A DNA stretch of 64,000 bases from Microbaculum marinisediminis. GTDB lineage: Bacteria; Pseudomonadota; Alphaproteobacteria; Rhizobiales; Tepidamorphaceae. Numbering within the stretch: position 1 is the stretch's first letter; the number at the start of each line of letters is the position of its first letter. The translations under genes were made by a program, and so were the position numbers. The notes beneath the pieces are model-generated. The model worked only from the letters and a program-made list of their open reading frames with translations, ran no database searches and was not told the origin of the DNA. The stretch lies in the NCBI RefSeq assembly GCF_025397915.1, contig NZ_JALIDZ010000003.1, forward strand, positions 506,501-570,500. The letters are read 5' to 3'. Of the stretch, positions 1-64,000 are shown in pieces.

Positions 1-386
1 GGCGGGACGATTTCGACTACGGTGCGATCAAGCTCGACTGCAATATCGGCAAAAGGGTGGGGCACCTCGGCTTCTTCTGGAAGCGTGGCTCCCTTAACGG
101 TATGCGGACCATCATCACCGGTTTCCCGGGCGATAAAGAGCTGACCATGTGGCGCAGCAAGGGGCGCGTGAAGGTGACCCAGCGGCGGCGTGTGTTCTAC
201 AAGAACGACACGACCGGCGGCATGAGCGGATCGCCCGTCTATCGCTGGAGGAAAGGCTGCGATGGCTTTTGCGCCATGGCGATCCACGCCTACGGCACCT
301 ACAATGGCCCTCCCTACAGCACCAACAATCACGGCACGCGCATCACCAGGGCCGTGTACCGGAACCTTCGGAAATGGAGACGGTGA
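1..386 (+). CDS. V8-like (S1B) serine protease, 3' end
   Basis: The reading frame is already open at base 3, so the 5' part with the His and Asp of the triad lies mostly outside the window. The visible 128 residues have the trypsin-fold C-terminal half: a hydrophobic ITGFPGD strand and then the catalytic serine motif GGMSGSPVY, typical of V8/glutamyl endopeptidase-like enzymes. A run of basic residues ends the protein. Its TGA overlaps the likely GTG start of the next gene, which suggests translational coupling. Members of this family are usually secreted; the signal peptide cannot be checked here. Substrate is unknown. Confidence 0.75.
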   Translation, partial: RDDFDYGAIKLDCNIGKRVGHLGFFWKRGSLNGMRTIITGFPGDKELTMWRSKGRVKVTQRRRVFYKNDTTGGMSGSPVYRWRKGCDGFCAMAIHAYGTYNGPPYSTNNHGTRITRAVYRNLRKWRR

Positions 387-886
387 GGGGATCGAGCGAC
401 AGCCGGGACCGGACGCGTCCGTCGCGTCCGGTCCATGAAATCGCTTCCGTGGCCCGTTTCCGCGGCGCGAGACAATCTCGCGTCCTTCCGGCGGTCGTGC
501 TTGCGCTGGTATTCGTTCCCGCGATCTTGACGGGAGGCGTGTCGGCCATGGCGAACAAGAACAAGCCCGTCTCCGCCAGCGAGGCCGGGGCCGGAGAGAC
601 TGGGAAGGAGGAGCCGGGATTGCGGACGGGCGTCGTCGGAACGGTCCGTTCGCCGGATGGCGAGCCGGTTTCCGGCGCCGTCATCGTCGCGCGATCGCTC
701 GATACACCGACGAAAGCGATCCCCGAGATCGCCATCGTGACCAATGAGCACGGTTCCTTCGCCTGGCCGTTGCGGCCGGGCCGTTATGAGCTGGCGCCGA
801 TGCTCGACGGCCGGCGCGGCGACTTTCTCCCGGTTACCGTGGCACCAAAATCCGTCACCCGGCTCGATCTGGTCTTTGCGCGATAG
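383..886 (+). CDS. small exported carboxypeptidase-regulatory-like domain protein
   Basis: The C-terminal 75 residues form a beta-sandwich of the CarboxypepD_reg type: GVVGTVRSPDGEPVSGAV, then a strand containing TNEHGSFAWPLRPGRYEL. A hydrophobic segment (VLPAVVLALVFVPAILTGGVSA) after a basic stretch looks like a signal peptide. Two starts are plausible: GTG at 383, preceded by GGAG and overlapping the protease stop as GTGA, or GTG at 449, which gives a signal peptide of normal length. I use 383 because of its ribosome binding site. The longer open frame further upstream is antiparallel to nothing but overlaps the protease in another frame and is not used. Function unknown; the pairing with a protease suggests a secreted partner. 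Confidence 0.55.
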   Translation: MRGSSDSRDRTRPSRPVHEIASVARFRGARQSRVLPAVVLALVFVPAILTGGVSAMANKNKPVSASEAGAGETGKEEPGLRTGVVGTVRSPDGEPVSGAVIVARSLDTPTKAIPEIAIVTNEHGSFAWPLRPGRYELAPMLDGRRGDFLPVTVAPKSVTRLDLVFAR

Positions 887-918
887 GACCGATCTTCGGC
901 GTCATCTGGCTGTCGTCT

Positions 919-1056
919 TTTCGCAAGGGCGAAATTGCACATCCAAACATGTGGAAGCCCGTCGCTCCTGTTTGTCACGTTACGGTTTTGTGACACTATG
1001 GCGACAGGAAGCCGCGTGCGGAATGGCGCGCGTGCCGACAGAGGGAGAACAAGCAG
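919..1056 (+). promoter_or_regulatory. leader of the ABC importer with an inverted repeat over a putative promoter
   Basis: TGTCAC at 973-978 and GTGACA at 990-995 form a perfect 6-bp inverted repeat with an 11-base spacer. A TTGTCA (972-977) and a CACTAT (994-999), 16 bases apart, could be the -35 and -10. An operator covering the promoter is the simplest reading. A small hairpin (tttcgc/gcgaaa, 919-934) lies further upstream. The start codon of the importer gene at 1057 follows an AGGGAG-like ribosome site. No regulator gene is adjacent, so the binding protein is unknown. Confidence 0.35.
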
Positions 1057-2106
1057 ATGAACGGGACTATCGCACATCGCGGCACCTTCAAGCGGGCCGC
1101 AAGGACGGCGGCGGGCCTCGTGCTCGGTGCCATGCTGTTCGCGGGCACCGGCGGCAGCGCGGACGCGGGCAAGATCACCGTCTACACCTCATACGAAGAA
1201 GACGAACTCGCCGCGTTCCTCGAGGCGATGCAGGCGGACCTGCCCGATGTCGAGGTCGACGTCCTGCGTCTCTCGACCGGGGACCTGCGGGCGCGGATGC
1301 TGGCGGAAGCCGACAATCCGAAGCACGACGTGATCTGGGGCTGGGCGGCGACCGCGATGGTCGATCCGCGCATCATGGCGATGCTGGAGCCGTATTCGCC
1401 GGCGGACATCGACAAGGTGCCGGCGCGCTTCCGCGACAAGGACGGCAACTGGTTCGCCACCACCGGCTACATGGGCGCCTTCTGCGTCAACAACGAGGAG
1501 ATGGCGAAGGACAACCTGCCGATGCCGTCGTCCTGGCAGGACCTGATCAAGCCTGAATACGAGGGCAAGCTCGTCATGCCGAACCCGGCGAGCTCCGGCA
1601 CCGGCTACCTGCACGTCGCCTCGATCCTGCAGATGATGGGCGAGGAGAAGGGCTGGGAGTATCTCGACGCGCTCGACAAGAACATGGACCAGTACATCAA
1701 GTCCGGTTCGAAGCCGTGCAACGCGGCGAGCGCCGGCGAATTCGCCATCGGCATCTCGTTCGCGCTGCGCGCCATCAAGAATATCGACGAGGGCTATCCG
1801 ATCACCATGGTGATCCCGAGCGAGGGCGCGGGCCACGAGCTCGAGGCCAATGCGCTGATGAAGACCTCGCAGAACAAGGACGACGCCAAGAAGTTCCTCG
1901 ACTGGACCGTCTCCAAGAACGCCGAGGCCGAATACAACAAGTGGAAGTCGATCGTGACCATGCAGGGCCGCGACATGCCGGAGAAGTTCAAGAACGCCGG
2001 CCTGCCGGACGATATCTCCACGGTACTGTTCGAGGTCGACTACGCGTGGGCCGCCGAGAACCACGATCGCATCATCGCCGAATGGCAGAAGCGCTACGAG
2101 CAGTGA
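1057..2106 (+). CDS. ABC importer substrate-binding protein, Fe(III)/2-aminoethylphosphonate class
   Basis: A 349-residue periplasmic binding protein. A basic n-region and hydrophobic core end at GGSADA, so cleavage is likely after about residue 37, giving a mature start of GKITVYTSYEEDE. The mature fold begins like the FbpA / PhnS family (ITVYTSY, then a WGWAA segment, then SSWQDLIKPEYEGKLVMPNP and SSGTGYLH). The sequence best fits the group annotated as putative 2-aminoethylphosphonate binding proteins, but I cannot separate this from ferric-iron or polyamine-like substrates by eye. It leads an operon with the ATPase and fused permease downstream. No phosphonatase or AEP transaminase gene is nearby to support the substrate. 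Confidence 0.8.
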   Translation: MNGTIAHRGTFKRAARTAAGLVLGAMLFAGTGGSADAGKITVYTSYEEDELAAFLEAMQADLPDVEVDVLRLSTGDLRARMLAEADNPKHDVIWGWAATAMVDPRIMAMLEPYSPADIDKVPARFRDKDGNWFATTGYMGAFCVNNEEMAKDNLPMPSSWQDLIKPEYEGKLVMPNPASSGTGYLHVASILQMMGEEKGWEYLDALDKNMDQYIKSGSKPCNAASAGEFAIGISFALRAIKNIDEGYPITMVIPSEGAGHELEANALMKTSQNKDDAKKFLDWTVSKNAEAEYNKWKSIVTMQGRDMPEKFKNAGLPDDISTVLFEVDYAWAAENHDRIIAEWQKRYEQ

Positions 2107-2161
2107 TCTGCCCCCGGGGGACGGCGAAACCGTCCCCCGATTTTCTTCTGGGCCGGGGGGT

Positions 2162-3160
2162 ATGATGTTTCTCAGTTTGCGTGGCGTCACCAAGCGCTTT
2201 GGCGCCGTGGTGGCGGTCGATCATGTCGATCTCGATCTCGCGGAGGGCGAGTTCGTCTGTTTTCTCGGTCCGTCCGGATGCGGAAAGACGACCCTGCTAC
2301 GGCTCGTCGCGGGGCTGGAAGTGCTCGACGAGGGCGAGATCCTTCTAGAGGGCGACGATCTTGCCGGGCTGCCGGCCCGGAAGCGCAATTTCGGGGTCGT
2401 CTTCCAGTCCTATTCGCTGTTTCCCAACATGACGGTGGCGCGCAACATCGCCTACGGCCTCGAATGCCGGAAATGGGAGCGGGCCCGCATCGAAGCGCGG
2501 GTCGCGGAGATGCTCGACGTCGTCCATCTCGGCCAACATGCCGACAAGCTTCCCCACGAACTGTCCGGCGGCATGCAGCAGCGCGTCGCGCTGGCCAGGG
2601 CGCTGGCGCCGGAGCCGGCGGTGCTGCTCCTCGACGAGCCGCTGTCGGCCCTCGACGCCAAGGTGCGCGAGTCCCTGCGCGGCGAGATCCGCGAGCTGCA
2701 GCAGCGGCTCGGCATCACCACGATCATGGTCACGCACGACCAGGACGAGGCGATGGAAATGGCCGACCGCATCGTGGTCATGAACCGCGGTCGCATCGAG
2801 CAGATCGGGACCGCAGAGGATCTCTACTGGAGCCCGGAGACGCGGTTCGTCGGCGAGTTCATCGGCCGGTTGAACATCCTGGACGATCCGGACCTGCGCG
2901 CCGGTCTCGATGCGGGCGGAAACGACGCGGTCCTGGCCATCCGGCCGGAGCATGTGGCGATCGCCGATAGCGGGTCGCTCGAAGGTACGGTCCATCGGGT
3001 CGCGTTTCTCGGCAACACCATGCGGCTCGGCGTCGAAACCAAGGGGCAGAACCTCGAGATCGAGGTGCATGGGCGGCGCAGGCGGCTGGCGGTCGGCGAC
3101 CGGGTCCGTTTCGACCTGCCTCCCGACCGCATCTGCCGGCTCGCGGCCGCGCCGGCATGA
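2162..3160 (+). CDS. ABC importer ATP-binding protein
   Basis: A 332-residue nucleotide-binding subunit. Walker A GPSGCGKT is at residues 36-43, Q-loop FQSYSLFP about 81-88, signature LSGGMQQ at 134-140, Walker B VLLLDEP at 154-160, and the H-loop follows in MVTHDQDEA. The C-terminal third is a TOBE-like regulatory domain (AIRPEHVAIADSG). It belongs to the Fbp/Pot/AEP group of importer ATPases. The start ATG follows a GGGGGG ribosome site 55 bases after the binding-protein gene; a second ATG lies one codon downstream. Its stop overlaps the permease start as ATGA, implying co-translation. Confidence 0.9.
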   Translation: MMFLSLRGVTKRFGAVVAVDHVDLDLAEGEFVCFLGPSGCGKTTLLRLVAGLEVLDEGEILLEGDDLAGLPARKRNFGVVFQSYSLFPNMTVARNIAYGLECRKWERARIEARVAEMLDVVHLGQHADKLPHELSGGMQQRVALARALAPEPAVLLLDEPLSALDAKVRESLRGEIRELQQRLGITTIMVTHDQDEAMEMADRIVVMNRGRIEQIGTAEDLYWSPETRFVGEFIGRLNILDDPDLRAGLDAGGNDAVLAIRPEHVAIADSGSLEGTVHRVAFLGNTMRLGVETKGQNLEIEVHGRRRRLAVGDRVRFDLPPDRICRLAAAPA

Positions 3161-4833
3161 GCGTGTCTTCCGCGCCGAACGCGCCTGCGCGCTCCATGGA
3201 CGCCGACCGCGTGTTCGGCACGTTCATGGTCGCGGCGACCGGGCTGCTGCTCGTCGTCTTCGTGCTGGTGCCGCTCTGGGCGATCCTGAAGAATTCCTTC
3301 GTTACGCCCGACGGGATCGGTCTTGCGAATTTCGTTCGTTATTTTACGGACGCCCGCTTCATCGGCATCGTCGGCAATACGTTCGAGGTCGGCCTGAGCG
3401 TCACCGCGACGACCCTCGTCCTTGCCTACGGTTTCGCCTACGCGATGCAGCGAAGTTGCATGCCGTTTAAGCCCGTGCTGCGGATCATCGCACTGCTGCC
3501 GGTGTTCTCTCCCTCGCTGGTGCAGGCGCTCGGCCTGCAGTTCCTGCTCGGGCGCAACGGTTTCATCAACCGGACTTTCGGAACCGAGATCGACATATAC
3601 GGTTTCTGGGGCATCTATATCGCCGATGTCGTCTACGCGTTTCCGCACGCCTTCCTGATCCTGAGCACCGCGCTCGCGGTCGCCGACGCGCGTATGTACG
3701 AGTCCGCGGAAAGTCTCGGGGCGAGTCCGTGGCGCATCTTCAGGACCGTGACGTTGCCCGGCACCCGTTACGGCCTCGCCTCCGCCGCCTTCGTGGTCTT
3801 CACGATCGTCATCACCGATTTCGGCAATCCGGTCGTCATCGGCGGCAACTACTCGGTCCTCGCCGTCGAGATCTACAACCAGGTCTCCGGTCAGGCCAAT
3901 TTCGCGATGGGCGCGGTGATAGGCGTAATCCTGCTGCTGCCGGCCGCGCTGGCCGTCATGGGCGAGAAGTGGATCGCGCGGCGGCAGTTCGCGTCGCTGA
4001 CTTCGCAATCGGTGCCGCTCGTGCCCAAACCGCAGCGCGGCCGCGATCTCGCCTGGTTCGTCTATTCGCTCGTCGTCGCCGCCGGAATCCTGTCGCTGGT
4101 CGCGATCGTCATCTACGCGAGTTTCGTCAGGCTGTGGCCCTACAACCTGACGCTGACCCTGCGCCATTACGCGTTCGATGTGCAGAACGGCATCGAACCG
4201 CTGTGGACGAGCATCTACGTGGCGATCGTCACGGCGCTTCTGTCGGTCGTCTTCGTCACCGGGGCGGCCTATGCGAACCACGCGTTCCCGAACCGGGCCT
4301 CGCGGTTCGTCTACTTCCTCGCGATCCTGCCGGCGGCGGTGCCGGGCATGGTGCTCGGCCTCGGCTACGTGCTCGCGTTCAACACGCCGGGCCAGCCGGT
4401 CTACCTGATCTACGACACGATCCTGATCATCGCCGTCTGCAATCTCTATCACTACCACGCGCAGGGCTTCCTGCTCGCGACGACCAACATCAAGCAGATC
4501 TCCTCGACCTTCGACGAGGCCTCCTCGACGCTCGGCGCGACCAAGGCGACGACGGTAAGGCGGATCATTCTGCCGATGATCTGGCCGACGGTGCTCGGCG
4601 TCGGCGTGTTCTTCTTCATGCGCGCGATGGTGACCCTGTCGGCGGTGATCTTCCTGATCACGCCGTCGACGCAGCTTGCCGCCGTCTCGGTGCTTTATCT
4701 CGATGATCGCGGCGCGCTGAACCAGGCCGCCGCCTTCGCAGTGTGCATCATGGCCACGGTCGTGGCGTTCCTGCTCGTGGCGCAGCTCATCCTGAGGCTG
4801 GCCGGCGTGCGCGGCGTCAGCCTGGTTCGCTGA
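3157..4833 (+). CDS. ABC importer permease, two fused modules
   Basis: At 558 residues this is a double-length permease with two BPD_transp_1 modules in one chain, as in FbpB and the AEP-type permeases. Each half has about six membrane segments. EAA-loop-like sequences appear in both halves (ESAESLGASPWRIFRTVTLPG near residues 180-200; DEASSTLGATKATTVRRIILP near 450-470), where the ATPase docks. It starts in an ATGA overlap with the ATPase gene and ends 23 bases from the convergent end of cobS. With the binding protein and ATPase it makes a complete inner-membrane importer. Confidence 0.88.
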   Translation: MSVSSAPNAPARSMDADRVFGTFMVAATGLLLVVFVLVPLWAILKNSFVTPDGIGLANFVRYFTDARFIGIVGNTFEVGLSVTATTLVLAYGFAYAMQRSCMPFKPVLRIIALLPVFSPSLVQALGLQFLLGRNGFINRTFGTEIDIYGFWGIYIADVVYAFPHAFLILSTALAVADARMYESAESLGASPWRIFRTVTLPGTRYGLASAAFVVFTIVITDFGNPVVIGGNYSVLAVEIYNQVSGQANFAMGAVIGVILLLPAALAVMGEKWIARRQFASLTSQSVPLVPKPQRGRDLAWFVYSLVVAAGILSLVAIVIYASFVRLWPYNLTLTLRHYAFDVQNGIEPLWTSIYVAIVTALLSVVFVTGAAYANHAFPNRASRFVYFLAILPAAVPGMVLGLGYVLAFNTPGQPVYLIYDTILIIAVCNLYHYHAQGFLLATTNIKQISSTFDEASSTLGATKATTVRRIILPMIWPTVLGVGVFFFMRAMVTLSAVIFLITPSTQLAAVSVLYLDDRGALNQAAAFAVCIMATVVAFLLVAQLILRLAGVRGVSLVR

Positions 4834-4856
4834 CTGGGGGCAGGCCGCGAACCGGG

Positions 4857-5612
4857 TCAGGCCGCGATCGCGACGATGGCCGTCAGCGCGGCGCATTCGG
4901 CGGCGATGCCCGCCGCACCGACGACGTCGCCGGTCTGGCCGCCGATCTGCCGGATCGCCAGCACACCGACTGTGATCGCCGCGAGGCCGGCGAAGATTAT
5001 CGCCAGGATCGCCGCGCCGGGCGCCAGGACCAGGAATGCGATCAGGATCGCGATTGCCGCGGCTTCCGCCGCTGCCGATCCGTCCGGGCTGCCGACGCCG
5101 GCCGACAGGCCGTCGGTCCGGGCCGGATCGATGAGGCGCATGAACAGGCCCATGCCGCCACGCGACAGGGCCGCCGAGGCGACCAGCGCGCCGAGCACGG
5201 CGCCGGTCCCGGCGAGCGCGGAGATCGCGCCGAGGCGCAGCGCGAAGACAAGAACGAGCGCGATCACGCCGTAGCTGCCGATACGGCTGTCGCGCATGAT
5301 CTCGAGCTTGGCCTCCCGCGTTGCGCCGCCGCCGAACCCGTCCGCGGTATCGGCCAGGCCGTCCTCGTGCAGACCGCCGGTCGCGAGCACCATGGCGCCG
5401 AGTGCGACGGCCCCGGCGACCAGCGGCGTCACCCCGATGGAGGCAAGCAGCCAGTAAGCGAACCCGCCGATCAGGCCGACGACGACGCCGACCAGGGGAT
5501 AGGCCCAGACCGAACTGCCTGCGTCGGCATGGTCCGTGCCCGGCACGATACGCGCGACGGGCAATCGGGTGAGCAGTCCGAAGGCCGAGACGAGTTCGGA
5601 GAGACGCGACAT
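4857..5612 (-). CDS. cobS: adenosylcobinamide-GDP ribazoletransferase (cobalamin synthase)
   Basis: This membrane enzyme joins alpha-ribazole(-phosphate) to adenosylcobinamide-GDP, the last assembly step of cobalamin. The 251-residue protein is very hydrophobic with six or seven membrane segments. The family's acidic motif, GGLHEDGLADTADGF, is at residues 79-93. The start at 5612 (MSRLSELV) is chosen because it lies 4 bases after the cobT stop with AAGGGA upstream; the frame stays open further but that stretch is inside cobT. It is the last gene of the minus-strand cob series. Called cobV in Pseudomonas denitrificans nomenclature. Confidence 0.93.
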   Translation of the reverse strand: MSRLSELVSAFGLLTRLPVARIVPGTDHADAGSSVWAYPLVGVVVGLIGGFAYWLLASIGVTPLVAGAVALGAMVLATGGLHEDGLADTADGFGGGATREAKLEIMRDSRIGSYGVIALVLVFALRLGAISALAGTGAVLGALVASAALSRGGMGLFMRLIDPARTDGLSAGVGSPDGSAAAEAAAIAILIAFLVLAPGAAILAIIFAGLAAITVGVLAIRQIGGQTGDVVGAAGIAAECAALTAIVAIAA

Positions 5613-5616
5613 CGGG

Positions 5617-6633
5617 TCATCCCTTCCCGTCGACGCCGGCCTCGGCGAAGGTCGCCATGCCGGCATGGCAGGTGACCGCGGCACGCAGGATCGGGATCGC
5701 GACCGCCGCGCCCGACGCCTCGCCGAGCCGCATGCCGAGATCGATCAGCGGCGCCTTGCCCAGGGCTTCGGCGAGGCGGCGATGCCCGGGCTCGGCCGAA
5801 GCGTGGGCGACCAGCGCGTGGTCGAGGCCCCCTTCGGCGACCTTTGCCAGCGGAGCGGCCGCGGCGGTCGAGACGAAGCCGTCGAGAAGCACCGGAATAC
5901 CGTGCCTGCGGGCGGCGAGGACGGCGCCCAGCATTCCGGCGAGCTCGTAACCGCCGAGACACATCGCGGCCAGCAGGGGATCTGCGAGCGCGTCGGCATG
6001 GCGCGAAAGGCCGGCATCGATCGTGTCGCACTTGCGACGGAGCCCCTCGTCGTCCACACCGGTGCCGCGTCCCGCCCAGTGACGCCCGTCGCCGCCGAAC
6101 AGCGCGGCCGAGAGGGCGGCGGCGACCGTGGTGTTGCCGATACCCATTTCGCCGACGCACAGCAGGTCGATGTCCGGTGGAACAGCGTCGTAGCCCGCCG
6201 CGACGGCGGCGAGGAAACCGGCCTCGTCCATCGCCGGCCCGATGGTGAAGTCGGCTGTCGGCACGTCGAGATCGAAGGGAATTACAGTGAGGTCGGCACC
6301 GGCGGCCCGGCAAAGCTGGTTGATCGCCGCCCCGCCGGCATCGAAGTTCGCGACCATCTGGGCGGTGACGCTCGCCGGGAAGGCGGAGACGCCGCGCGCG
6401 GAGACGCCGTGATTGCCGGCGAAGACCAGCACCAGCACACGGTCGAGGAGGGGCATCGCCCGGCCCTGCCAGCGGGCCAGCCAGGCGGGAATATCCTCTA
6501 GACGGCCGAGACTTCCCGGCGGCTTGGTCAACTGGGTCTGCCGATCGATAACGACGGCTGCCGCCGCGTCGTCCGCTTCCGGCAGCTCGCGGCAGGCGGC
6601 GCGCAATTCGGCGAGCGAGGAAAACCGGCTCAT
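5617..6633 (-). CDS. cobT: nicotinate-nucleotide-dimethylbenzimidazole phosphoribosyltransferase
   Basis: Makes alpha-ribazole phosphate from nicotinate mononucleotide and 5,6-dimethylbenzimidazole for the lower ligand of cobalamin. The 338-residue length fits the family. Visible family motifs are TKPPGSLGRLE near residue 38, VFAGNHGVSARGVSAFP near 75, GEMGIGNTTVAAAL near 165, and GMRLGEASGAAVA near the C-terminus, whose Glu corresponds to the catalytic base. The ATG overlaps the cobB stop as ATGA. A much longer open frame through this region joins it to an unrelated shadow and is ignored. P. denitrificans name: cobU. Confidence 0.95.
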   Translation of the reverse strand: MSRFSSLAELRAACRELPEADDAAAAVVIDRQTQLTKPPGSLGRLEDIPAWLARWQGRAMPLLDRVLVLVFAGNHGVSARGVSAFPASVTAQMVANFDAGGAAINQLCRAAGADLTVIPFDLDVPTADFTIGPAMDEAGFLAAVAAGYDAVPPDIDLLCVGEMGIGNTTVAAALSAALFGGDGRHWAGRGTGVDDEGLRRKCDTIDAGLSRHADALADPLLAAMCLGGYELAGMLGAVLAARRHGIPVLLDGFVSTAAAAPLAKVAEGGLDHALVAHASAEPGHRRLAEALGKAPLIDLGMRLGEASGAAVAIPILRAAVTCHAGMATFAEAGVDGKG

Positions 6634-7946
6634 TTCAACTCCGCTATGGCATGGAAGAAGGTGCCGCTGACGCGACCGCGCCGCCCACCGGACGCTCCGA
6701 GATCGCGTCCCTGGCCGTCGATCAGGTCGGCAAGCGGTTCGTCGGATCCCGCCTCGATGACGGTGGCGTAGTGGAATTCGTGCCCGCGCAAGACGGCGCC
6801 GGCCGGGCCCGCCGGGCAATCGGCCATGAGTGTCGCCTGCCGGTATCCGAGGTTCATCTTGCGCTTCGCGAAGCTGGTCGCGTGGCTGAGCAGCCCGGTC
6901 ATCGTGTGGCGCGTGCCCTCGGCGTCCTCCAGGCCCTCGCCGAGCACCATGTAGCCGCCGCACTCGCCGTGAACGGGCTGGGCCTCGGCGAAGGCCTCCA
7001 GCCCGGAGCGGAACGCCGTGGCGGCGGCAAGCGCCCCGGCGTGCAGCTCGGGATATCCCCCCGGCAGCCAGCAGACATCGCAATCTGCCGGCGGCGCTTC
7101 GTCGGCCAGCGGCGAGAACGGGATGATCTCCGATCCGGCCCGGCGCCAGCCATCGGTGAGGTGCGGGTAGATGAAGGTGAAGGCGGCGTCGGAGGCCAGC
7201 GCGATGCGCTGTCCCGGTGGGCGGAGCGCGGGCGCCGCGTCGGCGGTGGTCGCGGTGATCGGACGGGCCGTATCGAGGATCAGGTCGAGATCGAGCCGTT
7301 CCTCGGCAAGGTCGGCGAGGCGATCGAGCAGTTTGTCGAGGTCGCCGTGCTCGCGCGCCTGTACCAGCCCGAGGTGGCGTTCGGGCAGGGTGATCGTCTG
7401 GTCGCGCATCATCGCGCCGGCGAGTGGCATGGCGATCTGCCGCATCGAGTCGGCAACCTGGGCGAGGTGGCGCTCGCTGGCGACCCGGTTGGCGATGACC
7501 GCGCCGATACGGACGTTTTCGTCCAGCGTCGCGAAGCCGTGCGCGATCGCCGCCGCCGACTGCGACTGGCCGGAAACGTCCATGACGAGCAGTACCGGCA
7601 GGTTCAGCCGTGCCGCGAGATCGGCGCCGGCGCCGCGCCGGCCGGGCGCGCCGGAAAGTCCGTCGAAGAGGCCCATCGACGCTTCGACGATCAGCAGATC
7701 GGCGTCGGCTGCCACGTCGGCTACCAGAGCGTCGATCAAATCGGGCGGCATCGCCCAAGTGTCGAGGTTGAAGCCCGTCGTCCCGCTGGCGGCGGCGTGG
7801 AAGGCCGGATCGATGTAGTCGGGGCCGGACTTGGCGGTGCGCACCCGGACGCCGCGCCGCCTGAGCGCGCCGATCAGGCCGAGCGTCACGGTCGTCTTGC
7901 CGGAGCCGGACCGCGGCGCGGCGACGATCAGTCCTTTCGCGGTCAT
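6630..7946 (-). CDS. cobB: cobyrinate a,c-diamide synthase (hydrogenobyrinate type)
   Basis: An ATP- and glutamine-dependent amidotransferase that amidates the a and c carboxylates of the corrin ring. The N-terminal synthetase domain has the P-loop APRSGSGKTT at residues 10-19. The C-terminal class I glutaminase-like domain has the nucleophile Cys329 in HGECGGYM and a His in the final GTFFHAIAEL. Length 438 fits the family. In the aerobic pathway the substrate is hydrogenobyrinic acid; CobN later inserts cobalt. Both ends overlap the neighbouring genes by ATGA, so it is part of a tightly coupled unit cobA-cobB-cobT-cobS. Confidence 0.95.
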   Translation of the reverse strand: MTAKGLIVAAPRSGSGKTTVTLGLIGALRRRGVRVRTAKSGPDYIDPAFHAAASGTTGFNLDTWAMPPDLIDALVADVAADADLLIVEASMGLFDGLSGAPGRRGAGADLAARLNLPVLLVMDVSGQSQSAAAIAHGFATLDENVRIGAVIANRVASERHLAQVADSMRQIAMPLAGAMMRDQTITLPERHLGLVQAREHGDLDKLLDRLADLAEERLDLDLILDTARPITATTADAAPALRPPGQRIALASDAAFTFIYPHLTDGWRRAGSEIIPFSPLADEAPPADCDVCWLPGGYPELHAGALAAATAFRSGLEAFAEAQPVHGECGGYMVLGEGLEDAEGTRHTMTGLLSHATSFAKRKMNLGYRQATLMADCPAGPAGAVLRGHEFHYATVIEAGSDEPLADLIDGQGRDLGASGGRRGRVSGTFFHAIAELK

Positions 7947-8755
7947 GGCAGGGTCTCCAGGATACGGGGCGCCAGCGCCAGCAACTGCTCGCGCACCGTG
8001 ACGATACCGCCGATCGCGACGATGGCGGGCGGATCCAACGCGGCGTCCTCGGCGTCGGCGGCGATGCGCGACAGGGTGGAGACCAGAACACGTTCTTCCG
8101 GCAGCGTCGCCGAAACGATGACGGCAGCCGGCGTGTCGGGGCGCAGACCGCCCTCGATCAGCGCGGCCGCGATCCGGTCCAGGGTCCTCATCGCCATGTA
8201 GAGGATGATCGGCTGTCCGGTCGCCGCCAGGGCCTTCCAGTCCAGTCCGTCCTCGGTATCGGCGCCGTGCCCGGTCGCCAGGATAACCGCCTGGTTGACG
8301 CCCCGGATCGTCGCCGGGATCGATGCGAGCGCGAGGCCCGCGAGCCCGGACGTGATGCCCGGGATGACGCGGAACGGGATCCGCTCGGCGGTCAGCGTCA
8401 GTGCCTCCTCGCCGCCGCGGCCGAAGACGAAGGGATCGCCGCCCTTGAGCCTGAGAACCCGCAGGTCCTGGCGCGCCAGCTCGACGAGGCGGCGGGTGAT
8501 GTCGACCTGGGTGGCCGAGGGCTTGCCGCCGCGCTTGCCCGCGAACTCCAGCCGCGCGCCGTCGCGGCAGAGATCGAGCACGCGGGCGTCGACCAGCGCG
8601 TCATGGACGACGACGTCGGCCTGGGCGAGGCCGGCGAGCGCACCGAGCGTCAAGTGGGAGGGATCGCCGGGGCCGGCGCCGGCAAGCCAGACATGGCCGG
8701 GCTCGAATACGGGCGCGCGTCCCATCAGGCGGTTGAGAAGATCGAGCGATGTCAT
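7943..8755 (-). CDS. cobA: uroporphyrinogen-III C-methyltransferase
   Basis: SAM-dependent enzyme that methylates uroporphyrinogen III at C2 and C7 to precorrin-2, the entry to the corrin branch. Family motifs: GAGPGDPSHLTL near the N-terminus, LKGGDPFVFGRGGEE, IPGITSG, and ATGHG. At 270 residues it is the stand-alone form without the CysG oxidase/ferrochelatase domain. I start at ATG 8755 (MTSLDLLNRL); a start 18 bases upstream is open. Its 5' end faces that of cbiD, with 62 bases between the chosen starts. The stop overlaps the cobB start as ATGA. Confidence 0.94.
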   Translation of the reverse strand: MTSLDLLNRLMGRAPVFEPGHVWLAGAGPGDPSHLTLGALAGLAQADVVVHDALVDARVLDLCRDGARLEFAGKRGGKPSATQVDITRRLVELARQDLRVLRLKGGDPFVFGRGGEEALTLTAERIPFRVIPGITSGLAGLALASIPATIRGVNQAVILATGHGADTEDGLDWKALAATGQPIILYMAMRTLDRIAAALIEGGLRPDTPAAVIVSATLPEERVLVSTLSRIAADAEDAALDPPAIVAIGGIVTVREQLLALAPRILETLP

Positions 8756-8817
8756 ATCGCTATTCCATTGCAAACGGGCCCGTGACAGGCCGGTGGCGAG
8801 GCGCTATCTGGCAGTTC

Positions 8818-9951
8818 ATGGACGAAGACCGCCCGCTCCGCCGGGGTTGGACCACCGGAACCTGCGCCACCGCCGCCGCGAAGGCGGCCTATACCGCATT
8901 GGTCACCGGCGACTTTCCCGATCCGGTTACGGTGACGCTGCCCGGCGGGCAGACGCCGGCCTTCGCGCTGGCCCGGCACAGCCTCGATGACGGCGCGGCG
9001 CGTGCCGGCGTTGTCAAGGATGCCGGCGACGATCCCGATGTCACCCATGGGGCGCTGATCGTCGCGACGGTCAGGGCGGGGCCGGACGGCAGCGGCGTGT
9101 GCTTCAAGGCGGGCGAGGGCGTCGGCACGGTGACCAAGCCGGGCCTGCCGATCCCGCCCGGCGAGCCGGCAATCAACCCGGTGCCGCGCCGGATGATCGC
9201 CCAGGCGATCGCCGAGGTCTGTGCCGAGACGGGCGCGAGCGGTGACGTCGAGGTCGAGATCGCCATCCCCGGCGGCGCGAAGCTCGCCGAAAGAACGATG
9301 AACGGACGGCTCGGCATCGTCGGCGGACTGTCGGTGCTCGGCACCACCGGGATCGTCGTGCCCTATTCGTGCGCGGCGTGGATCGCCTCGATCCACCGCG
9401 GGATCGACGTCGCCCGCGCCACGGGGCTCGACCACGTCGCCGGTGCCACCGGCGACACTTCCGAAAAGGCCGTCCAGCGACTGCATGGCCTGTCGGAGGC
9501 GGCCCTGCTCGACATGGGCGATTTCGTCGGCGGGACGCTCAAGTACCTGCGCGCGCATCCGGTGCCGAAGGTCACCATCGCCGGCGGCATCGCCAAGATG
9601 ACCAAGCTCGCGCAAGGGTTTCTCGACCTTCATTCGAAGCGCGGATCGGTCGACCTCGAGGCGCTCGCCGACATGGCGACCGGCCTGGCCACCGACGGGG
9701 GCGGATCGGCGGCGCTGCGGGCCAAAATCGTCGGCGCCAACACCACGCCCGCGGCCTTTGCCGAGGCCGAGGCGGAAGGCATCCGGCTTGGCGACACGGT
9801 CGCGGCGGCGGCCTGGGACACGGCGGCGCAGGTCATCGGCGGGACCGACATGGTGCTGGAAATCGTCGTGTTCGACCGCAACGGCGATCTGGTCGGTCGT
9901 GCGCCGTTTGCTCCGGTTCATGACGTGCCTCGCGAGCGGAAGCGGCGCTGA
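8818..9951 (+). CDS. cbiD: cobalt-precorrin-5B (C1)-methyltransferase CbiD
   Basis: Methylates C1 of the corrin precursor. The diagnostic N-terminal motif [15 protein letters not shown] is intact just after the ATG chosen at 8818 (MDEDRPLRR); [15 protein letters not shown] and a long Gly-rich C-terminal half follow. 377 residues, normal for the family. CbiD is best known from anaerobic pathways, where aerobic organisms use CobF; here it stands among aerobic-type enzymes and no cobF is in the window. It is on plus inside a minus-strand gene series, and its last 34 bases overlap the 3' end of cobM. The open frame extends 69 bases upstream over the cobA start, which I do not include. Confidence 0.93.
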
Positions 9952-10682
9952 TAGTCGGGATCGTAGAGGGCGCTCTCGCGAAAATCCTCGGATGCCAGAA
10001 CCGGTCCGACCAGGATCAGCGCGGTGCGTTCGATCGGTTGGGCGGCGACCGCGTCTGCGATGGTCGAGAGCCTGCCGCGGATGATGCGCTCCTCCGGCCA
10101 GCTCGCCCGATAGACGATGGCGACCGGGCAGTCCGGCCCGTAATGAGGCGTCAGGTCCCTGACGACCCGGTCGAGTGCGTGGATCGACAGGTGGATCGCG
10201 AGCGTCGCGCCGGACGCCGCGAAGGTCTCCAGCGTCTCGCCTTCCGGCATCGCCGACGCGCGGCCGGAGGTGCGGGTGAGGACGACAGACTGGGCGACCT
10301 CGGGAAGGGTGAGTTCCCGCCTCAGGGCGGCGGAGGCGGCGGCGAAGGCAGGCACCCCGGGCGTCACCGTATAGGGTATCCCCAGCGCTTCGAGCCGGCG
10401 GATCTGTTCGCCGAGCGCGCTCCATACCGACAGGTCGCCGGAATGCAGGCGCGCGACGTCCAGGCCGGCGGCCTGCGCTTTCTCGAATTCGGCGGCGATC
10501 TCGTCGAGGCTCATCGGCGCGGTGTCGACAATGCGCGCGCCGGGCGGGCAATGCTTCAGGATTTCGGCATTGACCAGCGAGCCGGCATAGAGACAGATGG
10601 AGCAGCTTGCCACGAGGTCGCGGCCGCGTACGGTGATGAGGTCGGGCGCGCCGGGGCCGGCGCCGATGAAATGCACCGTCAT
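9918..10682 (-). CDS. cobM: precorrin-4 C11-methyltransferase
   Basis: SAM-dependent corrin-ring methylase. 254 residues, starting [20 protein letters not shown], with the SAM-site motifs [21 protein letters not shown] and [13 protein letters not shown] and the conserved [11 protein letters not shown]. The ATG at 10682 overlaps the cobE stop as ATGA. The upstream in-frame extension is a shadow of cobE. The 3' end overlaps the convergent cbiD by 34 bases, so the two transcripts must be complementary at their ends. Confidence 0.94.
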
Positions 10683-11062
10683 CGTGGACCTCGCTCGGCA
10701 AGCGCGCAGGTGGCCATGGCGCTTGATATGCGCGGCAGAACGAGCCGCCCGTCGGTGCCGGCGGCGGCGAGTGCGGCGGCTTCGGCAACGGAGGCAAAGC
10801 CCGTCGCCTTCAAGGCGGTTTCCGACCGGGTCGGGCAGCGCGGCTCGACCGCCTTCATCGCCTTTTCGTCGATCAGAAGCAGTGGCAGGTTCATCCGTTC
10901 CGCCGCCTCGCGCGGGCCGGGCTCGTCGTCCTTGAAGCGCGGCGCCGCAAGCGCGGTGAACTTGCAATTGGCGATGCCGGCTTGTTTCACCGCATCCTCG
11001 ATCAACGCGACGATCTCGTCGGCGCCGCAGCCTTTCCGGCAGCCTATCCCCGCGACGATCAT
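10679..11062 (-). CDS. cobE: cobalamin biosynthesis protein CobE (CbiG C-terminal-like)
   Basis: A 127-residue protein beginning [18 protein letters not shown], the hallmark of the CobE/CbiG-C fold; [18 protein letters not shown] and [10 protein letters not shown] follow the expected pattern. CobE is genetically required for aerobic corrin synthesis in P. denitrificans, but its exact reaction is not settled. It lies between cobL and cobM with ATGA overlaps on both sides, so it is almost surely co-translated with them. Confidence 0.9.
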
Positions 11063-12324
11063 GGCGTCCCCTCGGGCATTTCCTCGGGCTTGAATGCCGT
11101 CCACTGGGTAACCGTCATCGCCGGACGGAACCCGTTGCGCGTGCCGATCCGCTCCAGCCGCTCGACGGACAGCCGCGTCAGCGTGCCGCCATATTTGCCG
11201 TGCGCCTCGATCAGTTTCGCCTCTGTCTCGAGCGTCACAGAATTCACCACCATCCGCCCGCCGGGGCGCAACGCCTCCCAGGCCCCCTCGACGACACCGT
11301 CGCCTTGGCCACCGCCTCCGACGAAGATCGCGTCCGGGGCCGGCAGGCCAGCGAAGGCATCCGGCGCCGATCCTTGCGTGACCTCGAGGCGCGGTACCCC
11401 GAGGCTGGTGGCGTTGCGCGCGGCGCGCGCGGCGCGTTCGGGGTCGCGCTCGATCGCCGTCGCCATGTTGGCGGGGTGGCACAGCAGCCATTCGATGGAG
11501 ATCGAGCCCGAGCCGCAGCCGATATCCCACAGCCGTTCGCCGGCGCGCGGCGCCAGTGCGGAGAGGGTGACGGCGCGGATCTCGCGCTTGGTCAGTTGCC
11601 CGTCATTCTCGAAGACGTCGTCGGGCAATCCGTTCGCCAGAGGGATGACGCGCGCGTCCGGGGCCGCCACGACTTCGATGGCGACGAGGTTCAGCCGGTC
11701 GACATCGTCGAAGCCGAAATCCTGTGCCGTTGTCATGCGCACCCGGTCGCGGTCGCCGCCCAGGGCTTCCAGCACGTGCAGCGTCGATCCGCCGAAACCG
11801 CGCCCCGCGAGGTATGCGGAGATACTGGCGGGCGTGGTCTCGTCGGCGGACAGGACGAGCAGCCTGCGCCCGGGCTGGAGGTGCGGCGCCAGCGTTTCGA
11901 TCGGCCGGCCGCAGCAGGTGATCGTCGCCGTATCCGCCTGCGACCAGCCGAGCCGCGAACAGGCGAGCGAATACGCCGATGGCGCCGGTATCGCGATGGT
12001 CTCTTCGGCCGCGACATGCGGGGAGAGCCGGCTGCCGATGCCGTAGAGATAGGGATCGCCGGAGGCGAGGACCGCGATCGTCGTGCCGCGGTGTCCGAGG
12101 ATATCCGGTATCGCGCCCTTCAGCGGACGCGGCCAGGGCTTCGTCTCGCCCTTGATCAGCCTCGCGGCAAGCGCCAGATGCCGCTCCCCGCCATAGACGA
12201 TGGCGGCGCTCTCGATCAGGGTGCGCGCGGTGGGTGTCAGGCCCTCGATGCCGTCTTCGCCGATGCCGATGATCGCAAGCCAGCGACGGGCGGGGGCAGA
12301 ACGGGCTTGCGTGGCGGCCGTCAT
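11059..12324 (-). CDS. cobL: precorrin-6Y C5,15-methyltransferase (decarboxylating)
   Basis: A two-domain enzyme of 421 residues: an N-terminal CbiE-like methylase ([28 protein letters not shown]) and a C-terminal CbiT-like Rossmann methylase with [14 protein letters not shown] as the SAM loop and [12 protein letters not shown] further on. It methylates C5 and C15 and decarboxylates the acetate side chain at C12. Start ATG 12324 ([10 protein letters not shown]) is chosen; an upstream open stretch crosses the divergent cobK start. Only 20 bases separate the cobL and cobK start codons, so their promoters must overlap each other or lie in coding sequence. Confidence 0.94.
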
Positions 12325-12344
12325 CGGGTCATCTCCTGTGCCCC

Positions 12345-13118
12345 ATGACACTGAAGCTCCTGATCCTGGGCGGAACGACGGAAGCGAGCGCCCTTGCGCG
12401 CGCAATCAAGGACGACGCGCGTGTTTCCGCCGTCCTGTCGCTTGCCGGCACGACGAAAGCGCCGGCGAGGCCACCGATCCCCTTCCGTATCGGCGGTTTC
12501 GGCGGCGCCCAGGGGCTTGCCGACTATCTCATCGCCGAGCGGACGGATTTGCTGATCGACGCGACGCATCCTTTCGCCGCCGTGATGAAGGGCAACGCCG
12601 CCGAAGCGGCGCGCCGGGCCGGCGTGCCGCTCCTGGCCATCCGCAGGCCGGAATGGCGCGCCGAGCCGGGGGATGACTGGACGGTCGTTGCGGATATGAA
12701 ATCCGCTGCCGCAGCGCTTGGGCCCGCGCGCAAACGCGTGCTGCTCACCATCGGCCAGAAGGAGCTCGCGCCGTTCAAGGCCGCGCCGCAGCACGCTTAT
12801 GTCGTCCGCTCCGTCGACGCGCCGGCTGCCGACAGCCTGCCGCCGGACGCCCAGGTGATCACCGCGCGCGGACCGTTCGCCGAAGCCGACGAGCGCCGGC
12901 TGCTGGCGGAGCATGGAATCGAGGCGCTCGTCACCAAGAACTCGGGCGGAACGGCGACCCGAGCCAAGCTCGTCGCGGCGCGGTCGCTGGGCGTGCCGGT
13001 TATCATGGTGGCGCGTCCGCCGGCGCCCGACGTCGAGGCGGTCGAGACGGTCGAGGCGGCGCTTGCGTGGCTGGCACGTTTTCACGAGACCAACTCCTCC
13101 ACGCGGCGGGGCGTGTAG
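12345..13118 (+). CDS. cobK: precorrin-6A reductase
   Basis: NADPH-dependent reductase that converts precorrin-6A to dihydro-precorrin-6A. 257 residues; motifs are LLILGGTTEASALARA at the N-terminus, LLIDATHPFA near residue 70, the VLLTIGQKELAPF stretch and VTKNSGGTATRAKLVAA in the C-terminal half. It is on plus, divergent from cobL and convergent with cobJ, whose last 37 bases it overlaps. A riboswitch-led transcript running from cobJ to cobL would be antisense to this gene along its full length. Confidence 0.94.
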   Translation: MTLKLLILGGTTEASALARAIKDDARVSAVLSLAGTTKAPARPPIPFRIGGFGGAQGLADYLIAERTDLLIDATHPFAAVMKGNAAEAARRAGVPLLAIRRPEWRAEPGDDWTVVADMKSAAAALGPARKRVLLTIGQKELAPFKAAPQHAYVVRSVDAPAADSLPPDAQVITARGPFAEADERRLLAEHGIEALVTKNSGGTATRAKLVAARSLGVPVIMVARPPAPDVEAVETVEAALAWLARFHETNSSTRRGV

Positions 13119-13846
13119 ACCCAGGGCTCGCCATTTGGGCGGGGGACGAGGCGGGTGGCGCTCGAGCCGATCATCACGAGCGTGCGCATGTCGGCGCGGC
13201 TCGGATCGGCGGTCGCCAGATCGGCGATCTCGATCCGCTCGTCCGTCCGGCTGACGGCGGTCGCGAAGATCACCGGCGTGCTCGGCGCGCGGTGGGCGCG
13301 GAGCAGATCGAGCGCGGCGCCGAGCTGCCACGGCCGCGCCTTGGAGATCGGATTGTAGAGGGCGATGACGAAATCGGCGGCGGCCGCGGCTTCGATCCGG
13401 CGGGTGACGGTTTCCCAGGGTTTCAGGTTGTCCGACAGCGAAATCGCGCAGAAATCGTGGCCGAGCGGCGCGCCGAGGCGGGCGGCGGCGGCGAACATCG
13501 CGGAAATGCCGGGCACGACCGTCACCTCGATCTCCCGCCATTCCGGCTCGCCGTTCTCGATCGCCTCGAACACGGCCGCCGCCATGGCGAAAACGCCCGG
13601 ATCGCCTGAGGAAACGACGGCGACGTCCTTGCCGGCGCTGGCCAGTTCGAGCGCGGCGCGGGCGCGGGCGATCTCCTCGCGGTTATCCGACCCGTGTCGG
13701 CTCTGGCCGATTTTCGTCGGCACGCGGTCGAGATAGGTCGTGTAGCCGAACAGGTCGGTCGCGGCGTCGAGAACAGCACGCGCCTGCGGCGTCTGCAGGT
13801 CCTCGGCGCCCGGCCCGAGACCGACGATGGTGAGGCGGCCGGTCAT
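13082..13846 (-). CDS. cobJ: precorrin-3B C17-methyltransferase
   Basis: The ring-contracting methylase: it methylates C17 and drives extrusion of C20. 254 residues with VGLGPGAEDLQTPQA, LFGYTTYLDRV, SSGDPGVFAMAA, VPGISAMFAAAARLGAPLGHD and FVIALYNPISKARPW, all usual for CobJ. The ATG overlaps the cobI stop. It depends on the lactone made by CobG, which in this window looks truncated. Its 3' end runs 37 bases into the opposite strand of cobK. Confidence 0.95.
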   Translation of the reverse strand: MTGRLTIVGLGPGAEDLQTPQARAVLDAATDLFGYTTYLDRVPTKIGQSRHGSDNREEIARARAALELASAGKDVAVVSSGDPGVFAMAAAVFEAIENGEPEWREIEVTVVPGISAMFAAAARLGAPLGHDFCAISLSDNLKPWETVTRRIEAAAAADFVIALYNPISKARPWQLGAALDLLRAHRAPSTPVIFATAVSRTDERIEIADLATADPSRADMRTLVMIGSSATRLVPRPNGEPWVYTPRRVEELVS

Positions 13847-14586
13847 ACCGTCCTCCGTTCGGTCGGAACCAGGACGAGCGAGAAATAGGGGCCGTCGTCG
13901 TCCGGCTTGTCGGCGAGGCGGACGACCGTTTCCTCCGGCATGGTGCCGCGCTCGACATAGACGGCGCGGTCGAGCTTGCCGGCCCTGGCGAGGGCGGAGC
14001 GGACCTTGGCGAGGTTGCGGCCGGCCTTCATGACGACGGCGGCATCGGCGCCGGCAAGCCGTTCGGCGAGACCGTCCTCGTCCATGGTGCCGGAGACGAC
14101 GCAGAGCATGTCGTCGCCGCGGGTCATGGGAGCGCCGGCGCGGGCCCAGCAGCCGCTCATCGCGGTGATGCCGGGCACGACCTCTGCCGCGTAACGGCCG
14201 GCGAGGCGGTCGTGCAGATACATGTAGGAGCCGTAGAACAGCGGATCGCCCTCGCAGAGGACGGCGACGTCGCGGCCCTGGTCGAGCCGCGCGGCGACCT
14301 GCCGTGCCGCATCATCGTAAAAGGCGGCCATTTCGGTGCGATAACGCGGATCGCCGACGGGCACCTCGACCGTGAACGGGTATTCGAGGCGCAGTTCCTC
14401 CGCCGCCGGGTTGAACCGGCCCTCGACGATACGGCGCGCGTTGCCGCTCCGGCCGCGCTTTGAGAAGAAGGCGACGACCGGCGCTTCGCCGAGAATCCGC
14501 GCGGCCTTCAGCGTCATCAGCTCGGGATCGCCCGGGCCGACGCCGACGCCGTACAGTGTGCCGCTTTCGCCCGCCACGTCGCTCAT
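13843..14586 (-). CDS. cobI: precorrin-2 C20-methyltransferase
   Basis: SAM-dependent methylase making precorrin-3A. 247 residues from ATG 14586 (MSDVAGES); motifs GVGVGPGDPELMTLKAA, AVLCEGDPLFYGSYMYL, VVPGITAMSG and AAVVMKAGRNL match the family. It overlaps cobH upstream and cobJ downstream by four bases each. The longer frame upstream is a shadow of cobH. Confidence 0.95.
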   Translation of the reverse strand: MSDVAGESGTLYGVGVGPGDPELMTLKAARILGEAPVVAFFSKRGRSGNARRIVEGRFNPAAEELRLEYPFTVEVPVGDPRYRTEMAAFYDDAARQVAARLDQGRDVAVLCEGDPLFYGSYMYLHDRLAGRYAAEVVPGITAMSGCWARAGAPMTRGDDMLCVVSGTMDEDGLAERLAGADAAVVMKAGRNLAKVRSALARAGKLDRAVYVERGTMPEETVVRLADKPDDDGPYFSLVLVPTERRTV

Positions 14587-15230
14587 TCGGCCTCGCTCGC
14601 CAGCGCATTGACGGCGGCGACCGCCATGGCGCTGCCGCCCTTGCGGCCGCGCACGGTCATGAACGGCACGCGGCCGTCCGTCTCCAGCGCCTGTTTCGAT
14701 TCGACCGCGCCGACGAAGCCCACCGGCATGCCGATGATCGCCGCGGGCTTCGGTGCGCCGGCGTCGAGCATCTCGAACAGGTGGAACAGCGCGGTCGGGG
14801 CGTTGCCGATGGCGACCACCGCGCCGTCCATGCGGTCCCCCCACATCTCCATGGCGGCGGCGGTGCGGGTGTTGGCGATCATCTCGGCGAGGCCGGCGAC
14901 CTCCGGTTCCGACAGGGTGCAGACCACGCCGTTGCCGTTGGGCAGGCGGGGGCGGGTGATGCCGTTCGCCACCATCTGCGAATCGCAGAGGATCGGCTTG
15001 CCGGCCAGCAGGGCGTCGCGGGCGGCCCCGGTGAAATCGGGCGAAAACACCAGGTCGGCGGCCACATCGACCATGCCGCAGGCATGGATGACGCGCACCG
15101 CGACGCGCGCCTCGTCCGGCGTGAAGCGGGCGAGATCGGCCTCGGCGCGGATCGTCGCGAAGGAGCGGCGATAGATTTCGGCGCCGTCGCGGATGTAGTC
15201 GTATTGCTTCGGGTCCTGGGGGGCATTCAT
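14583..15230 (-). CDS. cobH: precorrin-8X methylmutase
   Basis: Moves the C11 methyl group to C12 to give hydrogenobyrinic acid. 215 residues from ATG 15230 (MNAPQDPKQYDYIRDGAEIY). The catalytic His is His49 in RVIHACGMVDVAADL. ILCDSQMVANGI and AIIGMPVGFVGAVESKQAL are further family signatures. The ATG overlaps the stop of the shortened cobG (ATGA). The in-frame upstream extension belongs to cobG sequence in another frame. Confidence 0.95.
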   Translation of the reverse strand: MNAPQDPKQYDYIRDGAEIYRRSFATIRAEADLARFTPDEARVAVRVIHACGMVDVAADLVFSPDFTGAARDALLAGKPILCDSQMVANGITRPRLPNGNGVVCTLSEPEVAGLAEMIANTRTAAAMEMWGDRMDGAVVAIGNAPTALFHLFEMLDAGAPKPAAIIGMPVGFVGAVESKQALETDGRVPFMTVRGRKGGSAMAVAAVNALASEAE

Positions 15231-16350
15231 CGGGAAAGCGTCTCCGCTGTTGTCGCCGCTCCGCCGGCCGGCGCGACATCGGGTCCGCGCAAGTGCCGGC
15301 GTGGGTCGGACGGGTCGGTGATGAGGTCGAGATCGGCCAGGGCCGAGAGAATTGCGGCGGTGTTGTCGTCGTTTACGGGCACGAAGGCAAGCGCGCGCCA
15401 CGGCGTCATGCGGACGGTCGCGTCGGCGAAGCGTTCGGACAGATCGGCGAGCGCGGCGAGCCTGTCCGCGTCGATGCGCCCGCGCGGCACGCCCGCGACG
15501 ATCGCGCCTTCGCGATGGCCCGCGAACGGGATCCGGCCGATCGGGCTGTCGGCCGGGGGCGGCGCGTACATGAGCTTCAGATGCGCGGCGCGGGTAGGTT
15601 GCACCCGGCCGGGGGCCACGTTGCCGGGGGGCACGCTGACAGCGTCCATGCGGCCAGAAACAAGAGGCCGGCCGGTCAGCTCGGCCATGGCAAGGATCGC
15701 GGTTTCACCGACCTTCTCCACCAACTCGCGCATCCTGTACGGCGGCGCGTCGGCGGGGCCGGCGAGTTCGAGGAACACCAGCGCCAGTCGCCGCGCCAGG
15801 GCAGGCGCTTCCTCCCGCCTACAGACGGCGAGCATGGCGCCGCCGCCGGGACCGATCGCCAGTTGGCCGTCCAGATCGCGCACAACGATATCGGCGTGCG
15901 CCTGCGGGACCGGCATCGTCCGGCCGCAATCGACAAGGAAGCCGAATTTCGGCGGCAGGGCGCGCAACGCCTGGGCTTCGTCCAGTTTCGCCTCGATGGC
16001 ACGCGCGATCGCATGGGAATCGAATGTGGTTTCCGGATCGTCGGGACCCAGGGGGTCGGCCGCGACGTTGCGCACCTCCTCGAGGGCGGCGTCGGCGCTG
16101 GCCAGGCCGTGCTCCAAAACGGTCGCGGCGAAGGTCCCGGCGGTATCGTGCCGCAGTCCGCGCACCTGCAGGTTCGCGCGATTGGTGAGGTCGATCAGGC
16201 CGTTGCCGCAGTCCCGCGCGGCGCGTGCGACCGCGCGCAGGCCCGGCGCCGGCAGGGTCGCCGCCGTCGGCTTGACCCGCACCAGCAATCCGTCGTCCGC
16301 CTCCATCGGCGTTACCACGCTCGGGCACCAGCCGACGCGTCCTTCCCGGC

Positions 16351-16354
<4 letters not shown>
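15227..16354 (-). CDS. cobG: precorrin-3B synthase CobG, apparently C-terminally shortened
   Basis: CobG oxidises precorrin-3A to the gamma-lactone precorrin-3B and is known to need an Fe-S centre. The N-terminal ferredoxin-like half-domain is clear (CPSVVTPMEADDGLLVRV; GNGLIDLTNRANLQVRGL), as are the middle LPPKFGFLVDCGR and the second half-domain ending in VRMTPWRALAF (residues 315-323). Family members continue with a C-x5-C pair and a later C-x3-C pair; here the chain stops at residue 375, about 55 residues after TPWR. Only four scattered cysteines exist (10, 49, 143, 178). It may be a deletion variant or non-functional. The stop overlaps cobH neatly, so this is not an obvious sequencing frameshift. 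Confidence 0.8.
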
Positions 16355-19974
<3,620 letters not shown>

Positions 19975-19975
19975 G

Positions 19976-21028
19976 TCAGCCTCGTATCGCCGCGTCGATC
20001 GCGGCCTGGTCGAGGCCGGTCTCGCCGATGACGACGAGGCGGCCGACGCGCTGTTCGGTCGGCGTCCACGGGCGGTCGTAGGCGTGGCGGAACCGGCCGC
20101 CGACGCCCTGCACGGCGAGCCGCATCGGCTTGGCGCTGACCGGCACGAAGCCCTTGATGCGCAGGATGTCGTGCGCCTCGGCGACCGCGCGGAGGCGGGC
20201 GACCAGGGTGTCGGGATCCGCGATCTCGCCGATCTCGACGACGAAGGACTCGAAATCGTCGTGCTCGTGGTCGTCGGCGCCGTCATGGTGCGAGGGGCGG
20301 GCGTCGAGATCGTCCTCGGCGGCGGCGCCGATGCCGAGCAGGACGGCGGGATCGATGCGGCCCTCGTAGGCCGAGACGACCTTCACCGCGCGCGGCACCG
20401 CGCCGGCGATCCCCTGCTTCAGGGCGTCGATGTCGGCCCCGTCGAGCAGGTCGGCCTTGTTGACGACGATCAGGTCGGCGGCGTTGAGCTGGTCCTCGTA
20501 GACCTCGGCGAGCGGGTTGTCGTGATCGACGGAGGGATCCTCCGCGCGCTGCCGGGCGATGGCGTCGGGATCGTCGGCGAACCGGCCGGTGGCGACGGCC
20601 GGGCCGTCGACCACGGCGATGACGCCGTCGACCGTCATGCGCGAGCGGATGGTCGGCCAGTCGAAGGCCTTGATCAGCGGCTTCGGCAGGGCCAGGCCCG
20701 AGGTCTCGATCAGCACGTGCTCGGGCGGATCGTCGCGGTCGAGCAGAGCCTGCATGGTCGGCAGGAAGTCGTCGGCCACCGTGCAGCAGATGCAGCCGTT
20801 GGCGAGCTCGACGATATCGTCGTCGGTGCAGCCGGCGATGCCGCAGCTCTTCAGGAGGTCGCCGTCGATGCCGAGCGAGCCGAATTCGTTGACGATGATG
20901 GCGATGCGGCGGCCGTTGGCGTTCTCCAGGACGTGGCGCACCAGCGTCGTCTTGCCGGCGCCGAGGAAGCCGGTGATCACGGTCGCGGGGATCTTCTCTC
21001 CGCTGAGCTTGGGGGCAGGCGCACTCAT
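19976..21028 (-). CDS. cobW: CobW family GTPase, cobalt chaperone
   Basis: A G3E GTPase of 350 residues. P-loop GFLGAGKT at residues 20-27, VNEFGSLGIDGDLL, the metal-site motif CICC in ELANGCICCTVADDF, NKADLL, and a His/Asp-rich linker (HHDGADDHEHDD) before the CobW_C domain. It is thought to deliver cobalt for corrin metallation, which fits its place directly before cobN. Starts at ATG 21028 in an ATGA overlap with the DUF1636 gene. The upstream open frame is a shadow. Confidence 0.94.
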   Translation of the reverse strand: MSAPAPKLSGEKIPATVITGFLGAGKTTLVRHVLENANGRRIAIIVNEFGSLGIDGDLLKSCGIAGCTDDDIVELANGCICCTVADDFLPTMQALLDRDDPPEHVLIETSGLALPKPLIKAFDWPTIRSRMTVDGVIAVVDGPAVATGRFADDPDAIARQRAEDPSVDHDNPLAEVYEDQLNAADLIVVNKADLLDGADIDALKQGIAGAVPRAVKVVSAYEGRIDPAVLLGIGAAAEDDLDARPSHHDGADDHEHDDFESFVVEIGEIADPDTLVARLRAVAEAHDILRIKGFVPVSAKPMRLAVQGVGGRFRHAYDRPWTPTEQRVGRLVVIGETGLDQAAIDAAIRG

Positions 21029-21432
21029 TCGGCGGCGTCCTTTATCGGGGATTGCGGGAAGGCGAGATGGGTCGGGAAGCGGCCGACGATGGCGTGGCGC
21101 AGCGACTCCGGCCGGCCGGAGCGCAGCACGGCGCCGCGGTCCGATTTCGCGTAGGCCGCGGCGTAGGCGATCAGGTCGTCGGCGTGGTCCGGGCCGATAT
21201 GGCCGACCATGTAGGCCCATTTGCCCGGCTGGGAGACGCCGGCGGAGCAGCCCTGCTCGCAATTGGCGAAGCAGACGACCGGTTCGACTTCGACGGGCGC
21301 GGCGTCGCCCATCGCGGCGAGCTTTTCGGCGACGGCCTCGTAGAGCAGCTTGCCGGGCGGCGTCTCGCCCTCGGCCAGGGGCGCGCCGTCCTGCTTGCAG
21401 GTGGTGCAGACGTAAAGGAAGGGTCGGGCCAC
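21025..21432 (-). CDS. DUF1636 domain protein, thioredoxin-fold metal/Fe-S candidate
   Basis: A 135-residue protein with an N-terminal CTTC pair (residues 9-12) and a second cluster CFANCEQGCSAG near residue 55, the pattern of the DUF1636 family. The fold resembles small 2Fe-2S ferredoxins. The family is regularly found with cobW and cobN, but its role is not established; cobalt handling or electron supply is inferred from context. It is the first gene after the cobalamin riboswitch and overlaps cobW by ATGA. Confidence 0.85.
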   Translation of the reverse strand: MARPFLYVCTTCKQDGAPLAEGETPPGKLLYEAVAEKLAAMGDAAPVEVEPVVCFANCEQGCSAGVSQPGKWAYMVGHIGPDHADDLIAYAAAYAKSDRGAVLRSGRPESLRHAIVGRFPTHLAFPQSPIKDAAE

Positions 21433-21583
21433 CGCTTCAATTCCCTCGTTCTTGGCGCGATCATCGCGCTGTCCAGGGTGCGTGGTCCGTTCCGCAGGCG
21501 ACGCCTTGTGGGAACTACGCCGACATCTCGGGTCGGTCGTCCGCGAATTGCCGGCGCACCCCGCCCGACGTCGCGGTCAGTTC
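21433..21583 (-). other. leader between riboswitch and DUF1636 gene
   Basis: About 150 bases of untranslated leader follow the riboswitch aptamer before the first gene. This is where an expression platform (terminator or ribosome-site sequestering helix) should act. It is GC-rich with several short inverted repeats, but I could not identify a clear T-run terminator by eye. Confidence 0.4.
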
Positions 21584-21782
21584 TGGACGGCAGGTCTCCT
21601 GGCTTGCGGATCGTCTCGCTTACCCGTCGCCTTCCCGGGCGCCACGACGTGGCACGTCGCCCAGTGGACATCAGACGGGCGGCTCTCCGCCTACAGTTGC
21701 GGGGGCAGCCGCGGCATTCGAAGCTTCCTTCGGCACCGCGTTCCCTTTTCACCTTCCTCAACAGGAAGGACCGTCACCGGAT
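21584..21782 (-). ncRNA. cobalamin (AdoCbl) riboswitch upstream of the DUF1636-cobW-cobN series
   Basis: Read on the minus strand, the conserved aptamer elements appear in order: GGTGACGGTCC at the 5' side (about 21780), GAAAAGGGAACGCGGTGC, GCCGCGGCTGCCCCCGCAAC, a CACTGG/GGGAAGGCG core, and the B12 box AGCCAGGAGACCTGCC at 21604-21589. This is a class-I cobalamin riboswitch. It should lower expression of the downstream cob genes when adenosylcobalamin is abundant. Confidence 0.93.
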
Positions 21783-21842
21783 TGACTATTGCCTTGCCGG
21801 GGGCGAGTCAATCGGGCTGGCAACGACGCAGCGAGGCGCATT

Positions 21843-22367
21843 TTGGACAGCCATACCCAACTCAGCCTGGTGCTCGGCGGTTCGCGGTCCGGCAAGAGCC
21901 GGTACGCGGAAGAGCTGGTGCGGGCGCAGCCGGCGCCGTGGGTCTATCTGGCGACGGCGCAGGCCTTCGACGCGGAGATGGCGGCGCGAATCGCCGAGCA
22001 CCGCGCGCGCCGGGACGAGGGCTGGCGGACCGTCGAGGCCCCGCTCGCGCTGCCCGAGGCGATCCGGGACGCCCCCGCCGCCGCGCCGGTCCTGGCCGAC
22101 TGCCTGACGCTGTGGCTGTCCAACCTCATGCTCGGCGGGCACGACGTCGCCGCCGCCGTCGACGATCTCGAAACCGCGCTGGCCGCCCGAGATGCGACAA
22201 CGGTGCTCGTTTCCAACGAGGTCGGCCTGAGTATCGTGCCCGACAATCCGCTCGGCCGCGCCTTCAGCGACGCGCAGGGGCGGCTCAACCAGCGTATTGC
22301 GCGGCAGGCCGCGCGCGTGGTCTTCATGGTGGCGGGACTGCCGATGGTGATGAAGGACGAGACATGA
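21843..22367 (+). CDS. cobU: adenosylcobinamide kinase / adenosylcobinamide-phosphate guanylyltransferase
   Basis: Bifunctional enzyme that phosphorylates adenosylcobinamide and transfers GMP to it. Motifs: P-loop LGGSRSGKSRYAEE at about residues 11-24, ATAQAFDAEMAARIAEHRARR containing the guanylylated His, TVEAPLALPEA, DCLTLWLSNLM, and SNEVGLSIVP. I choose TTG 21843 (GAGG eight bases upstream), giving 174 residues; an earlier TTG at 21789 would start inside the divergent riboswitch region. The stop overlaps the cobO start as ATGA. P. denitrificans name: cobP. Confidence 0.93.
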   Translation: MDSHTQLSLVLGGSRSGKSRYAEELVRAQPAPWVYLATAQAFDAEMAARIAEHRARRDEGWRTVEAPLALPEAIRDAPAAAPVLADCLTLWLSNLMLGGHDVAAAVDDLETALAARDATTVLVSNEVGLSIVPDNPLGRAFSDAQGRLNQRIARQAARVVFMVAGLPMVMKDET

Positions 22368-22981
22368 CAGACGAGAAGCCCGACGAGACCGCCCGCCACC
22401 GTGCGAAGATGGAGAAGCGCAAGGCGGTGCAGGACGCCGAGGTCGCCTCCAAGACCATCGAGAAGAAGGGCTTGCTGATCGTCAACACCGGCCCGGGCAA
22501 GGGCAAGTCGACGGCGGCCTTCGGGCTGGCCCTGAGGATGGTCGGTTATGGCCGCAAGGTCGGCGTCGTGCAGTTCATCAAGGGCGCCTGGTCGACTGGC
22601 GAGCGGGTGGTACTGGAAAAGTTCGGCGATCTCGTCGAGTGGCACACGATGGGCGAGGGCTTCACCTGGGAGACCCAGGACAAGGCGCGCGACATCGCGG
22701 CCGCCGGGAAGGCCTGGGAAAAGGCCAAGGCGCTGATGGCCGATCCCGAGATGGCGCTGGTCGTGCTCGACGAGCTCAACATCGCGCTGCGATACGATTA
22801 CCTGCCGCTCGACGAGGTGGTGGAGACGCTGAAGGCCCGCCGGCCGGACCTGCATGTCGTCGTCACCGGCCGCAACGCCAAGCCGGAACTGATCGAGGCC
22901 GCCGACCTCGTCACCGAGATGACCCTGGTCAAGCATCACTTCGCCGCCGGCGTGAAGGCGCAGGAGGGCATCGAGTTTTGA
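22364..22981 (+). CDS. cobO: cob(I)yrinic acid a,c-diamide adenosyltransferase
   Basis: Adds the 5'-deoxyadenosyl group to Co(I) corrinoid (BtuR/CobO family). 205 residues with the ATP-binding P-loop NTGPGKGKSTAAFG near residue 42, VGVVQFIKGAW, LVVLDELNIALRY and VVVTGRNAKPELIEAADLVTEM. The C-terminal KHHFAAGVKAQEGIEF is typical of CobO. Co-translated with cobU through an ATGA overlap. Confidence 0.95.
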   Translation: MTDEKPDETARHRAKMEKRKAVQDAEVASKTIEKKGLLIVNTGPGKGKSTAAFGLALRMVGYGRKVGVVQFIKGAWSTGERVVLEKFGDLVEWHTMGEGFTWETQDKARDIAAAGKAWEKAKALMADPEMALVVLDELNIALRYDYLPLDEVVETLKARRPDLHVVVTGRNAKPELIEAADLVTEMTLVKHHFAAGVKAQEGIEF

Positions 22982-23144
22982 TGGCGCGTCGTGCCGGGCG
23001 CCGGCGATTTGCCCCGTCGGTCCCGCGTTGCCGGCAGGATCGGAGCCGGCGGCCTTCAGGCTCGGCCTTAAAAGGCCGGGGGGGAGGGGAAGGGCCGCTC
23101 GCTAGCGTTCTTGTTCGGTCGGTTTGTTTGGGAGCCCCCATGCG
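22982..23144 (+). other. intergenic region cobO-cobQ
   Basis: 163 GC-rich bases. They contain a short perfect hairpin, GGCCTT-AA-AAGGCC (around 23066-23079), followed by a G-run, not a T-run, so termination here is doubtful. No promoter was recognisable with confidence. A ribosome site for cobQ is weak (GGGAG about 13 bases upstream of the ATG). Confidence 0.4.
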
Positions 23145-24602
23145 ATGACCGCCCGGGCCATCATGTTCCAGGGAACCGGCTCGAATGTCGGCAAGTCGCT
23201 GATCGTGGCTGGGCTCTGCCGGGCGCTGACGCGGCGCGGGATAGCGGTGGCGCCCTTCAAGCCGCAGAACATGTCGAACAACGCCGCGGTAACGGCGGAG
23301 GGCGGCGAGATCGGCCGGGCGCAGGCGCTTCAGGCGCGCGCGGCGGGGCTGGCGCCCCATGTCGACATGAACCCGGTGCTGTTGAAGCCGCAAAGCGAGA
23401 CCGGGGCGCAGATCGTGCTGTGCGGCAAGGTGTTCGGCGCCGCGAAGGCGCGCGAGTTCCAGGCGGTCAAGCAGCAGTTGCTGCCGCATGTGATCGAGAG
23501 CTTCGACCGGTTGAAGCGGACCGCCGAGATCGTGCTGGTGGAGGGGGCCGGCAGCGCCTCGGAGATCAACCTGCGCGCCGCCGACATCGCCAATATGGGC
23601 TTCGCCCGCGCCGCCGACGTACCCGTCGTGCTGATCGGCGATATCGATCGCGGCGGTGTCATCGCGAGCCTCGTCGGCACGAAGACCGTGATCGATCCCG
23701 CCGACGCGGCGATGATCGTCGGCTTCATCGTCAACCGCATGCGCGGCGATCCGACCTTGTTCGATGCCGGCATGGCGGCCATCGCCGAGGCGACCGGATG
23801 GGCGAATCTCGGGCTCGTGCCGCACTTTGCCGGTGCCGGCCGGCTTCCGGCGGAGGACGCCTATTCGCTGAGCGAGCAGGAGGCGGGACATGCCGGCGGG
23901 AAAATCCGCATATCCGTGCCGGTATTGCCGCGGATCGCCAATTTCGACGATCTCGATCCGCTCGCGGCCGAACCCGATGTCGCGCTGACCATGGTCGAGG
24001 CCGGCCAGGCCATCCCCGCGTGCGACCTCGTCATCCTGCCGGGCTCGAAGGCGACGATCGCCGATCTGAAGGCGCTGAAGCGCGAGGGGTGGGACGTCGA
24101 TATTCTCGCCCATGTGCGCCGCGGCGGGCGGGTCCTGGGCCTCTGCGGCGGCTATCAGATGCTGGGCAGGACCATTGCCGATCCCGAAGGCATCGAGGGC
24201 TATCCGGAACTGGCGGAGGGGCTCGGCCTGCTCGATGTCGAGACGGTGCTGTGCAGCGACAAGAGCCTTGTCGAGGTGAGCGGCGAGACGGTCGCCGACG
24301 GGCTCTCCTTCCGTGGCTACGAAATGCACATGGGGCGCACGACGGGCCCGGCGACGGAGCGGCCGCTGGTTCGGCTGGCCGACTGTCGGGTCGATGGCGC
24401 GGTCTCGCCGGACGGCCGTGTCGCCGCCACCTACGTACATGGCTTCTTCGCCGACGATCGCCAGCGGGCGGCCTGGCTCGAACGGCTCGGCGGCGCCTCG
24501 GATCTGGCGTACGAGCGTGGCGTCGACGATGCGCTGGACCGGCTCGCCGAACACCTGGAGGCGCACGTCGATATCGACCGGATCGTCACGTCAGCCAGAT
24601 GA
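23145..24602 (+). CDS. cobQ: cobyric acid synthase
   Basis: Glutamine-dependent amidotransferase that amidates the b, d, e and g side chains of adenosylcobyrinate a,c-diamide. 485 residues from ATG 23145 ([18 protein letters not shown]). The synthetase domain shows [25 protein letters not shown] and [12 protein letters not shown]; the glutaminase domain has the nucleophile in [13 protein letters not shown] and a His in [12 protein letters not shown] start seven codons earlier is open but lacks the family N-terminus. The last 17 bases overlap the convergent cobD gene. Confidence 0.95.
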
Positions 24603-25569
24603 GGGCAGAAAGCAGTCCGGTGGCGGCGATCTGGAGTCCACAGGCGACGCGGTAGAGATCGAGCGCGCGGCGGATATCGGCCGCCGTCGCCTCGGCGCGG
24701 CCGTAGCCCATCCAGTGATCGTCGACGCGGATGTCGCCGTAGATGCGCGGACCGGCCAGCTTCAGCCCCAGGGCGCCGGCCATTGCCGCTTCCGGCCAGC
24801 CGGCGTTCGGCGACTTGTGATGGCGGGCGTCACGAAGGGCGGTGCTGACGGCCGCCTTGCCGTCGAGGCTCAGAATCGTGGCGGCAAGGGCGATCCACAC
24901 CGCCGACAGGCGCGAGGCGGGCAGGTTGACGAGATCGTCGAAGCGCGCCGACGCCCAGCCGAAGGCGCGGTGGCGTTCGCTCTTGTGGCCGATCATCGAG
25001 TCCGCCGTGTTGGCCGCCTTGTAAGCGGCGATGCCGGGCAGGCCGAACAGCGCGCACCAGACGGCGGGGGCGACCACACCGTCGGAAAAGTTCTCGGCCA
25101 GGCTCTCGATCGCCGCGCGCGAGACGCCGGCCTCGTCGAGGCTGTCGGGATCGCGGCCGACGATCCGCGAGACGGCCGCCCGGCCGCCGGCGAGGCCTGC
25201 GCGGTCCAGCCCCGTAGCGACGGCGGCCACATGCCAGTAGAGGCTTCTCTGGGCGATCAGGGTCGAGGCCGCCGCCGCGACCAGCAGGGCCGCCAGGAGA
25301 TCCGGCAGGATGTCGAAGAGCGCGATCTGGACGATCAGCGTCGGGACGATCGCGACGGCGAGTATAAGGGCGAGGGCGAGCGCTCCGTTGGCGCGGCGCC
25401 TTGCCTCGGACAGGTCATCCGTGTTGAGGCTTCGGTCGAGCCGGTCTATCAGCGCGCCGATCCACATCACCGGATGGCGGATTGCCGCGTAGAGCGGCGC
25501 GGGATAGCCGAAGGCAGCCTCCGCGAGGAGGGCGAGAAACAGCACCAAGAGGTTCGACGCGATATCCAT
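24586..25569 (-). CDS. cobD: adenosylcobinamide-phosphate synthase (CbiB/CobD)
   Basis: A polytopic membrane protein that attaches (R)-1-aminopropan-2-ol (phosphate) to adenosylcobyric acid. 327 residues from ATG 25569 (MDIASNLLV). Motifs: [55 protein letters not shown] and [20 protein letters not shown] at 25590 is an alternative that overlaps cobC further. The ATG shares the palindrome CATG with the cobC ATG on the other strand. Converges with cobQ. Confidence 0.93.
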
Positions 25570-26596
25570 GATCGGCAAGACGGCTAGCACGTTCGCGCAC
25601 GTCCCGGCAGGGGGGGAGATTGCTCATGGCGGGCGCCTGGCCGAGGCGCGGCGGCTTTTCCCCGGCGCGGCCGAGCCGATCATCGACCTGTCGACCGGTA
25701 TCAATCCGCGGCCCTATCCGGTTCCCGATGTCCCGGCGGAGGTCTGGGCGCGATTGCCGGAACCGTCGGATGCGGCGGCCCTGGAGGCCGTGGCCGCGGC
25801 CACCTATGGCGGCGATCCGACGCGGGTGGTCGCCGCGCCGGGCACGCAGGTGCTGATTTCGCTGCTGCCGCGCATCGTCCCGCTGACGTCCGTCGCCGTC
25901 GTCGGGCCGACCTATGCCGAGCATGCCGCCGCCTGGGCGCAATCGGGCGCGGCGGTCACGGAGGTCGGCTCCCACGAGGCGGCAGCCGGACATGACGGCA
26001 TCGTCCTGTGCAATCCCAACAATCCCGACGGACGACGGACGGATCCGGACACTCTGGCGGCGCTGGCCTCGGGTCTCGCCGCCCGCGGGGGCCTGCTCGT
26101 CGTCGACGAGGCCTTCGCCGACCTGGAGGACGGGCCGCTGAGCCTGATCCCCGACCTCCCCGGCGCGGGCGTGGTGGTGCTGCGCTCCTTCGGCAAGACC
26201 TACGGGCTCGCCGGCCTGCGGCTCGGCTTCGCGGTGGCCGGGCCGGAGCTGGCGGCGAAGATCCGCGCCGCGCTGGGGCCGTGGGCGGTGTCGGGGCCGG
26301 CGATCGGAATCGGGCGCCGGGCCCTGGCCGATACCGGCTGGCTGGCCGCGACGCGGGCCCGGCTGGACGGGGACCGGCAACGCCTGGACGGTCTTCTCAC
26401 ACGTGCGGGGCTCGCCGTCGTCGGCGGGACGCGCCTTTACCGGCTCGCGGAAAGCGCGCAGGCACCGGCGGTTTTCGACCGGCTCGGCCAGGCGGGGATC
26501 TTCGTGCGTCGTTTCGCTTATCGCCCGGACTGGCTGCGGTTCGGGATGCCCGGCGACGAGGCCGCGTGGGCGCGGCTGGCGGCGGCGCTGGGATGA
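25568..26596 (+). CDS. cobC: threonine-phosphate decarboxylase CobC
   Basis: PLP enzyme of the class I/II aminotransferase fold that supplies aminopropanol phosphate for the corrinoid side chain. 342 residues: GGEIAHGGRLAEA at the start, IDLSTGINPRPYP, APGTQVLISLLPR, CNPNNPDGR, VVDEAFADLED and the PLP-lysine motif RSFGKTYGLAGLRLGF. No other start gives the full family N-terminus, so ATG 25568 is kept although it lies on the cobD start codon. Named after the P. denitrificans gene; the Salmonella equivalent is cobD. Confidence 0.92.
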   Translation: MIGKTASTFAHVPAGGEIAHGGRLAEARRLFPGAAEPIIDLSTGINPRPYPVPDVPAEVWARLPEPSDAAALEAVAAATYGGDPTRVVAAPGTQVLISLLPRIVPLTSVAVVGPTYAEHAAAWAQSGAAVTEVGSHEAAAGHDGIVLCNPNNPDGRRTDPDTLAALASGLAARGGLLVVDEAFADLEDGPLSLIPDLPGAGVVVLRSFGKTYGLAGLRLGFAVAGPELAAKIRAALGPWAVSGPAIGIGRRALADTGWLAATRARLDGDRQRLDGLLTRAGLAVVGGTRLYRLAESAQAPAVFDRLGQAGIFVRRFAYRPDWLRFGMPGDEAAWARLAAALG

Positions 26597-26647
26597 AACG
26601 CGGCAACGCCCTCGACGGACGCAATCCGGTTCGATAGTGTCCGACTC

Positions 26648-26858
26648 GGATCGGTCCCGGACAGGCTGGCCTGAAAAGGCTCAGCCCGACGGGCGCAAAA
26701 GGGAACGCGGTGCCGGCCTGTCTCGACAGGACTTACCGAAAGCCGCGGCTGTCCCCGCAACTGTGGGCGCCAAGCCGTTCCTCCGTCATCCCACTGGCGT
26801 GACGCCGGGAAGGGGGAGGAAGGGCGCTAAAGGCGCGAGCCAGGAGACCTGCCGGTCC
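26648..26858 (+). ncRNA. cobalamin riboswitch upstream of cbtBA
   Basis: Conserved elements occur in order on plus: GGATCGGTCCCGGAC, GCAAAAGGGAACGCGGTGCC, GCCGCGGCTGTCCCCGCAAC, the CCCACTGG ... GGGAAGGGG core, and the B12 box AGCCAGGAGACCTGCC at 26838-26853. The leader then runs about 50 bases to the cbtB ATG at 26909. B12 should repress the cobalt importer, the usual arrangement in alphaproteobacteria. This accounts for the 312 bases without a gene after cobC. Confidence 0.94.
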
Positions 26859-26908
26859 GTGGGACAACTCTAGACGCCGCCGGTGGAGCGGCAACGCGGG
26901 TACATACG

Positions 26909-27085
26909 ATGACTAATCAGACGACGACGATTTCCCAATCTCTCGCCTCGACCCGTATCGGTGTCGCGGCCTTGGTGTTCCTGATGGGAGCCGTGCTGGT
27001 CTTCGGGGCCGGTTTCGCGCATCCGCAGGCCCTGCATGACGCCGCGCACGACGCGCGTCACGCGATGTCTTTCCCCTGCCACTGA
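26909..27085 (+). CDS. cbtB: cobalt transporter subunit CbtB
   Basis: A 58-residue protein with one membrane segment (residues about 17-37, GVAALVFLMGAVLVFGAGF) and a His-rich tail (HPQALHDAAHDARHAMSFPCH), the CbtB pattern. The tail probably binds cobalt. It is first in the riboswitch-controlled unit and is followed after 7 bases by cbtA. The CbtAB system is inferred from riboswitch linkage to be a cobalt importer; its mechanism is not well studied. Confidence 0.9.
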   Translation: MTNQTTTISQSLASTRIGVAALVFLMGAVLVFGAGFAHPQALHDAAHDARHAMSFPCH

Positions 27086-27092
27086 TCGCGTC

Positions 27093-27779
27093 ATGCTGAT
27101 GCGCATATTGGCCGGCGGCCTCATCGGAGGCATCGCCGGAGGTATCGTCGTGGGTGCGATCGAATCCGTCACGACGACACCGCTCATCCTGCACGCCGAG
27201 CAGTTCGAGACGACCGACGTGGCAAGCGCCGCGCAGATCCTGCTCGCCCACGTCCACAGCGGCGAGGTGGCAGCGGAAGGCGGCGACGCGATGCGGACGA
27301 TCCTGACCTATACGGCGAGCGTGATCGTCGCGGTCGGCTTCGCCTGGATGCTGCTGGCGGCAATGTTCGTCAAGGGCGCCGAGATCACCGCGCGCAGCGT
27401 CATTCCCTGGGCGGTCGCCGGCTTCGTCGCGACCGGGCTCGCGCCGGCCTTCGGGCTCGCGCCCGAACTGCCGGGCGCCTACGCGGCCGAACTGGAACTG
27501 AGGCAGATCTGGTGGGTCGGCACGGCGGTGGCCACCGCGCTGGGCCTGGCGGCGATCTTCTTCGGCCGGCATGTCGTCTGGTCGATCGTCGGCGTCGGCC
27601 TGATCGTGCTGCCGCACATGATCGGCGCGCCGCACCCCGACGACATGGGCAGCCCCGTGCCGGCGGAGCTTGCCGCCCAGTTCGTGTCGGCCTCGCTGGT
27701 GGTTCAGGCGCTGATGTGGGTCGTTCCCGCCGTCATCGCAGGCTTCGCCATCGAGAGGATGCGTCCGGCGGCGGCCTGA
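27093..27779 (+). CDS. cbtA: cobalt transporter subunit CbtA
   Basis: Integral membrane protein of 228 residues with about five hydrophobic segments (RILAGGLIGGIAGGIVVGAI, ILTYTASVIVAVGFAWMLLA, SVIPWAVAGFVATGLAP, ALGLAAIFFG, ALMWVVPAVIAGFAI). Conserved features are LPHMIGAPHPDDMGSPVPAEL and the periplasmic LAPELPGAYAAELELRQIWW. The start at 27093 (MLMRILAGG) is chosen because the longer frame overlaps cbtB. A rho-independent terminator follows 24 bases after the stop, so the unit is cbtBA only. Confidence 0.92.
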   Translation: MLMRILAGGLIGGIAGGIVVGAIESVTTTPLILHAEQFETTDVASAAQILLAHVHSGEVAAEGGDAMRTILTYTASVIVAVGFAWMLLAAMFVKGAEITARSVIPWAVAGFVATGLAPAFGLAPELPGAYAAELELRQIWWVGTAVATALGLAAIFFGRHVVWSIVGVGLIVLPHMIGAPHPDDMGSPVPAELAAQFVSASLVVQALMWVVPAVIAGFAIERMRPAAA

Positions 27780-27803
27780 TCGCCGAATTCACGCAGACAA
27801 TCG

Positions 27804-27833
27804 AGCCCGCGGGGACCTCCTCGCGGGCTTTTT
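27804..27833 (+). terminator. rho-independent terminator after cbtA
   Basis: Stem AGCCCGCG (27804-27811) pairs with CGCGGGCT (27822-27829), loop of 10 bases, followed by a T-run to 27833. It ends the cbtBA transcript and could also act for the converging gene on minus. Confidence 0.85.
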
Positions 27834-27872
27834 CGTGCGTTAAGAGGCAGTTCAGGCGTCAGAGCTGGGGCG

Positions 27873-28346
27873 TCAGAACCGATGCCGCCGCGCCTTGGTC
27901 GCGCCGGCGAGGGCGTTCGGGTCCACCGAGAAGACGCAGCGCGGCGTGCCGGCCGCCGCCCATACGGTGTCGAAGGCGAGCAGCGTCTCGTCGATGACGG
28001 TGGGCATCGCATCCGGATGGCCGAGCGGCGGAATGCCGCCGATCGCGTAGCCGGTGATCTCGCGCACGGCCCGTCCGTTCGGGCGTTTCAGGGGCTCGCC
28101 CAGCACTGCGGCCATCCCGGCCTCGTCGACGCGGTTGGTCCCGGAGACGAGCAGCAGATAGGGCGTTTCCGTCTCCGCACCCTGAAACACCAGCGATTTG
28201 ACGATCTGCGCGACTTCACACCCGCACGCGGCGGCAGCGTCCTCGGCCGTGCGCGTCGACTCGGGCATCTCGACTACGGTGATTTCGAGGCCCGCCGCCC
28301 GCGCGGCGTCGGCGACCCGTCTGGCACTCTCTGGAAGCTCGCTCAT
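27873..28346 (-). CDS. YbaK/EbsC family aminoacyl-tRNA deacylase
   Basis: A 157-residue single-domain protein of the YbaK/ProX-like editing fold: SARRVADAARAAGLEITVVEMPE, EVAQIVKSLVFQG with the conserved Lys, LLLVSGTNRVDE, GYAIGGIPPLGH and DETLLAFDTVWAAAGTP. Such proteins hydrolyse mischarged tRNAs in trans (for example Cys-tRNAPro or Ala-tRNAPro); the exact specificity is not readable. I start at ATG 28346; 27 further open codons upstream lack family similarity. Monocistronic. Confidence 0.88.
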   Translation of the reverse strand: MSELPESARRVADAARAAGLEITVVEMPESTRTAEDAAAACGCEVAQIVKSLVFQGAETETPYLLLVSGTNRVDEAGMAAVLGEPLKRPNGRAVREITGYAIGGIPPLGHPDAMPTVIDETLLAFDTVWAAAGTPRCVFSVDPNALAGATKARRHRF

Positions 28347-28502
28347 GGCGGCGTACCATGGTCGAGCGGCGATCCGCCGTCCACCCGAATTTCGTGGCCG
28401 ATTGGAATTCGGCAGCGATCGCCCCATTATCGCGTTGAGCTTGCCCGTTTGACGGTATGGTATTTTGTTTGTCGGGTATCCTTTTGAAGGAAAGGCTCAG
28501 TT

Positions 28503-30794
28503 TTGGCGCTGGATGAGGACGACAAGACTGCCACAGGCGCGCCGGACAGGATCGAGGACGCATTTCAGCTGATCCTCGAAAACTGTCCGGTCCCGGTCGT
28601 GGCCGCGCGCATATCGGACGGCGCGGTGCTGTACCAGACGCCGGCCATGGCGGCGATGCTGCGGCTGGCGCCGGGCGACCCGCCGCTCAAGGTCGAGGAC
28701 TTCGCCATCGACCGCGACGAACGGGCGGAATGCCTGCGGCTGATCCGGGAGCACGGCAGCGTCGACGATTTCAGGATGCACTTCAGGCGCAGCGACGGGA
28801 GCCGGTTCGTCGGGTCGATGTCGGCGCGCTTCGTCGAGATCGGCGGCGAAACGGTCATCGTCTCCAACCTGATCGACCTGACCACGGCGTTCGAGCGCGA
28901 AGCCGAGTTCAGGCGGGTCAACGAGACCCTCGAGGATGCGATCGAGGCGCTCGACGACGGCTTCGTGCTCTACGATGCCAACGATCGGCTGGTGACGTGC
29001 AATTCCCGCTACAGGGAATTCCACAGCGATTCAGCCGATCTCCTGGTGCCCGGCGCGCATTGGCCCGAGGTGACGCGGATCCGGGCCGAACGGGGGTTCT
29101 TCGTGGATGCCATCGGCCGCGTCGACGAGTGGATGGCCGAGCAGATGGGGCAGCGCGGTATCGCCTTGCGCGAGGAGTTCCCGTCGAAGGAAGGGCGCTG
29201 GTTCGAATACTCGCACCGCCCGACCCGGCAGGGCGGCTTCGTCTCGGTGTGGAACGAGATCACCGAGCGCAAGCAGATGGAGCTCGCGCTACGGCAGCGC
29301 GAAGAGCATTTCCGCAGCATCGTCGAGGGCCATCCCCTCCCGGTCTGGATGGTCGATCTGGCGACGTCGGAGATCCTCTACGAAAGTCCGTCCGCGGCCG
29401 AACTGTTCGGCCGGGCCTGGCCGTCCGACCAGCGCGCCTACACCGTCGACCATTTCGTCGATCCCGCCGATCGCGACCGCTTGATCGCCGAACTGCGCAA
29501 GAGCGGCGAACTGTACGATGTGGAATTGCGGGTACGGAAGGTCGATGGAACGGTGTTCTGGGCCTCGCTCAACGACCGGATCATCGAGTACGAGGGGCGT
29601 GAAGTCTCCATTCTGAGCTTCATTGATCTCACGGCGCGCCGCGAGACCGCCGCCGAAGCCGCTCGACAGCGCGAGATCCTGCATCAGAGCGAAAAGCTGA
29701 GCGCTCTGGGAGAGCTGCTGTCGAGCGTCGCCCACGAGCTCAACAATCCGCTGTCGGTCCTTATCGGGCAGGCCGTGATGCTGCAGGAGCATGCCTCCGA
29801 TCCCGACACGGCTGTCCGGGCGGAGAAGATCGGCACGGCCGCCGACCGCTGCGCGCGGATCGTCAAGACCTTCCTGGCGATGGCCCGGCAAACCTCCGAG
29901 GAGACGGCGCCGGTCGACGTCAATGTGCTGATCGAGCAGGCGCTTGAATTCGCCGCCTATTCTCTGCGCACCACCGGCGTCGACATCACCCTGCGCCTGG
30001 CCGACGATCTGCCCGTGGTCTACGCCAACGAAGACCAGCTGGTGCAGACCTTCACCAATCTGATCGTCAATGCCGAGCAGGCGCTGAGGGGAACCGAGGG
30101 GCCACGCACGCTGGAGATCACCACGGCGGCCGTCGACGATGGCGAAGGCGTATCGATCACCTTCGCCGACAACGGTCCGGGAATTCCCGAGGAGGCGCGA
30201 TCCCGGATCTTCGAGCCGCTTTTCACCACCAAGCAGGCCGGCGTCGGAACCGGGCTGGGGCTTGCGCTGTGCCATCGCATCATCGAGGGGCATGGGGGAT
30301 CGATCGAGCTGGAGCGTACCGATCGGCCGGGCGCGACCTTCACGATCCGGCTGTCGCGCGACGGCGCGCGGAGCAGGACGGCGGAAGACGAGGCGCCCCA
30401 CCCCGAGCAGTCGGGCGCCGGGCTGCGGATCCTGGTCATCGACGACGAGGCGGATGTCGGCTCGCTCATCGCCGACTGCCTGGAAATGGACGGACATACG
30501 GTGGATGTCGAGCAATCGGCCCGCGGCGCCCTCGAAAGGCTGAAGCATCGCCATTACGACGTGGTGCTGAGCGACATGCGGATGCCGGAACTCGACGGCG
30601 TCTCGTTCTACGACATACTGAAGGACACCAATCCCGCGCAGGCCCGCAGCCTGGCGTTCATCACCGGCGATACGTTGAGCCGCCGCGTCAGCGAATTTCT
30701 GGCGACCACGGATAGTCCCTATATCGAAAAGCCGTTCATGCCCGACGACGTGCGCGAACTCGTTAATCGCGTGATGAGCCGAAAAAACGTCTGA
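28503..30794 (+). CDS. soluble hybrid sensor histidine kinase with PAS domains and receiver
   Basis: 763 residues without membrane segments. Three PAS-like domains (about 20-130, 140-255 with DGFVLYDANDRLVTCN, and 265-380), then HisKA with the phospho-acceptor His411 in SVAHELNNPLSVL, an HATPase domain (NLIVNAEQAL, DNGPGIP, GTGLGLAL), and a C-terminal receiver with LVIDDEAD and phospho-acceptor Asp691 in SDMRMPELDG. Start is TTG 28503 with AAGGAAAGG upstream. No response regulator or HPt gene is adjacent, so phosphorelay partners are unknown. Signal is probably cytoplasmic. Confidence 0.9.
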   Translation: MALDEDDKTATGAPDRIEDAFQLILENCPVPVVAARISDGAVLYQTPAMAAMLRLAPGDPPLKVEDFAIDRDERAECLRLIREHGSVDDFRMHFRRSDGSRFVGSMSARFVEIGGETVIVSNLIDLTTAFEREAEFRRVNETLEDAIEALDDGFVLYDANDRLVTCNSRYREFHSDSADLLVPGAHWPEVTRIRAERGFFVDAIGRVDEWMAEQMGQRGIALREEFPSKEGRWFEYSHRPTRQGGFVSVWNEITERKQMELALRQREEHFRSIVEGHPLPVWMVDLATSEILYESPSAAELFGRAWPSDQRAYTVDHFVDPADRDRLIAELRKSGELYDVELRVRKVDGTVFWASLNDRIIEYEGREVSILSFIDLTARRETAAEAARQREILHQSEKLSALGELLSSVAHELNNPLSVLIGQAVMLQEHASDPDTAVRAEKIGTAADRCARIVKTFLAMARQTSEETAPVDVNVLIEQALEFAAYSLRTTGVDITLRLADDLPVVYANEDQLVQTFTNLIVNAEQALRGTEGPRTLEITTAAVDDGEGVSITFADNGPGIPEEARSRIFEPLFTTKQAGVGTGLGLALCHRIIEGHGGSIELERTDRPGATFTIRLSRDGARSRTAEDEAPHPEQSGAGLRILVIDDEADVGSLIADCLEMDGHTVDVEQSARGALERLKHRHYDVVLSDMRMPELDGVSFYDILKDTNPAQARSLAFITGDTLSRRVSEFLATTDSPYIEKPFMPDDVRELVNRVMSRKNV

Positions 30795-30893
30795 ACCGGC
30801 AGCCAATGCCGGAAAAGAAGCCTCTTTTCCGTGGCGGATCGTGGTAAACTGTTCGTTAACAAGCCAGTATCCCGACCGGAATCGGACACACGA

Positions 30894-31496
30894 ATGTCGG
30901 AAAAAATGATCATCGAAGAGGTGCCGGAACCGCACAAGCGCGAGAGCCGGCTGCGAGAAGCACTCAGCCGTGCGCGCCAGCAGGAGGCCGAGCGGTCCGA
31001 CGTCATCGTCGACTTGCGCGAGGCCGAGCTCGCCCGGCTGGAACTACTGCAGGACGCGCTGAGCGAGGTGTTCGACGAGATCCCCGAGGATACCGACTTG
31101 CTCGAATGCTCCCTCGTTCCCTCGACGCCGCCCAGACTGTGGGTCGACGTGCTCGGCCACGTGATGATGGGCCGCGACAAGCGCACCTACCGGTTCCTGA
31201 AGGATACCCGTCACGGTCGCCAGGTGATCCTGGAGACGACCAAACTCGACGAGATGGCCGGGCGCGTGACCGACTACGTGGCGCATCGGCTGCTCGAGCG
31301 CGAGCGGGCGCTGGAAAGCGATGCCGACGGCAAGACCGTCGTGCGGCTGGGCGAGACGGAGACGCCCGCCGGGCCGGACGAGCCGTCGCGTCGCTCAGGT
31401 GCGGTCTGGGGAACCGTGATCTTCACGTTTCTCGTCGGCGCGTTCGCCGGTGCGGCCGGTCTGTTCCTGGCCGGATTGCTGCTCACCGCGCCTTAG
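30894..31496 (+). CDS. uncharacterised protein, helical N-terminus and C-terminal membrane anchor
   Basis: I do not recognise this family. From ATG 30894 it has 200 residues: a charged, helix-prone region (about 10-60, RESRLREALSRARQQEAERSD), a compact middle part with LWVDVLGHVMMGRDKRTYRFLKDTRHGR, and one strongly hydrophobic segment at the end (VWGTVIFTFLVGAFAGAAGLFLAGLLL). It would be tail-anchored with the bulk in the cytoplasm. An open GTG start 63 bases upstream is possible. It follows the histidine kinase by 99 bases and its end overlaps the convergent phosphoesterase gene by 4 bases. Confidence 0.65.
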   Translation: MSEKMIIEEVPEPHKRESRLREALSRARQQEAERSDVIVDLREAELARLELLQDALSEVFDEIPEDTDLLECSLVPSTPPRLWVDVLGHVMMGRDKRTYRFLKDTRHGRQVILETTKLDEMAGRVTDYVAHRLLERERALESDADGKTVVRLGETETPAGPDEPSRRSGAVWGTVIFTFLVGAFAGAAGLFLAGLLLTAP

Positions 31497-32425
31497 ATCG
31501 CGCGAAAATCGCCGCCCGGCGCGGTGGATTGGCCGTTTTCGAACAGGGTCGTTTCCTGCAATTCCTGCAGTTCGCCGCCAATAAAGCCGCGCGTGCGCAA
31601 GCGGCAGGTCCAGGCGCCGGCGTTCCCCGAGACCTCGTAGAGATTGTACTGCGCGCCCGGCTTGCTGCCGTGCTCGAGCGCCGAGGCGGAGGGCACGCCG
31701 ACGACCGGCACCGGCTGGCGCGGTCCGGCGATCCAGTGCAGGCTCGCGCGGTGTTCGTGGCCGTGCAGCACCAGCTCGGCGCCGCAGTCGCCCAGCAGCG
31801 CGCGGAAGGCGCGGGCGTCGGTCATCCGCCGGTAGCGGTCGCCATGGGTGCGGATCGGGGTGTGGTGAACCAGCACGACGCGGAACAGGCCTTCGTGGGC
31901 GAGGTCCCGCAACAAGGGCTTCAGGCGCGCGATCTGGTCGCGGCCGATGCGGCCGGTCGCCATGAAGGGGGCCGAGACCACGGCCGACGAACAGCCGATG
32001 ATGGCCAGGGGGCCGCGCCGGCGCAGATAGGGGAAGCCGGAATGCGCGGCGGTATCGGGATCGCCCGCCATGTATTCGCGCCAGGCCAGCGCCGTGCCGG
32101 GAATGGCGCGGCGGGTGTAGGCGTCGTGATTGCCGGGAACCAGCGAGACGTGGTCGGGCGGGCCGAGGCTTTGCAGCCAGAGCCGGCAACTCTGCCACTC
32201 CGACGCGGTCGAGACGATCGCCAGATCGCCCGTCACCGCGATGTGGTCGGGCGACTGGTGCTCGAGATCGCCGGTCAGCGCGTCGAGAACGTCGCGGCGG
32301 TGGATCCGGTGACGGCTCCGCCGCCAGTTGATCCAGCCGAGCGCGCGCTTCGACACCAGCTCGCGGCGGAGCGGTGCGGTCTCGGGCGGTACGTGCGGGT
32401 CGGAAAGATGGGCCAGCCTGAACAT
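31493..32425 (-). CDS. calcineurin-like metallophosphoesterase
   Basis: 310 residues with the full di-metal motif set: LAHLSDPHV at residues 4-12, AVTGDLA, LVPGNHDAYT, VLVHHTPI and HGHEH. The family hydrolyses phosphomono- or diesters, and the layout resembles the Icc/CpdA-like group, but the substrate cannot be read. No signal peptide, so cytoplasmic. Convergent with the preceding unknown gene. Confidence 0.9.
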   Translation of the reverse strand: MFRLAHLSDPHVPPETAPLRRELVSKRALGWINWRRSRHRIHRRDVLDALTGDLEHQSPDHIAVTGDLAIVSTASEWQSCRLWLQSLGPPDHVSLVPGNHDAYTRRAIPGTALAWREYMAGDPDTAAHSGFPYLRRRGPLAIIGCSSAVVSAPFMATGRIGRDQIARLKPLLRDLAHEGLFRVVLVHHTPIRTHGDRYRRMTDARAFRALLGDCGAELVLHGHEHRASLHWIAGPRQPVPVVGVPSASALEHGSKPGAQYNLYEVSGNAGAWTCRLRTRGFIGGELQELQETTLFENGQSTAPGGDFRAI

Positions 32426-32774
32426 CGCCCGCGGTTCTACCGTTCGCGGGCGATATTGGCCAGACGGGTCGTCAGTTGGACGAGAACGTCATCAGCGTCG
32501 CGGCGATGCGCCCGTCGCGCATGTCGACCGCAGGATGCCAATGATAAGCCCGGCGGCTGAAGAGGCGCCAAAACATGATCTGCTCCATTTGGTAAAGTGA
32601 AGGCGCCGAACAGGGTGCCTTGCTTGCGGTGGAGATAGATGTTGCACTGCAATATTCCAAGGGCCACAAGAGCAGGTCTGCTTTGCGTGGCGCGCATGTC
32701 CGCTTAACAGGGTATCCAGTCAACGGACTATCCGGGGGGCGGACGGCGCGGACGCCCGGAAACGTGTCGGGACG
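32426..32774. other. 349-base region between metallophosphoesterase and Nudix genes
   Basis: Lower GC than its surroundings between about 32560 and 32720. It holds a small minus-strand open frame listed separately and the upstream region of the Nudix gene. No RNA gene or clear terminator was recognised. Confidence 0.4.
32472..32576 (-). CDS. possible 34-residue small protein
   Basis: An ATG with GGAG six bases upstream opens a 34-codon frame: MFWRLFSRRAYHWHPAVDM, ending in TLMTFSSN. It is basic and aromatic at the N-terminus. The frame is open further upstream but without a better start. No family recognised; support is the ribosome site and the otherwise empty 349-base gap. It could be chance. 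Confidence 0.3.
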   Translation of the reverse strand: MFWRLFSRRAYHWHPAVDMRDGRIAATLMTFSSN

Positions 32775-33227
32775 ATGCGACGACTGCTGAAACTACTCCT
32801 GCGGCCCTGGTGGCTGTTGAATCGCGGCATGACGCTCGGCGTCAGGGCCGTCGTCGCGCGCGACGGCAAGGTGTTCCTTGTGCGCCATTCCTACCTGCCG
32901 GGCTGGTATCTGCCGGGTGGCGGCGTCGAGCGCGGCGAAACGGTGCTCGACACCTTGACCCATGAGTTGCGCGACGAGGGCAATATCGTCCTTGAGGAAC
33001 AGCCGCGGCTGTTCGGCGTCTATTCCAACGAGGCCGACCATCGCGGCGATCACGTGGTCCTGTTCGTCGCCGGGGCCTGGCGGCAGGACGGCGCGTTCCG
33101 TCCCACCATGGAAATCGTCGAAGCCGGCTTCTTCGCCCTGGACGATCTGCCGGAGGGCACCACGCCGGCGACGCGGCGCAGGCTCGCCGAGGTGTTCGAC
33201 GGCGCCCTGCCGGACACGCGCTGGTAG
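32775..33227 (+). CDS. Nudix hydrolase with a divergent Nudix box
   Basis: A 150-residue Nudix-fold protein with an amphipathic N-terminal part (MRRLLKLLLRPWWLLNRG), GVRAVVARDGKVFLVRHSY and PGWYLPGGGVERGET. The box reads G-x5-E-x7-H-E-L-x-D-E-x-N where the consensus has R-E-U-x-E-E-x-G: Arg is His, one metal-ligand Glu is Asp, and the final Gly is Asn. Metal binding by the remaining Glu/Asp set is still possible. Substrate unknown. Monocistronic; converges with the GST-like gene 4 bases later. Confidence 0.85.
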   Translation: MRRLLKLLLRPWWLLNRGMTLGVRAVVARDGKVFLVRHSYLPGWYLPGGGVERGETVLDTLTHELRDEGNIVLEEQPRLFGVYSNEADHRGDHVVLFVAGAWRQDGAFRPTMEIVEAGFFALDDLPEGTTPATRRRLAEVFDGALPDTRW

Positions 33228-33230
33228 GGT

Positions 33231-34211
33231 TCAGGCCGCCTTCAGCCGTGCCCGGTCGTGCGGTGCGGTCATGTCGATCAGCGGGCCGGCGGGAATGATG
33301 CCTGTCGGGTTAATCGAGCGATGGCTGGTGTAGTAGTGGCGCTTGATGTGATCGACGTCGACCGTCTCGGCGATCCCGTGCACCTGATAGAGGTCGCGCA
33401 GATAGCCGAACAGGTTGGGATAGTCGACGATGCGGCGGATGTTGCACTTGAAATGGCCGAAATAGGCCGGATCGAACCGTACCAATGTCGTGAACAGCCG
33501 CCAATCGGCCTCGGTGAGGCTGTCTCCGGTCAGGTAGCGCCAGCTGGACAGGCACTTTTCCAGCGCGTCGAGGCTGGTGAACAGCCTCGTCACGGCCTCG
33601 TCGTAGGCCGCCTGGGTGGTGGCGAAGCCGGCCCGGTAGACGCCGTTGTTCACGGTCTCGTAGACGGTCGCGTTGATCCGGTCGATTTCGGCGCGAAGCG
33701 GCGCGGGGTAGAGGTCGACGTGCGGGTTGCCGCCGACTGCGTCGAAGGCCGAATTGAGCATCCGGATGATGTCGGCGGATTCGTTCGAGACGATGGTCTC
33801 GCGCTGCTTGTCCCACAGCACCGGGACCGTGACGCGGCCGGTGTAGCGCGCGTCGGCCTGCAGGTAGATCGCGGAAAGGCGCCGCTGGCCGTAGAGCGGA
33901 TCGGGAAAGGCGTCGCTGAATTCCCAGCCTTCGTCGGCCATCGTCGGCGCGACGCCGGATACGCCGATGTGGGCCTCCAGCCCCTTCAGCACGCGGACCA
34001 CGAGCGTTCTGTGCGCCCACGGACAGGCCATCGAGACATAGAGGTGGTAGCGGCCGGGTTCCGCGGGAAAGCCGCCATCTCCCGTCGGACCGGGCGCGCC
34101 GTCCGGCGTGATCCAGTTGCGGAATTGCGTTTCGGGGCGGCGGAACTGGCCGTCCGAAGACCCCGGCCTCGGCTCGTCGCTGCGCCATATTCCCTCGACC
34201 AGTCGTCCCAA
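33231..34211 (-). CDS. glutathionyl-hydroquinone reductase (YqjG/PcpF-like, Xi-class GST)
   Basis: 326 residues from TTG 34211, with GGAG eight bases upstream. The catalytic Cys63 sits in YVSMACPWAHRTL, the same position and CPWAHR motif as in E. coli YqjG. Further family marks are ETIVSNESADIIRMLN, VYETVNNGVYRAGFATTQ and YLTGDSLTEADWRLF. Such enzymes reduce glutathionyl-hydroquinones. It is divergent from a LysR-type regulator, which probably controls it. The longer open frame upstream crosses the regulator's promoter region and is rejected. Confidence 0.92.
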   Translation of the reverse strand: MGRLVEGIWRSDEPRPGSSDGQFRRPETQFRNWITPDGAPGPTGDGGFPAEPGRYHLYVSMACPWAHRTLVVRVLKGLEAHIGVSGVAPTMADEGWEFSDAFPDPLYGQRRLSAIYLQADARYTGRVTVPVLWDKQRETIVSNESADIIRMLNSAFDAVGGNPHVDLYPAPLRAEIDRINATVYETVNNGVYRAGFATTQAAYDEAVTRLFTSLDALEKCLSSWRYLTGDSLTEADWRLFTTLVRFDPAYFGHFKCNIRRIVDYPNLFGYLRDLYQVHGIAETVDVDHIKRHYYTSHRSINPTGIIPAGPLIDMTAPHDRARLKAA

Positions 34212-34244
34212 AGTCTCGTCTCCTTGCTCGTGTGGGGCCGCGAT

Positions 34245-34280
34245 CGGCCCATCGTGCGGCCCATCGGTTGGCCCGTCCTT
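34245..34280. repeat. three 12-bp direct repeats in the GST/LysR divergent promoter
   Basis: CGGCCCATCGTG (34245-34256), CGGCCCATCGGT (34257-34268) and a weaker TGGCCCGTCCTT (34269-34280) are head to tail in the 145-base divergent region. The 12-bp period is close to one helical turn, so tandem regulator sites are possible. Confidence 0.5.
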
Positions 34281-34356
34281 CTGGGACTTACGTAGCGGTT
34301 GATAGCGAGTCGAAAAGGCCGTAGTGATCGATGATATTGTTGCCGAAGGCTGAACA

Positions 34357-35301
34357 ATGGACCGGATGGCGGAGATCGAAACCTTCGTCCAGGTTGCCGA
34401 ATCCGGGGGGATCGGAGCGGCGGCCGAGCGACTGGGGGTTGCCAAATCGGCGGTGAGCCGCCGCCTGAAGGAGCTCGAGGAGCGCCTCGGCGTGCGGCTC
34501 GTCAACCGCACGACACGGCAGCTGAGCCTTACCGATACCGGCAAGACCTATTACGAGCGGGCGGTCCAGATCCTCGCCGATCTCGAGGATGCCGACCAGA
34601 ACGCCGCCGCGCTGCACGGGGCGCTGTCGGGCCGGCTCAAGATCGCCGCGCCGCAGTCCTTCGGCGTGATGCACCTGACGCCGGCGGTGACCGGTTTCCT
34701 GAACAATCATCCGGAACTGTGGATCGACCTCGACCTGAACGACCGGCGCGTCGACCTCGTCAACGAGGGGTTCGACCTGGCGGTCCGTATCGGCCGGCTC
34801 GAGGATTCGAGCCTGATCGCGCGGCGCCTGGCGCCGGTGCGCAACGTCGTCTGCGCAAGCCCCGACTACCTCGCCCGGCACGGCATGCCCGAACGCCCGG
34901 AAGACCTGATGGCGCACACCTATCTGCGCTATTCGAACGTGCCGGAACGGCGGGTGTTCAGCTGGATCGACGAACACGGCCGCGAGCGCGTCGTCAATCC
35001 GAAGGCGCGGCTCGTCTCCAACAACGGCAACATGCTGCAGGCCGCGGCGGAGGCGGGGCTCGGCATCATCTCGCAGCCGACATTCCTGGTCTATCAGTCG
35101 ATCCGCGAGGGGCGCCTGGTGCCGATCCTGACCGACATCGAATGGTGGCAGCTCGGCGCCTACGCGCTCTATCCGCCCGGCCGGCATCTGTCGGCGAAGG
35201 TGCGCGCCTTCGTCGACCATCTGGCCACCTGCTTCGGCGACCCGCCCTACTGGGACGATCTCGGCGCCGCCGGCCCGGTCGTGCGGGCAATGGCGGGCTA
35301 G
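34357..35301 (+). CDS. LysR-type transcriptional regulator
   Basis: 314 residues: N-terminal winged helix-turn-helix (AEIETFVQVAESGGIGAAAERLGVAKSAVSRRLKELEERLGVRL, residues 4-48) and a C-terminal type-2 periplasmic-binding-like effector domain. The DGRLKI-like linker and LVNEGFDLAVRIG match the subgroup that regulates adjacent oxidoreductases or GSTs. Start ATG 34357; an in-frame ATG at 34366 is an alternative. Divergent from the glutathionyl-hydroquinone reductase gene, its likely target; a quinone or aromatic inducer is a guess. Confidence 0.93.
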   Translation: MDRMAEIETFVQVAESGGIGAAAERLGVAKSAVSRRLKELEERLGVRLVNRTTRQLSLTDTGKTYYERAVQILADLEDADQNAAALHGALSGRLKIAAPQSFGVMHLTPAVTGFLNNHPELWIDLDLNDRRVDLVNEGFDLAVRIGRLEDSSLIARRLAPVRNVVCASPDYLARHGMPERPEDLMAHTYLRYSNVPERRVFSWIDEHGRERVVNPKARLVSNNGNMLQAAAEAGLGIISQPTFLVYQSIREGRLVPILTDIEWWQLGAYALYPPGRHLSAKVRAFVDHLATCFGDPPYWDDLGAAGPVVRAMAG

Positions 35302-35336
35302 ATCCGGCCCGGCCTCCTGTCACAGGTTTATAACTT

Positions 35337-35363
35337 GACTTTCAAAGTCGATAATCTTATCGA
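35337..35363 (+). promoter_or_regulatory. two adjacent palindromes upstream of bfd, candidate iron-regulator site
   Basis: GACTTTCAAAGTC (35337-35349) is a perfect palindrome around one base. It is followed directly by TCGATAA-TC-TTATCGA (35348-35363), 7-bp arms with a 2-base centre. The GATAAT/TTATC halves resemble a Fur-type box. It lies 50-80 bases before the ferredoxin start in an AT-rich patch. Iron-dependent control of bfd and bfr is expected, but which regulator (Fur, Irr, RirA) cannot be read. Confidence 0.45.
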
Positions 35364-35415
35364 GGGTTGGTTGCGCCTGTAACTAATCTGGAACGATTCA
35401 AAACTGAGGCCAGCG

Positions 35416-35730
35416 GTGATCGTCTGTTCCTGCAATGCCCTGTCGGATCGCGAGATACGCGCGTGCCTGTCGCCGGGGCCGGACTGTCCCTTTACGCCGG
35501 CCCAGGTGTACCGGTGCCTGGGGTGCAGCCCGCAATGCGGGCGCTGTGCGCGCACGATCCGCGAGATCATGGACGCGGCCCTGCCGGCTGTGCACAGCGG
35601 CTGCGTGACGCAATGCAACGCCGTGTGCCCGCTGCGGGCCGAGGAGGCGGGCGATGGCGCGGCGGGCGGCCGGCTCGACGCGTTCGAGTTGGCCGAGGAG
35701 GCATATACCGACGGTCCCGTTCGCGTCTGA
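35416..35730 (+). CDS. bfd: bacterioferritin-associated ferredoxin, extended form
   Basis: A [2Fe-2S] protein that donates electrons to bacterioferritin for iron release. The Bfd domain has C4-x-C6 and C41-x2-C44 as cluster ligands, with extra cysteines at 34 and 37. E. coli Bfd has 64 residues; this one has 104, and the added tail contains CVTQCNAVC and an acidic stretch. GTG start at 35416 with GAGG seven bases upstream. bfr follows after 182 bases. A candidate iron-regulator operator lies upstream. Confidence 0.87.
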   Translation: MIVCSCNALSDREIRACLSPGPDCPFTPAQVYRCLGCSPQCGRCARTIREIMDAALPAVHSGCVTQCNAVCPLRAEEAGDGAAGGRLDAFELAEEAYTDGPVRV

Positions 35731-35820
35731 GCCTCGTTTCGGCGCCGATTGCCGCACCGTCTCCCTGTTCCTATCCAAAATCGCGAAAAATGCGCTAGCT
35801 TGACGGCATCGCTGATGTCC

Positions 35821-35853
35821 GATCGCGATCAGGCCGGAAGGCGGTTCTTCCGG
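35821..35853 (+). promoter_or_regulatory. palindrome and hairpin in the bfr leader
   Basis: GATCGCGATC (35821-35830) is a perfect 10-bp palindrome, and CCGGAAG (35834-35840) pairs with CTTCCGG (35847-35853). They lie 60-90 bases before the bfr ATG, which has a strong AGGAGG-like site. A regulatory role or a weak terminator for bfd is possible. Confidence 0.3.
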
Positions 35854-35912
35854 CGATGGTCGAAATTTTCCCCAAGTCACCGGTACGCTGCGGCAGAAGG
35901 AGGAGTTTTGTC

Positions 35913-36392
35913 ATGAAAGGCGACGCGAAAGTCATCGAATACCTCAACAAGGGCCTGCGGTCCGAGCTGACGGCGGTCAGCCAGTACTGGCTGCACTACC
36001 GGCTGCTGGAGGACTGGGGCTTTCTCGACCTCGCCAAGAAATGGCGCGAGGAATCGATCGAGGAGATGGGCCATGCCGACAAGTTCATCGCGCGGATCAT
36101 CTTTCTCGAGGGCTTTCCGAACTTGCAGGAGCTGAACCCGCTGCGCATCGGCGAAAACGTCCAGGAAATCCTCGAGGTCGACCTGGCCGGGGAATACGAG
36201 GCGCGCACGCTCTATCTGGAAGCGGCCAAGTACTGCGACTCCGTCAATGACCGGGTGTCGAAGAACCTGTTCGAGGAGCTGGCCACCGACGAGGAGGGGC
36301 ATATCGACTTCCTCGAAACCCAGCTCGACCTGATCGAGAAGGTGGGCGTGCAGCTGTATTCCCAGAGACACATGGGCGGCCTCGGGGACTGA
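35913..36392 (+). CDS. bfr: bacterioferritin
   Basis: Iron-storage protein with a 24-mer cage. All ferroxidase ligands are at their canonical positions: Glu18, Glu51, His54, Glu94, Glu127 and His130; the haem ligand Met52 is present ([10 protein letters not shown]). 159 residues, family length. Start ATG 35913 follows GAAGGAGGAG; the open frame upstream is not used. It works with the ferredoxin encoded just upstream, which reduces stored Fe(III). A long hairpin follows the gene. Confidence 0.96.
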
Positions 36393-36406
36393 GGCCCGAA
36401 ACGACC

Positions 36407-36437
36407 GCAAGGCCGCGCTGGACCGGCGCGGCCTTGC
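36407..36437 (+). terminator. strong hairpin after bfr, no T-run
   Basis: GCAAGGCCGCGC (36407-36418) pairs perfectly over 12 bp with GCGCGGCCTTGC (36426-36437), loop of 7. There is no T-run behind it, so intrinsic termination is possible but not certain; mRNA 3'-end protection is an alternative. The 36438-36652 stretch that follows holds no recognised gene. Confidence 0.55.
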
Positions 36438-36652
36438 GTGATATCAGGGCCGACCTTCGACGGGAGAGACACCGCCCCATGTTGCGGATCGTAGAGCGAC
36501 GACGAGTTGGAACGCGCGAAAGCGCGTGCACCGCCGTTGCGCCCCGTCGCCCGCGCCGCCGCCTGTAAGAGCGTCGGCCAATCCCGACAGACCCACTGGA
36601 ACCGGCTCGCGGTCCCCGGGGCGCCCGACAAGACGCTCTCGGGACCCCTGAC

Positions 36653-37168
36653 ATGACCGCCCTGACCAAACCGATCGCCGAAATCCAGTACGAAGACCTT
36701 TCCCACCTCGAAATCGTCGAGGGCCTGCTCGACGAGGCGTTCGGGCCCGGCCGTTTCGCCAAGACCGCCTATCGGTTGCGCGAGGGAACGGTGCCGATAC
36801 CCGAGCTGAGCTTCGTCGCGACGCTGAAGGGGCGGCCGATCGGCGCGGTCCGGCTGTCGCCGATCACCATCGGCGGCGCCGAGGCGCTGTTCCTCGGACC
36901 GCTGGTGGTCCATCCCGACCACAAGAACCAGGGCTACGGGCTGACGCTGATGAACCGTGCGCTACATGCCGCCAGGCAGCTCGGCCATCGGCTGGTCGTG
37001 CTGGTCGGCGATGCGCCCTACTACGCGCGGGCGGGCTTCAAGCCGATCCCGCCCGGCCGGGTGAGGCTGCCGGGGCCGGTGGACCCGAACAGGCTGTTGG
37101 CGTGCGAACTCGTCGAGGGATCGCTCGACGCGGTCAGCGGTATGGCGCGGCCGGCGCCTCGTCGCTGA
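36653..37168 (+). CDS. GNAT family N-acetyltransferase
   Basis: 171 residues with the GNAT core: LSFVATLKGRPIGAVRLSPI (strands 2-4), LGPLVVHPDHKNQGYGLTLM for acetyl-CoA pyrophosphate binding (Q/R-x-x-G-x-G/A motif as NQGYG), and VVLVGDAPYYARAGFKP. It resembles the YhbS-type subgroup whose substrates are mostly unknown. Monocistronic, converging with the DUF4159 operon. Confidence 0.88.
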   Translation: MTALTKPIAEIQYEDLSHLEIVEGLLDEAFGPGRFAKTAYRLREGTVPIPELSFVATLKGRPIGAVRLSPITIGGAEALFLGPLVVHPDHKNQGYGLTLMNRALHAARQLGHRLVVLVGDAPYYARAGFKPIPPGRVRLPGPVDPNRLLACELVEGSLDAVSGMARPAPRR

Positions 37169-37189
37169 AGCCGCGCGTTCCCGGACCCG

Positions 37190-39265
37190 TCACCGGCCCT
37201 CGCGGTACCAGGCGGCGGTGAGGGTGGCCAGCAGTAGGACGAGGCCGAGCAGCCCGGCAAGTAGCGGCAGCGCCCGGACGCCGCGCAGGATGGAGGCGTC
37301 GGTGGTCTTGAGACCTAGCCAGTCGCTGCCGTGCATGCGCGTGGCCGTGCGCATGGGCAGCACGCGCGGCACGGACAGCCGGTCCGCATCGGCGACGCGG
37401 AACATGCCGCCGCCGGTTGCCTCGGCGATCGGGGCAAGGGCCCGTTCGGTCGAGAGGACGTCGGTGAACTCGCGCGGATTGTCGGGCCCGACATTGGCGA
37501 GCGTACGCAGGTCGCCCTGGCTGACGCGGTAGATGCCGAGGTCGGCGACCGGCGTCTTGCCGCGCCACAGGCCCGGCTCGATCTCCTCGAGCGTGAGTTC
37601 GACGACGTCGCCGGCCGGGGTCTCGACGCGGGCGGGCTCGGCGGTGTCGGCCATGGTGCGGCGCTCGATGACCAGTTCGTCGCCGCGGCCCTGGGCGATC
37701 AGCGCCTCTTCCTCGAGATCGTTTTCCTTCATCAGCCAGTGGGCGAGGCGGCGCAGCAGCGGAACATAGGGACCGCCGCCCTCGAAGCCGCGCGCCCACA
37801 GCCAGGCGTGGTCGGACAGCATCAGCGCGACGCGGCCCTCGCCCTCGCGCTCGACGACGAGCAGCGGCTTGTCGTCGGGGCCGGTCATCAGCGTGGCGCC
37901 GCGCGAGACGTCGGAATCGATCAGCCGGAACCAGCGGCTCCAGTCCGGCGCCTCGGCGCCCTCCAGGAGATCGCGGGTGATCGGATGGCGGCGGCCGGCG
38001 TCCGACAGGTCGGCGCGATAGGGCGTCTCGGTGACGGTCCCCGTCGGCGCGGCCGGCAGGACGGGCGCGAGCGGGGTGCGGTAGATGCTGCCGTTGTCGG
38101 CGTATTCCGGGCCGGCGGCGACCAGGACGGCGCCGCCGTCTTCGACGTAGCGCGCGATGTTGTCGTAGTAGAGCACCGGCAGCACGCCGCGGCTCTGGTA
38201 GCGGTCGAAGATGATGAGGTCGAACTCGTCGATCTTGACCGAGAACAGTTCGCGCGTCGGGAAGGCGATCAGCGACAGTTGCGAGATCGGCGTGCCGTCC
38301 TGCTTCTCCGGCGGCCGCAGGATGGTGAAGTGGACGAGGTCGACCGCGGCGTCCGACTTCAGGATGTTGCGCCAGGTGCGCTCGCCCGCATGCGGCTCGC
38401 CGGAGACCAGCAGCACCCTGAGATTGTCGCGGATGCCCTCGACGGTGATCACCGCCCGGTTGTTGAGCGTGGTGAGCTCGCCGGGGGCTTCCTCGGCCTC
38501 GATCTCGATGATGTTGCGGCCGCCATGGGCGATCTCGACGGGTACGGTGACGTTGTCGCCAAGCGTCACGTTCATGCCGGTGATTGGCTCGCCGTCGCGG
38601 GAGATGGTGACGCGGGCGCGCGGCGCGACCGGCCCGGTGTCTTCGCGCGGGCCGAGATCCTCCACGCGGAAGGTAATCTGCTGCTCCTGGCCGACGATGC
38701 CGAACCGCGGCGAGGAATGCACGACGAGGCGGCGGTCGCGCTCGCGGTCGTTGCCGGACAGCAGGACGTGCAGCGGCGCGTTGAAGCCGAGCTGCTCGGC
38801 GCGCTCTGGCACGTCGTGGACCTGACCGTCGGTGACCAGCACGGCGCCGGCGATGCGGTCGGAGGGCACGTCGGCGAGGCCGCGTTCGAGCGCGGTGAAC
38901 AGCTCGGTGCCGTCGGCGCCGGTCGAGGTGACGTCGATCCAGCGTGCCTCCAGTCCGCGCAGCCGGCCGATCCGCGCCTCCAGCTCGGCGCGCGCCGCGT
39001 CGGTCTCGGCCGTGCGCTCGGCGAGCGTCTGGCTGGCGCTGCGGTCGACGACGACCGCGACGACGCCGGGCAGGACCTCGCGGTCCTCTTCCTTCAGCGA
39101 GGGATCCAGCAGCGCCAGGATGAACAGGGTCGCGGCGAGCGCGCGCAGCCAGGCGCCGGGCACGCGCTGGACCAGGCCGAGCAACGAGACGGCCGCGACG
39201 CCGACGGCCAGCACCGCGATCAGCCGCCAGTCGACGAGGGGGGCGAAGTCGACGCTCCAGGTCAT
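37190..39265 (-). CDS. large membrane protein, last gene of the MoxR/DUF4159 operon
   Basis: 691 residues with two membrane segments at the N-terminus (LIAVLAVGVAAVSLLGLV; LRALAATLFILALLDP) and one at the C-terminus (ALPLLAGLLGLVLLLATLTA), leaving about 570 residues outside the membrane. The N-terminal soluble part has a VWA-like start (GVVAVVVDRSASQT, a DxS pattern, and GAVLVTDGQVHD). The middle has a glutamine-amidotransferase-like fold (LRVLLVSGEPHAGE, VEDGGAVLVAAGPEY). The final part is a beta-rich domain. Starts 3 bases after the DUF4159 gene. Function unknown; probable membrane-complex component with its neighbours. Confidence 0.8.
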   Translation of the reverse strand: MTWSVDFAPLVDWRLIAVLAVGVAAVSLLGLVQRVPGAWLRALAATLFILALLDPSLKEEDREVLPGVVAVVVDRSASQTLAERTAETDAARAELEARIGRLRGLEARWIDVTSTGADGTELFTALERGLADVPSDRIAGAVLVTDGQVHDVPERAEQLGFNAPLHVLLSGNDRERDRRLVVHSSPRFGIVGQEQQITFRVEDLGPREDTGPVAPRARVTISRDGEPITGMNVTLGDNVTVPVEIAHGGRNIIEIEAEEAPGELTTLNNRAVITVEGIRDNLRVLLVSGEPHAGERTWRNILKSDAAVDLVHFTILRPPEKQDGTPISQLSLIAFPTRELFSVKIDEFDLIIFDRYQSRGVLPVLYYDNIARYVEDGGAVLVAAGPEYADNGSIYRTPLAPVLPAAPTGTVTETPYRADLSDAGRRHPITRDLLEGAEAPDWSRWFRLIDSDVSRGATLMTGPDDKPLLVVEREGEGRVALMLSDHAWLWARGFEGGGPYVPLLRRLAHWLMKENDLEEEALIAQGRGDELVIERRTMADTAEPARVETPAGDVVELTLEEIEPGLWRGKTPVADLGIYRVSQGDLRTLANVGPDNPREFTDVLSTERALAPIAEATGGGMFRVADADRLSVPRVLPMRTATRMHGSDWLGLKTTDASILRGVRALPLLAGLLGLVLLLATLTAAWYREGR

Positions 39266-39268
39266 CGC

Positions 39269-42091
39269 CTACTGCCCCAGCCGTTCGAGAAGCGCCGGCA
39301 CGTGCACCTGGTCGGCCTTGTAGTTGCCGGTCAGGGTGTACATGACGATGTTGACGCCGGAGCGATAGGCCATCTCGCGCTGCAGGTCGCCGCCGGGCGC
39401 GACGGGATAGAGCGGACGGTTGTCGTCGCCGACCGCCCACGCCCCGGCCAGATCGTTGGAGGTGATGATGATCGCCGAGACGCCGTCGGCGTTGCGGGCG
39501 GGCCGCGCGGCCTCGTTCGGGTCGCGCAGGGCCGCCTCCACCCACAGCGGGCCGCCGTCCCAGCGGCCGGGGAAATCCTGCAGCAGATAGAACGCCTTGG
39601 TCAGCACGTGATCGCCGGGAACCGGCTCCAGTTCGGGGATGTCGAGCCCGCGCAGCAGGGTGCGCAGCCGCAGCATGCCGGGGCCGGCGACGGCGCCGTC
39701 GAGGCCGGGCCGGGCCTCGAGCTGGTCGCGGGTGTCGAACAGGATGGTGCCGCCCTGCTTCATGTAGGCGTCGATCTTGGCGAGCACGTTGGGTGCGGGC
39801 GGCTCGGCCTGCGGATCGATCGGCCAGTAGAGCAGCGGGAAGAAGGCGAGTTCGTCGCCGGCGATGTCGACGCCGATCGGCGGGGCGGGTTCCAGCGCGG
39901 TGCGGTCGGCGAGGACACGGGACAGCCCCTCGAGGCCGGCGCGGCTGGTCTCGTCGATCTCGCGATTGCCGGTCCGCACATAGGCGAGATGCGTTCTCAG
40001 CGTCGCCTCGAGGGCGAGCCTGTCGGCGTCGTTCAGTCCGTCTCCGGACGATTGCGCGGCGGCCGGATCGGCGTGCGGCGCCATGATGGCGAAGGCCAGC
40101 ATCGCGCCCGTGGCCGCGCCGCGCATGGATCCGACCCGCAGCCGGCGTCCGCTCAGCAGCAGGACGGCGATGCCGTCGGCGATCAGCAGGATGACGGCGG
40201 CGACCAGAAGCCAGGGACCGATCGAGCGCGGCTCCGAGGCCGGGTAGGTCTCGACGGTCAGGCCGCCGGCATCGAGCGCGGCGAAGGTGGTGGCTGCATC
40301 GATCACATTGAGGGCGCGGAACGCGTCGGGCTCGCCGTAGAGGCCGGGCGGGTGTATCGCGCTCGGCCTCGTCGTGGCGAAATCGGCGGTGGCGACGGGC
40401 TCGGCGCGCGGCGGCGGGCTGCCGAGGACGCCGGTGGCGTCGAGCGAACGCAGCGGCCGCAGGATGCCGCCGGGGACGCCGCGGGCCGCGGCCGAGGCGT
40501 CCTCGGGCGCGCCTGACAGATCGACGATCCGGCGCAGCATCTCCACGAAGACGCCCGAAAGCGGCAGGTTTGACCAGGCCGCGTCGGCGGTGACGTGGAA
40601 CAACACGATCCAGCCGTCGCCGCGCCGGGCGGCGGTCACCAGCGGGGTGCCGTCGGCGAGGCTGGCCCATGTCTTCTCGACGAGGTCGATCGACGGCTCG
40701 GCAAGCACCTGGCGGGTGACGCGGACGTCGGGCGGTACCTCGAGGCCGGCGAAGGGGGTGTCTTCGGAAAATTCGGCGAGCGGCTGCGGCTCGCTCCAGG
40801 ACAGGGTCCCGCCGAGCGAGCGGTCGCCGCTGCGCAATTCCACCGGCACGAAGGTGTCGTCCTCGGCGCCGGCAAGGCGCGGGCCGGCGAAGCGCACCAG
40901 CACGCCGCCATTGTCGACCCACTGGCTCAGCTCGTCCTGGGTGTCGCCGACCAGCGTGCCGATATCGGCAAGCACCAGCGCGGACACGCGCTGGTCGAGA
41001 AGCTGCTCGATGGCGACGGCGAGGTTCGGGTCGGGACTTTCGCGCAGGTCGGCGAAGGGGGTGAGCGCCCGCGTGATGTAGTAGAGAGGCGACAGGAGCG
41101 GCTGCGCCCGCTCCCGCGTCTCGCCGGAGACCAGCCCGATCACGCGGCGGCGCCAGCGGTCGTCGAGGAGCTGGACGCCGCCGGCGGTCTCCTCCTCGCC
41201 GATCTCGAGCCGGGCGATGTCGTTGCGAAGCTCGACGGGCAGGTCGACGATCGCCTCGGCGCGCGCCGCGTCGCCCTCGAAGGCGTAGGGGGTCTCGGCG
41301 ATCACGCGCCCCTTGAGGTCGCGGGCGCGGATGGTGCCGGCCGATCCGCTTTGCGTCGCGGCGCGCAGGATGCCGACATGCAGGCCACCGGTCTCGTTGA
41401 GGGCGGGGGACAGCGCCAGCGGCAGGTCGCCGGCGGCGGGCGTCGCCACCTCGACCGTTTCGGCGCCCGCGCTTTCCAGGGCCGCGGCGAAATCGGCGCC
41501 GTCGGCATAGGCGATGCCGTCGGACAGCCAGACGATCTCGCCGATGCCGTAGCGGGTGACGGCATCGGCGACCAGGGGGGCGAGCGCGGCGCGGTCGGGT
41601 TCGTGCGGGGCGACGGAGAGGCCCGCGAGCTTCTCGCGCGCGGCGGCGGCGTCGCCCGGTTCGCCGAGAACGGTGTCCGTCGCCGTGGCGGCGAGCATGG
41701 CCGGGCGCCCGGCGCGTCCGGCCTCGGCGAGGATCTCGTCGGCGGTCGCGGATACGCGTTGCCAGTTCGGCGCCGCGCCCCAGCCGTTGTCGACGACGAC
41801 CAGGATCGTGCCGTCGCCGCCGGCCGTCACCGCCTGCGGATTGAGGATGGGCCGGGCCATGGCGATGATCACCAGCGCGGCGAGCAGCATCCTGAGCAGA
41901 ACCAGCCACCACGGGCTCTTCGACCGCGTCTCTTCGCGCTGGTCGATCTCTAGCAGGATGCGCGTCGGCGGGAAGGCGACGCGGAGCGGGCGCGGCGGCG
42001 TGAACCGCAACAGCCACCAGATCGCCGGCAGCAGCACCAGCGCGGCCAGAAGCCACGGCTGCGCGAAGGCGATGGGCAGGCCGGCGATCAT
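39269..42091 (-). CDS. BatA-like N-terminus, DUF4159 membrane protein
   Basis: 940 residues. The N-terminus matches the aerotolerance BatA_N pattern: a membrane helix (PWLLAALVLLPAIWWLL), a short cytoplasmic loop, and a second helix (LVLLRMLLAALVIIAMARP). A VWA-like segment with IVWLSDG and an amidotransferase-like region with DNGGVLVRFAGPRLAG follow. Another membrane helix near residue 640 precedes a C-terminal DUF4159 domain (FFPLLYWPIDPQAEPP, YMKQGGTILFDTRD). It overlaps the DUF58 gene upstream by ATGA. The role is unknown; the set resembles Bat/MoxR systems for assembly or stress tolerance of envelope proteins. Confidence 0.87.
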   Translation of the reverse strand: MIAGLPIAFAQPWLLAALVLLPAIWWLLRFTPPRPLRVAFPPTRILLEIDQREETRSKSPWWLVLLRMLLAALVIIAMARPILNPQAVTAGGDGTILVVVDNGWGAAPNWQRVSATADEILAEAGRAGRPAMLAATATDTVLGEPGDAAAAREKLAGLSVAPHEPDRAALAPLVADAVTRYGIGEIVWLSDGIAYADGADFAAALESAGAETVEVATPAAGDLPLALSPALNETGGLHVGILRAATQSGSAGTIRARDLKGRVIAETPYAFEGDAARAEAIVDLPVELRNDIARLEIGEEETAGGVQLLDDRWRRRVIGLVSGETRERAQPLLSPLYYITRALTPFADLRESPDPNLAVAIEQLLDQRVSALVLADIGTLVGDTQDELSQWVDNGGVLVRFAGPRLAGAEDDTFVPVELRSGDRSLGGTLSWSEPQPLAEFSEDTPFAGLEVPPDVRVTRQVLAEPSIDLVEKTWASLADGTPLVTAARRGDGWIVLFHVTADAAWSNLPLSGVFVEMLRRIVDLSGAPEDASAAARGVPGGILRPLRSLDATGVLGSPPPRAEPVATADFATTRPSAIHPPGLYGEPDAFRALNVIDAATTFAALDAGGLTVETYPASEPRSIGPWLLVAAVILLIADGIAVLLLSGRRLRVGSMRGAATGAMLAFAIMAPHADPAAAQSSGDGLNDADRLALEATLRTHLAYVRTGNREIDETSRAGLEGLSRVLADRTALEPAPPIGVDIAGDELAFFPLLYWPIDPQAEPPAPNVLAKIDAYMKQGGTILFDTRDQLEARPGLDGAVAGPGMLRLRTLLRGLDIPELEPVPGDHVLTKAFYLLQDFPGRWDGGPLWVEAALRDPNEAARPARNADGVSAIIITSNDLAGAWAVGDDNRPLYPVAPGGDLQREMAYRSGVNIVMYTLTGNYKADQVHVPALLERLGQ

Positions 42092-43035
42092 GCGCCCGTT
42101 CCCGTGGCGACGCCGCGGGCGAAGGTGCGCGGATCGTTGCCGCCGGACAGGCGGGCGTGCAGGGCCAGCACAGGCTCCTGCGCCGGACGGTCGGTGTGGT
42201 GCACGAGCTGGCTCCAGCCGATGCGCCCGGCGACGGCCTTCAGCCGGTCCCGACGCTGGGCCATGCGGGCGCGATAGGCCTCACGCACCGTCTCCGCGCG
42301 CCCGGCGACGTAGCGCAAGCCCAGCGTGGGATCGTGGAACTCGGTGCGGCCGGTGAACGGGAAGGCCTCCTCGACCGGATCGAGGATCTGCGCCAGATGG
42401 CCGTGCACCTTGCGCCCGGCGATGGCGGCCAGCGCCGACTCGATGTCGCCGAGCGGCTCGAGGAAGTCGCCGATGGCGATCAGCTCGGAGAAGGGGCCGT
42501 AGGGCGCGTCCGTTGGCATGGCGTCGTCGGTCAGCGGCTCGCGCGCGATGGCGACGGCGGCGCGCTCGACGGCATGGCGCTGCGCCGTCGGGCGCAGCAG
42601 GCCGACGAGACCGACGCGCTCGCCGCCGCGGATCAGCAGATCGATCAGCGCCAGCGCCATCACCACCGCGCGGTCGATCTTGCGGCACTGGCCCAGCGAC
42701 GAGCCGAAATACATGGACGGTGAGCGGTCGAGCCAGATCCACACCGTGTGCGCGGCTTCCCACTCCTTCTCGCGGACATAGAGATGGTCGTCGCGGGCCG
42801 AGCGGCGCCAGTCGACGCGCTTGGCCGGCTCACCGGACTGGAAATGCCGGAACTGCCAGAACGTCTCGCCTGGCCCGGCGCGACGGCGGCCGTGGATGCC
42901 GTGGGCGACCGTGTTGGAGACGAAGCGGGCCTGCAGCAGCAGTTCGGGCATGCGCGCGGACAGCGCCGCGGCCTCCCGGCCGAGATCGGTCGGGGCGGGG
43001 GGCGTCAGGTCCAGTTCGGGCCGGGCGACGGCCAA
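42088..43035 (-). CDS. DUF58 (VWA-like) protein
   Basis: 315 residues beginning at TTG 43035, 6 bases after the moxR stop. The DUF58 core is clear: RRAGPGETFWQFRHFQSGEPAKRVDWRRSARDDHLYVREKE, then WIWLDRSPSMYFG, a VWA-like metal-site DxSxS variant. Proteins of this family are regularly partners of MoxR ATPases. No membrane segment. Its stop overlaps the DUF4159 gene start. Confidence 0.9.
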   Translation of the reverse strand: MAVARPELDLTPPAPTDLGREAAALSARMPELLLQARFVSNTVAHGIHGRRRAGPGETFWQFRHFQSGEPAKRVDWRRSARDDHLYVREKEWEAAHTVWIWLDRSPSMYFGSSLGQCRKIDRAVVMALALIDLLIRGGERVGLVGLLRPTAQRHAVERAAVAIAREPLTDDAMPTDAPYGPFSELIAIGDFLEPLGDIESALAAIAGRKVHGHLAQILDPVEEAFPFTGRTEFHDPTLGLRYVAGRAETVREAYRARMAQRRDRLKAVAGRIGWSQLVHHTDRPAQEPVLALHARLSGGNDPRTFARGVATGTGA

Positions 43036-43041
43036 GGCGGA

Positions 43042-44058
43042 TTACCCGAGTTGCTCGATGAAACGGTCAATGACGGAGCCGACGTCGACCCCGTCCGCGC
43101 GGGCGGCGAAGGTGATCGCCATGCGGTGCTGCAGCACCGGTCTGGCCAGCGCCACCACATCGTCGATCGACGGCGCCAGGCGGCCCTGCACCAGGGCGCG
43201 GGCGCGCACCGTCAGCATGAGGGCCTGACTGGCGCGCGGGCCGGGGCCCCAGGCGATGCGGGCGTCGACCTCGGCATCGCCTTCGCCGGGGCGGGCGGCG
43301 CGGACGAGGGAGAGGATCGCCTCGACGACCGACTCGCCGACCGGCATGCGGCGGACGAGCCGCTGGGCGGCCATCAGTTCGTCGGCATCCATGACGCGCT
43401 GGACGGCGGCGTCCGAGTCGCCGGTCGTCTCGAACAGCATGCGCCGTTCCGACTCGATGTCCGGATAGCCGACGTCGACCTGCATCAGGAAGCGGTCGAG
43501 CTGGGCTTCCGGCAACGGATAGGTGCCTTCCTGCTCGAGCGGGTTCTGGGTGGCGAGCACGTGGAAGGGGCGCGGCATGTCGTGGCGCACGCCGGCGACG
43601 GTGACGTGGTGTTCCTGCATCGCCTGCAGCAGGGCGGACTGCGTGCGCGGGCTGGCGCGGTTGATCTCGTCGGCCATCAGGAGCTGCGAGAAGATCGGGC
43701 CGCGGATGAAGCGGAAGGACCTGCCGCCGCCCGGCGCTTCCTCGAGCACTTCGGCGCCGAGAATGTCGGAGGGCATCAGGTCCGGCGTGAACTGGATGCG
43801 GCGGGCGTCGAGGCCCAGGACGACGCCCATCGTATCGACGAGCTTCGTCTTGGCGAGACCCGGGACCCCGACCAGAAGGGCGTGGCCTCCGGCCAGAACC
43901 GTGACAAGGGACTTTTCGACCACGTCTTCCTGTCCGAAGATTACCGTGCCGATGGCGTCGCGCACCGCTTTCAGGCGGGCGGCGGTCGCATCGGCCGAGG
44001 CGACGATGTCGTCCGTGGTCCGGGTGTCGGTCTGGGAGGTCTGATTGATCGCGCTCAT
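43042..44058 (-). CDS. MoxR-type AAA+ ATPase
   Basis: 338 residues from ATG 44058 (MSAINQTSQT). Walker A GVPGLAKT at residues 64-71, Walker B in LLMADEINRASPRTQSALLQAMQE, sensor 1 in VLATQNPLEQEGTYPLPEAQLDRF, all MoxR hallmarks. MoxR ATPases act as chaperones, often in metal-cofactor or envelope maturation. First gene of a four-gene operon moxR, DUF58, DUF4159, membrane protein. Divergent from the DUF1285 gene. Confidence 0.93.
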   Translation of the reverse strand: MSAINQTSQTDTRTTDDIVASADATAARLKAVRDAIGTVIFGQEDVVEKSLVTVLAGGHALLVGVPGLAKTKLVDTMGVVLGLDARRIQFTPDLMPSDILGAEVLEEAPGGGRSFRFIRGPIFSQLLMADEINRASPRTQSALLQAMQEHHVTVAGVRHDMPRPFHVLATQNPLEQEGTYPLPEAQLDRFLMQVDVGYPDIESERRMLFETTGDSDAAVQRVMDADELMAAQRLVRRMPVGESVVEAILSLVRAARPGEGDAEVDARIAWGPGPRASQALMLTVRARALVQGRLAPSIDDVVALARPVLQHRMAITFAARADGVDVGSVIDRFIEQLG

Positions 44059-44214
44059 AGCTTTGACTATATGATCCAACGGAGGCGTGCGGGAAGTGGA
44101 GCTTGCTCACAGCAGCGTGAATTGCCGAGACAGGGCGGTCGCCTTCGGCCGCTACCCTATCAGATGTTCGGGCCGCCTTCCGGTTCGATCAGGCCCGGCG
44201 AGATGGGCGGAACT

Positions 44215-44838
44215 ATGACCTCCCCGAAACGATCTGCCGAGTTTACGGACCCATCCGCCGGCGGCGGCCTCGCCGGTCTGGAACGGATCGCGCGCGAGGC
44301 CGGGGGCAAGGGGATCCCGCCTGTCGAGAGATGGGAGCCGGATTTCTGCGGTGATCTCGACATCCGCATCGCGGCGGACGGCACCTGGTACTACCTGGGC
44401 TCGCCGATCGGGCGTAAGCCCCTGGTCCGTCTGTTTTCTTCGGTCCTGCGCAAGGACGCGGACGGGCGCACCTACCTTGTTACCCCGGTGGAAAAGATCG
44501 GCATCAGCGTCGATGATGCACCCTTCCTGGCCGTCGAGATGGCGGTGGAGGGCGCGGGGCGGGATCAACGCATCGGGTTTCGCACCAATGTCGACGATTT
44601 CGTCGGGGTCGACGGCGACCACCCGTTGCGGTTCGAGACCGAGGCGGGGTCCGGCGGCCTCAAGCCCTATGTGCTGGTACGCGGCCGGCTGGAGGCTTTG
44701 GTGGTACGCTCGGTCTTCTACGACCTGGTTGCCCTGGGCGAGGAGCAGACTGTGGATGGAACTGTCATGTTCGGCGTCTGGAGCCAGGGAACCTTCTTTC
44801 CCATGGCGCCCGCCGATTCGTTAGTCGGTTTGAAATGA
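44215..44838 (+). CDS. DUF1285 domain protein
   Basis: 207 residues with DLDIRIAADGTWYYLGSPIGRKPLVRLFSSVLR and GRTYLVTPVEKIGISVDDAPFLAVEM, the DUF1285 core. Structures of this family show a two-domain beta-rich fold but no assigned activity. Start ATG 44215 is chosen by GGGCGGA upstream; ATG 44203 is an alternative. The stop overlaps the next gene (ATGA), so DUF1285, Nudix, DUF6111 and CCA transferase form one unit. Confidence 0.9.
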   Translation: MTSPKRSAEFTDPSAGGGLAGLERIAREAGGKGIPPVERWEPDFCGDLDIRIAADGTWYYLGSPIGRKPLVRLFSSVLRKDADGRTYLVTPVEKIGISVDDAPFLAVEMAVEGAGRDQRIGFRTNVDDFVGVDGDHPLRFETEAGSGGLKPYVLVRGRLEALVVRSVFYDLVALGEEQTVDGTVMFGVWSQGTFFPMAPADSLVGLK

Positions 44839-45530
44839 GCGACGTCGACGACGATATCGCCGAGGCGCATGTCCATTCGGCGCCGGCGCTGTTCGCCCCC
44901 GACGCGTTCAGGGGGCTTGCGCGGCACAGGCTGCTGAAAGCGCCGCCGGCGGGCGACCTGAATGCGGACCTGCCCCCGGATGTCGGCGATCACGATCTCA
45001 ATGCCGGGCAACCGATGACGTCGTTCCACGACGGTCCGCCCCGGCGCGCGGCCGTTCTGGTGCCCGTCATCGGGCACGAATCCGGTGCGACCGTGCTCCT
45101 GACCCGGCGCACCGAGCATCTGGCCGCGCATGCCGGGCAGGTGGCCTTTCCCGGCGGCAAGATCGAGGGCACCGACGCGACGCCGCTGGCGGCGGCGCTA
45201 CGCGAAACCGAGGAGGAAATCGGGATTCCCGCCGAGAAGATCGATCCGCTCGGCTATCTCGATCTGTACCAGACCGGAACCGGCTTTCGCATCGTTCCCG
45301 TCGTCGCCACGGTCGCGCCGGGATACCGGCTCAGGATCGACGAGAACGAGGTGGCGGACGTGTTCGAGGTGCCGCTCGCCTTCCTGATGACGCCCGACAA
45401 CCACAAACGCGACAGCCGGGTCTTCAAGGGGCTGGAGCGGCATTTCTACGCCATGCCCTATCGCGACAATTACATCTGGGGCGCGACGGCGGGCATTATT
45501 CGCAACCTTTACAATCGGATCTATCGCTGA
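44835..45530 (+). CDS. CoA pyrophosphatase-like Nudix hydrolase
   Basis: 231 residues. The CoA-pyrophosphatase pattern is visible: LLTRRTEHLAAHAGQVAFPGGKIEGTD, followed by the Nudix box G-x5-E-x7-R-E-T-x-E-E-x-G (AALRETEEEIGIPAEKI). NudL-type enzymes cut CoA and acyl-CoA to phosphopantetheine and 3',5'-ADP; substrate is inferred from this motif. The stop overlaps the DUF6111 ATG by one base (TGATG). Confidence 0.88.
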   Translation: MSDVDDDIAEAHVHSAPALFAPDAFRGLARHRLLKAPPAGDLNADLPPDVGDHDLNAGQPMTSFHDGPPRRAAVLVPVIGHESGATVLLTRRTEHLAAHAGQVAFPGGKIEGTDATPLAAALRETEEEIGIPAEKIDPLGYLDLYQTGTGFRIVPVVATVAPGYRLRIDENEVADVFEVPLAFLMTPDNHKRDSRVFKGLERHFYAMPYRDNYIWGATAGIIRNLYNRIYR

Positions 45531-45793
45531 TGTTCCGCGTCATTGCCCTCGAACTGCTCCTGCTGCTGCTGCCGTTCATCGGCTACGCGTTCTATCTGTA
45601 TTTCTCGCGGATCGATCCGACCAAGCGCGAATCCTGGATCAACAGTCCGATGTACTGGCTGACGATCGGCGGGCTGTTGCTGATGATTGCGGGATTCATC
45701 CTGACGGCGACGTTCTCCGGTGCGCCGACCGACGCCACCTACACGCCGGCGCAGATGCGCGACGGAAAGATCGAGCCGGGACACCTGGATTGA
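45530..45793 (+). CDS. DUF6111 small membrane protein
   Basis: 87 residues with two membrane segments (VIALELLLLLLPFIGYAFYLYF and YWLTIGGLLLMIAGFILTATF) separated by a short polar loop containing DPTKRESW. This small family is found in alphaproteobacteria between the CoA-pyrophosphatase and CCA genes. Function unknown. Its TGA overlaps the TTG start of the next gene. Confidence 0.85.
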   Translation: MFRVIALELLLLLLPFIGYAFYLYFSRIDPTKRESWINSPMYWLTIGGLLLMIAGFILTATFSGAPTDATYTPAQMRDGKIEPGHLD

Positions 45794-47046
45794 CCGCCGC
45801 GCCGGAATTCCTGCCCGACGGGGCGTGGGTCGAGGCGCCGCCGCTGTCGACGGTGCTGGCGGCGCTGAACCGGGGCGATGTCGAAACACGGATCGTCGGC
45901 GGCGCCGTGCGCGACGCGCTGCTGGGCCGGCCGCACGGCGATGTCGACTGCGCCACGACGGCGTCGACGGACGAGATCACGGCGATGGCCGAGGCCGGCG
46001 GCCTCAAGGCGGTGCCCACGGGCGTGGCGCACGGGACGGTCACGGTGATCGCCGACGGGCGCCCGTTCGAGGTGACGACGCTGCGCCACGACGTCGAGAC
46101 GCATGGCCGCCACGCCACGGTCGCTTTCGGGGCGGACTGGGACGAGGACGCGCACCGGCGCGATTTCACCATCAACGCGCTCTATGTCGGCCGCGACGGC
46201 CGGCTTTATGACCCGGTCGGCGGCTACGCCGACATCATGGCGCGCCGGGTGCGCTTCATCGGGGGGGCGACCGCGCGCATCCGCGAGGATTTCCTGCGTA
46301 TCCTGCGGTTCTTTCGGTTCCACGCCCAGTTCGCCGACGGCCCGCCCGATCCGGACGGGCTGACGGCGGCCATCCGCGAGCGGCGCGGCCTGCTCGGCCT
46401 GTCGGGCGAACGGCTGCGCCAGGAACTGTTCCGGCTGCTGATCGCCCCCGGGGCGCCGGCGACGGCCGCGATCATGGCCGAGTGCGGAATCCTCGGCATC
46501 GTCACCGGCACGGTTTCCCATGTCCCCGCGTTCGTTCGCGCGGTGGCCAACGAGGCCGCGGCAGGTGAGATCCCGGCAGGCGAACACCCAGATTCGGTCC
46601 GCAGGCTCGCCGCACTCGCGGTGGCCGTTCCCGAGGATGCCGAGCGTTTGGCCGACCGGTTGCGCCTGTCGAACGCCGAACGGCGCCGGCTCGGCCAGGC
46701 GGCGGATGGATGGTGGCATGTTTCGCCCGCTCTGCCGGAGCCGGCGCGCCGGGCGCTGCTCTACCGGCTCGGCGTCGAGGCCTATCGCGACCGCGTCGCG
46801 CTGGCGTTCGCGCGCTCCGGAGCGGCGGTGGACGATGCCGGTTGGCGAAGCCTGATGGCGCTGCCGGAGCGGTGGACAGTCCCGCAGTTCCCGATCAAGG
46901 GCGCCGACCTGATGCGCCTGGGCCTGCCGAGCGGGCCGGCGATCGGACGGCTCCTGTCCCGGCTCGAGGCCGACTGGATCGCCGACGATTTCGCGCTCGA
47001 CCGCGATGCGTTGCTGGCGCGGGCGGCGAAGGGGCGGGAAGACTAG
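45790..47046 (+). CDS. cca: CCA tRNA nucleotidyltransferase
   Basis: Adds or repairs the 3'-CCA end of tRNA. 418 residues with the class II nucleotidyltransferase head: RIVGGAVRDALLGRPHGDVDCATTAS, where DVD carries the metal-binding Asp pair, then DAHRRDFTINALYVGRDG and the RRVRFIGGATARIREDFLRILRFFRF nucleotide-recognition block. No C-terminal HD domain is evident. TTG start at 45790 overlaps the DUF6111 stop. Poly(A) polymerase activity cannot be excluded by sequence alone. Ends in a 4-base overlap with the convergent GGDEF/EAL gene. Confidence 0.92.
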   Translation: MTAAPEFLPDGAWVEAPPLSTVLAALNRGDVETRIVGGAVRDALLGRPHGDVDCATTASTDEITAMAEAGGLKAVPTGVAHGTVTVIADGRPFEVTTLRHDVETHGRHATVAFGADWDEDAHRRDFTINALYVGRDGRLYDPVGGYADIMARRVRFIGGATARIREDFLRILRFFRFHAQFADGPPDPDGLTAAIRERRGLLGLSGERLRQELFRLLIAPGAPATAAIMAECGILGIVTGTVSHVPAFVRAVANEAAAGEIPAGEHPDSVRRLAALAVAVPEDAERLADRLRLSNAERRRLGQAADGWWHVSPALPEPARRALLYRLGVEAYRDRVALAFARSGAAVDDAGWRSLMALPERWTVPQFPIKGADLMRLGLPSGPAIGRLLSRLEADWIADDFALDRDALLARAAKGRED

Positions 47047-49001
47047 GCGGACGCCCGGTCCAGGTCCTGCAGCCGGCGGACGACCTCGGGGATCGGGAAG
47101 CCGACGGTTTCCCGGGGGCGGCCGAACAGATAGCCCTGAACCCGGTGACAGCCGATGGCGCGCAATTGCGCGACCTGATCGTGCGTTTCGACCCCCTCGG
47201 CGATGATCTCCAGATCGAGCGCCTTGCCGAGGCCGACGATCGCCTGGACGATCGCCGACGTGTTCCGGTCCGCGGTCAATCGCTGGACGAAGGAGCGATC
47301 GATCTTGATCTTGTCGATCGGGAAGCGCGACAGGTAGCTCAGGCTCGAGTAGCCGGTGCCGAAATCGTCGAGCGCGATCGAGACGCCGATGCCGCGCAGC
47401 CGGTTCAGCGCGGACCGGGCGGTCTCGGTGTTCCTGAGCAGGGCGGTTTCCGTGATCTCGATCTCCAGCCGGTCCGGCGGCAGCGTCGTCCAGCGCAGGA
47501 CCCGTTCGATCATGTCGGCGACATCGCCGGTGCGGAACTGGGCGGCCGACAGGTTGACCGCCAGCTTCACGGGCTCCGGCCATTCCGTCGCCGCCCGGCA
47601 GGCTTTCGTCAAAATCCATTCCGACAGGGGGGCGATCAGGCCGCACGCTTCGGCGGCGGGAATAAACACCTCCGGCGAGACGGGGCCCAGCGCCGGACTG
47701 GTCCAGCGGGCAAGGGCTTCGTAACCGGTCAGCGAGCCGGTCCTCAGGTCGAACTGCGGTTGGTAGTAGACCTTGAACCGGTCGGTTCCCAGGTCGCGCC
47801 GCAATTCGTCCTCCGTCTGCCGACGGCGGCGGAACTCCCGGTCCATGTCGGCGGTGAAGAAGCGGATCGTGTTGCGTCCCTCCGACTTGGCCCGGTACAG
47901 GGCGACGTCGGCGTTCTTGATGAGCGTATCCACGTCGTTGCCATCGGCGGGGGCGATGGAGATGCCGAGACTGATCGAGCACACGAGCTCCTGGCCGTCG
48001 ATCTCGTTGACGATCGACGTGTTGCGCAGCATGCGCTGCGCGGTGCCGCGCAGGGCCGCGGTGTCGCTGATCCCTTCGATCAGCACGGCGAACTCGTCTC
48101 CCGACAGTCGTGCGACGGTGGAGGAGGGGCCGGACATGGCGAGGATGCGCTCGGCCGTCGTCTTGAGGATCCGATCGCCGATCGGATGGCCGAGCGTGTC
48201 GTTGATATCCTTGAAGTTGTCGACGTCGATACAGATCACCGCGACGCTGGTGCCGTCGCGCCTGGCGGTTTCGAGCGCCCGGTTCAGGCGTTGCTTGAAC
48301 TGGGCCCGGTTCGGAAGACCGGTCAGGACATCGTGCATCGCCAGGAACCGGGCCTCGTCCTCGGCGAACCGACGCTCCCTGATGAAGCGCCAGAACACGA
48401 AACTCATGATCGAGAGGCCGAGTACGCCCAGGATCACGTAAACGATCCGGCGCGACCACACCGTGCTCTGCAGCAACCGTGCGTCGCGCGTCTGGTCGAT
48501 ATCCATGCGGATCACCCCGGCCAGCTGTCCCACCGACATCACCGGGACGTAGAACACGGTCCGGAACGCTTTGGACCGGTCCGGGTCGACGCGCAGATAC
48601 TGCAGCGTCCCGGATCGGACGGCCCGTTCGAAGGCTCCGTGGTCGGACGCCGACAGGAAGTCGAAGGCTTTTCTTTGCGGCGGCGACGGAACGGCTATGT
48701 CGCCGTCCGGGGCGAGAACCAGCACCGATCGCAGGTCGGCATGCAGGGTATTGGCGCCGGGAATCGCGATCGTGCGCGGGTTTGAAGGGTGATGATCGGC
48801 ATACTTGAACGTGAGGTCCGGGCCGAGGTGGTTCTCGATGTAATTCTGGATCGCTTCAACAACAGTATCCGCTTCCAGCCGTAATGTTCTCAAGTCTATA
48901 AATTTGCCGACTATATATCCAGTGACATAGAGAACGATCACCAGTCCGCATAAGGCGGGAAGTACCATCAGGTCTCCCCGTTTGTCTCGGATCAGCATCA
49001 T
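47043..49001 (-). CDS. membrane GGDEF/EAL protein (cyclic-di-GMP turnover)
   Basis: 652 residues. Two membrane segments (VLPALCGLVIVLYVTGYIVG and IVYVILGVLGLSIMSFVFW) flank a periplasmic domain of about 155 residues. A GGDEF domain follows with the active-site motif changed to SGDEF (LSGDEFAVL), then an EAL domain with YEALARW, NLSAAQF, EITETALL, DDFGTGYSSLSYL, KIDRSFV and IAEGVET. The EAL catalytic set looks complete, so phosphodiesterase activity is likely; the cyclase half may be active or act as a GTP sensor. GGGGGA ribosome site. Upstream 114 bases are AT-rich. Confidence 0.93.
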   Translation of the reverse strand: MMLIRDKRGDLMVLPALCGLVIVLYVTGYIVGKFIDLRTLRLEADTVVEAIQNYIENHLGPDLTFKYADHHPSNPRTIAIPGANTLHADLRSVLVLAPDGDIAVPSPPQRKAFDFLSASDHGAFERAVRSGTLQYLRVDPDRSKAFRTVFYVPVMSVGQLAGVIRMDIDQTRDARLLQSTVWSRRIVYVILGVLGLSIMSFVFWRFIRERRFAEDEARFLAMHDVLTGLPNRAQFKQRLNRALETARRDGTSVAVICIDVDNFKDINDTLGHPIGDRILKTTAERILAMSGPSSTVARLSGDEFAVLIEGISDTAALRGTAQRMLRNTSIVNEIDGQELVCSISLGISIAPADGNDVDTLIKNADVALYRAKSEGRNTIRFFTADMDREFRRRRQTEDELRRDLGTDRFKVYYQPQFDLRTGSLTGYEALARWTSPALGPVSPEVFIPAAEACGLIAPLSEWILTKACRAATEWPEPVKLAVNLSAAQFRTGDVADMIERVLRWTTLPPDRLEIEITETALLRNTETARSALNRLRGIGVSIALDDFGTGYSSLSYLSRFPIDKIKIDRSFVQRLTADRNTSAIVQAIVGLGKALDLEIIAEGVETHDQVAQLRAIGCHRVQGYLFGRPRETVGFPIPEVVRRLQDLDRASA

Positions 49002-49115
49002 TCCCCCAACTAAAAGGCGAGCGTTGCGGGAATAAATCGTAGTGTTGAAGGCTTAATATTCGCGGAAAGTTTTTGATTGACGTTGCGTTAAATTCGCGGC
49101 CGGGCGTCTCCTGCC

Positions 49116-50036
49116 TCAGGGCCATTTTACCACGGGGGGCATCGACGACAGGATCGAAGCGACATTCCCGCCCGTTTTCAGGCCGAAGATCGTGCCCCGG
49201 TCGTAGAGCAGGTTGAATTCGACGTAGCGGCCGCGGCGAACGAGTTGTTCCTCGCGGTCGGCCTCGGTCCAGGGCTCGGCGAAATTGCGGTGCACGAGGT
49301 CCGGGTAGACGCCCAGAAACGCCTCGCCGACGGTGCGCGTGAAGGCGAAATCCGCGTCCCAGTCACCGGTATCGACATAGTCATAGAAGATGCCGCCAAT
49401 CCCGCGCGGTTCCTTGCGATGGGCGAGCCAGAAGTAGCGGTCGCACCAGTCCTTGTATTCCTGCCAGTCGCGGCCGGACGACTCGCACGCCTGACGCATG
49501 GCGGCGTGGAAGTCCCGGGAATCGGGATCGTCCTGGGTGCGGCGCCGGTCGAGTACCGGGGTCAGGTCGGCGCCGCCGCCGAACCACGCCCTGGTCGTGA
49601 CCACGAAGCGGGTGTTCATGTGCACGGCGGGCACGTTGGGATTGTGCAGGTGGGCGATGAGCGAGATCCCGCTCGCCCAGAAACGCGGGTCCTCGGCCGC
49701 CCCGGGGATCTGGTCGCGGAATTCCGGGCTGAACTCGCCGTGCACGGTCGAGCAATGGACGCCGACCTTCTCGAAAACCCGGCCGGACATCATCGACATG
49801 ACGCCGCCGCCGCCGTCGGCGCCGGTGTGGTCGGACCGGTTCCACGGTGTGCGGACGAAGCGGCCGGGCGGCCGGTCGGCGTAGGGCATGCCCGAAGGCA
49901 GCGCGTCCTCCAGCGTCTCGAAGGCGGAACAGATGCGGTCGCGCAAGGTCTCGAACCAGGCGCGTGCGGTGTCCTTGCGGTTCGCGAGCGTCGAATCGTC
50001 GGTCGGCATGTCGGTCGTCTCGGTCATGGTCGCCAT
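49116..50036 (-). CDS. hemF: coproporphyrinogen III oxidase, aerobic
   Basis: Oxygen-dependent oxidative decarboxylation of coproporphyrinogen III in haem synthesis. 306 residues with [68 protein letters not shown] and [20 protein letters not shown], all family signatures. Start ATG 50036; ATG 50027 is also possible. Haem supply fits the nearby cytochrome bc1 genes. Divergent from the ABC exporter across a 327-base gap. Confidence 0.95.
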
Positions 50037-50363
50037 CTGTCGGTCGCCCTACGCCATCCGTGTCCGTTCGGCAACAGGTGTACACGCGATGCGTTCATCG
50101 GCATTTGGCGGGGTGCAATCCGTTTTCCGCAGGGGTATTAGGACGGCTCGCCCGTTCGCCGACGTGTGTACCAGCATGCGTCGGGACGCACGAGCCGGGC
50201 GGCAAACAGAGCGTTCACAACAGCAATCGGATCCGACAATGCGAATCCTCCTCACACCATCGCATTGACGCACCCTTGCCGAGTTCCCGGGTCATATCCG
50301 TGACCCGCCGGCTCCGCATCCGGTGCGTCCCTTCCCAACGCCGCCGAATGTCCGGAGCCAATC
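50037..50363. other. 327-base divergent region between hemF and ABC exporter
   Basis: No gene is supported here. It contains CGGGTCA (50288-50294) paired with TGACCCG (50301-50307) around a 6-base loop, 57 bases before the exporter ATG, and a GTGTACAC-like palindrome near 50080. Both could be regulator sites for the divergent pair. Short open frames on both strands lack ribosome sites and family similarity. Confidence 0.4.
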
Positions 50364-52220
50364 ATGTTTGCCCGTTTCGAATCCATTATCGATCCTCTTG
50401 CCGTCGGCCGTGACAACCGTCCGCCCGACCAGCTTGCCGCGTTCATCTGGTTCTACACCCGTCAGGCGTGGAAAACGCTGGCGGTCCTGATCGTCGTGGC
50501 CGGTGCCGTGGCGCTGGTCGAGGTCAGCCTGTTCGCCTTCGTCGGGCACATCATCGACCTGCTGAAAACCGTGGCGCCGGGAGACCTGTTCGCCGAATAC
50601 GGCCCGACGCTTTTGTGGATGGCGGCGGTCGTGGTGCTGGTGCGCCCGCTGGTGTTCGGACTGCACCTGCTGCTCGTGCATCAGGCCGTCGAGCCGCCGC
50701 TGATGAATCTCGTGCGCTGGCAGACGCATCGCTACGTGCTGCGCCAGAGCCTGGGGTTCTTCCAGAACGACTTCGCCGGGCGGCTCGCCAACAAGATCAT
50801 CCAGACCGGTCCGGCCCTGCGCCAGGCCGTCGTCAGCCTGATCGACGCGATCTGGTACGTCGTCGTCTACACCGGCAGCGCGCTGGTCCTGTTCGCCGAT
50901 GCCGACGTTCGGCTGACGATCCCGCTGGTACTGTGGATCGTTGCCTATGTGCTGGTGCTCGGGACTTTCGTGCCGCGGGTCAAGGACAACGCCACGATCA
51001 TGTCGGAGGCGCGGTCGACGCTGACCGGGCGCATCGTCGACAGCTACACCAACGTGATGACGGTGAAGCTGTTCGCCCACGCCGAGCGGGAGGACGACTA
51101 TGCCCGCGAGGCAATCGTCGACCACACCGCCAAGCACTTCGTGATGATGCGGCAGATCACCGCCATGAACTTCTCGCTGGTGGCGATCAACGGCCTGCTG
51201 ATCGCCGGCACGCTGGGAATGGCGCTTTGGCTGTGGCAGGCGAGCGCGATCACCATCGGCGCCGTCGCGCTGGCGGCAGGCCTCGTCATGCGCATCAACG
51301 CCATGTCCGGCTGGATCATGTGGGTGATGACGGAGATCTTCGAGAACCTCGGGACCGTTGCCGAGGGGATGGAGGCGATCTCCCGGCCCTACACGGTCGT
51401 CGACGGGCCGCAGGCCGACCGCCTGCGTGTCGATCGGGGCGCCATCCGCTTCGAGCAGGTGGCATTCCACTACGGCCGCGACAAGGGCGTCATCGACCGG
51501 CTGTCGCTGGATATCAAGCCGGGAGAACGGGTCGGACTGGTGGGACGGTCGGGCGCCGGCAAGTCCACGCTCGTCAATCTGCTACTGCGGTTCCACGACG
51601 TGGAAGCCGGCCGCATCCTGATCGACGGGCAGGACATCGCCGGCGTTACCCAGGAAAGCCTGCGGGAGGCGATCGGCATGGTGACGCAGGACACGTCGCT
51701 GCTGCACCGCTCGGTGCGCGACAATGTGTGCTACGGGCGGCCGGACGCGGACGACGCCGCGATCTGGTCGGCGCTCCGGCGCGCGCATGCCGATGCGTTC
51801 GTTCCGGACCTGGTCGACCTGAGCGGCCGGCGCGGGCTCGATGCCCATGTCGGCGAACGCGGCGTGAAGCTCTCCGGCGGTCAGCGCCAGCGGATCGCGA
51901 TCGCCCGCGTGCTCCTGAAGGACGCGCCGATCCTGATCCTCGACGAGGCGACCTCCGCCCTCGATTCGGAAATCGAGGCGGCGATCCAGGAGGATCTGGA
52001 AGCCCTGATGGCCGGCAAGACGGTGATCGCCATCGCCCATCGACTGTCGACGATCGCGCGGATGGACCGGCTGGTGGTGATGGAGGCGGGACGGATCGCC
52101 GAAGTCGGCAGCCACGACGAGCTGGTCGCTCGCGACGGGATCTACGCCCGCCTGTGGCGGCGTCAGTCCGGCGGGTTCCTCGGCGAGATCGAGCCGGAGA
52201 CGCTAGCGTCGATTTCCTGA
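50364..52220 (+). CDS. ABC exporter, permease fused to ATPase
   Basis: 618-residue half-transporter: an N-terminal six-helix exporter domain (residues about 30-330) and a C-terminal nucleotide-binding domain with GRSGAGKST, LSGGQRQRIAIARVL, LILDEATSALD and the IAIAHRLSTI switch. It should work as a homodimer. The family covers lipid, peptide and drug exporters; no partner gene is present to tell. Start ATG 50364 after a long leader. Convergent end-to-end with trmL, one base apart. Confidence 0.9.
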   Translation: MFARFESIIDPLAVGRDNRPPDQLAAFIWFYTRQAWKTLAVLIVVAGAVALVEVSLFAFVGHIIDLLKTVAPGDLFAEYGPTLLWMAAVVVLVRPLVFGLHLLLVHQAVEPPLMNLVRWQTHRYVLRQSLGFFQNDFAGRLANKIIQTGPALRQAVVSLIDAIWYVVVYTGSALVLFADADVRLTIPLVLWIVAYVLVLGTFVPRVKDNATIMSEARSTLTGRIVDSYTNVMTVKLFAHAEREDDYAREAIVDHTAKHFVMMRQITAMNFSLVAINGLLIAGTLGMALWLWQASAITIGAVALAAGLVMRINAMSGWIMWVMTEIFENLGTVAEGMEAISRPYTVVDGPQADRLRVDRGAIRFEQVAFHYGRDKGVIDRLSLDIKPGERVGLVGRSGAGKSTLVNLLLRFHDVEAGRILIDGQDIAGVTQESLREAIGMVTQDTSLLHRSVRDNVCYGRPDADDAAIWSALRRAHADAFVPDLVDLSGRRGLDAHVGERGVKLSGGQRQRIAIARVLLKDAPILILDEATSALDSEIEAAIQEDLEALMAGKTVIAIAHRLSTIARMDRLVVMEAGRIAEVGSHDELVARDGIYARLWRRQSGGFLGEIEPETLASIS

Positions 52221-52221
52221 T

Positions 52222-52716
52222 CTATGTCGGGCTGATCTGTGCGGGACCGGCGGCCGGGAGGCCGCCGGTCTGGCGCAGCGCCTCGCTCAGGAGAATCGCT
52301 CCGGCGACGGCGACGTTCAGGGACCGCAGGCCGGGGCGCATGGGAATGAACACGCGCGCGTCCGCCGCGGCGTGAACGTCGTCCGGGACGCCTTGCGATT
52401 CCCGCCCGAGCAACACCGTGTCGGCTCTCTGGAAGGCGTAATCGGTATAGGGAACGGCGCCCCTGGTGGTCGCCAGCACCAGACGGCGGCCGTCGCCGCG
52501 GAGCGTTTCCAGGAATGTGTCGAACGAAACGTGCCGGGTGAGGGCGACATGGTCGAGATAATCCATGCCGGCACGGCGAAATGCCCGGTCCGACACGGGA
52601 AATCCGGCCGGCTCGATGATATCAACCGGCGCGCCGAGGCACGCCCCGAGCCGCAGAACGGTCCCGGTGTTCTGGGGGATGTCGGGCTGATAGAGGGCCA
52701 ATCGGATCACCGGCAC
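52222..52716 (-). CDS. trmL: tRNA (cytidine(34)-2'-O)-methyltransferase
   Basis: SPOUT-family methylase of the wobble base of tRNALeu. 164 residues with ALYQPDIPQNTGTVLRLGACLG, FGRESQGVPDD-like LLGRESQGVP, and IPMRPGLRSLNVAVAGAILLSEALRQ forming the SAM knot. GTG start at 52716 with GAGG immediately upstream. Its place next to hemF and petABC is common in this group of alphaproteobacteria. Confidence 0.92.
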   Translation of the reverse strand: MPVIRLALYQPDIPQNTGTVLRLGACLGAPVDIIEPAGFPVSDRAFRRAGMDYLDHVALTRHVSFDTFLETLRGDGRRLVLATTRGAVPYTDYAFQRADTVLLGRESQGVPDDVHAAADARVFIPMRPGLRSLNVAVAGAILLSEALRQTGGLPAAGPAQISPT

Positions 52717-52802
52717 GCCTCGCTGCTTAGAAATATTCGCGACAATTGGCCACGAACCCCTTTGGTGTGCTGGACAACGCGGATCAAGAGTGCAAAAAGG
52801 AT

Positions 52803-52869
52803 GCCCGCCTGCCAGGTCGGCGGGCGCGTCCTCCTATGCTGTTTCGGCAGGCTATGCTGTTATGGCAGG
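52803..52869 (+). promoter_or_regulatory. petABC leader: hairpin and 18-bp tandem repeat
   Basis: GCCCGCC (52803-52809) pairs with GGCGGGC (52819-52825). Directly after it an 18-base unit is repeated head to tail (52834-52851 and 52852-52869), identical at 16 of 18 positions. Each copy carries TATGCT, which could be a -10 element. It lies 35-100 bases before the petA start. Confidence 0.45.
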
Positions 52870-52902
52870 ATGGACGTTCGTCTGTAAAACGACATCGGGG
52901 AA

Positions 52903-53484
52903 TTGGACGTGGCCCACGCCCATACGGACACGCAAGAGCCCACGCGCAGGGATTTCCTTTACATCGCCACAGGAGCCGTCACCGCAGTCGGTGTCGGTGC
53001 CGCCGTTTGGCCGTTCATCGATCAGATGAATCCGGATGCAAGCGTCCAGGCACTGGCGTCGATCGAGGTCGACATCAGCTCGGTGGAAGTGGGGCAGAGC
53101 CTCACGGTGATGTGGCGTGGCAAGCCGGTTTTCATCCGGCATCGCACGGACACGGAGATCGAGGAGGCCGACGCCGTCGCGTTGGACGAGTTGCCCGATC
53201 CCCTGGCTCGCAACGCCAACCTGCCGGCCGACGATCCGGCGAGCGACGCCAACCGGGCGCACGGCCAGGGCGATTCCCGCCCCGAGTGGCTGCTGATGGT
53301 CGGCATCTGCACCCATCTGGGCTGTGTCCCGCTGGGCGAGCAGGGCGACTACGACGGGTGGTTCTGCCCGTGCCACGGCTCGCACTACGATACGGCCGGG
53401 CGCATCCGCAAAGGGCCGGCACCGCGAAACCTCGACATTCCGGTGTATGAATTCGTGTCCGACACGCGGATCCGCGTCGGCTAA
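52903..53484 (+). CDS. petA: ubiquinol-cytochrome c reductase iron-sulfur (Rieske) subunit
   Basis: [2Fe-2S] subunit of cytochrome bc1. 193 residues: a twin-arginine-type N-terminus ([27 protein letters not shown]), which also forms the membrane anchor, and the cluster motifs CTHLGCVP and CPCHGSHYD, holding the two Cys and two His ligands. Start TTG 52903 (MDVAHAHTD), with GTG 52909 as an alternative. First of petABC, with 27 bases to petB. Confidence 0.95.
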
Positions 53485-53511
53485 GCAAACCGGGGGCTGA
53501 AGCAGAATCTC

Positions 53512-54792
53512 ATGAGCGGGCACTCGACTGTTCACTACAAGAACCCTGTGGTGCGTTGGATCGACACGCGGTTGCCGATCATCAGCACCATGCAAGTCAA
53601 CGCGATGGATTTTCCCACGCCGAAGAACCTGAATTACTTCTGGACCTTCGGTGGGATCCTGACGCTGTTCCTCGCCATCCAGATCGTCACCGGCATCGTG
53701 CTGGCGATGCACTACACGGCGAACGTGGGCCTGGCCTTCAACAGCGTCGAGCACATCATGCGCGACGTGAACTACGGCTGGCTGATCCGCTACATGCATG
53801 CCAACGGCGCGTCGTTCTTCTTCATCGCCGTCTACATCCACATCTTCCGCGGACTCTACTACGGCTCCTACAAGGCGCCGCGCGAGCTCCTGTGGATGAT
53901 CGGCGTGGTGATCCTGCTGATCATGATGGCCACAGCCTTCATGGGCTACGTGCTGCCGTGGGGCCAGATGAGCTTCTGGGGCGCGACCGTCATCACCAAC
54001 CTGTTCAGCGCCATCCCGCTGGTCGGCCCGACGATCGTCGAGTGGCTGTGGGGCGGCTTCGCGGTCGGCAACCCGACCCTGAACCGGTTCTTCAGCCTGC
54101 ATTACCTGCTGCCGTTCGTGCTGGCCGCCGTCGTGTTCCTGCACATCTGGGCGCTGCACGTGCCGGGCAACAACAACCCGACGGGCGTCGAGGTGAAGTC
54201 GCCGAAGGACACGGTGCCGTTCCATCCCTACTACACGGTGAAGGACGGCTTCGCGATCGCGGTGTTCCTGATCTTCTTCGCGGCCTTCGTGTTCTACATG
54301 CCGAACTATCTCGGCCACACCGACAACTACATCCCGGCGGATCCGCTGGTGACGCCTCCGCACATCGTGCCTGAATGGTACTTCCTGCCGTTCTACGCGA
54401 TCCTGCGGGCCATCCCCGACAAGCTCGGCGGCGTCATCGCCATGTTCGCCTCGATCGGCGTGCTGTTCATCCTGCCGTGGCTCGACACCTCGCGGGTCAA
54501 GTCGGCGAGCTTCCGGCCGCTGTACCGGCAGTTCTTCTGGATCCTCGTCCTGGTGTGCATCGGTCTGGGCTATCTCGGCGCCAAGCCGCCGGAGGGCGTG
54601 TACGTGATCGCGTCGCGCATCCTGACGGCCTACTACTTCCTGCACTTCCTGGTCATCCTGCCGCTGCTCGGCATCTTCGAGCGGACGAAGCCGCTGCCCG
54701 CATCGATCTCGGAATCGGTCCTGGCCAAGTCCGGAGGCGGCGGCGCGACCGCGGCGGCCGGCGCGGCCTCGGCACCGGAAAGCAGAGGCTGA
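53512..54792 (+). CDS. petB: ubiquinol-cytochrome c reductase cytochrome b subunit
   Basis: 426-residue membrane subunit with eight helices and two b haems. Motifs: [44 protein letters not shown] (His ligands), [40 protein letters not shown] (His ligands) and the Qo-site [16 protein letters not shown]-terminal Gly/Ala-rich tail ([13 protein letters not shown]) extends beyond the usual end. Follows petA; petC begins 10 bases later. Confidence 0.97.
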
Positions 54793-54802
54793 GGTCGGGG
54801 GA

Positions 54803-55624
54803 ATGACGATGACGCCTTTCATGAACAAAGCCATGACCCTTACCCGTATCGCACCGATCGCGCTCGCCGCGGCCATCTCGACGGGGCTCTCCGCCCCGGC
54901 CGGGGCGGCGGAAACCGGCGGGCCGGCGCTGAAGAATGTCGAGTTCTCGTTCGAAGGGCCGTTCGGCACGTTCGACCGGGGCCAGCTCCAGCGCGGCTAC
55001 AAGGTCTATGTCGAGGTCTGCGCGAGCTGTCACTCGATGAACCTTCTGTCCTTCCGCAACCTCGCCGAGGACGGCGGGCCGGGCTTCACCCGGGAACAGG
55101 TCGCCGTGCTCGCCGCGGAGTTCCCGCGCGAGGTCGTCGACGGACCGGACGAGGTGGGCGACATGTTCGAGCGGCCGGGCAAGCCGTCGGACCGCTTCCC
55201 GCCGCCGTTCCCGAACGATGCGGCCGCGCGGGCCTCGAACAACGGCGCCATGCCGCCGGATTTCTCGGTGCTGGCCAAGGCGCGCGCAGGCGGGCCGGAC
55301 TTCATCTATTCGCTGCTGACCGGCTACGAGGATCCGCCCGCGCAGATGGAGCTGCGCGCCGGGTCCTACTACAACCCGTATTTCCCGGGTGGGCAGCTCT
55401 CGATGGCGCCGCCGCTGATGGATGAACTGGTCGAGTACACCGACGGTTCGCCGATGACGACCGAGCAGTACGCCAAGGACATTTCCGCCTTCCTGATGTG
55501 GACGGCCGAGCCCAAGATGGAGGAGCGCAAGCGCCTGGGCTTCCAGGTCATGGTGTTCCTGATCGTGCTGTCGGGGCTGCTGTACTTCTCCAAGAAGAAA
55601 CTGTGGCGGGACGTCGAACACTGA
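54803..55624 (+). CDS. petC: ubiquinol-cytochrome c reductase cytochrome c1 subunit
   Basis: 273 residues. A signal peptide (TRIAPIALAAAISTGLSAPAGAA) precedes the c-type haem site CASCH in VCASCHSMNLLSFRNL; PGGQLSMAPPLMD probably gives the axial Met. A C-terminal helix (VMVFLIVLSGLLYFSKKKLW) anchors it. It is unfused to cytochrome b. A UUCG-loop terminator follows 28 bases after the stop. Confidence 0.96.
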   Translation: MTMTPFMNKAMTLTRIAPIALAAAISTGLSAPAGAAETGGPALKNVEFSFEGPFGTFDRGQLQRGYKVYVEVCASCHSMNLLSFRNLAEDGGPGFTREQVAVLAAEFPREVVDGPDEVGDMFERPGKPSDRFPPPFPNDAAARASNNGAMPPDFSVLAKARAGGPDFIYSLLTGYEDPPAQMELRAGSYYNPYFPGGQLSMAPPLMDELVEYTDGSPMTTEQYAKDISAFLMWTAEPKMEERKRLGFQVMVFLIVLSGLLYFSKKKLWRDVEH

Positions 55625-55651
55625 GTTCGAACCGTCATAGTCCAGATCTAG

Positions 55652-55676
55652 AAGGGGCCGTTCGCGGCCCCTTTTT
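55652..55676 (+). terminator. rho-independent terminator after petC
   Basis: AAGGGGCCG (55652-55660) pairs with CGGCCCCTT (55665-55673) around a TTCG tetraloop, followed by a run of five T. A textbook intrinsic terminator for petABC. Confidence 0.92.
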
Positions 55677-55713
55677 CGTTTCTCGGTAGCCGTCGACGTG
55701 TCGCTCTTCCCCG

Positions 55714-55755
55714 CGCACTCCCGCCAGGGCGGGAAAAGGCGGAGAATGGGGGATA
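55714..55755. repeat. candidate dispersed palindromic repeat
   Basis: A short G/C-rich stretch with CCCGCC-AG-GGCGGG (55720-55733) and a following GGCGGAGAATGGGGGAT lies between the petC terminator and the chromate transporter gene. It has the look of a dispersed intergenic repeat; only one copy is in this window. Confidence 0.3.
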
Positions 55756-55785
55756 CACCCGGATGACGGAGCCCGAATCTGCCAG

Positions 55786-57180
55786 ATGCCGATGATGTCC
55801 CCCGAGCCCAGCCGTCCCGGCGATATCGTCCCGCTGCGTGAAGCCGTGCGGGTGTGGGCGCGTATCGCGGCGATGAGCTTCGGCGGGCCGGCCGGCCAGA
55901 TCGCCCTGATGCACCGGGTGCTGGTCGAGGAGAAGCGCTGGATCGGCGACACGCGGTTCCTGCACGCGCTGAACTTCTGCATGCTGCTGCCCGGCCCCGA
56001 AGCGCAGCAGCTGGCCGTCTATGTCGGCTGGCTGTTGAACCGAACGCTGGGCGGCATCATCGCCGGCGTCCTGTTCGTCCTGCCCGGCGCGGTGTCGATC
56101 CTGGCGCTGAGCATGATCTATGCGGTCTACGGACAGCTCGCGCCCGTCGAATCGCTGTTCTTCGGCCTGAAGGCCGCTGTCCTTGCGATCGTGTTACAGG
56201 CGGTCGTGCGGATCGGCGGGCGGGCGCTCAGGAACCGGGTGATGATCGCGGTCGCCGCCGCGTCGCTGGTGGCGATCTACGTCTTCGACGTGCCGTTTCC
56301 GCTGATCGTCGCGGCGGCCGGTCTGATCGGCTTCGTCGGCGGCCGCATGGCGCTTCCCGCCTTCCGGACGGAGGGCGGCCCGGGACGGATCGGCAACGAA
56401 GTCGCCGACGCCGATACCGTCCTCGGTCTCGATATCCCCGCCCACGCCCGACCGGACCGCGCGTGGAGCGTCCGTATCGCCGTAATCTTCCTCCTGCTGT
56501 GGCTCTCGCCGACGGCGGTGCTCCTGGCGGTGGCGGGGCCCGGAAACGTCTTCGCCGACATCGCGACGTTCTTCTCGATGCTGGCGGTGGTGACCTTCGG
56601 CGGCGCCTACGCGGTGCTGGCCTGGGTGGCGCAGGCCGCGGTAGACACCTATGGCTGGCTGGCGCCGGGCGAGATGCTGGACGGGCTGGGACTGGCGGAA
56701 ACGACGCCGGGCCCGCTGATCATGGTCGTGCAGTTCGTCGGGTTCCTGGCGGCGTTCCGCGAGGCGACCGGGCTGCCGCCGCTCGTTGCCGGCACGCTCG
56801 GCGCCCTCCTGACCACCTGGGTCACGTTCGCGCCCTGCTTCCTGTGGATCTTCCTGGGCGCGCCCTACGTCGAACGGCTGCGCGGCAACCGGGCACTGTC
56901 GGCGGCGTTGGCCACCATCACGGCGGCCGTCGTCGGCGTCATCCTCAACCTGTCGATCTGGTTTTCCCTGCACGTCCTGTTCGCCGAGGTCGCGACCGTG
57001 CGGGGACCCGGCATCGCCGTCGACGTGCCCATTCTGTCGACGCTCGATCCCGCCGCCGCGGCCTTGACCGCCGCCGCGGTGGTCGCGGTTTTCGGCCTGC
57101 GGCTGGCGATGGGCTGGGTCCTCGTCGCGGCCGCGTTCGCCGGACTTCTCCTTTGGGCAAGCGGCCTGACCGGCGCGTAA
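55786..57180 (+). CDS. chrA: chromate efflux transporter (CHR family, long form)
   Basis: 464-residue bidomain CHR protein: two homologous halves, each with [11 protein letters not shown] / [11 protein letters not shown] and a following hydrophobic array (about ten helices). Family signatures are [26 protein letters not shown] in the first half and [24 protein letters not shown] in the second. Such proteins export chromate, although many genomic copies have no tested activity. The starts ATG 55786, 55792 and 55795 are all possible. Monocistronic or with mtnP 76 bases downstream. Confidence 0.9.
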
Positions 57181-57256
57181 CGCCGCCGGGCTTTGCGCGG
57201 ACCGCGCGGACCGCTAAAACCCCTCGACCACACACGAGAAGCGGGCAGGGGACAGA

Positions 57257-58132
57257 ATGACCAAGGCCAAACTGGGCATCATCGGCGGCTCCGGGGTTTA
57301 CGAGCTTCCGGGCCTGAAGAATCCGCGCTGGGAGCATGTGCCGACGCCCTGGGGCGAGCCATCGGACCAGCTGCATTTCGGCGAGATCGGCGACCTCGAG
57401 CTGGTGTTTCTGCCACGTCACGGGCGCGGCCACCGCATTCCCCCCTCCGACATCAACTACCGGGCCAATATCGACGCGCTGAAGCGGGTCGGCGTCACCG
57501 ACGTCATCTCGATCTCGGCGGTCGGATCGTTCCGGGAGGACCTGTCACCGGGCACCTTCGTGCTGGTCGACCAGTTCTTCGACCGCACGTTCGCCCGCAA
57601 GAAGAGCTTCTTCGGGGTCGGCTGCGTCGCCCACGTGGCCTTCTCCCATCCGGTGAGCCCGGGTTTCGCCGACCATGTCGAGGCAGCGGCGCGGGCGGAA
57701 AACATTCGGGTCCACCGTGGCGGCACCTACCTGGCCATGGAAGGCCCGCAGTTCTCGACGCTGGCTGAATCGCTGCTCTACAAGTCGTGGGGCTGCGACG
57801 TCATCGGCATGACTAACATGCCGGAAGCCAAGCTCGCGCGCGAGGCCGAGCTCTGCTACTGCACGGTCGCCATGGTCACCGACTACGACTGCTGGCATCC
57901 CGACCACGGCGACGTCGACGTACCCTCGATTCTGAAGATCGTCGCCGAGAACGCCGACAACGCGCGCCGTCTGGTGCTGAGGCTGGCGACAGACTTCCCG
58001 CGCGAGCACCAGCCCTGTCCCATCGGCTCGGACCGCGCGCTCGACACCGCGATCATCACGCCGCCCGAGGCCCGCGACCCGGACCTTGTCGCCAAGCTCG
58101 ATGCGGTGGCGGGACGGGTGCTGAAGGGCTGA
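57257..58132 (+). CDS. mtnP: S-methyl-5'-thioadenosine phosphorylase
   Basis: Cleaves methylthioadenosine to adenine and methylthioribose-1-phosphate. 291 residues with [34 protein letters not shown] (phosphate site) and [38 protein letters not shown], plus the C-terminal TDYDCWH. The adenine released is the substrate of apt, encoded about 290 bases downstream. Confidence 0.95.
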
Positions 58133-58150
58133 TGCCCGCGCGCTGCGGGT

Positions 58151-58348
58151 TCAGTAGCGGCCGAATTCGCCGAACATCATGCCGACGCCGCCGAACAGGC
58201 CCGCGAACACGAACATCAAGAGCGAGATGACGAGCGAAATGATGATCGCCGCCGGGATTGCGGCGAGGCCCCATTTGATGAAGATGACGACGAGCCGGCC
58301 GAACGGGATATCGATGTCCGTCAGCGTCACGCGGGAATTCGTTTCCAT
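58151..58348 (-). CDS. small hydrophobic membrane protein, unknown
   Basis: 65 residues from ATG 58348 with a strong AGGAG site. A polar 18-residue N-terminus containing TDIDIPFGRL precedes about 40 hydrophobic residues (VVIFIKWGLAAIPAAIIISL, then VISLLMFVFAGLFGG). One long or two short membrane helices are expected. It sits on minus between mtnP and apt. I do not recognise the family. Confidence 0.7.
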   Translation of the reverse strand: METNSRVTLTDIDIPFGRLVVIFIKWGLAAIPAAIIISLVISLLMFVFAGLFGGVGMMFGEFGRY

Positions 58349-58423
58349 TTCTGATCTCCTGAATCGCCCGAGAGCAACGCCGAGGGTTGGCGTGTTCGGC
58401 GCGTCAAGGCAAGGGGAAGTACG

Positions 58424-58981
58424 ATGACACGGCAGATCAACACGCGGGCGGGCCTCGATCTGAAGGCGCTGATCCGGACGATTCCCGACTACCCGAAGCC
58501 CGGGGTGCTGTTTCGCGACGTCACCACGCTGCTGGCCAATCCGGCGGGACTGCGGGCCTCGATCGACGAGCTGATCTGGCCGTTCCTCGGCGCACCGCTC
58601 GACCATGTCGCCGGCATCGAGGCGCGCGGCTTCATCCTTGGTGGCGCGGTGGCGCACGAACTCGGCCGCGGCTTCGTGCCGATCCGCAAGAAGGGCAAGC
58701 TGCCCTACGCGACGATCGGGCAGGACTACGAGCTGGAATATGGTGTCGATACGGTCGAGATCCACGCCGACGCGATCGGCCCGGGCGACAAGGTGCTGCT
58801 GGTCGACGACCTGGTGGCGACCGGCGGCACGGCGGATGCGGCGATCGACCTGATCCGCAAGTCCGGCGGCGAGGTGGTCGCGGCCTGCTTCGTGATCGAC
58901 CTGCCGGATCTGGGGGGCGCCGAGCGGCTGCGCCGCAAGGGCGTCACCGTCCATACGCTGCTGGCGTTCGAAGGCGAATAG
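58424..58981 (+). CDS. apt: adenine phosphoribosyltransferase
   Basis: Salvages adenine to AMP with PRPP. 185 residues: [51 protein letters not shown] and the PRPP loop [17 protein letters not shown]. Adenine comes from MtnP, encoded nearby. The gene's last codons are repeated behind the stop (see the tandem repeat). Ribosome site GGGGAAG. Confidence 0.96.
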
Positions 58982-59013
58982 GGGCCGAGGGCGAATAGGC
59001 GAGGGCGAATAGG
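58970..59013 (+). repeat. 13-bp tandem repeat at the apt 3' end
   Basis: GAAGGCGAATAGG (58970-58982, containing the apt stop), GAGGGCGAATAGG (58987-58999) and GAGGGCGAATAGG (59001-59013). Two identical copies and one with a single change. The frame of the apt stop is duplicated behind the gene, probably by slippage. Confidence 0.7.
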
Positions 59014-59033
59014 GGCGCCCGACGACGCCCCCT
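59011..59033. terminator. hairpin between apt and MaoC genes
   Basis: AGGGGCG (59011-59017) pairs with CGCCCCCT (59026-59033) with one bulged base, between two converging genes. There is no T-run on either side, so its effect is uncertain. Confidence 0.45.
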
Positions 59034-59054
59034 AGGGCGCTCCGGAAGGCCGCG

Positions 59055-59534
59055 TCAGGCGATGGGGCGGCGGCCCATGAAGAAGCGGCCGTGGAAGCTG
59101 AGGACGCGGTCGTCGTTCTGGTTATGGCCTTCGGCCAGATAGGTGACGATCCCCCATTCCGGGCGCGAGGCGGATTCGCGCCTGTCCACGATCTCCCAGG
59201 AATAGGTGATGGTGTCGCCGACATAGACGGGACGCGGCCACTTCAGGTCGAAGATGCCGGGGGAGGGGCCGAACTTCGGCGTCGGCCCACCCGCCGCAGC
59301 GGCGTCCTTGGTGCGCTGATTCAGGTCGTCGACATTGAGCCGCATCCATGTGCAGGCGGTGTGCCAGCCGCTCGCGCACAGGCCGCCGAACAGGCTCTCG
59401 CGCGCGGCATCGGCGTCGATGTGGAAGGGCTGCGGGTCCCAGCGGCTGGCAAACGCGATGATTTCGTCGGCGGTGAAGGTGTGGCTGCCGATGTCCGCCT
59501 TGAAGCCGATCTGGGCGTCCTCGAAGTAGATCAC
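59055..59534 (-). CDS. MaoC-like hot-dog dehydratase, second of a pair
   Basis: 159 residues of the MaoC/(R)-hydratase hot-dog fold: FTADEIIAFASRWDPQPFHIDADAARESLFGG, which contains the hydratase-type Asp and His, then SGWHTACTWMR and LKWPRPVYVGDTITYSWEI. GTG start at 59534 overlaps the stop of the upstream MaoC gene. Substrate unknown; an enoyl- or hydroxyacyl-thioester is expected. The paired genes may form a heteromer. Confidence 0.87.
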   Translation of the reverse strand: MIYFEDAQIGFKADIGSHTFTADEIIAFASRWDPQPFHIDADAARESLFGGLCASGWHTACTWMRLNVDDLNQRTKDAAAAGGPTPKFGPSPGIFDLKWPRPVYVGDTITYSWEIVDRRESASRPEWGIVTYLAEGHNQNDDRVLSFHGRFFMGRRPIA

Positions 59535-60004
59535 GATGCCGCCTCCGCGTGCTGGCGCCGGCCGAACATGATCGGGTTCTCGACCACCATGATCGTCTCG
59601 TCGTTCTGGTTGGTCATCTCGAAGCGGAAACGGACGATGCCGATTCCGGGCCGGCTGTTCGATACGCGCGCATCCAGCACGGTGTAGCGGATGCTCAGGT
59701 CGTCGCCGGGGCGCAACGGCCTGAGCCAGCGCACGTCGTCGACGCCGGGCGAGCCGGCGGACGTCGAGTCGATCAGGAACCCGTCGCACATGCCGCGCAT
59801 CAGCAGGCAGATCATGTGCCAGCCCGAGCCCGTGAGCCCGCCGAGGATGCTCGCCTTGCCGGCCTCCTCGTCGAGGTGCATCGGCTGCGGGTCCCAATCG
59901 GCGGCGAAATCGACGATGTCCTCCTTCGACACCCGGGTACGGTGGAACACGACGCTGTCGCCGGGCGTGAAGTCCTCGAATGCTTTTCGTGTGCTACCGA
60001 TCAT
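59531..60004 (-). CDS. MaoC-like hot-dog dehydratase, first of a pair
   Basis: 157 residues, homologous in layout to the gene downstream: SKEDIVDFAADWDPQPMHLDEEAGKASILGG, SGWHMICLLMR, VRWLRPLRPGDDLSIRY and a final FEMTNQNDETIMVVENPIMF. Both copies keep the D-P-Q-P-x-H-x-D active-site run, so neither looks inactive. Starts 15 bases after the ychF stop. Confidence 0.88.
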   Translation of the reverse strand: MIGSTRKAFEDFTPGDSVVFHRTRVSKEDIVDFAADWDPQPMHLDEEAGKASILGGLTGSGWHMICLLMRGMCDGFLIDSTSAGSPGVDDVRWLRPLRPGDDLSIRYTVLDARVSNSRPGIGIVRFRFEMTNQNDETIMVVENPIMFGRRQHAEAAS

Positions 60005-60018
60005 TCCGATTGCCCCCG

Positions 60019-61116
60019 TCAGGCCGCGAAGCGGAAATGGAACACGTCGCCATCCTGGACGACGTACTCCTTGCCCTCCAGCCGCATCTTGCCAGCCTCT
60101 TTCGCGCCCGTCTCGCCGTTGCAGCGGATAAAGTCGTCGAAGGAGATGGTCTCGGCGCGGATGAAGCCCTTTTCGAAATCGGTGTGGATCTCGCCGGCGG
60201 CCTGCGGCGCGCGGGCGCCGCGATGCACGGTCCAGGCGCGCGCCTCCTTCGGGCCGATGGTGAAGAAGGTGACGAGGTGCAGGAGGTCGTAGCCGGCGCG
60301 GATCAGCCGGTTGAGGCCCGGTTCCTCCAGCGAGAGGGTTTCCAGGAACTCGGCCCGCTCGTCGGCGGGCAGCAGCGCGATCTCGGCCTCGATCTTGGCG
60401 GAGATGACGACGCAGGCCGCGTCTTCGGCGGCGGCGCGCTCCTCGACCTTGCGGGAATGGGCGTTGCCGGTTGCCGCCGACGCCTCGTCGACGTTGCAGA
60501 CATAGAGCACGGGCTTGGAGGTCAGTAGGTTCAGCGCCTCGAAGGCCTTGCGTTCCTCGTCCGCGATCTCGACCAGGCGGGCGGGCTTGCCGTCGCGCAG
60601 CTTCTCCAGCGCGCGGTTGACGAGCTCCTGAGAGAGCTTGGCTTCCTTGTCGCCGCCGCGGATCCGCTTCTCCAGCGTCGGCAGCCGCTTCTCTAGGCTC
60701 TCGAGATCGGCGAGCATCAGCTCGGTCTCGATGGTCTCGGCGTCGGCGAGGGGATCGATGCGGCCCTCGACGTGGGTGACGTCGTCGTCCTCGAAACAGC
60801 GCACCACGAAGGCGATCGCGTCGACTTCGCGGACATGGCCGAGGAACTGGTTGCCGAGCCCTTCACCCTTGGAGGCGCCGCGCACGAGGCCGGCGATATC
60901 GACGAAGGTCAGCCGTGTCGGGATGATCTCGGCGGACTTGGCGATGCGGGCAAGCTCGCTCAGGCGCGGATCGGGAACCGCGACCTCGCCGACATTCGGC
61001 TCGATGGTGCAGAAGGGATAGTTCTCCGCCTGCGCCGCCGCGGTCTGGGTCAGCGCATTGAAGAGCGTCGACTTGCCGACGTTGGGAAGTCCGACGATAC
61101 CGCACTTGAAGCCCAT
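60019..61116 (-). CDS. ychF: ribosome-associated, redox-regulated ATPase YchF (OLA1)
   Basis: 365 residues of the Obg-related YchF family: [19 protein letters not shown] with the P-loop, the switch [20 protein letters not shown], the NKAE position replaced by CNVDE as is normal for this ATP-preferring family, and a C-terminal TGS domain ([30 protein letters not shown]). Lies 4 bases after pth, an arrangement found widely. Confidence 0.96.
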
Positions 61117-61120
61117 GCGA

Positions 61121-61735
61121 TCAGCTCTCCGCTTTACCCGCCGTGCGCCCGTTGTCGGCCTTGTCCTGACTGCCGAGCGCGATGGCGACCCTGTTCATGA
61201 ATGTGGAATCGTCGCCGACGGCCAGACGAGGCGCGTTGTCGGCGACGGCAACGAGGAGGGGGCCAAGCCAGTCCCTGTCCGCCTTGGAGAAATCGGACAG
61301 GACGTGACGCTGGACCTGCTCCTTGCGGCCGGGGTGGCCGATACCCAGGCGCACCCGTTTGAAGTCCGGTCCGATATGCGAAATGATCGAGCGGATGCCG
61401 TTGTGACCGGCAGCGCCGCCGCCGGTCTTCACGCGGACCTTGCCGGGCGCGAGATCGAGCTCGTCGTAGAACACGATCACCTCGCCCGGCGTCTTCTTCA
61501 GCCAGCGCATCGCCTCGCCGACGGAGCGTCCGGACTCGTTCATCCACGTCATCGGCTTCAGCAGCATGGCGCGGACATCACCGAGCGATCCCTCGCCGAC
61601 CTGACCCTGGAACCGGCTGCGCCAGCCGGAAAAACGATGCAGGTCGGCGATGGCGTCGATGGCCATGAAGCCGATATTGTGGCGATTGCCTTCGTATTTC
61701 GGCCCGGGATTTCCGAGGCCGACCATCAGCACCAT
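61121..61735 (-). CDS. pth: peptidyl-tRNA hydrolase
   Basis: Releases tRNA from peptidyl-tRNA. 204 residues from ATG 61735 ([23 protein letters not shown]) with the catalytic His in [35 protein letters not shown] with the catalytic Asp, and [16 protein letters not shown] four codons upstream is possible but the AGGTGA site fits ATG 61735. A charged C-terminal extension ([16 protein letters not shown]) is added. Follows rplY. Confidence 0.95.
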
Positions 61736-61773
61736 GAGCCCGATCACCTGTCCGGCGGGCCGGCAGGCGATCC

Positions 61774-62430
61774 TTACTCGGACTCGCCTTCCGGAGCCTT
61801 GGCTTCCGCAGCCGCACCTTCCTCGGCGCCTTCCTCGGCCGCCGCTTCCTCTTCGCTCTTCAGAGCGGCCGGGGCGGCAACGGTGGCGACGGTGAAGTCA
61901 CGGTCGGTAATGGTCGGCGTCACGCCTTCCGGCAGGGCAATCGCCGAGATGTGCAGCGAGTCGCCGATGTCGAGGCCGGTCAGATCCGCGACGATTTCGT
62001 CGGGAATGGCGTCGGCCGGCGCGTTCACCTCGATCTCGTGGCGAACCACGTTGAGGACGCCGCCGCGCTTGATGCCGGGGCTCTCTTCCTCGTTGACGAA
62101 GTTCACCGGGATCTCGACGGCGATCGTGGCGCCCTTGGTCAGGCGCAGGAAATCGACGTGGACCGGGAAATCCTTGACGGGATCGAGCTGGAAGTCGCGC
62201 GGCAGGGCACGAACCTTCTTGCCGTCGACGTCGATCTCGAACACGGTCGTCAGGAAGTGCCCGCCCTTGATCTTCAGGGCGATTTCCTTGTGGTCGAGCG
62301 TGATGGGGGTGGCAGATTCCTTGCCGCCGTAGATAACGGCGGGAATGCGTCCAGCGCGACGTTCGGCACGGGCGGCCCCCTTGCCGACCCGTTCGCGCGC
62401 CGCCGCCTTGAGCGAAACGGTCGCTGACAT
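61774..62430 (-). CDS. rplY: 50S ribosomal protein L25, long (Ctc/TL5) form
   Basis: Binds 5S rRNA in the large subunit. 218 residues: the L25 domain ([30 protein letters not shown]) and the C-terminal TL5 domain ([24 protein letters not shown]-like region, [15 protein letters not shown]), followed by an acidic Ala/Glu-rich tail ([14 protein letters not shown]). Start ATG 62430 with GAGGAG. It heads a unit with pth and ychF. Confidence 0.96.
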
Positions 62431-62480
62431 GTCGTAGTCTCCTCGAAATGAAAGGGCCGACCAATCGGGCCGGCTCCGGT

Positions 62481-62511
62481 TGCCCGTCTCCTCCAGGGGT
62501 GCGGACGGGCA
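62481..62511 (-). promoter_or_regulatory. hairpin in the rplY leader
   Basis: TGCCCGTC (62481-62488) pairs perfectly with GACGGGCA (62504-62511), loop of 15 bases, about 50 bases before the rplY start on minus. A leader structure for autoregulation by the ribosomal protein is possible; a promoter-associated inverted repeat is the alternative. The rest of the 230 bases between rplY and the GST gene shows no gene. Confidence 0.35.
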
Positions 62512-62660
62512 CGCGAGAGGGCTTATAAGGCAGGCGGGGCCTGGAGGCAAGAAGCCGCGACGGCGGTCCGTGACCCGGCGGTCTTGACCCTGCGTTACGT
62601 GACAAACGCCGCATCACGGCGCATGGTCGCGGGCAGACGGGTGCCGGAACGGAGATGGCG

Positions 62661-63281
62661 ATGCTGGAAATATGGGGCCGGACCAATTCTATCAATGTCC
62701 AGAAGGTGATGTGGACGGTGGGTGAGATCGGTCTCGCGCATGTGCGCCACGATGCCGGGGGCGCCTACGGCGTGGTCGATACCGAGGACTATGCCGCGCT
62801 CAATCCGAACCGGCTGGTGCCGACAATCCGCGACGGCGACGTGGTGCTGTGGGAGTCGCACGTGATCGTCCGGTACCTCGCGGCGAAATACGATGACGGC
62901 GGGCTTTGGCCGACCGATCCGGCGGTTCGCGCCAATGCCGACCGCTGGATGGACTGGACGGCGAGCACGCTGAACGCACCGATGCGCACGGTGTTCTGGG
63001 GGCTGATCAGGACGCCGGTCGAGCAGCGCGACGATGCGGCGATCAAGGCCGGCGTCATCGCGCTTGGCCGGGCGTTCATCCTGCTCGACGCCGCGCTGGA
63101 AGGCCGCGACCATGTGGCGGGCGAACGGCTGACGATGGGCGACATCCCGGTGGGATGTGCGACCTATCGGTATTTCGGGCTCGACATCAAACGTCCCGAT
63201 CTGCCGAACGTCGAGACGTGGTACGCGGGCCTCGCCGAAAGGCCGGCCTTCCGGGAACACGTGATGCTGCCGCTGACGTAA
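62661..63281 (+). CDS. glutathione S-transferase family protein
   Basis: 206 residues: N-terminal thioredoxin-fold domain (LEIWGRTNSINVQKVMWTVGE, NPNRLVPTIRDGDVVLWESHVIVRYLAAKY) and a helical C-terminal domain ending in DLPNVETWYAGLAERPAFREHVM. The NRLVPTI and ESHVIVRYL motifs bind glutathione. Start ATG 62661 is preferred because GGAG lies six bases upstream; ATG 62655 is the longer alternative. Substrate unknown; theta/beta-like. Confidence 0.9.
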   Translation: MLEIWGRTNSINVQKVMWTVGEIGLAHVRHDAGGAYGVVDTEDYAALNPNRLVPTIRDGDVVLWESHVIVRYLAAKYDDGGLWPTDPAVRANADRWMDWTASTLNAPMRTVFWGLIRTPVEQRDDAAIKAGVIALGRAFILLDAALEGRDHVAGERLTMGDIPVGCATYRYFGLDIKRPDLPNVETWYAGLAERPAFREHVMLPLT

Positions 63282-63331
63282 CGCAGGCGCGCGCCGCCGG
63301 ATTCAAAGGGACAACATACGAGAGGAGTACG

Positions 63332-64000
63332 ATGTCGGATACGCAGCACACGAAGACCTTCCTGATCACCGGTGCCTCGTCCGGCATCGGCGCGGCCACG
63401 GCCCGCGCTGCCGTCGCGGCCGGCTATCGGGTTGCGCTGGCGGCGCGCTCCACCGACAGGCTTGCCGCGCTGGCCGAGGAACTCGGCGGACCGGACAGGG
63501 CGATTGCGGTTGCCTGCTACGTCGCCGACCACACCGCCCAGCAGGCGATGGTCGCGGCGACGCTTGCGGCGTTCGGCCGGATCGATGTGGTTCTCGCCAA
63601 TGCTGGCATCGGCTCGACGGCGGCGGGCATCGAGACCGGCGACCCGGACAACTGGCGGGAGATGATCCTCACCAATTTCTACGGGCTGGCGCTGACGGCC
63701 AAGGTGTGCCTGCCCGAAATCCGCAAACGCCGGGGCCACATCCTGCTGCTGGGTTCGCGCGCCGGACGCCGCACGATCAAGGGGTCGATCTACGGCGCGA
63801 CCAAATGGGCGGTGACCGGGCTTGGATACAACCTGATCGACGAACTCGAGGGCACCGGGGTGCGCTGCACGCTGATCGAGCCGGGGATGGTCGATACGCC
63901 GTTCTTCGAGACCCCCAAACCCGATGCGCTCAAGGCCGAGGACGTGGCGAACGCGATCCTCTACGCGGTGTCGCAGCCCGCTCACGTGGACGTGTCGGAA
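63332..64000 (+). CDS. short-chain dehydrogenase/reductase, 3' end outside the window
   Basis: 223 residues visible, open at the edge. Classical SDR features: the dinucleotide motif TGASSGIGAATA at residues 13-24, VLANAGIG, the catalytic Ser in LLLGSRAGR, YxxxK as YGATK, and EPGMVDTPFF. N-terminal AARS suggests NADP preference, as an inference. Ribosome site AGAGGAG eight bases before ATG 63332. The family member is not identifiable further. Confidence 0.9.
   Translation, partial: MSDTQHTKTFLITGASSGIGAATARAAVAAGYRVALAARSTDRLAALAEELGGPDRAIAVACYVADHTAQQAMVAATLAAFGRIDVVLANAGIGSTAAGIETGDPDNWREMILTNFYGLALTAKVCLPEIRKRRGHILLLGSRAGRRTIKGSIYGATKWAVTGLGYNLIDELEGTGVRCTLIEPGMVDTPFFETPKPDALKAEDVANAILYAVSQPAHVDVSE

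Follow-up and report, generated by a model that had tools for sequence, protein, structure and literature searches.

A short CobG without the C-terminal [4Fe-4S] module in Microbaculum marinisediminis and its relatives, predicted to act in vitamin B12 synthesis

Can a CobG that lacks the cysteines of its [4Fe-4S] centre still take part in vitamin B12 synthesis, or is its step carried out in some other way? In excerpts of PMC7242693, CobG is described as an O2-dependent monooxygenase that hydroxylates precorrin-3A at C20, and CobZ (Rhodobacter capsulatus type) as an alternative enzyme for the CobG step. The question was raised by the window, a stretch of 64,000 nucleotides from the genome of Microbaculum marinisediminis (G000), in which a first-pass annotation had noticed a CobG without the C-terminal Fe-S cysteine region and had offered three readings: that the step is done by another enzyme such as CobZ, that the protein works without the cluster, or that the pathway is blocked while its other genes are kept. 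CobG reportedly contains a mononuclear non-haem iron besides an Fe-S centre (by the title of a 2009 JBC paper) and CobZ, by the title of the paper on it, is said to be a flavoprotein. No description of a cluster-less CobG was found in the titles or abstract openings of the open-access literature searched, and in the one paper among those listed that mentions both Tepidamorphus and B12 (PMC12583986) the passages concern other matters. The gene is an uninterrupted open reading frame on the minus strand that runs from ATG at 16354 to TGA at 15229-15227 and encodes 375 residues:

15227..16354, minus strand: short cobG, with two PF03460 half domains, a sub-threshold PF01077 stretch and no [4Fe-4S] cysteine pairs
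15227..15301, minus strand: tail particular to this lineage (residues 352-375 plus the stop codon), standing where full-length CobG has its cluster module of ~90 residues
15227..15230, minus strand: ATGA in which the stop of cobG overlaps the start of cobH, identical in the related genomes G001, G002 and G006
15578..15673, minus strand: variable linker joining the central part to the second PF03460 half (residues ~228-259)

The window protein scored 187.4 bits against TIGR02435 over residues 7-356 (model positions 2-328 of 388), short of the curated cut-off of 234.8, which was missed likewise by the short forms of G002 and G006 (183-187 bits for the three). PF03460 (NIR_SIR_ferr half domain) was found in two stretches at 85.3 bits, above the Pfam gathering score of 24, and PF01077 (NIR_SIR 4Fe-4S domain) reached 21 bits over profile positions 4-68 of 158, below its gathering score of 27. 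Likeness to full-length relatives continued through TPWR (residues 317-320) to DPRR (350-353) and ended where the first cysteine pair would be expected; the protein terminates 22 residues past DPRR, and the family goes on with a CxGxxxC and an SGCxKGC pair. The first-pass annotation had placed the stop at 375 correctly and the point of divergence too early, directly after TPWR (about residue 320), as the TIGR02435 alignment extends some 30 residues further, through DPRR. The cysteines, four and scattered as had been reported, lie at residues 10, 49, 143 and 178, and no C-x5-C or C-x3-C pair is possible among them. By TIGR02435 score and cysteine pairs, the short CobG is not a member of CobG as so defined. 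AlphaFold prediction on three sequences gave a mean pLDDT of 57.6, and all 31 matches at E<=0.001 in a Foldseek search with this low-confidence model were sulphite or nitrite reductases (query TM 0.27-0.36, rmsd 17.2-19.4); the model agrees weakly with a sulphite/nitrite reductase fold family and carries no information on the active site.

The same short form was found in two genomes of the same genus (G001 and G002) and in one of another genus of the same family (G006), with lengths of 402, 422 and 399 residues and identities to the window protein of 66, 55 and 54% over the aligned part, respectively; the common deletion in sister strains that had been proposed as a check is therefore present. 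A motif scan of the three relatives detected no C-x5-C or C-x3-C pair, which, with the cysteine positions above, bears out the original observation. All four short CobGs end in Ser-Arg and overlap cobH through ATGA, as cleanly as first described for the window. Close relatives with proven B12 synthesis that share the short form with a different cysteine set had been named as evidence against that observation; close relatives do share the form, but none of them is a proven B12 producer, and the cysteines common to all four are only C10 and C143. The first-pass annotation had also allowed for a sequence error whose correction would restore the missing part. Because G001, G002 and G006 have the same short form and the same ATGA overlap, the short gene is not a sequencing error: the gene ends in the same way in each of four separate assemblies, at an in-frame stop that overlaps cobH, and the missing module was found in no frame of the genome. 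Although other apparent short forms are artefactual or look so (G079, G373, G140 and G736), we regard an error of sequence or assembly as a practically negligible explanation here.

Outside this clade, both cysteine pairs were present in all 20 other ORFs of the motif scan (two of which, L026 and L034, resemble nitrite reductases; L020, L031 and L033 lay outside that scan) and in 26 of 30 ORFs of a second set, G011, G056 and G059 belonging to both. The remaining four stop at a contig end (G140 and G736), contain a frameshift (G079) or contain an N before a shifted frame (G373), and were not counted as independent short CobGs. The gene of G079 (L095, 867-2159; another family) is a full-length-type CobG with a frameshift just past the first motif cysteine, either a sequence error or a recent pseudogene. 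A search that covered 61 genomes gave a match in 27. An order-wide search covered 397 genomes, of which 210 matched TIGR02435 at E<=1e-45, nitrite and sulphite reductases included; among the matches listed, in which CobG was told from nitrite/sulphite reductase by score and start position, that of G192 alone (7-358, with a reductase-like start) stops short of model position 384. When 80 genomes, mostly weak scorers, were searched again, 79 gave a CobG-type match, 74 of these reaching at least model position 376 and the other five being G000, G002, G006, G079 and G373. Class-wide (385 genomes, 54 matching), the only early-ending CobG-type rows besides G000 were G736 and G727, the latter with a first stretch of 2-168 yet 255.5 bits with its neighbours in frame.

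A tree of 46 CobG rows was built from the part before the lost module only and rooted at its midpoint. The four short forms made up one group (support 100/99) among full-length CobGs, adjoining full-length CobGs of another family (f13; support 99/95); given this one group, a single loss of the module in the ancestor of the clade would be the simplest account. Across the variable linker, the distance between R207 and G292 is 85-124 in the four short forms against a median of 51.5 (range 44-132) in 42 full-length CobGs, three of which have at least 85. The cobG linker of G001 (L040, 11122-11237) contains two stretches with 90% and 81% likeness to elements with palindromes in the interval from cobK to cobJ of that genome (7886-8233), and intergenic repeats seem to have been inserted in frame into this linker.

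The short cobG sits between cobN and cobH, with a 4-base overlap with each, in a cluster with the following features:

8749..9951, plus strand: cbiD (494 bits, cut-off 348)
10679-11062: 127-residue protein matching the C-terminal part of CbiG (85 bits, below cut-off), which we take to be CobE
13082..13846, minus strand: cobJ, precorrin-3B C17-methyltransferase, which uses the CobG product (NCBIfam model)
13843..14586, minus strand: cobI, precorrin-2 C20-methyltransferase, which makes the CobG substrate (NCBIfam model)
14583..15230, minus strand: cobH, precorrin-8X methylmutase (NCBIfam model, at or above cut-off)
16351..20286, minus strand: ORF with cobN, exact start not fixed (by eye and position), overlapping cobG by 4 bases
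21025..21432, minus strand: DUF1636 protein with several cysteines (Pfam)
21572..21790, minus strand: cobalamin riboswitch upstream of the DUF1636-cobW-cobN-cobG run (riboswitch search)
26635-26870, plus strand: second cobalamin riboswitch, preceding the CbtA cobalt-transporter gene
27036-27779, plus strand: cbtA, CbtA cobalt transporter, 3' of the second riboswitch

NCBIfam models at or above their cut-offs also named cobK, cobL (CbiE and CbiT parts), cobM and cobA, and a CobB-type amidotransferase was recognised by Pfam; the names of cobN, cobW, cobU, cobQ, cobD and cobC come from inspection by eye and from synteny, with a family match for cobC only (an aminotransferase in Pfam). The gene order is common to the short-CobG clade and to G004 and G011, which have a full-length CobG, in a comparison that placed only the window's own genes in the other clusters and excluded cobO matches. 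An anaerobic pathway gene, cbiD, lies inside this largely aerobic cob cluster in G000, as it does in G001 and G002; CobF above cut-off was found in none of these three genomes. A tie of the short CobG to CbiD in place of CobF was rejected because G006 pairs its short CobG with CobF (314 bits), an enzyme of the oxygen-dependent route.

Constraint on the core was measured against 42 full-length rows, selected for carrying the two cysteine pairs, out of loci retrieved by their similarity to the short forms (44 rows minus the nitrite-reductase-like L026 and L034; L031 was skipped for length). All four short forms kept each of the 22 core columns whose conservation among these rows is 90% or more (21/21 with L026 and L034 included): C10, P11, D21, G22, R26, G50, G52, R59, Q63, R65, G66, N96, P101, K136, D142, G144, D155, G171, R207, G273, G292 and P318. 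Each short form kept 0/9 of the C-terminal-module columns at the same level of conservation. Under leave-one-out, full-length rows kept a mean of 0.94 of the core columns, and 20 of 42 kept all; at a threshold of 80% the short forms kept 46-47 of 51 columns (full-length average 0.87) and at 70% they kept 61-63 of 76 (0.84). R26, R59, N96 (with R95) and K136 align with conserved residues of tobacco nitrite reductases. In nitrite reductases the basic ones among these residues bind sirohaem and the anion, those aligned to R26, R59 and K136 lining this site.

The ratio of dN in cobG (residues 6-226) to dN in cobH averaged 2.49 (2.17-2.86) over six short pairs and 3.02 (sd 0.57, 2.12-5.13) over 63 full-length pairs, the pairs being non-independent, restricted to cobH identities of 0.74-0.92 and taken after pairs with cobH dN <0.02 had been dropped and G004 and others with short matches left out. 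With duplicate genes removed, the full-length mean was 3.03 over 57 pairs, nine of which fell below 2.49. The ratio is not higher than in full-length genes, and the short CobG core is therefore no less constrained than the ordinary CobG core. dN/dS over the same residues was 0.27-0.42 in short pairs, NG86 dS being rough here. For the whole gene, linker and tail included, cobG ranked first in dN/dS (0.32-0.46) among eight cob genes in every one of the five clade pairs measured; this is read as a family trait because cobG is fastest or nearly so between full-length clusters too (G004 and G011, one pair: cobG dN 0.74 and cobL 0.75, the fastest).

These values bear on the reading in which the pathway is blocked at the CobG step and cobG is decaying. 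Loss of a conserved cofactor module, a score under the CobG cut-off and the highest dN/dS of the eight cob genes speak for such decay. However, the frame is open in four genomes, the core has a dN/dS of 0.27-0.42 and no excess dN relative to cobH, and most pathway genes sought are kept together with two riboswitches and CbtA. MetE above cut-off was likewise found in none of the four short-CobG genomes (G001 and G006 have MetE-like C-terminal matches of 94-99 bits; G005 and G007 have MetE), which suggests, short of proof of synthesis, that these genomes need B12. A blocked pathway, as the first-pass annotation had also considered, fits poorly with strictly conserved core residues that are kept and a core whose evolution is unrelaxed, and we hold it to be very improbable.

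Other enzymes for the step were sought in ten genomes. CobZ (TIGR02485) above its cut-off of 372.55 bits was found in none of the four short-CobG genomes, with best CobZ-like scores of 118.5 (G000), 99.4 (G001), 65.5 (G002) and 267.5 bits (G006); the earlier suggestion that CobZ does the step is therefore not supported for the window genome. The 267.5-bit protein of G006 was not taken as CobZ: by eye its neighbours look catabolic, and the ORFs after it appear to encode a further flavoprotein, an enzyme of the thiamine-diphosphate type and transporters. Absence of CobZ is weaker for G006 than for the other three, and absences in G001 and G002 are weak in that these assemblies are 85-86% complete. 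Among the ten genomes only G007 (same family) has CobZ above cut-off (617 bits), and no CobG match was found there. A second CobG was found neither in G000 (E<=0.001), nor in G002 and G006 (1e-40), nor among the matches listed for G001 (1e-45); the second TIGR02435 match of G000 looks by eye like a sulphite-reductase-type gene that adjoins a uroporphyrinogen methyltransferase, and was rejected. The N-terminal domain of CbiG, which belongs to the anaerobic route, was absent from 9/10 genomes, including all four with a short CobG, and present only in G005, which is judged from this domain to have an anaerobic-type pathway. Four solutions to the ring-contraction step are seen within the family, namely short CobG (G000, G001, G002 and G006), full-length CobG (G004), CobZ (G007) and the anaerobic type of G005, and in G003 (74% complete) none of CobG, CobZ and the CbiG N-terminal domain was found. 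The full-length CobG of G004 lies elsewhere in the tree than the short group. The cob proteins of G004 (L043) are mostly less like those of the window than are those of G011, from another family; this and the position of its CobG in another branch suggest that a cob cluster has been exchanged between lineages.

Another explanation is an unrecognised enzyme that hydroxylates precorrin-3A, the short CobG being kept for some other purpose: it might retain precorrin-3A until CobJ takes it over, or assist the cobN-cobG-cobH run in translation or assembly. Active enzymes do not usually lose a cofactor module, members of the same family use other solutions (CobZ in G007, anaerobic-type CbiG in G005), and the ATGA overlaps would make the ORF useful for coupled translation. 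Pure translational coupling, on the other hand, would not keep 22 of 22 core residues, and the clusters are collinear, as far as placement of the window's own genes can tell. We consider this explanation unlikely, though with more in its favour than decay.

The cluster might instead be supplied from elsewhere, by a separate small Fe-S protein that docks on the short CobG or by C10 and C143 binding a cluster between two subunits. C10 is found in 4/4 short forms and 41/42 full-length rows, and C143, seven residues after K136, in 4/4 short forms and only 2/42 full-length rows; the run of genes that contains cobG also encodes a DUF1636 protein. Against this, there are just two invariant cysteines per chain, and no CobG-type C-terminal module was found elsewhere in the four genomes. 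With a module profile made from 14 sequences, full-length CobG scored 117-129 bits in 4/4 control genomes, and no separate copy of the lost module was found in the four short-CobG genomes, which gave 30-32 bits, in G000 and G006 at the reductase-type gene. In G000, searched in all frames at E<=1, the only place found was the sulphite-reductase-type one (30.9 bits), so that the statement that the missing motifs occur in no other frame holds for the whole genome; one further match each in G001 and G002 (12.6-13.2 bits, E 0.3-0.5) was taken as chance. DUF1636 proteins are found beside full-length CobGs too and are therefore not specific to the short form; as an electron donor of the short CobG, the DUF1636 protein is a candidate by guess. 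We rate supply of a cluster from outside as distinctly unlikely.

By tree, gene position and core residues the short CobG is a CobG orthologue, and it is predicted to act like CobG. Of the three readings first offered, the one in which the protein works without the cluster appears to fit best, and we favour, with fair but guarded confidence, a CobG-like precorrin-3A monooxygenase that has no [4Fe-4S] cluster of its own. On this explanation the C-terminal module with the cluster would have disappeared from a CobG orthologue a single time, in the common ancestor of a small clade of Tepidamorphus-like bacteria, and the protein would still hydroxylate C20 of precorrin-3A as part of a B12 pathway of largely aerobic type. 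The short form retains the presumed substrate cleft. Precorrin-3A would bind in what was once the sirohaem cleft, above the mononuclear iron, where O2 would be activated, and electrons would reach the iron from an outside donor rather than from a built-in [4Fe-4S] cluster; C143 may belong to the compensation for loss of the module. Activity, iron content and donor are what we infer from the comparison of sequences.

A further-reaching reading, to which we give slightly less than an even chance, is that the short form is a natural CobG with only the mononuclear iron, the [4Fe-4S] cluster having been shed, perhaps with the involvement of C143, and that the cluster of ordinary CobG either serves as an auxiliary relay for electrons or is left over from a sulphite-reductase ancestor, outside the oxygen chemistry. 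If this is true, the cluster of ordinary CobG is not part of that chemistry. Sequence comparison hardly reveals what the cluster does, since its cysteines are present in every other intact CobG checked; the short-CobG lineage would offer a direct test of whether precorrin-3B is made without it, and from which electron donor. An active short form would also provide a cluster-free CobG for engineered B12 production. The TIGR02435 cut-off omits such genes (G000, G002 and G006), and annotation would therefore count the step as missing. A family with several solutions is a useful setting in which to compare the ring-contraction step.

Compared with known systems, the short CobG stands nearest to CobG (TIGR02435), with which it has in common its place among the genes, the core residues, the pair of PF03460 half domains and the expected pathway step, but it lacks the CxGxxxC/SGCxKGC module, scores below the curated cut-off and is 375-422 residues long, with a linker that exceeds that of most full-length CobGs. 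CobZ (TIGR02485) is a distinct enzyme for the same step and is not above cut-off in short-CobG genomes. Sirohaem-dependent sulphite and nitrite reductases, in which a [4Fe-4S] cluster is coupled to sirohaem, differ from the short CobG, which has neither their cluster motifs nor the module that bears them, and share with it the fold family, as indicated by sequence profile and by the low-confidence model.
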